Of a stretch of 23,947 nucleotides of DNA, positions 1 through 23,947 are shown piece by piece. How positions within the stretch are numbered: position 1 is the stretch's first letter; each line of letters opens with the position of its first letter. A program made the position numbers and the translations under genes. Source of the DNA: a virus; the IMG/VR virus record IMGVR_UViG_3300009788_000298, positions 1-23,947 of that record; one strand, 5' to 3'. The notes under the pieces are model-generated. The model saw only the letters and a list, made by a program, of their open reading frames with translations. It made no database searches and was not told the DNA's origin.

Positions 1-3000
1 TGACCTCGTCCCCTCGCTCCCCGACGTCGATCGTCCGGCGGCCGGTGATAATCCCGCCGGCGAAGGCGCCCGGGTTGGCGGCGGCGGCGTTGGCGAATTG
101 CGCCGCCCCAATCGCCGCGGCGAGAGCCATGAGAGGGATATTCGGATTAGCCTCGGCGATCGCTGCCGCGGTGTCGACAATAATCTGGGCGAGGCGGACC
201 TCCTTAATATCGCCGAAGAGCTCCCGCGCGAGGGCGACGCTCGCGCTTGCTTGCCGGAGCCGGAGGGCTTGCCGCTCGGCCGCTTCTTCCTTCTCGGTCT
301 TTATTCGGGCCTTCGAGGCCTTGTCCTCGGCGAGCTTCCGGAGGGCGGCGAACTTGTCGCGGATCTCCTGCTCTTTCCGCTCGGAGTCTTCGGTGTCCTG
401 GACCTCGAGGAGCGAGAGGATCTGGCGCTCCTCCAGGGCGGCGAGCTCGGCCTCGAGGCGGGCGTCGATCGCGTCAAGGCGGAGCGTGGCGATCGCTTCG
501 ATCGAGGCCGCGGTATTTTCAAGGTCCATCGTCGCGGCGTCCTCCGCGAAGAGCGCCGCGATCTCGAGCATCTGGATATTGTGGTCGGCCGTTAGGGCGC
601 GGATCTCCTCGAGGGTCGCCGCGTGGACCGCGGGGTCGAAGCCCGGGAGCTCGAAGGAAACGAAGGCGTCGAAGAGGCTCGGGCCGAGCTTGTCGAATAT
701 CGCGCCGAGCTTCTGGCGGAGCTCGAGCGCGCGGGCCTCGAATTCTCGGGGCGGGAGAAGCGCCTCGATGAGCTCGAGTTGCTCGAAGTCGTCGCGGATA
801 TCGAGGGCCTGGGCGGCGAGCTCCTCCGTCGATATCACCGGAGTCAAGGTTAGGAAGGCGGCATTCGCGGCCTCGATCCGCGGCTCGATATCCGCCGGGA
901 TTGTGATCGTTAGGCCGAGGGCTTCGAGTCTCGCGGGGTCGAGTTGCCCGACGATCTCCCGGAGCTCCTCCTTGACTTGCTCGAGGCGGATCCGGGTCCC
1001 GATGACGACCGAGGGATCCTCGCTCGCGAGTTGCTCCGTGAGCATTGCCGCGAGCTCGGAGAGCTCCCGGAGCCGGCCGATCGACTCGGAGATCCCCTCG
1101 AGCTCGGGGAAGTCGAGGTCGGCCAGGCGCGCGTTAAGGCGGTCGAGCGGGTCCGCGAAGAAGTCGTCGATCTCCTCGAGCTCGCGGGCCTGGTCGAGGA
1201 TCGCGAGGAGCGCGTCCGGGACCTCGACGCCGGCGGCGGTCGCGGCGTCGACCATCTTCTTGACGTCGACGGCGAAGGCGCGGACGACGAGGCCCGCCTC
1301 GAGCCCGGCATCGTTCGCGAAGAAGAGGGCCTTCGCGTACTTGTTTTTGAGCTCGTCGGCGGCCTTCGCCGTCGCGAGGCCCGTCTTCCCGAATTGTTTC
1401 GCGAGGATCTTCTCGCCCTCGATTAGGGCGATCAGATTCTCCTCGGCCGCCTTGATAACCTCCTGGCTTCGCTTGCTGAAGAGCTCGATCGCGAGCTCCA
1501 TCCGAGCGAACTCGTCCTCGACTTGCTCGCCCGCTTCTTCGTAGGCCGCGGCGAGAGCGTCCGCCGCGTCCGGACTCTCGCGGAGGATCCGGAGGAATTG
1601 ATCCTGGATCGTGATCGTCCTTCGGAGCGACTCTCCGGCCGCGTCCTGCTTCGCGACGAGCGCCTCGAGCTCGTTTGCTGCGCGGGCGTTGGCGGTCGCG
1701 AGTAGAACCGCCTCTTGCTCGAGTCGCTCGAGCTCATTCGTCGCCCCCTTGGCGCCCTTCTTGAGGGTCTCGAAGATCTCCGCCGACCGACGCCGGAGGA
1801 AGGTCGCCGGATCGCCGAGGGCCTTGAGGGAGGCGACCGCCGCGGTTGTGTCGACGTCGAGCTCGAGATTGATCCCGGACTCGGCGAGCTTCTCTTGGCG
1901 GACGAGGATCGCGATAACCTCGGCCTCGACACTCCGGAGCGCGACCGCGGCATTGTCCGCGCCACTGATAAAGTCGTCGAAGAAGTCTTGGAGGATCGGA
2001 TCGAGCCCGGTGAGCTCGGCGATCATGCGGCCGAGTTGCCAGCCGAGGACGCCGGCGGCGACCCCAGCGCCGACCATACCGAGACGCATCCCCTTGGTTG
2101 CGACTTGCCAGGCCGCGATAACCGGAAGCTGGGAGAGGAGCTCGATTTTGAAAGCGTCGAATCCCGCGATCATCGGGATAACGCCCTTCAAAATCAGAAG
2201 TTGCATTTTGCGAATCAGGCCGACGCCGATCGCGACCGCGAAGATCCCCGCCGCAATCGTCGCGAGTCGAATTATTCGGCGGATCCCGCTCCAAACGTCC
2301 GAGCGTTTCAGGAGCTCGCCCCAGGAGCGGATAAGATCGGTCGCTCCGATCGCCGCCTTCGTTAGCGCCGGGACGATCTGGTCGAAGAGGACGAGCGCGA
2401 CCTCTTGCATAGCGGACGAGAGCTCGAGGCCCTTCCCGCGGAGGTTGTCCATTCGGACTTTCGCGAGCGTCTCGGCGGTAACGTTCGTGTCCGCCATCGC
2501 CTCTTTCATTTTCGCGAAGTCGTTCGTCAAGGCGTCGACGATCTGGAGGGCCGCGGGTCCGCCGCGCAAGCCAAACGCTTTCATTATCTCATTCGCGTCA
2601 GCGCCGGCCTCGGCGAGCGCGCGGAACGTCGCCTCGAGGTTGACCGTTCCGTCTTCGTTGCGCGCGAGCTCGACGTTGAACTTCGCGAGGCCCTTCTCGC
2701 CCTCCTCAATATCGCCGAGGAAGACCGCGAAGATCCGGCGGAGCGCGGTCCCGGCGCGCGTGGCGACGAAGCCACGATTCGCGAGGACGCCGAGGAGGAC
2801 GTTCAAATCCTTGAAGGTGAGCCCGAGGGAGCGGGCGACCGGCGCGGCGTCCTGATACGCGAAGCCGAGCTCGAGGATCGTCGTCTTCGCGTTGACCGCG
2901 GTCCGCGCCATTATGTTAGTTGCTTCCGTGAAGTCCTTCAGCGCGAGACCCATCGAGCGGATAACGTCGGCGGTGATCGAGGCCGCCTCGGCCATCTCGA

Positions 3001-3469
3001 GTTGACCGGCCGCCGCGAGGAAGAGGACGTCCGGCATCGTCTGGAGGATCTCGACGGTCGCGAAGCCGGCCTTGCCGAGCTCCTCCATTGCCTCGGCCGC
3101 CTGGATCGCCGTAAATTGAGTCGTCGCGCCGAGCTCTCGAGCTTGGTCCGAGAGCATCCGGAAATCTTTCTCGGTCGCTTGCGTGACCGCCCGGACCCCC
3201 GACATAGTCGACTCGAAGCCCGCGCCGAATTTGATAACCGCTCGGAGAGCGAGCCCTCCGAGGACCGCGCCGATCAGTCCTCCGAATTTGAGGAAGCGCG
3301 TCGTCATCTTGTCGATTGAGCCGCCGACCGACTTCGCCATGTTGTCGAAGTTGCTCTTCGCCGCCGCCTTCGCCTTCGCGCTCTCGCGTTTGATAGCGCG
3401 GCTCATCCGCTTGACCTTCGCGGTCCCGCGGTCGTCGATCTCGAGAATTACTTCGACGATTCTCGCCAC
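1..3469 (-). CDS. Phage tail tape measure protein (3' end outside window)
   Basis: Likely the tail tape measure protein, which sets tail length, is packed inside the tail tube and is ejected at infection. The frame is open from a GTG at 3469 to base 1, at least 1156 codons. An in-frame TAA lies two codons upstream, so this GTG is the first possible start; AAGGG about 8 nt before it can serve as ribosome site. The N-terminal third resembles the TP901-type tape-measure core, with KFGAGFESTMSGVRAVTQA, then ELGATTQFTAIQAAEAMEEL and a LKDLNVLLGVLANRGF-like stretch. Hydrophobic segments follow near residues 380-450. The middle is Ala/Glu/Leu-rich and helical. The last visible residues, AGGIITGRRTIDVGERGDEV, resemble the usual C-terminal GErGxE motif of this family. 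It lies directly after the chaperone frameshift pair, the standard position. The family call is firm; full length is unknown. Confidence 0.93.
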   Translation of the reverse strand, partial: MARIVEVILEIDDRGTAKVKRMSRAIKRESAKAKAAAKSNFDNMAKSVGGSIDKMTTRFLKFGGLIGAVLGGLALRAVIKFGAGFESTMSGVRAVTQATEKDFRMLSDQARELGATTQFTAIQAAEAMEELGKAGFATVEILQTMPDVLFLAAAGQLEMAEAASITADVIRSMGLALKDFTEATNIMARTAVNAKTTILELGFAYQDAAPVARSLGLTFKDLNVLLGVLANRGFVATRAGTALRRIFAVFLGDIEEGEKGLAKFNVELARNEDGTVNLEATFRALAEAGADANEIMKAFGLRGGPAALQIVDALTNDFAKMKEAMADTNVTAETLAKVRMDNLRGKGLELSSAMQEVALVLFDQIVPALTKAAIGATDLIRSWGELLKRSDVWSGIRRIIRLATIAAGIFAVAIGVGLIRKMQLLILKGVIPMIAGFDAFKIELLSQLPVIAAWQVATKGMRLGMVGAGVAAGVLGWQLGRMIAELTGLDPILQDFFDDFISGADNAAVALRSVEAEVIAILVRQEKLAESGINLELDVDTTAAVASLKALGDPATFLRRRSAEIFETLKKGAKGATNELERLEQEAVLLATANARAANELEALVAKQDAAGESLRRTITIQDQFLRILRESPDAADALAAAYEEAGEQVEDEFARMELAIELFSKRSQEVIKAAEENLIALIEGEKILAKQFGKTGLATAKAADELKNKYAKALFFANDAGLEAGLVVRAFAVDVKKMVDAATAAGVEVPDALLAILDQARELEEIDDFFADPLDRLNARLADLDFPELEGISESIGRLRELSELAAMLTEQLASEDPSVVIGTRIRLEQVKEELREIVGQLDPARLEALGLTITIPADIEPRIEAANAAFLTLTPVISTEELAAQALDIRDDFEQLELIEALLPPREFEARALELRQKLGAIFDKLGPSLFDAFVSFELPGFDPAVHAATLEEIRALTADHNIQMLEIAALFAEDAATMDLENTAASIEAIATLRLDAIDARLEAELAALEERQILSLLEVQDTEDSERKEQEIRDKFAALRKLAEDKASKARIKTEKEEAAERQALRLRQASASVALARELFGDIKEVRLAQIIVDTAAAIAEANPNIPLMALAAAIGAAQFANAAAANPGAFAGGIITGRRTIDVGERGDEV

Positions 3470-3480
3470 GTTTTAGCCCT

Positions 3481-4271
3481 TCACTTCTTCGTCGGCGCGG
3501 GCGCGAGCTCGCGCTTCGCTTCGTCGATCCCGACCATGATCTCGTCGAGGCTCTCGACGACCTCGAGCGTCCGGCGGTGAGTCAAGCGAAGCCCGATCGA
3601 CTCCATGATCTCGGCCTGGAATCCGAAACGCTCGACCGCCGGCGACGTGAGCCGGCGGTATAGGCTCCAGCCGAGCTCGCCCCCTGGCGGTATCGGGTTG
3701 CGTTGCGTGTGGAGGTAGAGGCCGCACTTGTTACACTCCGGTTGGCTCGGGTCCATCGGCCTTAACGCTTCTTCCTCGTTTTCTTTCCGGAGCGCGTTGC
3801 ACGCGAAGCAGTCCCGGACGCCGCCCCACCGCCCCCAGAAGAGGACCTCCGCCCTCGCGAAGGTCCGGAGGCTTTTCCCGATTTCCGTTGCTCGAGGAAA
3901 ACCTTCCGATAGATAAACGAAGCGAGGAGGTTTTGCTCATACGTCGGGAGCGTGTCGATCGAGTCCGGGCCGGCGAAGTCAACGTTGACCCCCTTCCCGT
4001 TTTTGACGCCCGTCCAGTCGCCGATCGACTGGCGGAGAACGTCGGCCATGATCTTTGAAGGCTTCGAGACGTCGACGGAATCGGGGAGGTCCTGGCGCGA
4101 GAGCCCGGCCTCGATGATGAGATCGAACGGCGTCGGAATCACCTTGAAGTGTGAGCCCGAGCTCGGCGGCTGGATCCCGTCCGCGAGCTCGAGCTCCTTG
4201 ACTTTGTCTTTGTCCTTGTCGTCGATATAGATCCACGTCGCCGCCTTCACTAACGAAACAGAGCGAGCCAT
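3481..4271 (-). CDS. Tail assembly chaperone, -1 frameshift fusion product (G-T type), 263 aa predicted
   Basis: Predicted long form of the tail assembly chaperone. Translation starts at 4271, reads 133 codons, slips -1 on GGGAAAA (3879-3873) and continues in the frame ending at the TGA at 3481, adding 130 residues. The -1 frame is open from a stop near codon 112 of the short form, so any slip between there and 3873 gives a fusion. The extension looks coding: it contains RDCFACNALRKENEEEALRP and then PECNKCGLYLH, a CxxC-x21-CxxC pattern that could bind zinc, followed by helices rich in Glu and Arg. Fusions of this type (lambda gpG-GT and counterparts) help polymerise the tail tube on the tape measure. 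Gene order (tube, chaperone, tape measure) supports the role. An independent start at the ATG at 3756 is possible, but its ribosome site is weak and it would cut off the first CxxC. Confidence 0.8.
3762..4271 (-). CDS. Tail assembly chaperone, short form (gpG-like), 169 aa
   Basis: Zero-frame product of the gene between tail tube and tape measure. The ATG at 4271 follows an AGGGGGAT ribosome site. Residues 1-125 look like a folded domain (MARSVSLVKAATWIYIDDKD, then LPTYEQNLLASFIYRKVFLE). After residue 133 the protein becomes a Ser/Gly/Arg/Lys run ending SGKKTRKKR, as expected where the overlapping frame is the constrained one. Length and position match the short chaperone of lambda-like and HK97-like tails, although I cannot align it to a named family by eye. 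The role rests on position plus the slippery heptamer at codons 131-133. It would act in the cytoplasm during tail assembly and is absent from mature virions in known systems. Confidence 0.82.
   Translation of the reverse strand: MARSVSLVKAATWIYIDDKDKDKVKELELADGIQPPSSGSHFKVIPTPFDLIIEAGLSRQDLPDSVDVSKPSKIMADVLRQSIGDWTGVKNGKGVNVDFAGPDSIDTLPTYEQNLLASFIYRKVFLEQRKSGKASGPSRGRRSSSGGGGAASGTASRATRSGKKTRKKR
3846..3871 (-). promoter_or_regulatory. Stem-loop just downstream of the frameshift heptamer
   Basis: One base after the heptamer, the minus-strand RNA reads CCTCCG, GA, CCT, TCGCG, AGG, G, CGGAGG. This can fold as a 6-bp outer stem and a 3-bp inner stem with a small internal loop. An alternative pairing GGACCT/AGGTCC overlaps it. 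The one-base spacer is shorter than the usual 5-9 nt, so its role as a stimulator is inferred. Confidence 0.45.
3873..3879 (-). promoter_or_regulatory. Programmed -1 ribosomal frameshift heptamer GGGAAAA
   Basis: Read on the minus strand, the sequence is tcG GGA AAA gcc in the zero frame of the 169-residue chaperone (codon high ends are congruent to 2 mod 3, as is 4271). This is an exact X-XXY-YYZ slippery heptamer, one base from lambda G-T GGGAAAG. Slipping moves both tRNAs to GGG AAA and enters the frame that ends at 3481. Confidence 0.82.
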
Positions 4272-4291
4272 CTTTCTATCCCCCTATTCGA

Positions 4292-5458
4292 TTAGACCGA
4301 GAAGTCGAGCTCGGATTCGTTGATGTTGCGGATCCGGAAGGGGTCGGTCCCCGCCGTGCTCCACGTCCATTCCGTGCCGTTGCCGGCGACGGTCGGCGTT
4401 GTGATTTGGAACGTAACCTCGACCGGGACTCGAGCGCCGGGACCGCCGGCGTTCGCCGGAGCCGCGGAGACCTGGAGCGAGGGGAGCTCGACGACGACCT
4501 CGTATGTATTGATCCCGCCCGTCCCGCGTCCGGTCGCCGAGTCCGAGCCCGTGATGTCCTTCCCGACCCAAATCAATTGGGCCTTGAAATTCTTGGGCTC
4601 GGATCCGGGCTGCCGCTTCTGGGCCTCGAGAATGATCGCGTCGATCGTCGGGCCGTAATCCGCGATCGAAAGGACGAGCGTCCCCTCGGGGAGGCCGTCC
4701 GTCTCGGGCTCCCCGACCTCGCCGGCGTTGCACGAGTCCGGGATCCCGGTCAAGTTGCGGTTGACATTGAGCGTTGCGTTGGTAACGCAAATGTCATCCG
4801 CCGCGAGGAGGTTCCCCTCGCTCCCCGTGACCTCGGCGATCCGCACAATCAAATGATTGAAGAGCGCGAGGAGCGTCGTCGTCGGCGGCGTGATGAGGTC
4901 GAGCTCGGTGTCGGTATTGATGACCGACTCCCGCTCGCAATGAGTCGGAATGAGCGTCGGGGTAAACATTAGTTTACCGTTGTTGTGGGTGAGGTTGATC
5001 TGGGAGATCTTCGCCGCCGAGTACTCCCAGACGATCGTCCCGTCGAGGCTCTTGTCGATAACGAGCGTCCCGAAGAAGCCCGTATTCGACGGTTGGAAAA
5101 CCATGATGTGATTTCGCGCGGTGCCGACCGTCTCGCCGATATCCGTTCCGCCGGCGACGAAGGACTGGTCGGCCATGAAGAGCGTTAGGAACCGCTCCAT
5201 TCCCTCGTATCGCACGGGGAGGACGATCGTCCCCTCTCCGACGATGTTCCCTTGGATGATGCTCTGAGCGAGCGCGTCGCCGATGTTCGCGTCCGGGATC
5301 GCTTCCGGAATCATCTCCGGCATTGCCTCCGACTCGAGGAGGACCTCGGTCAAGGCCGCGGCGGCGCCGGCGCCTCCCGCCCCGCTAACGTCGGGCCAGG
5401 CGTTCGGCGGTGTGACTACTGGAATCCAAGCCACTCTCCATTCGGTTGATCCGGCCAT
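4292..5458 (-). CDS. Major tail tube protein
   Basis: Likely the major tail protein that stacks as rings to form the tail tube. The 388-residue product starts at ATG 5458 behind a GGAGG ribosome site with 5-nt spacing. It is beta-rich and acidic. The N-terminal part has ALAQSIIQGNIVGEGTIVLP and MERFLTLFMADQSF, typical of tube-protein N-domains that describe a base level and a polymerising loop. The C-terminal region (LIWVGKDITGSDSATGRGTG, then GARVPVEVTFQITTPTV) ends in strands running to the last residues. It is longer than the smallest tube proteins (about 200 residues), so it may carry an extra surface domain. It sits between the terminator-type genes upstream and the chaperone and tape measure downstream, which supports the call more than sequence motifs do. 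Confidence 0.8.
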   Translation of the reverse strand: MAGSTEWRVAWIPVVTPPNAWPDVSGAGGAGAAAALTEVLLESEAMPEMIPEAIPDANIGDALAQSIIQGNIVGEGTIVLPVRYEGMERFLTLFMADQSFVAGGTDIGETVGTARNHIMVFQPSNTGFFGTLVIDKSLDGTIVWEYSAAKISQINLTHNNGKLMFTPTLIPTHCERESVINTDTELDLITPPTTTLLALFNHLIVRIAEVTGSEGNLLAADDICVTNATLNVNRNLTGIPDSCNAGEVGEPETDGLPEGTLVLSIADYGPTIDAIILEAQKRQPGSEPKNFKAQLIWVGKDITGSDSATGRGTGGINTYEVVVELPSLQVSAAPANAGGPGARVPVEVTFQITTPTVAGNGTEWTWSTAGTDPFRIRNINESELDFSV

Positions 5459-5474
5459 CGTTGCCTCCTATGTT

Positions 5475-8400
5475 TCAGCGGGCGACGTTTTCGACGTAGC
5501 TCGCCGCGATCGTGACGACGTGGCCTTGGGCCCCCGTCATAAGTTGAGCCGACTTTACGGGCCCGGCGAGCGCCGGGAGCTCCCGCAGATAACCGCAGTA
5601 ACCCGAGCCCATCCCCGCCGCGAGGGCGGAGAGCTCGGTTGATTGAAGCTGGAGATCTTCGAGGACCTGGGCCGCCGCCGCGAGGAGCGCCTCGGCCTGG
5701 GTCTCGTCTTGTCTCCAACCGTAGAAACCCGTGAGCTTGACCCGCCCCACATACTCGAGCTCGCACGTCGCGAGCGGGCGGATCTCGAGCCAGGATTCGA
5801 TAAGCCAGAAGCGCGTCGCCGGCGAGAGCCCGGGGACGTCGATAACCGCGCCGTCGCGGCGGAGCTCCGCCTCGCGGGCCCAGCGCCTCGGCGAGATAAG
5901 GACCGTCCCGAAGTCCGGGCCCAGCGCCTCGAGGCGGGCCTTCAGATTCGCGACGAACGTCGAGAGCCCGGCGTAGGGGACGAAGGCCGGCGAGAGGATC
6001 TCGAGGACGCCCTCGCCGATCTGGACGGTCGAGGAGACGTCCCTCGTTAGGACCTGGATCAGGAAGTCGAGGATCTGCTCCGAGATCGTGACCGTCTCGT
6101 CTTCGATCCGGACGAAGCCGGCGATCCTGGCGACCGTCTCCGAGATCGTGACCGTCTCGTCGAGGGCGCGGACCTGGGCCATCCGCCGGTTGATCTCCTC
6201 CGAGATCGTTATCGTCTCGTTGACCGCTCGAGCGAAGTCCAGGATCCGGACGACTCCGTCCGCGATCGTGACGGTATCGGGGACCGGCCGGACGATTGCG
6301 AGGAGCCCGAGGGCGACCTCCGAGATCGTGACCGTCTCGTCGACCGGCTCGGTCTTCGCCATTCGTCGATTGATCGACTCGGCGATCGCGACGACGTCGT
6401 CGGCGAACTTGACGAAGTCCGTCCCGCCGATAACGCGGAACTCGACGACCGTCTCGCCGATCGTGACGGTATCGGTCGGGACGACCTCGGAGAGGCCGAG
6501 GAGCCGGACGATAACCTCGTCGATCGTGACGTCGTCGGGGATCAGCCGGACGAAGGTAATCGCGCGGACGATCGCCTCGTCGATCGTGACGTCGTCGCCC
6601 TGGGTCCGGGCGAGCGTCCGAGCTCGAGCGATCGTCTCCGAGATCGCGACCGTATCGGGGACGAGCTCGGTCTTCGCTTTTCGCTCGAGGACGCCCTCGG
6701 AGACCGTGACTGTGTCGGAGGCCTCGCGGACGAAGCCGAGGACCTTGAGGACCGCGTCGGCGATCGTGACGGTATCGGTCGGGACGACCTCGATCGTCCC
6801 GAGGACCCGCTGGATCGTCTCCGAGATCTGGACGACCTCGGTCGGGACGACCTCGAAGGTCCCGAGGAGCCGGACGATCGCCTCGGAGATCTGGACCGTC
6901 TCGTCGATCGGCTCGATCCTCGTCCGCAGGCGCGTGATATTTTCGCCGATCGCGACGACGTCGTCTATCAGCCGAGCGAAGTCGAGAGCGCGGACGATCC
7001 CGTCCGAGATCGTGACCGCGTCGTCGGCCAGACGGACCATCGAGAGAAGGAGGTTGATCGACTCCGAGATCTGGACGAGGTCGTCGGCGAACTCGACGAA
7101 GGCCGTCCCCGACGTCGTCCGCTTCTCGATAACGCCCTCGCCGATCGTTACCGTCTCGTCGCGGATCCGCGTCATCGCCATGAGCCGGACGATCGAGTCG
7201 GCGATCGTGACCGTCTCCTCGCGCGTCCGCGTCATCGCCATGAAGCGAACGATTCCGTCCGAGATCGTGACCGTCTCGTCGCGCGTCCGGATCTGGGTCT
7301 TTAGTCGGTTGATCGCCTCGACGATCGTTACAGTATCGGCGCGCTCCTTGACGAGGCCGAGGAACGCGAGGACCGTCTCGGCGATCGCGATCCCGGCGGT
7401 CGCCGGCGTTGGATACGGCCCGCTCGCGAAGTCGTCCAGATCCGGGGAGTCGAAAGGCGACAGCGTGAACGCGCGAAGGCCGGCATATTGCCCGGTGTCC
7501 GACATTGTGCCGGCGTCGTCGTCGTAGGTGACATCAGCCGCGGGCCAGGTGCTCGTATCGTTCCCCGGGTCGGTCGAGCCAAAGTCCCAGAACTTGAGTT
7601 GAGTCGCGGTTCCCGTCCCTATGATCGCGTAGGCGTAATAGTTCCCGTCCGTGTGCGCGTTCACGAGCTCGCCGCCGGGAACCGCGAGCGTTCGATCGAA
7701 CGTGCCCGCGCCGTCTAAGTAGCGCGTCCAGCGGATCTCATCATCCGAGGGATTCCAGGAGCACTCGTAGTGGTCGGACGTTGAGGCGGGATCGTCGACG
7801 CGAAGGCAAGCACCGTAAGCCCGCGCATTGTCCTGCGTCGCTTTGAATTTGACCCAATGATCGAGCGAGCCGGTCGGCGTATTGTGCCGGACCGCCATAT
7901 CCTGGAAAGCGTCCCCGCCGGGCTTAACGCGAAGAAGATTCCCGTTGATCTGCCACTGGTTCGTCCCGCCGTCGCTCTCGCCGAATTCGGTCCAGTCGCC
8001 GCCGAGGTTGTCACTATTCGCGCGATTGAAGTCGTCGGTATTGAGGATGCCGCCGGCGCCCCCGCCGACGATCTTTATCAACCCGCGAATCGCCGCGGCT
8101 GTCTCGCCGATCTGGACGACCTCGTCGACGATTTCCGGATGGGCCTTGAGGTAGTTGACGGCCTCAACGATCGTCTCGGTATCTCCGACCTCGCGGACGA
8201 AGTCGAGGGCGCGGACGATATCCTCGGCGACCGTCTCGGTCTCGCCGCGCTCGCGGACCTGGGCCATAAACCGAGCGATATCTTCGACGATCGTCTCGGT
8301 ATCCGGCGCGAGCTTGACGAGCGCCGCGCCGGCCGTGAACGGCGCGATAATCTGAGAGTCGGCGGTCGAGACGTTCATTACATAGGAATAGTTTCCGTGG

Positions 8401-8822
8401 TCGCCGGGATTCCGGCGGGCCTGGATTACAACGCGGAGGAGCTCCGCGGCTGCCGGCCAGGGGTCGAGGTTCGCGAGCGCGAAGGAGAAAGTCCCGACCC
8501 CGCTCATGCCCGTATCCGGAGACCAATCCGAAACGTCGCCGACGACGCATCCGGTTATATCAATCGCCTCGGCTCTCATTCGGACGTTGACCTTCGTCGC
8601 GACTGTTAGCTCGAGCTTGAGCGTGAACGTCCCGCCGGCGGGCGAGTCCCCGGAGACGTCGATCGTAAAGTCGAATTGAGTCTCGAAGACGTCATTCGAT
8701 ACGCCGCCGGGCCCGGTGATCGTCGTATCGGAGCCGATGGTTTTGTTGAGTTGATGGTTATCCCAGGCCGCGAGACAGTCGCCCGCCCAGGTTGTTTGAC
8801 GGTAAAAATAAGTCTCCGCCAT
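5475..8822 (-). CDS. Giant repeat-containing virion protein with C-terminal tail-terminator-like domain (putative neck fibre)
   Basis: A 1115-residue protein of unrecognised overall architecture. Residues 1-165 form a beta-rich domain. Residues 172-250 hold four 20-residue repeats. Residues 260-470 look like a concanavalin/LamG-type jelly roll, starting TDDFNRANSDNLGGDWTEF and followed by WQINGNLLRV. Residues 478-950 hold about 23 more repeats of the form DETVTISEaIvRllaxvRxx. Residues 954-1115 are clearly paralogous to the 175-residue tail terminator at 10107-10634: both share RFW.xE, GFYG, DE..xEALLAA and GMGxGYxGxL. Start ATG 8822 overlaps the upstream stop (TAATG). The repeat rod plus possible sugar-binding jelly roll suggests a fibre, and the terminator-like end suggests attachment to the tail-neck ring. 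Receptor-binding genes usually follow the tape measure, so this position is unusual. Function is inferred. Confidence 0.8.
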   Translation of the reverse strand: MAETYFYRQTTWAGDCLAAWDNHQLNKTIGSDTTITGPGGVSNDVFETQFDFTIDVSGDSPAGGTFTLKLELTVATKVNVRMRAEAIDITGCVVGDVSDWSPDTGMSGVGTFSFALANLDPWPAAAELLRVVIQARRNPGDHGNYSYVMNVSTADSQIIAPFTAGAALVKLAPDTETIVEDIARFMAQVRERGETETVAEDIVRALDFVREVGDTETIVEAVNYLKAHPEIVDEVVQIGETAAAIRGLIKIVGGGAGGILNTDDFNRANSDNLGGDWTEFGESDGGTNQWQINGNLLRVKPGGDAFQDMAVRHNTPTGSLDHWVKFKATQDNARAYGACLRVDDPASTSDHYECSWNPSDDEIRWTRYLDGAGTFDRTLAVPGGELVNAHTDGNYYAYAIIGTGTATQLKFWDFGSTDPGNDTSTWPAADVTYDDDAGTMSDTGQYAGLRAFTLSPFDSPDLDDFASGPYPTPATAGIAIAETVLAFLGLVKERADTVTIVEAINRLKTQIRTRDETVTISDGIVRFMAMTRTREETVTIADSIVRLMAMTRIRDETVTIGEGVIEKRTTSGTAFVEFADDLVQISESINLLLSMVRLADDAVTISDGIVRALDFARLIDDVVAIGENITRLRTRIEPIDETVQISEAIVRLLGTFEVVPTEVVQISETIQRVLGTIEVVPTDTVTIADAVLKVLGFVREASDTVTVSEGVLERKAKTELVPDTVAISETIARARTLARTQGDDVTIDEAIVRAITFVRLIPDDVTIDEVIVRLLGLSEVVPTDTVTIGETVVEFRVIGGTDFVKFADDVVAIAESINRRMAKTEPVDETVTISEVALGLLAIVRPVPDTVTIADGVVRILDFARAVNETITISEEINRRMAQVRALDETVTISETVARIAGFVRIEDETVTISEQILDFLIQVLTRDVSSTVQIGEGVLEILSPAFVPYAGLSTFVANLKARLEALGPDFGTVLISPRRWAREAELRRDGAVIDVPGLSPATRFWLIESWLEIRPLATCELEYVGRVKLTGFYGWRQDETQAEALLAAAAQVLEDLQLQSTELSALAAGMGSGYCGYLRELPALAGPVKSAQLMTGAQGHVVTIAASYVENVAR
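5979..7391 (-). repeat. About 23 tandem 60-bp (20-residue) repeats
   Basis: Within the giant virion protein, residues 478-948 consist of consecutive units near the consensus DETVTISEaIvRllaxvRxx. At DNA level, forms of gagatcgtgaccgtctcgtc recur about 60 bp apart (for example near 6082 and 6142). Two longer units, GTAFVEFADD (7080-7109) and GTDFVKFADD (6396-6425), lie eleven units apart and suggest block duplication. Confidence 0.92.
8073..8309 (-). repeat. First block of four 20-residue repeats, separated from the main array by a jelly-roll insert
   Basis: Residues 172-250 of the giant virion protein contain PDTETIVEDIARFMAQVRER, GETETVAEDIVRALDFVREV, GDTETIVEAVNYLKAHPEI and VDEVVQIGETAAAIRGLIK. 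They match the main repeat consensus but favour TETI over TVTI. About 680 bp encoding the jelly-roll domain separate this block from the main array. Confidence 0.85.
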
Positions 8823-9220
8823 TAGACCGACTCGTCCGCGAAGGCGCGCTTAAAGAGCGCGGTAAACCCGCGGCACGTTTTACACTTCGCACAAACGCAG
8901 GCGACGCCGGCGAACCACTTCCCGCGCTTGACGCGGGTCGAGGTCGGGATCCGATACTCGTCGTCGCCGTTGTATCCCGTGCGGTAGACCTCGGCGGTCG
9001 ACCGTGCCGGCGCTCGCTCCGAGATCCAAACGACTTGGACGTCGTCGTCGGGACACTCCTCCCAGGTCGTCTCCGAGGAGCAAGTCGTCGACCCGTCCCC
9101 GTACCAGATCCGCCAGCCGAGGAAGGGTCGACGCCGGGCGGCGATCTCGCGGACCTCTCCGGTCGCGCTCTTCAGGACCGCGCCCGTCGTCTCCCCCATC
9201 CCGATACGCTCGCGAATCAA
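8822..9220 (-). CDS. Hypothetical virion-type protein with C-terminal cysteine cluster
   Basis: A 132-residue product I do not recognise. The start is a TTG at 9220 (TAATTG with the upstream stop, GAGG five bases before); an ATG at codon 8 is the alternative. It has FLGWRIWYGDGSTTCSSETTW and later RGKWFAGVACVCAKCKTCRG. The three-step CxCxxCxxC pattern near residues 108-115 could bind a metal or form disulfides. Its stop overlaps the start of the giant repeat protein, so the two are probably translationally coupled. It lies in the block of small genes inserted between the tail terminator and its paralogous domain, which suggests a structural or assembly role linked to the giant protein. No catalytic motif is visible. 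Confidence 0.7.
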   Translation of the reverse strand: MIRERIGMGETTGAVLKSATGEVREIAARRRPFLGWRIWYGDGSTTCSSETTWEECPDDDVQVVWISERAPARSTAEVYRTGYNGDDEYRIPTSTRVKRGKWFAGVACVCAKCKTCRGFTALFKRAFADESV

Positions 9221-9562
9221 TTAGGCCTCGACGACGAAGTCCCCGGTCGCGACGCTCGGACCTCCGCCGACCGTCCAGGTAAACCGAATAAATCGGAAGT
9301 GTGCGCCGGTGTAGGCCTTGAAGGCCGCGGCGGTAACTCCCGCGGCGAAGGTCGCGTCGACGACGTGCAAGGTCGACTTGTCCTCCGACATCTCGATCGC
9401 GACGTCGACGTCCGGCGACGTGCCGCCCGTGAACGCGACGTTTTGGATCGCGGCGATCATCCCGTCGAGCGTTGCGTCGCCCAGGTCGAGCCAGGCGCCC
9501 GGCGACCCCGTCAACAGGTTGACCCCCGCGACCTTTTTGGTTGCGCGTCTTGCGGTGCTCAC
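9221..9562 (-). CDS. Hypothetical small structural protein, 113 aa
   Basis: Unrecognised. The start is GTG 9562, just after the upstream TAA. The sequence is Ala/Gly/Thr-rich with alternating hydrophobic residues (DVDVAIEMSEDKSTLHVVDA, then AHFRFIRFTWTVGGG), so a small beta-sandwich is likely. It has no signal peptide, membrane segment or cysteines. Composition and position among tail and neck genes fit a decoration or neck accessory protein, but nothing identifies it. Codon preferences match the neighbouring genes, and spacing is tight on both sides (3 nt upstream, abutting downstream), which supports it being translated. Confidence 0.7.
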   Translation of the reverse strand: MSTARRATKKVAGVNLLTGSPGAWLDLGDATLDGMIAAIQNVAFTGGTSPDVDVAIEMSEDKSTLHVVDATFAAGVTAAAFKAYTGAHFRFIRFTWTVGGGPSVATGDFVVEA

Positions 9563-9565
9563 CGC

Positions 9566-10096
9566 TTAGATCCCGGTGAATTGATGATTGACAAAGACCT
9601 TGAGCGTGTCGGAGGCGGTCTTCGTGAATTGCGCGCCGAAGTTTGCATACATCAGGAGCGGATCCGTACCGCTCGCGCCGTTGAGGTGGATCGAGACGCG
9701 ATCAATAACCCCGTTGGCCTCGGCGGTCGTGTAGTCCGTCTCATACGAGAGGACGTCGGGACCGCTTCCGGTGTTGTCCGCGTCGGGGTCGTCGACCTGG
9801 GGATAGCCCGCCTCGAAGGCCTTCGGGTTTCCCGAGCCGACCGGGGAGCCGATGTTGCTCCAGTTATGAGTCGCGAGCGGAGCGAGCCCCGTGTTATCGA
9901 GGCATACGATCCGCCCGGTCGCGCCTCCGAAGTCGCTCGTCGGCGTCGAGACCGCGGCCTTCGCGACCTGGGCGTAATAGACGTCTCCGGTATCGACGAC
10001 GATATTCTTCGAGACGAACTCGCGGCGGAGCCCCGTCTCCGCGTTCGTCAGAATGGCGACGACCCGGCCGCGGATTCCGATCTTTTCGTTGAGCAT
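9566..10096 (-). CDS. Virion structural protein of unassigned role, 176 aa
   Basis: The start is ATG 10096 with a strong AAGGAG ribosome site 6 nt upstream. The N-terminus, GIRGRVVAILTNAETGLRRE followed by FVSKNIVVDTGDVYYAQVAKA, has the pattern of phage structural proteins that open with a strand pair and a conserved 'N.vv..G' turn. The rest is beta-rich with Gly/Asp/Thr loops and ends NHQFTGI. There are no cysteines, signal peptide or membrane segments. Its strong ribosome site suggests higher expression than its coupled neighbours, as for a multi-copy component. It sits between the tail terminator and the small genes leading to the giant repeat protein. A neck, tail-decoration or fibre-associated role is possible, but I cannot choose between them. 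Confidence 0.72.
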   Translation of the reverse strand: MLNEKIGIRGRVVAILTNAETGLRREFVSKNIVVDTGDVYYAQVAKAAVSTPTSDFGGATGRIVCLDNTGLAPLATHNWSNIGSPVGSGNPKAFEAGYPQVDDPDADNTGSGPDVLSYETDYTTAEANGVIDRVSIHLNGASGTDPLLMYANFGAQFTKTASDTLKVFVNHQFTGI

Positions 10097-10106
10097 ACCG
10101 ATCTCC

Positions 10107-10634
10107 TTATGCGGCGAGCTCCGTAAAGTAGGCCGCCGTGATTCGCAAAACGTAGCCCTGGACGCCGGTCCCCTTGAGCTCGGCCGCTCGCGGGGGCCCC
10201 TCCATCGCTGGGCCTTCGGTGAGGAAGCCGAGATATCCGTCGCCCATCCCGACGCCGAGCTCGGCGAACTCGACCCCGCGGCGCGTTATGCCGTCCATGA
10301 TCGCGATCCCCGCGGCGAGGAGCGCCTCGTCTTCGTTCTCGTCGGACTGGTATCCGTAAAAGCCGGAGATCGAGACCGCGCCGCGGAATTGATTCGTTCC
10401 GATCGTGAGCCGCGTCGGGGTGAGCGAAGCCTCGACGACCCAGAAGCGAACCTTCGGACCGAGGTCGTCGTTAGCGTCGAAGAGGCCGTCCGCGGAGAGC
10501 TCGACTACCGCGTCGGCGTCGCGGAGGTCCTGCTGTGTGCTCCAGCGTTCCTCGGCGACGCGGACGATCCCTATGTTCGCGTCGATCGACTCGATCTTCG
10601 TCTTCAGGTTTCCGAGGAAGGTTGCCGCGCTCAT
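10107..10634 (-). CDS. Tail terminator / tail completion protein, 175 aa
   Basis: Probable tail terminator, the ring that caps the tail tube and joins it to the head connector. The start at 10634 overlaps the upstream stop by ATGA. The layout is alpha/beta: helix ATFLGNLKTKIESI, then strands, then SGFYGYQSDENEDEALLAAG and GMGDGYLGFLTEGPAMEGPP, ending with ITAAYFTELAA. The position after the HK97 gp10-like gene and before the tail genes is where terminators occur in HK97-like and lambda-like maps. The same domain forms residues 954-1115 of the giant repeat protein about 4 kb downstream, so the gene has been duplicated. The terminator role rests on gene order and size; it could instead be another neck component. 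Confidence 0.68.
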   Translation of the reverse strand: MSAATFLGNLKTKIESIDANIGIVRVAEERWSTQQDLRDADAVVELSADGLFDANDDLGPKVRFWVVEASLTPTRLTIGTNQFRGAVSISGFYGYQSDENEDEALLAAGIAIMDGITRRGVEFAELGVGMGDGYLGFLTEGPAMEGPPRAAELKGTGVQGYVLRITAAYFTELAA

Positions 10635-11173
10635 AATCGGCCGACCCGATTCCGAAACTTGTCCGCGAGGAGCTCGAGCTCCTTCCGGAGCGTGGCCTCT
10701 GCGGCGCCGGCGGCGGCGAGGAAGAAGCCGCGGCCGGGGATCCCCCGCCGTTTGATCGAGGCGACGAGCTTCTGGGTCGCGAAGTCGATCGCGTCCGAGC
10801 CCGTCTCCCCCGTCCAGGAAACATCGAAGGCGCCGCGCCGGACCTTGAGCTCGACCCAGCGCCGGATCGCCGCTGGAGGCGGCGCGGTCTGGCCGGCTCG
10901 GCGGCCGGTATCCAAGACGACGACCTGGGGCGTCGTCGAGAAAAACGAATCGCGGTAGATAAACCCGTCCGGTTTCTGGCGGACCGAGACCCCCTTCGAG
11001 AGTATCGAGTTGACGCCCTCGCCAGTGAAGACCGGCATCCCCTCGCGGGCCGCGGCGAGGCCGACCGTCGTACTCGTGGCGAGCGCCGCCTTGAGGCTCC
11101 CCTCGAGCTCGAGGGCGGCGACGTTCGCGTCCTTCGCGAAGCGCGTGAGCTCGGAGATATCGACCCGGGCCAT
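10631..11173 (-). CDS. HK97 gp10-like head-tail joining protein, 180 aa
   Basis: Likely the HK97 gp10-type protein that joins head and tail. I place the start at ATG 11173 (MARVDISELTRFAKDANVAA), which overlaps the upstream stop as TAATG. The same frame is open 47 codons further upstream, but that stretch lies inside the connector gene and reads as Arg/Pro-rich antisense-type sequence. The protein has an N-terminal helix, then a central segment with GRRAGQTAPPPAAIRRWVEL, the proline-rich loop and 'I..Wv' motif common in this family, and a C-terminal helical region (PGRGFFLAAAGAAEATLRKE). Size and position between connector and terminator fit. Its stop overlaps the terminator start by ATGA. 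Confidence 0.75.
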   Translation of the reverse strand: MARVDISELTRFAKDANVAALELEGSLKAALATSTTVGLAAAREGMPVFTGEGVNSILSKGVSVRQKPDGFIYRDSFFSTTPQVVVLDTGRRAGQTAPPPAAIRRWVELKVRRGAFDVSWTGETGSDAIDFATQKLVASIKRRGIPGRGFFLAAAGAAEATLRKELELLADKFRNRVGRL

Positions 11174-11898
11174 TAGTGCGCGACTCTCCTCTGGCCGCGG
11201 GTGAGCCTCGAGCTCGTCCGATACTGGACCGAGGTCCCGGTCGCGACCGAGGTCCCCTCGGGGTTGAGGCGTTGCTCCGCCTTCTCGCGGAGCTCGCGAG
11301 CGCGCTCGCGCCATCGCCTGTCGAATGTTTGGAAGTCGACTTGATCGACGCCGAGGGTATTGTCCGCGAGGTCCGAGGCCGCGCGGGCGATCCCCTGGGC
11401 GAGCCGCTCGGCGGCCAGGAGGAGGAGCGTTTGGGTATCCGGTGCGCGGACGGTCGTCGCCGTCGCGGTGTCGAGCTCGTCGATCGTGAGCGGGCGCGTC
11501 CAGAAGATCCGGAGCGAGGCGCCCGTGCCGATCAGATCTGAAAGGTGGAGGACCCGGTCGCCGGCGACCGAGTCGCGCGTGATCCAGCGATCATCCTCGA
11601 CCGCTTCCGCGTTCTCGTCGTCAGTGTCGGGGTCGGTGACTTTCTGGAGCCCCGAGACCGTCGAGCGATCGGCGATCCAGAGCGCCCCGATGACGGTCGG
11701 GAGGACGTAAAGGCGCGTCGTCGTATCGCCGAGCGCCTCGTGGACGAGGGTCTCGGGCCGGACGCTCGAGAGCTCGTCGAGCGCGTCGCGGACCGCGTCT
11801 TCGATTTGATCCGTTGAGGGTTGGAGCTTCTGACTCGAGACCGCAACGTACCGCGCGAGCTCGCCCTTCAGCGTTGTGAGATTCGTCCAGGCCGCCAT
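11173..11898 (-). CDS. Head-tail connector / adaptor protein, 241 aa
   Basis: Likely the gp6-type adaptor that docks under the portal. The start is ATG 11898 behind CGGAGG. The N-terminal helices (LKGELARYVAVSSQKL, then DQIEDAVRDALDELSSVRPE) match the usual pattern of connector proteins, in which a helix bundle is followed by a beta insertion (TTRLYVLPTVIGALWIADR). The C-terminal helical half includes QTLLLLAAERLAQGIARAAS and a charged region, WRERARELREKAEQRL. It is longer than minimal gp6 (about 100-120 residues), closer to extended adaptors. A 96-nt gap without a clear start separates it from the capsid gene, one of the few untranslated spacers in the operon. The role is inferred from order and helix pattern. 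Confidence 0.68.
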   Translation of the reverse strand: MAAWTNLTTLKGELARYVAVSSQKLQPSTDQIEDAVRDALDELSSVRPETLVHEALGDTTTRLYVLPTVIGALWIADRSTVSGLQKVTDPDTDDENAEAVEDDRWITRDSVAGDRVLHLSDLIGTGASLRIFWTRPLTIDELDTATATTVRAPDTQTLLLLAAERLAQGIARAASDLADNTLGVDQVDFQTFDRRWRERARELREKAEQRLNPEGTSVATGTSVQYRTSSRLTRGQRRVAH

Positions 11899-11994
11899 CC
11901 GCGCCTCCGGTTAAGCGCGGGCCGCCCGACTCTTCGAGATCCGGGGGGGATAGTCCGTATCTCTCGCGCCGAGCGACCTCGCAGGTTGGGCCCT

Positions 11995-13890
11995 CTAAGG
12001 GGCGATCATCGAATAGACGCCGCGGTAGTCGACGATCTCCCCGCCGTCGTGGACGTGCCGGACTTTGTAGGTGATCCTATCCTGGTCGAAAAACGACCCG
12101 ACGCGCTCGAGGTCCTGGACGAAGATCTCCGGGTCTTCTCGCCCGTTGAGGAAGCCGACCTCGATTATCTCGGTCTCGCCGGGAGAGGCGGCGACGATTA
12201 CGTCATCGTCCTTTCCGACGACCTCGTCGAACTCGTGGACCTCGAAGAGATTCCACCCGTGTTTTGAGCGGAGGACGTTGACCTTCCCTCGGTTCTCGAT
12301 CGTCCCCGTGTTCGGCGTGCCGGCGACCGCGTTCGTGTCGCTCGTGAGGAGGTTCGGAGCGCCGTCCGAGAAGAGATCCGAATAGACCGTATCGTGGAGG
12401 AGCGGGCCGACGAAGACGTTCCGCGCGAGGATCCGACCCGCCTCGCGGGCGTCCATGTCTTTCTGACGAGTCATCGCCAGACGCGCGGCCTCGAGGGCGG
12501 CGAAGGAGTACGCGACCGCGGCGAGGTTGCCGTGCGTCGCGTGGAAGACCGCCGTCGCGTCCTCGTCCCATGCGTCATTGTTGAGGAGCCGACCCCATAC
12601 CAGGGAGTTGAGCGTTCGCTCGGCGGCGTTCGCGAGCTTGCGCGGGATTGCGCGGAAGCCTCGGAGGTCGTCGTTGACGATCGACTCCCAGGAGATAAAC
12701 GCGATCCCGCCGCGCTTGACGACCGTCGCTTGGACGCTCTCCTCCGTGAAGTCGGTAAGGTCGGCGCCGGGCGAGTACGCCGCGTCTTCGGCGACGTCGA
12801 TGAGATTCGAGTATTCGCCGAGCCTCACGATACGCCGCGCCCGGAAGTCCGAGACCGACGTCGTCGTCGAGACCATCTTCCAAAGGTGCGCGAGCTTCGC
12901 GTATTCACGCGCGAGGCGCTTATTCATTTGGTCCGCGAGTAACGCGGTGAATCCGGTTGTGATGATCGCCTCGAGGGCGGCGGCGCCGGTCCGGCGGCCG
13001 ATGACCTGGGCCATATAGGGATTGTCGTCCCATCCGCCGGCGTTGGTGATCGCCTCGAGGACCGGGGGGATCCCGGTCCGGCGACGCCGGAGGAGTCGCT
13101 CGCCCTCGAGGAGCGGGTCGTCCATTACGACCGCCCACATTTGACGCGGGCCGGTGAAAGCCGGGACTCGGCCGACCTCTTTCCCGGCGTCGTCGCGGAT
13201 GATTCCCTCGCGCTCGCCGGAGAGCATCGCCTCGAGCGCCGCCGCGGCGGCCTCGCCCTGGCTCCAGGCCTGGGCGTAGTGCGGCGTTCGCCCGTTGCCG
13301 TTCCCGTCGTCTCCGTCCAAGAGTCCGCCTCCCTTGGCCTGGCCTTTGCCGAGGCTCTTCTTCAGGTCGGAGACGAAGGCGTCGATCGTCTTCCGGGTGA
13401 TCTTCCCCTCGCTCTCGAGCGTTGCCGTGAGCCGAGCCGCGGCGAACTTCGCGAGCCCCTCGGGGAGCTCGGCCTTCTCGATCCCGGCCTCGATCAGATC
13501 GCGACCGTTCTCGAGGAGGATCTCCGCGAGTTGCTCCTCGGTTGCCGTCTGGGCGGCCTGGAGCCCCTCGAGGGCGCCGGCGCCGTCCGGATCGGCCTCG
13601 GGGTCGACGACCGGCGGTCGGCGCGGAGGGGCCTTCTTCTTCGCCGTCTTCTTCTTCTTCGCGGGCTCGGGAGCGTGGCGAGCCAGTGCCTCGAGGACCG
13701 GGCCCGCTTCGCCCTCGAGCTCGCCCAGGTCGAGCGCCTCGAGGAGAGCCTCCGCGAAATCTTCGTGCTCCTCGACGAGGAGCTCCTCCGGTTTCTCGAT
13801 AGCCTTGAGCGCATCGGTGAGCAAGGCCTCGAGCGCCGGACGTTTCTCCTCCGATACCAGTCGGAGAAGCCTCTCGATAAACTTCTTCAT
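11995..13890 (-). CDS. Nested scaffold-capsid product from internal in-frame start, 631 aa
   Basis: Inside the polyprotein gene, ATG 13890 (residue 197, MKKFIERLLRLVSEEKRPAL) follows a perfect AAGGAGGT with 8-nt spacing. This is the strongest ribosome site in the window and lies exactly between the protease and scaffold regions. Translation from it would give scaffold plus capsid without protease. This resolves the stoichiometry problem of a fused gene: many capsid precursors and few proteases. Lambda C/Nu3 is the known precedent for an in-frame scaffold nested in a protease gene; here the nested product would also include the capsid. The ribosome site is seen directly, while use of the start is inferred. 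Confidence 0.65.
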   Translation of the reverse strand: MKKFIERLLRLVSEEKRPALEALLTDALKAIEKPEELLVEEHEDFAEALLEALDLGELEGEAGPVLEALARHAPEPAKKKKTAKKKAPPRRPPVVDPEADPDGAGALEGLQAAQTATEEQLAEILLENGRDLIEAGIEKAELPEGLAKFAAARLTATLESEGKITRKTIDAFVSDLKKSLGKGQAKGGGLLDGDDGNGNGRTPHYAQAWSQGEAAAAALEAMLSGEREGIIRDDAGKEVGRVPAFTGPRQMWAVVMDDPLLEGERLLRRRRTGIPPVLEAITNAGGWDDNPYMAQVIGRRTGAAALEAIITTGFTALLADQMNKRLAREYAKLAHLWKMVSTTTSVSDFRARRIVRLGEYSNLIDVAEDAAYSPGADLTDFTEESVQATVVKRGGIAFISWESIVNDDLRGFRAIPRKLANAAERTLNSLVWGRLLNNDAWDEDATAVFHATHGNLAAVAYSFAALEAARLAMTRQKDMDAREAGRILARNVFVGPLLHDTVYSDLFSDGAPNLLTSDTNAVAGTPNTGTIENRGKVNVLRSKHGWNLFEVHEFDEVVGKDDDVIVAASPGETEIIEVGFLNGREDPEIFVQDLERVGSFFDQDRITYKVRHVHDGGEIVDYRGVYSMIAP

Positions 13891-14478
13891 TGGGACAGAC
13901 CTCCTTAGTGCGAGAGCTTCCAGTACCGGGAGAATCCGGCCGCCGGCGCTCGGTTGTGTGACCGTATCGAAACCGACAATGCGACCGACTCCGCTTATCT
14001 GGCGACCGAATGCCGCCAGCGTTCGCGAGGTCATCCCTCCGACTGGAACGTGAATAGATAGCCCGAGCTTTCGCCCGAGCTTGGTTGCCGCTTGGATAAC
14101 TCGACGAAGGAAACCCGAGGACTCGCCCTCGAGCTCGATCTTCGCGCGGACGTGTTGTCGACCGTCGTCCCCCGACTCGACCGTCGCGCTTTTGATCGTG
14201 GCGCCCTTCGCGCCGGCGAGCTTCTCGTCGAGAAGATCGCGGATGCCCGGCGGGAGACGTTGGCGCAAGAATTCAAAGTGTGAGAGGTTCGACCCGTCGC
14301 GATTGCGCGAGAAGTCGTAAACGTTGATCGGTGTCCCGGGAGCGAGCCGAGCGATATCCTCGAGCGCCTGTTTCGTCCAGACGTTCCCATTTTTCGAGCG
14401 CCCCTCTTCGATCAGGATCGCGGAGATCTCTTCGCCCTCGAGGACGATCGAGCTTCCGTCGAGGTATCGCTTCGGCAT
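11995..14478 (-). CDS. Prohead protease-scaffold-major capsid polyprotein, 827 aa
   Basis: One open frame appears to carry three head functions. Residues 1-190 resemble a prohead serine protease: EEGRSKNGNVWTKQALEDIA is the usual N-terminal motif, and KLGLSIHVPVGG contains candidate nucleophile Ser141, with His67, His109 and His143 as candidate partners. Residues 197-400 are helical and highly charged (EKRPALEALLTDALKAIEKP, a Lys/Pro linker at 273-288, then the NGRDLIEAGIEKAELPEGLA segment), as in scaffold or delta domains. From about 480 onwards it matches gpT-like HK97-fold capsids, with AVFHATHGNLAAVAYSFAAL, MTRQKDMDAR and NVFVGPLLHD. The start is ATG 14478 behind GAGGAG. Self-cleavage near the Gly-rich stretch at 378-398 would release mature capsid. 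Fused protease-capsid genes are known; the exact cleavage site and catalytic set are inferred. Confidence 0.85.
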   Translation of the reverse strand: MPKRYLDGSSIVLEGEEISAILIEEGRSKNGNVWTKQALEDIARLAPGTPINVYDFSRNRDGSNLSHFEFLRQRLPPGIRDLLDEKLAGAKGATIKSATVESGDDGRQHVRAKIELEGESSGFLRRVIQAATKLGRKLGLSIHVPVGGMTSRTLAAFGRQISGVGRIVGFDTVTQPSAGGRILPVLEALALRRSVPMKKFIERLLRLVSEEKRPALEALLTDALKAIEKPEELLVEEHEDFAEALLEALDLGELEGEAGPVLEALARHAPEPAKKKKTAKKKAPPRRPPVVDPEADPDGAGALEGLQAAQTATEEQLAEILLENGRDLIEAGIEKAELPEGLAKFAAARLTATLESEGKITRKTIDAFVSDLKKSLGKGQAKGGGLLDGDDGNGNGRTPHYAQAWSQGEAAAAALEAMLSGEREGIIRDDAGKEVGRVPAFTGPRQMWAVVMDDPLLEGERLLRRRRTGIPPVLEAITNAGGWDDNPYMAQVIGRRTGAAALEAIITTGFTALLADQMNKRLAREYAKLAHLWKMVSTTTSVSDFRARRIVRLGEYSNLIDVAEDAAYSPGADLTDFTEESVQATVVKRGGIAFISWESIVNDDLRGFRAIPRKLANAAERTLNSLVWGRLLNNDAWDEDATAVFHATHGNLAAVAYSFAALEAARLAMTRQKDMDAREAGRILARNVFVGPLLHDTVYSDLFSDGAPNLLTSDTNAVAGTPNTGTIENRGKVNVLRSKHGWNLFEVHEFDEVVGKDDDVIVAASPGETEIIEVGFLNGREDPEIFVQDLERVGSFFDQDRITYKVRHVHDGGEIVDYRGVYSMIAP
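13899..13906 (-). promoter_or_regulatory. Internal Shine-Dalgarno AAGGAGGT
   Basis: On the minus strand, AAGGAGGT is followed by CTGTCCCA and ATG. This is full complementarity to the 16S rRNA 3' end with ideal spacing, inside an open frame where it reads as Leu-Arg-Arg-Ser. The AGG AGG arginine pair is unusual here, since neighbouring Arg codons are mostly CGN, which suggests selection for the ribosome site. Confidence 0.75.
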
Positions 14479-14480
14479 CG

Positions 14481-14918
14481 TTACTCCTCGGGAGGCGCGG
14501 ATGGGGCCTCGTCCTCGTTCTTCGGCCAGGCGAAATCGAGTTGACTCGTATCCGCGAGCGTGATCCGGGCGAAGGGCTCGGCCTTCTCGCCGTCGAGCGT
14601 GTACTCGAGGTGATCTCCCCCGCGCTCGTGAAACTTGACCGCGAGGACGTCGCGGAGCTCGAGCGGGCGGGGAAGGTGCTCGTATTTCTTCGTCTTGCCT
14701 TCCCGCCCGATAACGTTGTGATCGACAACGGTGTGGCGCTCGGGGTTGTAGTCGCAGGTTCGGACAACCGAGTCGGCCTTGACGTCGCCGGCGACGAAGG
14801 CCTCGGCGAGTTGCTGGAGTTGCGCGCGGAGCTCGCCCTGGGCGATCCGCTCGAGCGCGAAGTTTCGCTCGGTCACTCCTTCGACGTGTAATCGGTATTC
14901 ATTCGTTAGGACTCGCAT
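14481..14918 (-). CDS. Hypothetical protein upstream of the capsid gene, 145 aa
   Basis: Unrecognised. The start is ATG 14918, immediately after the upstream TAG. The first half is helical (NFALERIAQGELRAQLQQLA), and the middle and end are beta-like (KKYEHLPRPLELRDVLAVKF, then DHLEYTLDGEKAEPFARITL). The tail is acidic and proline-rich (EDEAPSAPPEE). It has one Cys and no signal peptide or membrane segment. It lies between the MuF-side genes and the capsid polyprotein and ends 2 nt before the capsid start; its final Glu codons supply the GAGGAG ribosome site for that gene. An accessory head role is plausible by location only. Confidence 0.7.
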   Translation of the reverse strand: MRVLTNEYRLHVEGVTERNFALERIAQGELRAQLQQLAEAFVAGDVKADSVVRTCDYNPERHTVVDHNVIGREGKTKKYEHLPRPLELRDVLAVKFHERGGDHLEYTLDGEKAEPFARITLADTSQLDFAWPKNEDEAPSAPPEE

Positions 14919-15167
14919 CTATCCCCCTTCGCCGAAGATCTCGGCGACGTTTTCTCCGTCCGGCCGTTGATCGAATAGGATCCCGCCGTCGCCCTCGAAG
15001 GCGGCGCGGTGGTCGAAGCGTTCCTCGAGGATCGCGTCGGGGATCCCTCGAGGGAAGGCCGCACAACCGAAGACCTCGACGCCCTTCTGGTCGTCCGGCG
15101 GATCGGCGTCGAGCGCACCGTCAAAGCGTGTGCAGTTGCTACACTGGCGCGAGACTAAGACCGGCAT
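14919..15167 (-). CDS. Small Cys-containing head-region protein, 82 aa
   Basis: A short protein with an N-terminal CSNC motif (residues 9-12) and a third Cys in VFGCAAFPRGIPDAILEERF. The pattern CxxC, then 'C..fP.GIPd.Il...H', then 'GilFdqrp', is one I recognise as common in small phage proteins encoded near MuF and head genes, possibly metal-binding. Their function is not established. The start is ATG 15167, directly after the upstream TAA, with a GAGAGGGGG ribosome site. It abuts the next gene with no gap. It has no signal peptide or membrane segment. Confidence 0.72.
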   Translation of the reverse strand: MPVLVSRQCSNCTRFDGALDADPPDDQKGVEVFGCAAFPRGIPDAILEERFDHRAAFEGDGGILFDQRPDGENVAEIFGEGG

Positions 15168-16841
15168 TTACATTCGCCCCCTCTCGAGGATCCGAAAGAC
15201 GAAGGCCTCGAGATCCGCCGGGAGCGTCCCGCGGATGTAGTTCTCGCGCGTAACGAACGAGACGAGCTCCGCCCAGGCCTCGACGCCGCCGCCGCCGGCG
15301 CCGGTCCCCTCCCACGAGTACCAGCGCGCCGCGTATTGACTCTCGACGTTCTCCGCCCACCAGGACGCGCCGCCGTATCGGTAATTTTCCCCGGGCGATC
15401 GGACCTTGGCGCGGGTTGGATATCTCCGCATGAGAGCGCGCCATTCTTCGCTCGACTGGACCGCGTAAGCACTGTCGAGGTGGTGCCCCCACTCGTGCCG
15501 CCAGACGTCCTCGACCCCGTGACCGCCTCGGGTTGTCGTCGACCGCCTCCAGACCTGGGCGCCGTTGACCGTGATCCGCGACTCGTTAAGGTGTCCCGCG
15601 ACCGAGAAGTCCGAAGTCGAGCCGACGCTAATCGTCGAGCTCCGGCTTGTCCGGTGCCATCCGCCCCCGCCGCGGTTGGCGACGAGGTTCGGAAGGTTCC
15701 GCACGTTCGCCCCTGGATAGCGAGCGACCATCGAAGCGTGTTCGACCGCGACTCGCTCGAGCGTCCGCGCGAAGAGCTCGTCCGATTTGAGGCCGGGCCC
15801 GCGCCGGACCGTCCTCTCCCCGATCCCCATCCGGTTGAGCTCGCGCTTCGCCGCGGTGATCCGTTGCGTCGGACTCCCGACGCCGGGACGGAAAATTGGG
15901 GCCGCCGGCGGGGTGGGTGCTGGCCGCGGCTTTGGCGGGCGCGGCCTGCGGGCTCGCGAGGGCCTGGCCGCCGGAGGCCCCTTGGCGGTCCTTGAGGGGA
16001 CGGGGACGAGGTAGCATCCGCAATTGATAACGGCCTCGGGAGGGCCCCCTGGGTCGCGCGGAAAGCGCAATTTAACGGCGCCGCCCGATCGGAGAGGGAC
16101 CCGGAAGCGCCCGCGCTTCGTCGGGACCGTCTGGCCGTTGATGCTCGCATGTTCCCGGCGGGAGATCCCGCTCCAGCGCCAGGACTTCGACGTCGGGACC
16201 CGCTCATTGAGCTCGCGGATATTTTGCTCGGTAAGGATGGAATGGAGCCGGAGGGTCTCGGTCCGATAGATTCGCTCGGCGGCGAAGCGCCAGGAGCGGA
16301 GTCGATCCCCGCGGAAGGCCTGGACGAGCTCCGAAGTCGCATCGAAGGCCGTTTGACCGGCGATCCCAAGGGCGGCGCGACGAACTATACCATTGACGTC
16401 GTCGAGGACCTTCTGGCGGAGGCCGCCCCCACTGAGCCCGATCAGGTCGGCCGAGAAGTCGGAGGCGACGTCGATCGCCCGCGCGGTGTTCGCGATATTG
16501 CCCGCAATATCGAGCGAGCCCGGGAGGAAGGCCTGGCCGTAAACGAGGCGGAGCTCGCCGGCGAGGAAGGCCTGGTTCGCCATCCCGCCGCGGCCGATAA
16601 CGCCGAGCTCGGAAACGAGTTGATCGAGCTCGACCGCGACGCTCGAGAGTACGCTTTGATTGATCGCGGTCGAGAGCGCGAAGCGCGTTCCCGGGATCGT
16701 CCCGACCGCCCTCGAGGCGAAGGAGCGGAAGGAGTCCTCGATCCGCCGGAGGTCGGCGAGTTGTATCACGTCGCTTCGCCGGATCAGCGCCGAGACCTGG
16801 CGCTCGTATCGACTCCGCGTCGTCGTCGCGAGGTTTGGCAC
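15168..16841 (-). CDS. MuF-type minor head protein with C-terminal zincin-like metallopeptidase domain, 557 aa
   Basis: The start is GTG 16841, overlapping the upstream TAG (TAGTG). Residues 1-280 resemble the SPP1 gp7/Mu gpF minor head family: helical N-terminal half, ERIYRTETLRLHSILTEQ, the WRWSGISRREHASINGQTVP block and a closing EAVINCGCYLVP. A Pro/Arg-rich linker spans 290-318. Residues 320-557 form a second domain with DVWRHEWGHHLDSAYA; His449, Glu450 and His453 make a HExxH zinc site, and EAWAE (521-525) is a plausible third-ligand helix, as in gluzincin-like peptidases. Plain MuF proteins lack this domain, but fusions of MuF domains to toxins or enzymes are known. The peptidase could act during head maturation, on ejection into the host, or as an effector. 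The zinc motif is visible; activity and target are inferred. Confidence 0.82.
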   Translation of the reverse strand: MPNLATTTRSRYERQVSALIRRSDVIQLADLRRIEDSFRSFASRAVGTIPGTRFALSTAINQSVLSSVAVELDQLVSELGVIGRGGMANQAFLAGELRLVYGQAFLPGSLDIAGNIANTARAIDVASDFSADLIGLSGGGLRQKVLDDVNGIVRRAALGIAGQTAFDATSELVQAFRGDRLRSWRFAAERIYRTETLRLHSILTEQNIRELNERVPTSKSWRWSGISRREHASINGQTVPTKRGRFRVPLRSGGAVKLRFPRDPGGPPEAVINCGCYLVPVPSRTAKGPPAARPSRARRPRPPKPRPAPTPPAAPIFRPGVGSPTQRITAAKRELNRMGIGERTVRRGPGLKSDELFARTLERVAVEHASMVARYPGANVRNLPNLVANRGGGGWHRTSRSSTISVGSTSDFSVAGHLNESRITVNGAQVWRRSTTTRGGHGVEDVWRHEWGHHLDSAYAVQSSEEWRALMRRYPTRAKVRSPGENYRYGGASWWAENVESQYAARWYSWEGTGAGGGGVEAWAELVSFVTRENYIRGTLPADLEAFVFRILERGRM

Positions 16842-16993
16842 TATTTACTCGCGCGCCCCCTGTAACCCCAGGCGACGATCGCCGTCCAGATCAGGGCGAC
16901 GACCGCCCAGAAGACTTGAGGCGCGATTGCGTAGTAATCGGCGAGGCGCTCGAGGAATCGACCGAAGGCGTCGACCGTCTCGGGAGCCGTCAA
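16841..16993 (-). CDS. Small single-pass membrane protein, 50 aa
   Basis: The start is TTG 16993, overlapping the preceding TGA as TTGA; its stop TAG overlaps the next gene's GTG. The longer ATG-started version of this frame runs back inside the upstream gene and reads as Arg-rich antisense-type sequence, so the short form is preferred. It has a polar, amphipathic N-terminus (DAFGRFLERLADYY), one hydrophobic segment of about 20 residues (VFWAVVALIWTAIVAWGY) and a basic end (RGRASK), which predicts an N-out, C-in topology. Size and shape would fit a holin- or antiholin-like protein, a superinfection-exclusion protein or a chaperone for the secreted neighbour. No family recognised. Confidence 0.6.
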   Translation of the reverse strand: MTAPETVDAFGRFLERLADYYAIAPQVFWAVVALIWTAIVAWGYRGRASK

Positions 16994-17601
16994 TTCGCGT
17001 CCCCGAGCCCGATAACGACGCCGAGCTCGAAGCGCGTCACGAGATCGACGGATCCGAGCTCCGGTGATCGAGGTCCGAAGATCCCGTCGACCGCCTCCTG
17101 GAAACCGAGCGAGGCGACGGGCCGGACGCGCCCCTTGACGCCGTTGTAGATCGCGCCAACCTCGAGGCCGACCGCGTTGAGGGTCTGGCGGTCGAGGTCG
17201 TAGCGTCCAAGAGTCCCTTTTACAATGAGGTCCCACTCGTAACGAAGGCGCCAGGCGTCATCGGCGCTCGAGATCTCGACGCCGTTCCCCTGACCGTCGT
17301 CCTCGTCCCCGGGACACGGGGGACACAGGACGACGATCGGCACGCCGCGCGGTGAGCAAGGATGCTCCGCCGGCTCGAGCTCGCCGACCTCGCCGGCGGG
17401 ACACTCATTCTCGCGGATGTAACCCGCGGCCTCGCAAGTCGCGGCGACGTCGAGCGTGACCTCCGGGCAAGGGTCGGGACAGTCCGCGAGGGCCTGGCCG
17501 AGGCCGAAGCCGGCCAGGAGCGCGCCGATCGTGCCGAGGAAGGCCGCGCGCCTCCAGCGGATCCGGCCCTTCTCTTCGAGGTTGATTCTGGTCGTCGTCA
17601 T
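16990..17601 (-). CDS. Secreted Cys-rich protein between portal and MuF genes, 203 aa
   Basis: The start is ATG 17601, overlapping the portal stop (ATGA). The N-terminus has a basic region (RIRWRR), a hydrophobic core (AAFLGTIGALLAGFGLGQ) and ALADC, a signal peptidase I-type ALA site; Asp before Cys argues against a lipobox. The mature part is Cys/Pro-rich at first (DCPDPCPEVTLDVAATCEAA, later VVLCPPCPG), likely disulfide-bonded outside the cytoplasm. From residue 115, alternating strands such as WRLRYEWDLIVKGTLGRYDL and FELGVVIGLG recall outer-membrane beta-barrel strands. A secreted product here is unexpected in a packaging and head cassette. Lysis, envelope modification or superinfection exclusion are options. 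I recognise no family. Confidence 0.7.
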   Translation of the reverse strand: MTTTRINLEEKGRIRWRRAAFLGTIGALLAGFGLGQALADCPDPCPEVTLDVAATCEAAGYIRENECPAGEVGELEPAEHPCSPRGVPIVVLCPPCPGDEDDGQGNGVEISSADDAWRLRYEWDLIVKGTLGRYDLDRQTLNAVGLEVGAIYNGVKGRVRPVASLGFQEAVDGIFGPRSPELGSVDLVTRFELGVVIGLGDAN

Positions 17602-19262
17602 CCGTTGCCCTCCTCGCCCCGGTCGCGATCCCCCTCGTCGCCGGAGCCGTCATCGGTTCGGTTCTTCTGCGTGACTAATTGATTGAGCATTTTCTCGAGC
17701 TTGTCGGCGCTTCCGCCGAGCTCGTCGGGGACGCCCTCGGTCCCCTTCGGGACCTCGATCCCGAGATCCTTGATCGACTGGATCAGGACCGCGTTCCCGA
17801 GCTCGGGTCGAAGCGCGCCACTCGAGAGCGCCTGGACGACCGCGGTCGAGACCGCCTTGAAGACTTCGGCCTGGCGCTGCTGGTCCTTGCCGCCGACCTC
17901 CATCGTGATTATCTCGAAGTCGCCCTCGGGGATCGTTTGCTGGGCGCGCTTCTGGAGCTCGAGCTCGACCTCGATTCGCCGGTGCCAAAAGTCGGTGAGC
18001 TTCCGCTGCTTCCGGCGGAGCCGGCGGAGCGGAAGGAAGTCCGCCGCCCGAGCGCCGGCGAGGTTTTGGTTTCCCTGGGAGCCGCGCCAGGATTCCGGAA
18101 AGCCCTTCGCGCCCATGATCGACGTCCCGAGCTCGGTCGCGAGCCATCGCTCCGACTCGGCGACCGGCGGGCGAATGATGTCGATCTCGACCCGGTCGTT
18201 TGTCGCGAAGGTCCGAGGGTTGCGCGGCGGCGTCGAGAGCCCTAATTGCTTCAGGAATTCCCGGCCCTCCGCCGGGAGCTTGATCGTCGGGCTCTTGATA
18301 TGCATAAGCAAAAGCCGCTTGATGTTTTGGACGTCGACCGTGCTCCAAATCATCTCGTCGTATGCGTCGATCTGGTCGAGTACCGACGTGAGCTCGCCCT
18401 GGCCGCGGAGGCCGCCCTTCGTCCGACTCCAAAACCAAGCGAACACGAGACCGTCGACCGTCCTCGAGGCGGCGGCGACGCCGTCCGCGGCGATCGTCTC
18501 CTCGCGGATCTCGTATCGGCCATCGTCGAGGACGTCGATTGTGATTTGATCCGTCATCCCGTCGAGGACGAAGTAAACGAAGGGGACGCCGGGGGTCTTC
18601 GACGTGACCTCGAGGAAGGCGTCGCGCCCGCGGCGATCCTTGTGGACCTTCGAGACCGAGATCGGGTCGATCCAATGCGTCTCGAGGTGCCCGTCGTCCG
18701 CGGAGAGGACCGCGCGTTGGAAGAGCTCGCCCTCGAGGAGGAGGCTCCTCGTTAGCTCCTCGTGCTCGGTCTTCAGTCGATTCCGCGGGTCTTGCCAAAT
18801 CTCATCGAGCTTGACCTGGAGCGCGTCGTTTTCGTCCTTCGCCTTCGGTCGGAGCGAGTCGCCGAGCATAAAGTCGAGGTGCGTGTCGATGACGTTCTCG
18901 CCGTTGCCTTGGAGCGCGTAAGCCTTGTGGGCCGTCCGGAGGATCCGCGTCCGCTCGGGGTCGGTGAAGTCGCGGAGCTCCTCGGGTCTCGTGCCGCCGG
19001 AAGCGACCGAGCGGAAGAAGCGTTGAGCCTCGTTCCCTGGGAGCTCCGAGTCCACGCTGGGCGCGACGTCGAGGAGCCCCTCGAGGCGCGAGATCTCGGC
19101 GTCCTTCTCGGTCTTCGCCTTCTCGAAGGTTTCGTTTGTTTCGTCGAGGGTCTCGGTCGTCTTCTCGAGCGCCTCGGTCGTCGAGGCGAGCTCGAGCTTG
19201 ACCTTCGCCAGGTCCGACGCCGGCGCGGCCTCGAGGTATTGGAGAATTCGCTCGCGGATCAT
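17598..19262 (-). CDS. Portal protein with N-terminal coiled coil, 554 aa
   Basis: The dodecameric portal through which DNA is packed. I choose ATG 19262, which overlaps the terminase stop by ATGA; an alternative start 14 codons upstream lies wholly within the terminase gene. Residues 15-65 are a heptad-like Glu/Thr/Lys stretch (ALEKTTETLDETNETFEKAK), an unusual N-terminal coiled coil. The core matches lambda-type portals: ENVIDTHLDFMLGDSLRPKA, then ELTRSLLLEGELFQRAVLS, a stem region with IDAYDEMIWSTVDVQNIKRL, and ESWRGSQGNQNLAGARAADF followed by FWHRRIEVELELQKRAQQ. The C-terminus is acidic and disordered (EGDRDRGEEGNG). Placement directly after the large terminase supports the call. Confidence 0.9.
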   Translation of the reverse strand: MIRERILQYLEAAPASDLAKVKLELASTTEALEKTTETLDETNETFEKAKTEKDAEISRLEGLLDVAPSVDSELPGNEAQRFFRSVASGGTRPEELRDFTDPERTRILRTAHKAYALQGNGENVIDTHLDFMLGDSLRPKAKDENDALQVKLDEIWQDPRNRLKTEHEELTRSLLLEGELFQRAVLSADDGHLETHWIDPISVSKVHKDRRGRDAFLEVTSKTPGVPFVYFVLDGMTDQITIDVLDDGRYEIREETIAADGVAAASRTVDGLVFAWFWSRTKGGLRGQGELTSVLDQIDAYDEMIWSTVDVQNIKRLLLMHIKSPTIKLPAEGREFLKQLGLSTPPRNPRTFATNDRVEIDIIRPPVAESERWLATELGTSIMGAKGFPESWRGSQGNQNLAGARAADFLPLRRLRRKQRKLTDFWHRRIEVELELQKRAQQTIPEGDFEIITMEVGGKDQQRQAEVFKAVSTAVVQALSSGALRPELGNAVLIQSIKDLGIEVPKGTEGVPDELGGSADKLEKMLNQLVTQKNRTDDGSGDEGDRDRGEEGNG

Positions 19263-20818
19263 CGCCGTCTCCCTATTGCAAACGAGGCGCGGTGACGATT
19301 CCAACCGTCCTCGGGGTTGTCTTTTATCTCGTGGAGCCCCATCGACACGCGGCCGGACTTGCCGCGAGCGAGGCGCGTCTCGTCGCCGGCGACCGCGACC
19401 GCGGTCGTCGTCCCGTCCGAATAGGCGAGCGCGAGCGCGTCGTAGGTGTCGGGGGAGATCCCGAGCCGCTTAACGAATTGATCCTTGTCCTCGAGCTTCC
19501 GGCGGCCTCGAGCGTCGAACTTAAATCGGAGCGTCGTCGCCTCCTGGATAAACGTCGTCTCGCGGAAGGACTCCGGGAGCGAGATCCGACCGGAGCGGAA
19601 TCGGACTTGTAATTCCTCGGCCATCTCGGAGCGGAGGTTGCTGTGTATGTCGTCGCGCCGTGCGCGCTCGCAAGCGTTCACGCCAATTACCGCGACGCCG
19701 GCGGCGTGACAAATGTCGACGACGGCGCCGCCGATCCCGAGGTCGTCGACGAAGGCGTACTCGGGTTTGAAGTCGCGGATCGCTTCCATTAATCGGCCGG
19801 CGGTCTCCGTCGTCGGGACCCCTTGCCAGGCCTCATCCCGGACGACGTAATCGCCCTCTCGATAGATGAGCGAGTTTCGATTCTTCCCGCGGCGCGCGAC
19901 GTCGAGGCCGAGCGTTTTCGGCGTCCTCTTGAGCTCGACGCCGGCGTTATCGAGCTCGCGACCGAAGGCCTCGAGGACCTCCTGGATCGTGAGGATTCCC
20001 TCTCCGGTATTGCGCGGGAATTGCCCGATGACGTTCGCCTGGACCCAGGGGTCGAAGCGACCGAGTCGGCGGATTTGCTCGCGGGCCCATTTGATCGAGA
20101 CGCGCGGAGATCGGTTCGGATCGTCCGGGTCGCCCGTGACTTGGATAACCTTCCAAAATTCCTTGTCGACGCCCTGGGCCCGCCAGAGCGGACCGTCCGC
20201 GACGACGGGATTTCCGCCGATAACGATCTTCGCCTCCTGGCCGACCGCGCGGATCCCCTGGAGCCCGTCGACGATCGGTTGAGGGACGCAACCGGCCTCG
20301 TCGACGACGCCCATAACGTGCTCGGCGTGGAGGCCGCGGAGCGTCTCCTCTTGTTCTTCCGCGCTCGCTCCGCGACTCCACTTTCGCGCGGAGATAAACC
20401 AGGACTCCGGGTCGATCGCATAGATCCGATCGCCCGTGAACTTGAAACGATGACGAAGGAACGGCGACCGCCTCCACCATTTGCGGAGCTCTTTCCAGAG
20501 TCCATCCTTCAGGTTGTCGCCGGTGATCGACGTTATCGCAATGTTGGAATAGGGTCGCGTCGCGGCGAAATTCCAAACAAGCCAGGACTTGAGCGCGGAC
20601 TTCCCCGGGCCCATGCAAGCGAGCAAAGCGATTTGCTCGATCGTCGGCTCGGCGAAGGCGCGGAGCGCGTCGAGTTGCCAGTCGTCCGGCTCGGTTTTGA
20701 ACTCCTCGACGACCATCGTCTCGGGACGAAGGCGCCATTTGCGAATCGCGACGCGATAACGGATCTCGTCCTCGCCGAGCGCGAGGCCGTCCAGGTGCTC
20801 GGCGGCGGGCTCGCTCAT
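19259..20818 (-). CDS. terL: Terminase large subunit (ATPase/nuclease), 519 aa
   Basis: The DNA-packaging motor and headful/cos nuclease. The ATPase half has Walker A ACMGPGKS (67-74, Ala in the first position, allowed by [AG]xxxxGK[ST]) and Walker B HVMGVVDEA (Asp173, Glu174). A further motif, IVIGGNP (198-204), matches the coupling region. The RNase H-like nuclease half has TLGLDVARRGKNRN (Asp306), YAFVDDLGIGG (Asp358/Asp359) and SPDTYDALALAYSD (Asp457/Asp460), giving the expected acidic triad. The start at 20818 overlaps the small terminase stop by ATGA. The length is typical for the family. The C-terminal tail after residue 470 is likely the portal-contacting end. Confidence 0.95.
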   Translation of the reverse strand: MSEPAAEHLDGLALGEDEIRYRVAIRKWRLRPETMVVEEFKTEPDDWQLDALRAFAEPTIEQIALLACMGPGKSALKSWLVWNFAATRPYSNIAITSITGDNLKDGLWKELRKWWRRSPFLRHRFKFTGDRIYAIDPESWFISARKWSRGASAEEQEETLRGLHAEHVMGVVDEAGCVPQPIVDGLQGIRAVGQEAKIVIGGNPVVADGPLWRAQGVDKEFWKVIQVTGDPDDPNRSPRVSIKWAREQIRRLGRFDPWVQANVIGQFPRNTGEGILTIQEVLEAFGRELDNAGVELKRTPKTLGLDVARRGKNRNSLIYREGDYVVRDEAWQGVPTTETAGRLMEAIRDFKPEYAFVDDLGIGGAVVDICHAAGVAVIGVNACERARRDDIHSNLRSEMAEELQVRFRSGRISLPESFRETTFIQEATTLRFKFDARGRRKLEDKDQFVKRLGISPDTYDALALAYSDGTTTAVAVAGDETRLARGKSGRVSMGLHEIKDNPEDGWNRHRASFAIGRRR

Positions 20819-21279
20819 TCGACGAGCTCGGCCTCGATAACGGGGAGGTCGGGGAGGTTATCGTGGCCGGCGGCGGCGAGCTCCTTCCGCGCGATCTCGT
20901 CGATCTCCCTCGAGGCCGACTCCTGGACGGCGCGAGGGTAGTGATCGTGACGGATCGAGCCGGAGACGATCTTCCGGTCGGCCCAGCCGGCGCGATTCTT
21001 GAGCCAGAAGATTTGAGCGATAACGTTGTTTCGGAGGGTCGCGTTCTCCCACATTTTCATTTTAACGAGGCCGTCCGCGAGTTGCTTCCACTCCGCGACC
21101 TCGCCGGCGAGCCTCGGGTAATAGGCTTTGCAGAGCCGGAGCCATCGCCCGTTATGCCCGGCGAGGAGGCCGGCGACCTCCTCGTTAGCCCCCGCCCCCA
21201 GCGCGGCGCGGACCGCGGAGAGCTCGCACTTCGTTGGAGCCTTGGGTTTGGGTTTGACCTGTGAGCGGACGAGCGTCAT
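20815..21279 (-). CDS. terS: Terminase small subunit, 154 aa
   Basis: Likely the DNA-recognition subunit of the packaging complex. The strongest signature is RNNVIAQIFWLKNRAGWADR, matching the 'aliFwLKNR..W.dk' segment typical of one small-terminase group. Upstream, helical repeats (NEEVAGLLAGHNGRWLRLCK, EVAEWKQLADGLVKMK) could form the DNA-binding part. The N-terminus is Lys/Pro-rich. The start is ATG 21279 with GAGGAGGG upstream; the end overlaps the large subunit start. A frame open across its first 95 bases is discussed separately. Confidence 0.85.
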   Translation of the reverse strand: MTLVRSQVKPKPKAPTKCELSAVRAALGAGANEEVAGLLAGHNGRWLRLCKAYYPRLAGEVAEWKQLADGLVKMKMWENATLRNNVIAQIFWLKNRAGWADRKIVSGSIRHDHYPRAVQESASREIDEIARKELAAAGHDNLPDLPVIEAELVE

Positions 21280-21448
21280 CCGGGAGGCCCTCCTCGAATA
21301 GGTGCGCCGCGTTCTCGAGGAGGTCCTCGAGGCGTTTGTCGAAGCGTTGAGCGAGGATTGCGGCGAGCGGGTGAGGGTGAGAGGCGGGAAGGTCGGCCCG
21401 GGAGGCGCGTTGTTTACGGAGCCCTTGGGGAAGACGCCGGTTTCGCAT
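21185..21448 (-). CDS. Doubtful small ORF overlapping the terS start, 87 aa
   Basis: Between the 69-residue gene and terS this frame contains AAILAQRFDKRLEDLLENAA followed by HLFEEGLPDDA, helical in character and written with the same CTC, GAG, GAC and TTC codons as true genes here. Against it: ATG 21448 has no ribosome site, lies in the loop of a hairpin, and the frame overlaps terS by 95 bases with an implausible Gly-rich end. It could be a short leader gene, or an N-terminal part of terS lost to a frameshift; a +1 shift near 21280 would join the two. Confidence 0.3.
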   Translation of the reverse strand: MRNRRLPQGLRKQRASRADLPASHPHPLAAILAQRFDKRLEDLLENAAHLFEEGLPDDARPLTGQTQTQGSNEVRALRGPRRAGGGG

Positions 21449-21474
21449 CGGCCACTCGGACCGACGTCTTCCCC
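21427..21474 (-). other. 14-bp stem-loop in the gap before terS
   Basis: On the minus strand GGGGAAGACGTCGG pairs with CCGGCGTCTTCCCC across a 20-nt loop; 13 pairs are perfect and one is G-U. No U-tract follows, so it is not a standard terminator. It lies in the largest gap of the operon, just before terS, where packaging (cos/pac) sites often occur. It could equally be an attenuator, an operator or an RNA-processing site. Confidence 0.6.
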
Positions 21475-21486
21475 GCGGTTAGCGTA

Positions 21487-21696
21487 TCACGGGAGCTTGG
21501 CGAGCTCCTTGTCGAGCTCCTCGGCGATCTCGTCGCATACCGCGAAAGTCCCGTGCTCGACCGGGCCCTGGGCCTCGAGACCGTCGCGCCAGTTGTCGAT
21601 CGCCTTGTTTATCTCGGCCGCCGGGAAGCCGGCGGCGAATTTACAGATCCGCTCTCGGAGCGCGGGAATGAATTCCCGCCGTTTCGGTGTGGTCAT
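21487..21696 (-). CDS. Hypothetical small helical protein, 69 aa
   Basis: Unrecognised. The start is ATG 21696, overlapping the previous stop by ATGA. A longer frame extends upstream to 22086, but that part runs through two other genes and reads as antisense-type Arg/Ser/Pro sequence, so only the last 69 codons are accepted. The protein (EFIPALRERICKFAAGFPAA, then AIAEE-like acidic helices ending EELDKELAKLP) is mostly helical and soluble. It is coupled to the ribbon-helix-helix-like gene before it, and the two could be a regulator and partner. No toxin catalytic motif is evident. Confidence 0.62.
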   Translation of the reverse strand: MTTPKRREFIPALRERICKFAAGFPAAEINKAIDNWRDGLEAQGPVEHGTFAVCDEIAEELDKELAKLP

Positions 21697-21893
21697 CGCT
21701 TCCCCCTTGTCTCGACGGCGCGCGGGCCCCAGATCTCGACGGCGAGAGCCAGGTGCTCGTCGAAGCCGACCGCCATCCCGAGGACGACCGCCGCCCATTG
21801 ATTGAAGGAGCAACCGGAGGCCTCCGCGGCCTCGGTACATAGGTCGTAGAGCTCGGGATTCAACCGGAGCTCGGTTCGGCGTTTGTCGGTCAT
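21693..21893 (-). CDS. Ribbon-helix-helix-like small DNA-binding protein, 66 aa
   Basis: The pattern RRTELRLNPELYDLCTEAAE, then ASGCSFNQWAAVVLGMAVGF, fits a ribbon-helix-helix fold: a short strand with alternating residues, then two helices with a conserved turn. Such proteins dimerise and bind operators. ATGA coupling at both ends places it in the first part of the late operon, directly before terS, so it could autoregulate the operon or bind near the packaging site. The C-terminal part (EIWGPRAVETRGKR) is basic. A HicB- or Arc-like antitoxin role is possible, but no toxin partner is recognised. Confidence 0.62.
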   Translation of the reverse strand: MTDKRRTELRLNPELYDLCTEAAEASGCSFNQWAAVVLGMAVGFDEHLALAVEIWGPRAVETRGKR

Positions 21894-22843
21894 CTTGCAC
21901 CAGCCTCGAGATCGGAGATCCGGCCCTCGAGGTCGCGCGTATCGGTCGCGGCGTCGTTCGCCTTCCGCGTGACCCGCGCGTCGATCGAGTCGAGGCTCGA
22001 CTGGACCGTCTCGTGGACCGCGGTCTCGAGGTTGGTAACGCGCGACGCGATCCCGGCGGCGGCGGTGTCGGCGAGCATCCGATCATCCCCGAGCTCCCGG
22101 ACGCGCTTCGCGACCGTCGAAACGTTCGACTTGTTTTCCGCGAGGTCTACCCTCGTGGCGTGGTTTTGGTCCCCGAGCTCGCCGACCGCTGCCCGCAGAT
22201 CGACGACAGTCGGAACGAGGCCGGCGAGGTCCGCCTGGAGCTTCCCGATATCGCCGTCTCTCGAGGCGCCGGCCTCGTCGACGACGCCCTGGAAATCGTG
22301 GAGCTTCCGGCCGATCCGGTTGATCTCGTCGCGGTTGTGGTCCTGGGCCTTCTCGAGCTCCTCGATCCGTCGATCGTGCTCCTCGAGCTTCAGATCGCGC
22401 GGGTCCGGTATGTCCGCGGGGAAGGCGCCCTCGATCGTCTGGCGGATCGCCTGGCGGATCGTCGGCCGGGCTTCGTGCGCCCGGCGGAGCTCGTCGTCGT
22501 TGAGCTCGGCGATCGGGTCCCCGCCGGCGGCGATCTCCTCGCCGTATGCCGCGAGGATCTCGGCGAAAAGCTCGCGGACCGCGTCGACGTCGCGCGTGGA
22601 CGGCGCGCAACCGTCGCCCCTCTTGAGGAGGCGGTTAAGGAGATCGCGCCCCTCCCGGATTGCCTCGAGGAGCTCGGCGCCCCCCGGAAGTCGTTTCGGT
22701 TCTTCCATCGTGTCCTCCTTGTCAAGGGGGAATAACTCGCGCGGTGTGCGCTCGATTAAATCCCCCTCGGGTTGACTTGGATCCCGGGCGGGGCATCCGG
22801 CCAGGATCAGATCGGAGAGCGCGTCTCGGTCGATCTCGCTCAT
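21890..22843 (-). CDS. Coiled-coil protein, first gene of the leftward operon, 317 aa
   Basis: Unrecognised. The start is ATG 22843 with AAGGAG 6 nt upstream, about 20 nt after the predicted transcription start. A second in-frame ATG at 22708 (MEEPKRLPGG, residue 46) has its own AAGGAGG site, so a 272-residue form is also likely. Residues 1-45 are acidic (RTPRELFPLDKED). The middle has NDDELRRAHEARPTIRQAIR, and from residue 150 onwards long heptad-type helices appear: EEHDRRIEELEKAQDHNRDE, later VTNLETAVHETVQSSLDSID. There is no signal peptide or membrane segment. It could be a head scaffold-like factor, a packaging accessory or an internal virion protein; position alone does not decide. Confidence 0.72.
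   Translation of the reverse strand: MSEIDRDALSDLILAGCPARDPSQPEGDLIERTPRELFPLDKEDTMEEPKRLPGGAELLEAIREGRDLLNRLLKRGDGCAPSTRDVDAVRELFAEILAAYGEEIAAGGDPIAELNDDELRRAHEARPTIRQAIRQTIEGAFPADIPDPRDLKLEEHDRRIEELEKAQDHNRDEINRIGRKLHDFQGVVDEAGASRDGDIGKLQADLAGLVPTVVDLRAAVGELGDQNHATRVDLAENKSNVSTVAKRVRELGDDRMLADTAAAGIASRVTNLETAVHETVQSSLDSIDARVTRKANDAATDTRDLEGRISDLEAGAR
22714..22720 (-). promoter_or_regulatory. Second ribosome site AAGGAGG inside the coiled-coil gene
   Basis: AAGGAGG with a 5-nt spacer precedes the in-frame ATG at 22708 (residue 46). It matches the ribosome consensus better than the site of the upstream start, so two products, or a wrong choice of start, must be considered. Confidence 0.6.
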
Positions 22844-22869
22844 TCCGGGCTCCTTGCTCCCCTTGGCAG

Positions 22870-22898
22870 AGTATACGTCACGTTGCCGGGACCGTCAA
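22870..22898 (-). promoter_or_regulatory. Sigma70-type promoter for the leftward operon
   Basis: On the minus strand TTGACG (22898-22893) and TATACT (22875-22870) are separated by exactly 17 bp, five of six matches to each consensus box. A-rich tracts (AAAAGATGTAAAAAGATCAA and neighbours, about 22911-22940) upstream of the -35 could act as an UP element. The predicted start near 22863 leaves a leader of about 20 nt before ATG 22843. No other promoter as good is seen further into the operon, so it may drive all 23 kb. Confidence 0.8.
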
Positions 22899-22964
22899 CC
22901 TCCCGGGACGCCTCTTTTCTTGATCTTTTTACATCTTTTAGTGGCGCGTGCCGTCAGTTTGCCG

Positions 22965-22970
22965 TATACT
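22965..22970 (+). promoter_or_regulatory. Possible -10 box for the divergent rightward cluster
   Basis: TATACT, identical to the leftward -10, lies 6 nt before ATG 22977. No good -35 stands 16-18 bp upstream (GTGGCG region). If used, transcription would begin at or near the ATG, giving a leaderless message. A phage-encoded activator or another sigma factor would be alternatives. Confidence 0.4.
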
Positions 22971-22976
22971 CTTTAT

Positions 22977-23099
22977 ATGACACGGAAGACAACAGCCGCG
23001 GCGCTCCTCCTCCTGGCCCTCCTGGCCTGGACGGACGCCGCTACTATCGAGGCGCCGGCGCCGGTTATGCCGACCCCGATCGCCTCCCGGAGGTCCTAA
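22977..23099 (+). CDS. Small signal-peptide-like protein, 40 aa
   Basis: ATG 22977 gives a 40-residue peptide: basic MTRKTT, hydrophobic core AAALLLLALLAWTDAA, then IEAPAPVMPTPIASRRS. It resembles a signal peptide or membrane anchor with a very short, Pro-rich mature part. No lipobox Cys is present. The stop overlaps the next start as TAATG, and its last codons supply GGAGG for that gene, so it may also act as a translational leader. The frame is open further upstream, but that extension crosses the promoter region. No ribosome site precedes it. No family recognised. Confidence 0.5.
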   Translation: MTRKTTAAALLLLALLAWTDAATIEAPAPVMPTPIASRRS

Positions 23100-23365
23100 T
23101 GGCCCCAACGAAGACCCACCCCGCGCCGCGACTCCTCGAGAAGAAGCACCGCGAGCGCCTGGCGAGCGCCGTCGCCTCGATCATCCTCACCGCCGAGACC
23201 GCGGCGTACCTCGAGGCGAACGATCCCCAGGCTTTGAAGCAGGGCGCGACCGCGATCCTCAACGCATCGGAGGAGCTCGGTTTTAACTGGAGCGTCCAGA
23301 CGCCGCTCTTCCGCGTGCTCCTGGAGCGAGCCGAAACCGCGATAAAGCAAGGGGGGTCCCAATGA
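23099..23365 (+). CDS. Hypothetical helical protein, 88 aa
   Basis: Unrecognised. ATG 23099 follows GGAGG and overlaps the preceding TAA. The frame is open well upstream, through the divergent promoter and into the opposite-strand gene, but only this start has a ribosome site and coupling. The product is helical: ERLASAVASIILTAETAAYL, then ALKQGATAILNASEELGF and RVLLERAETAIKQGG. It has no cysteines, signal peptide or enzyme motif. It is coupled by ATGA to the following gene. As part of a short divergent cluster it may be an early or regulatory gene, by position only. Confidence 0.68.
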   Translation: MAPTKTHPAPRLLEKKHRERLASAVASIILTAETAAYLEANDPQALKQGATAILNASEELGFNWSVQTPLFRVLLERAETAIKQGGSQ

Positions 23366-23712
23366 CCGCGAAGAAGAAGACGACCCGCAAGAAGACGACC
23401 CGGAAGACGCTCCCGAAGAGCCGCCCGGACGATTGCGTCCGCCTCGGCCAGGACGGCGCGCGCCGCGTCGAGCACGATCGCGCCCGCGTTGCCTCTCGAG
23501 ACGAGCGCCGCTCCGACGCCGCCGGCCAGACCTTCTATACCGCGACCGAGCTCGAGCGCGAGGCCTTCGTCGCCGCTCGAGCCGCCGACCCCCGCGCGAC
23601 CCGGATCCGCTGGGAGCTCCGACTCACGAACGCCGGCGGAGCCGATCGCGTCTCCCTGGTCGTCCGCTTCCGCGCCGGCGCCGAGCCCCGCGAGACGACC
23701 GTCGCCCTGTAG
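23362..23712 (+). CDS. Hypothetical protein with Lys/Arg-rich N-terminus, 116 aa
   Basis: Unrecognised. The start at 23362 overlaps the previous stop by ATGA and follows AAGGGGGG. The first 20 residues (TAKKKTTRKKTTRKTLPKSR) are a basic, histone H1-like tail suited to nucleic-acid binding. The remainder has a helical stretch (ELEREAFVAARAADPRATR) and a C-terminal beta hairpin (IRWELRLTNAGGADRVSLVV, RFRAGAEPRETTVAL). It is the last gene of the rightward cluster, with no good terminator in its own direction before the minus-strand one. A nucleoid-like or host-takeover role is possible but unproven. Confidence 0.66.
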   Translation: MTAKKKTTRKKTTRKTLPKSRPDDCVRLGQDGARRVEHDRARVASRDERRSDAAGQTFYTATELEREAFVAARAADPRATRIRWELRLTNAGGADRVSLVVRFRAGAEPRETTVAL

Positions 23713-23720
23713 CCCCACCT

Positions 23721-23755
23721 AAAAAAAAGGCCCGGCGGTTTCAGCCCGCCGGGCC
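23721..23755 (-). terminator. Rho-independent terminator for leftward transcription entering from the right
   Basis: On the minus strand GGCCCGGCGG, a 7-nt loop (GCTGAAA) and CCGCCGGGCC form a perfect 10-bp GC stem followed by eight T residues (plus-strand A run 23721-23728). In the rightward direction no U-tract follows the stem, so it should mainly stop transcripts coming from beyond 23947, insulating them from the rightward cluster. Confidence 0.88.
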
Positions 23756-23777
23756 AATCCCTGAAAACCCCAACACG

Positions 23778-23873
23778 TTATCCGAAGAGCATCCCCCAGA
23801 GCTTGACCGCGGTCTCCTTCAGCGCGTCGAATGGCGCGCCGTCGTCGACGATAATCCAGAGCTTCAGAAGCAT
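23778..23873 (-). CDS. Micro-ORF before the terminator, 31 aa
   Basis: ATG 23873 lies 8 nt after AAGGAGG and opens a 31-codon frame, MLLKLWIIVDDGAPFDALKE then TAVKLWGMLFG, ending TAA 22 nt before the terminator stem. The strong ribosome site and placement between an upstream gene's stop and a terminator argue for real translation. The peptide is amphipathic and Trp/Leu-rich, with a hydrophobic start and end that could associate with membranes, but has no clear transmembrane span. Unrecognised; too short for a family call. Confidence 0.55.
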   Translation of the reverse strand: MLLKLWIIVDDGAPFDALKETAVKLWGMLFG

Positions 23874-23906
23874 ACCTCGGTCCTCCTTCGCCTCAACTAT
23901 ACGCCC

Positions 23907-23947
23907 TCAACGCCCCAGGTGCTCGAGGCGATTCGAGAGCTCCGTCA
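23907..23947 (-). CDS. C-terminal end of a minus-strand gene entering from outside the window
   Basis: The minus-strand frame from 23945 reads TELSNRLEHLGR and stops at TGA 23909-23907, in the same frame as the 31-residue ORF that follows 33 nt later. Codons (GAG, CTC, CGC) match local usage and the end looks like an amphipathic helix. Only 12 residues are visible, so identity is unknown. Confidence 0.4.
   Translation of the reverse strand, partial: TELSNRLEHLGR

Follow-up and report, generated by a model that had tools for sequence, protein, structure and literature searches.

A second tail terminator domain fused to a long repeat protein in an uncultured phage: a candidate neck-anchored arm

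Tail terminators form a hexamer atop the tail tube in which beta-sheets line the channel, helices lie outside and the head side is bound, as described for T5 (PMC11784142) and phage 812 (PMC12886913). The terminators of lambda (gpU), T5 (p142), GTA and Mu are single short proteins whose genes lie before that of the tube protein. Several terminators carry extra domains, including a beta-sandwich in phage 812 (PMC12886913), a hairpin in A-1(L) and a duplicated terminator-like domain in PVC16 (PMC11784142). Separately from terminators, neck fibers or whiskers with carbohydrate-binding ends exist in other phages (PMC6669499; PMC10966104). Specifically, the neck passage structure of lactococcal phages (the 936 phages and TP901-1) consists of a long modular protein that carries an adhesin at its end and has been proposed to extend out from the neck, with an N-terminal BppU-like anchor around the portal/adaptor, a trimeric coiled-coil stalk and a C-terminal carbohydrate-binding module (CBM) (PMC6669499, PMC10747895). 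The attachment of neck fibers and collars is often unclear, and for TP901-1 its molecular basis is stated to be unknown (PMC10747895). The neck fiber of Anabaena phage A-1(L) is a multi-gene bead chain with a CBM at its end that attaches non-covalently, via gp82, to a pentadecameric neck ring (PMC10966104). Phage 812 (whiskers and decoration proteins) and T4 (fibritin) also have appendages at their neck rings; these are separate ring-bound proteins that are not fused to a terminator (PMC12886913, PMC10966104).

Here we describe a phage locus encoding two copies of a tail terminator, one free-standing (T1) and one (T2) at the C-terminal end of a 1115-aa protein. T1, and by homology T2, share the fold of the lambda, T5, GTA and Mu terminators as well as their gene place before the tube protein; in contrast to these, however, T2 is fused to an arm of ~950 aa. 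The fusion would resemble the lactococcal neck passage structure in being long, modular and putatively adhesin-ended with a proposed projection at the neck, but its predicted anchor is a C-terminal terminator so that polarity would be reversed. With the A-1(L) neck fiber it would share a multi-gene, bead-chain character and a putative carbohydrate-binding end, but it has internal repeats where that fiber has stacked copies of gp81 (PMC10966104). We found neither a terminator-fiber fusion nor a terminator paralogue with a ~950-aa repeat or adhesin arm in the open-access literature searched. Neck appendages are already known, and it is the proposed terminator-fused anchor that is new relative to the literature found.

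The late gene cluster and its two terminator copies

The stretch of DNA analyzed (the window) is an IMG/VR virus record of 23,947 bases from an uncultured virus of bacteria. Its late genes are clustered on the minus strand in the order terminase, portal, MuF-like protein, protease-capsid fusion, neck genes, T1, three small genes, the 1115-aa protein, tail-tube protein, chaperone-like genes and tape measure, the last being incomplete and extending past the window edge. The genome is siphophage-like. Gene position, and synteny with a relative (G001, an IMG/VR contig of 41,451 bp, locus L004), contributed to the naming of the terminase, portal and neck genes. The features discussed below are as follows, all on the minus strand.

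10631..11314, minus: gene immediately ahead of T1, whose position makes it a candidate gp10-like neck/head-completion gene (43% identical to its syntenic counterpart in G001)
10107..10634, minus: T1, free-standing tail terminator, 175 aa (AF2 model; 40% identity to the syntenic G001 terminator)
9566..10096, minus: small cassette gene, 176 aa, with its own Shine-Dalgarno-like AAGGAG (ORF)
9221..9562, minus: small cassette gene, 113 aa, GTG start (ORF)
8822..9220, minus: small cassette gene, 132 aa, start TTG at 9220 or ATG at 9199 (ORF)
5475..8822, minus: terminator-fiber fusion, 1115 aa (single ORF; paralogy; repeats)
8328..8822, minus: fusion N-terminal domain, residues 1-165, predicted distal end
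8103..8303, minus: first repeat block, four 20-aa repeats, about residues 174-240
7398..8075, minus: candidate lectin-like jelly roll, about residues 250-475 (~220 residues; weak DUF7257 and phrog_2804 matches)
6000..7397, minus: second repeat block, 23 repeats of 20 aa, about residues 476-941, candidate stalk
5475..5966, minus: T2, second terminator domain, about residues 953-1115, predicted C-terminal anchor (homology to T1 and the G001 terminator)
4292..5458, minus: major tail (tube) protein, separated from T2 by 16 bp (match to Pfam Phage_tube_2 at E 4e-5, slightly short of the cut-off)

The gp10-like gene overlaps T1 by 4 bp and no family match was found for it. The tube protein is 41% identical to the product of the G001 gene that adjoins the G001 terminator.

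An earlier note on this DNA, made by eye, had aligned the 175-aa protein along its whole length with residues 954-1115 of the fusion, and this alignment is confirmed. Specifically, T1 and fusion residues 954-1114 are identical at 61 of 171 positions (36%) and positive at 59% (BLASTP E 6e-30; phmmer 103 bits), and their local alignment score of 302 lies far above that of 1000 shuffles (30 ± 5, maximum 55; z about 55). The motifs that had been read as shared, GFYG, DE...EALLAA (given there as DE..xEALLAA) and GMGxGYxGxL, are found in both copies. By sequence comparison, T1 and the T2 region are real paralogues. The fusion is one uninterrupted ORF in which the terminator is joined to the rest, and in-frame start codons are absent between codons 882 and 1024. 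Without a start codon close to the junction, T2 very probably occurs solely as a domain of the 1115-aa product, and its separate production was rejected.

An AF2 model of T1, built with three aligned sequences as input, is of moderate confidence (pLDDT 60, pTM 0.64). A Foldseek search with this model returned lambda gpU as the top match (E 4.9e-6) followed by neck and terminator structures that include those of P74-26 and T5. VIA-align gave Z scores of 10-11 over 125-139 residues to the terminators of lambda, T5, GTA, Mu and R4C, with collar and cap proteins of tail-like machines also at 10-11. The scores of 10.5-11 for gpU, T5 p142 and GTA exceed the 7-8 typical of models without a clear match, and no other fold is among the top structural matches. 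The order of helix, beta-sheet, helix and beta in the model agrees with the terminator fold, and the gene lies between the neck genes and the tube protein, which is the place of the single G001 terminator. By modeled fold and by synteny, T1 is a tail terminator; where the earlier note had allowed for a baseplate or fiber-tip fold in the shared domain, the T1 model has the tail-terminator fold.

T2 is homologous to terminators over the whole domain, with 36% identity to T1 and 43% to the G001 terminator over 171-174 alignment columns. In a model of the whole fusion, which is of low confidence (mean pLDDT 39), the order of helices and strands across residues 944-1110 resembles that of T1. Homology to T1 together with this similar order indicates that T2 probably has the terminator fold. 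Sequence searches of the PDB gave nothing useful, and profile-profile comparison of the window terminators with candidates from Mae-JY22 and L005 was not significant, with too few sequences in the profiles; the Mae-JY22 candidate gene itself matches the tail terminator family phrog_4204. A further match came from BFVD, where A0A6J7WP33 of an uncultured Caudovirales phage was aligned to the T1 model by Foldseek across 175 columns (TMq 0.52, E 2.9e-5). This protein is much shorter than the fusion (404 aa) and has a different annotated domain (DUF1566). It may be an independent, shorter terminator-adhesin fusion, and hints that other phages may use terminators as adhesin anchors too.

The predicted arm and its cassette

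The earlier count of about 27 repeats in the fusion is borne out, with 27 copies at a period of 20 aa in a block of 4 (residues about 174-240) and a block of 23 (about 478-940; consensus of all copies DTVTISEGIVRLLAFVRVRD). The DNA of the repeats has diverged, with 60-74% identity over 84 nt. Irregular spacers, GTAFVEFADD and GTDFVKFADD, precede the repeats at residues 583 and 811; they lie 228 aa apart (window 6389-7121, minus strand), and this spacing suggests that a larger unit of the array has been duplicated. The N-terminal domain (residues 1-165), previously called a beta domain, has no sequence match in Pfam, PHROG, NCBIfam or the PDB and gave no confident model. As for the proposed jelly roll, the region (residues about 255-470) matches DUF7257 at E 4.5e-5 to 6.5e-5 (23.1 bits, under the Pfam cut-off of 27) and the 'virion structural protein' family phrog_2804 at E 6e-4. 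Its weak tblastn matches are to proteins of mycobacteriophages and Gordonia phages (E 0.3-0.7), of which two are annotated as minor tail proteins. On these weak matches, residues about 250-475 are possibly a lectin-like jelly roll. Judged by repeat architecture and length, the ~950 non-terminator residues look like an adhesin-like arm or fiber.

As the earlier note described, the two terminator copies flank three small ORFs (176, 113 and 132 aa), which are tightly packed between T1 and the fusion gene. The 176-aa gene had no match at E <= 1 in a tblastn search of 50,697 phage records, and its only family matches are weak (phrog_5417, E 0.04). Comparison of the three small genes with one another and with residues 1-165 of the fusion revealed no homology. 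From the tight operon packing we infer that the small genes could be accessory partners of the fusion. The fusion gene begins within the stop of the 132-aa gene, in the sequence TAATG, and no clear ribosome-binding site precedes it. The tube gene, by contrast, has AGGAGG, and this difference would fit a low-copy fusion product. GC content and codon usage are even across the cassette and match those of neighboring genes.

Comparison with a single-terminator relative

One informative relative, G001, was found. Its late cluster has the same order (TerL-portal-MuF-small-protease/MCP-hc1-gp10-T-MTP-chaperones-TMP), with most genes at 40-50% identity, and contains a single terminator of 179 aa located 12 bp before the tube gene. 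Across the whole 41,451-bp contig no homologue was found for any of the three small genes or for the fusion outside T2. With a single terminator directly before the tube gene in G001, the second copy and the fiber cassette are extra relative to that phage; gain in the window lineage and loss in the relative both fit this one-relative comparison. Across 163 ungapped columns the G001 terminator is identical to T2 at 74 (45%) and to T1 at 66 (40%), which is a tie (bootstrap P 0.84). T2 is therefore conserved as well as T1, so that it looks constrained and is not a decaying copy, and both copies look maintained at the level of their sequences.

The three terminators are nearly equidistant in a star-like tree (branch lengths 0.71 for T1, the longest, and 0.57 and 0.52 for the others), and T1 and T2 have diverged as deeply as the two phages have. 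This near-equidistance indicates that the event was not recent, or that one copy came from a related phage. The cassette lies between the 5' context of the terminator, which T1 has kept, and the 3' context, which T2 has kept, and this position fits either a tandem duplication around the cassette or import of a fiber-terminator module. No close relatives of T1 or the fusion were found in INPHARED, in single-sequence scans of IMG/VR, in PLSDB (fusion) or in GTDB genomes (terminator and MCP alignments), although such absence is weak evidence since these scans back-translate few peptides.

In myophages the sheath gene usually lies between the terminator and tube protein genes. G001 has no gene between its terminator and tube protein, and a myophage-like pair of tube and sheath terminators was set aside. 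In a distant capsid relative (L007, 11616-15372, plus strand) several genes lie between the capsid and a positional terminator candidate, among them genes for fiber-like or repeat-rich proteins of 428 and 451 aa; this interval is possibly another adhesin cassette in the neck region.

A proposed terminator-anchored neck arm and its alternatives

We favor the reading, at a probability of roughly 0.6, in which the second copy of the terminator serves to hold a long, adhesin-like arm at the joint between head and tail. The earlier proposal that a terminator copy has turned into a fiber anchor is sustained as regards the terminator fold, the single ORF and a cassette that is extra relative to G001, whereas display at the neck is a prediction. 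T2 would be a ring subunit at the head-docking end of the tail tube: the terminator ring there could consist of T2 only or of both copies, or T2 could make up an additional ring. The arm, joined before the N-terminal helix of T2, could project outward because terminator helices lie on the outer side of the ring, and the N-terminal domain and jelly roll would be shown at the neck towards its far end. The polarity would be inverted relative to usual tail fibers, with a C-terminal anchor and an N-terminal tip, and T2 could carry up to six arms into the ring. In the T5 terminator the N-terminus contributes to contacts between subunits, and the protein stayed monomeric when tagged there (PMC11784142). 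An N-terminal arm of 950 aa could therefore impede assembly of an all-T2 ring, a problem that a mixed T1/T2 ring would ease. Whether the duplicated terminator is a covalent C-terminal anchor in all these particulars, with a mixed or double ring and radiating adhesin arms of reversed polarity, we consider about evenly balanced. If the favored reading is true, a terminator-encoded fiber would be a genetically simple anchor of fixed geometry with up to six arms, and the terminator ring would tolerate large cargo. Long proteins that contain a terminator domain, or terminator pairs flanking a cassette, would also provide a searchable signature for neck-displayed adhesins in uncultured phages.

What the arm would do at the neck is a separate matter. 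It could be a structural whisker or collar that contributes to stability, tail-fiber retraction or attachment to surfaces or particles and has no part in host recognition. Such roles have been ascribed to T4 neck fibers, the CBM of the A-1(L) neck fiber does not bind its host (PMC10966104), which means that neck display need not mean receptor binding, and the neck decoration of phage 812 may stabilize the neck (PMC12886913). Given that the neck CBM of a 936 phage does bind host cells, if weakly (PMC6669499), and that the fusion has a putative lectin-like jelly roll with weak matches in minor tail proteins, we regard a purely structural role as a possible but somewhat doubtful alternative to an arm that would bind a host or surface. 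A placement at the tail tip or side, with a C-terminal domain that is merely terminator-like (for example a tube-like baseplate docking domain), has in its favor that terminator and tube protein folds are related (PMC11784142) and that most receptor fibers sit at the tip; this is nevertheless very improbable, since T2 shares 36-43% identity with proteins identified as terminators through synteny and fold.

The two copies could also have the opposite roles, with T2 and its arm as the working terminator and T1 in some other role at the joint (a second ring or head-side docking) or disappearing. T2 does lie directly before the tube gene, as the single G001 terminator does, and of the three branches that of T1 is the longest (0.71, versus 0.57 and 0.52), but this difference is not significant. 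T1 moreover retains the 5' context of the G001 terminator (the overlap with the gp10-like gene) and a loop at residues 49-58 that is present in G001 and missing from T2, and we consider the exchange of roles unlikely. We think it rather less likely still that the cassette arose by recombination or through chimeric assembly, with a fiber-T2 module of a related phage lying beside the resident T1 and the pair perhaps non-functional. The star-like relationship of the three terminators is as expected if one copy was imported, and the arrangement is carried by a single metagenomic contig with no second instance found in the database scans. However, GC content and codon usage are even across the cassette, its ORFs are intact and tightly packed, and the divergence of the repeat DNA makes a repeat-driven misjoin unlikely; even if a chimeric junction lay within the repeats, T2 would remain fused to some of them, and natural transfer is compatible with function.

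Additional observations were made elsewhere in the late cluster. The capsid gene (11995-14478, minus strand) encodes an MCP fused to an N-terminal part, as is likewise the case in G001, and matches phrog_133 and phrog_4523 (head maturation protease; major head and protease protein). Between the portal and MuF genes (16841-17601, minus strand) are two small ORFs without a counterpart in G001, one coding for a Cys-rich protein of 203 aa with an N-terminal hydrophobic segment and the other ending in the hydrophobic segment WAVVALIWTAIVAWGYRG; these are possibly lysis genes in an unusual place. Finally, the MuF-like minor head protein (15168-16841, minus strand; 7836-9527, plus strand, of L004) has a conserved C-terminal HExxH, in the context WRHEWGHHLD in the window and FRHELGHVLD in the relative, that is unrecognized by Pfam and suggests that this protein carries a zincin-like metallopeptidase domain.
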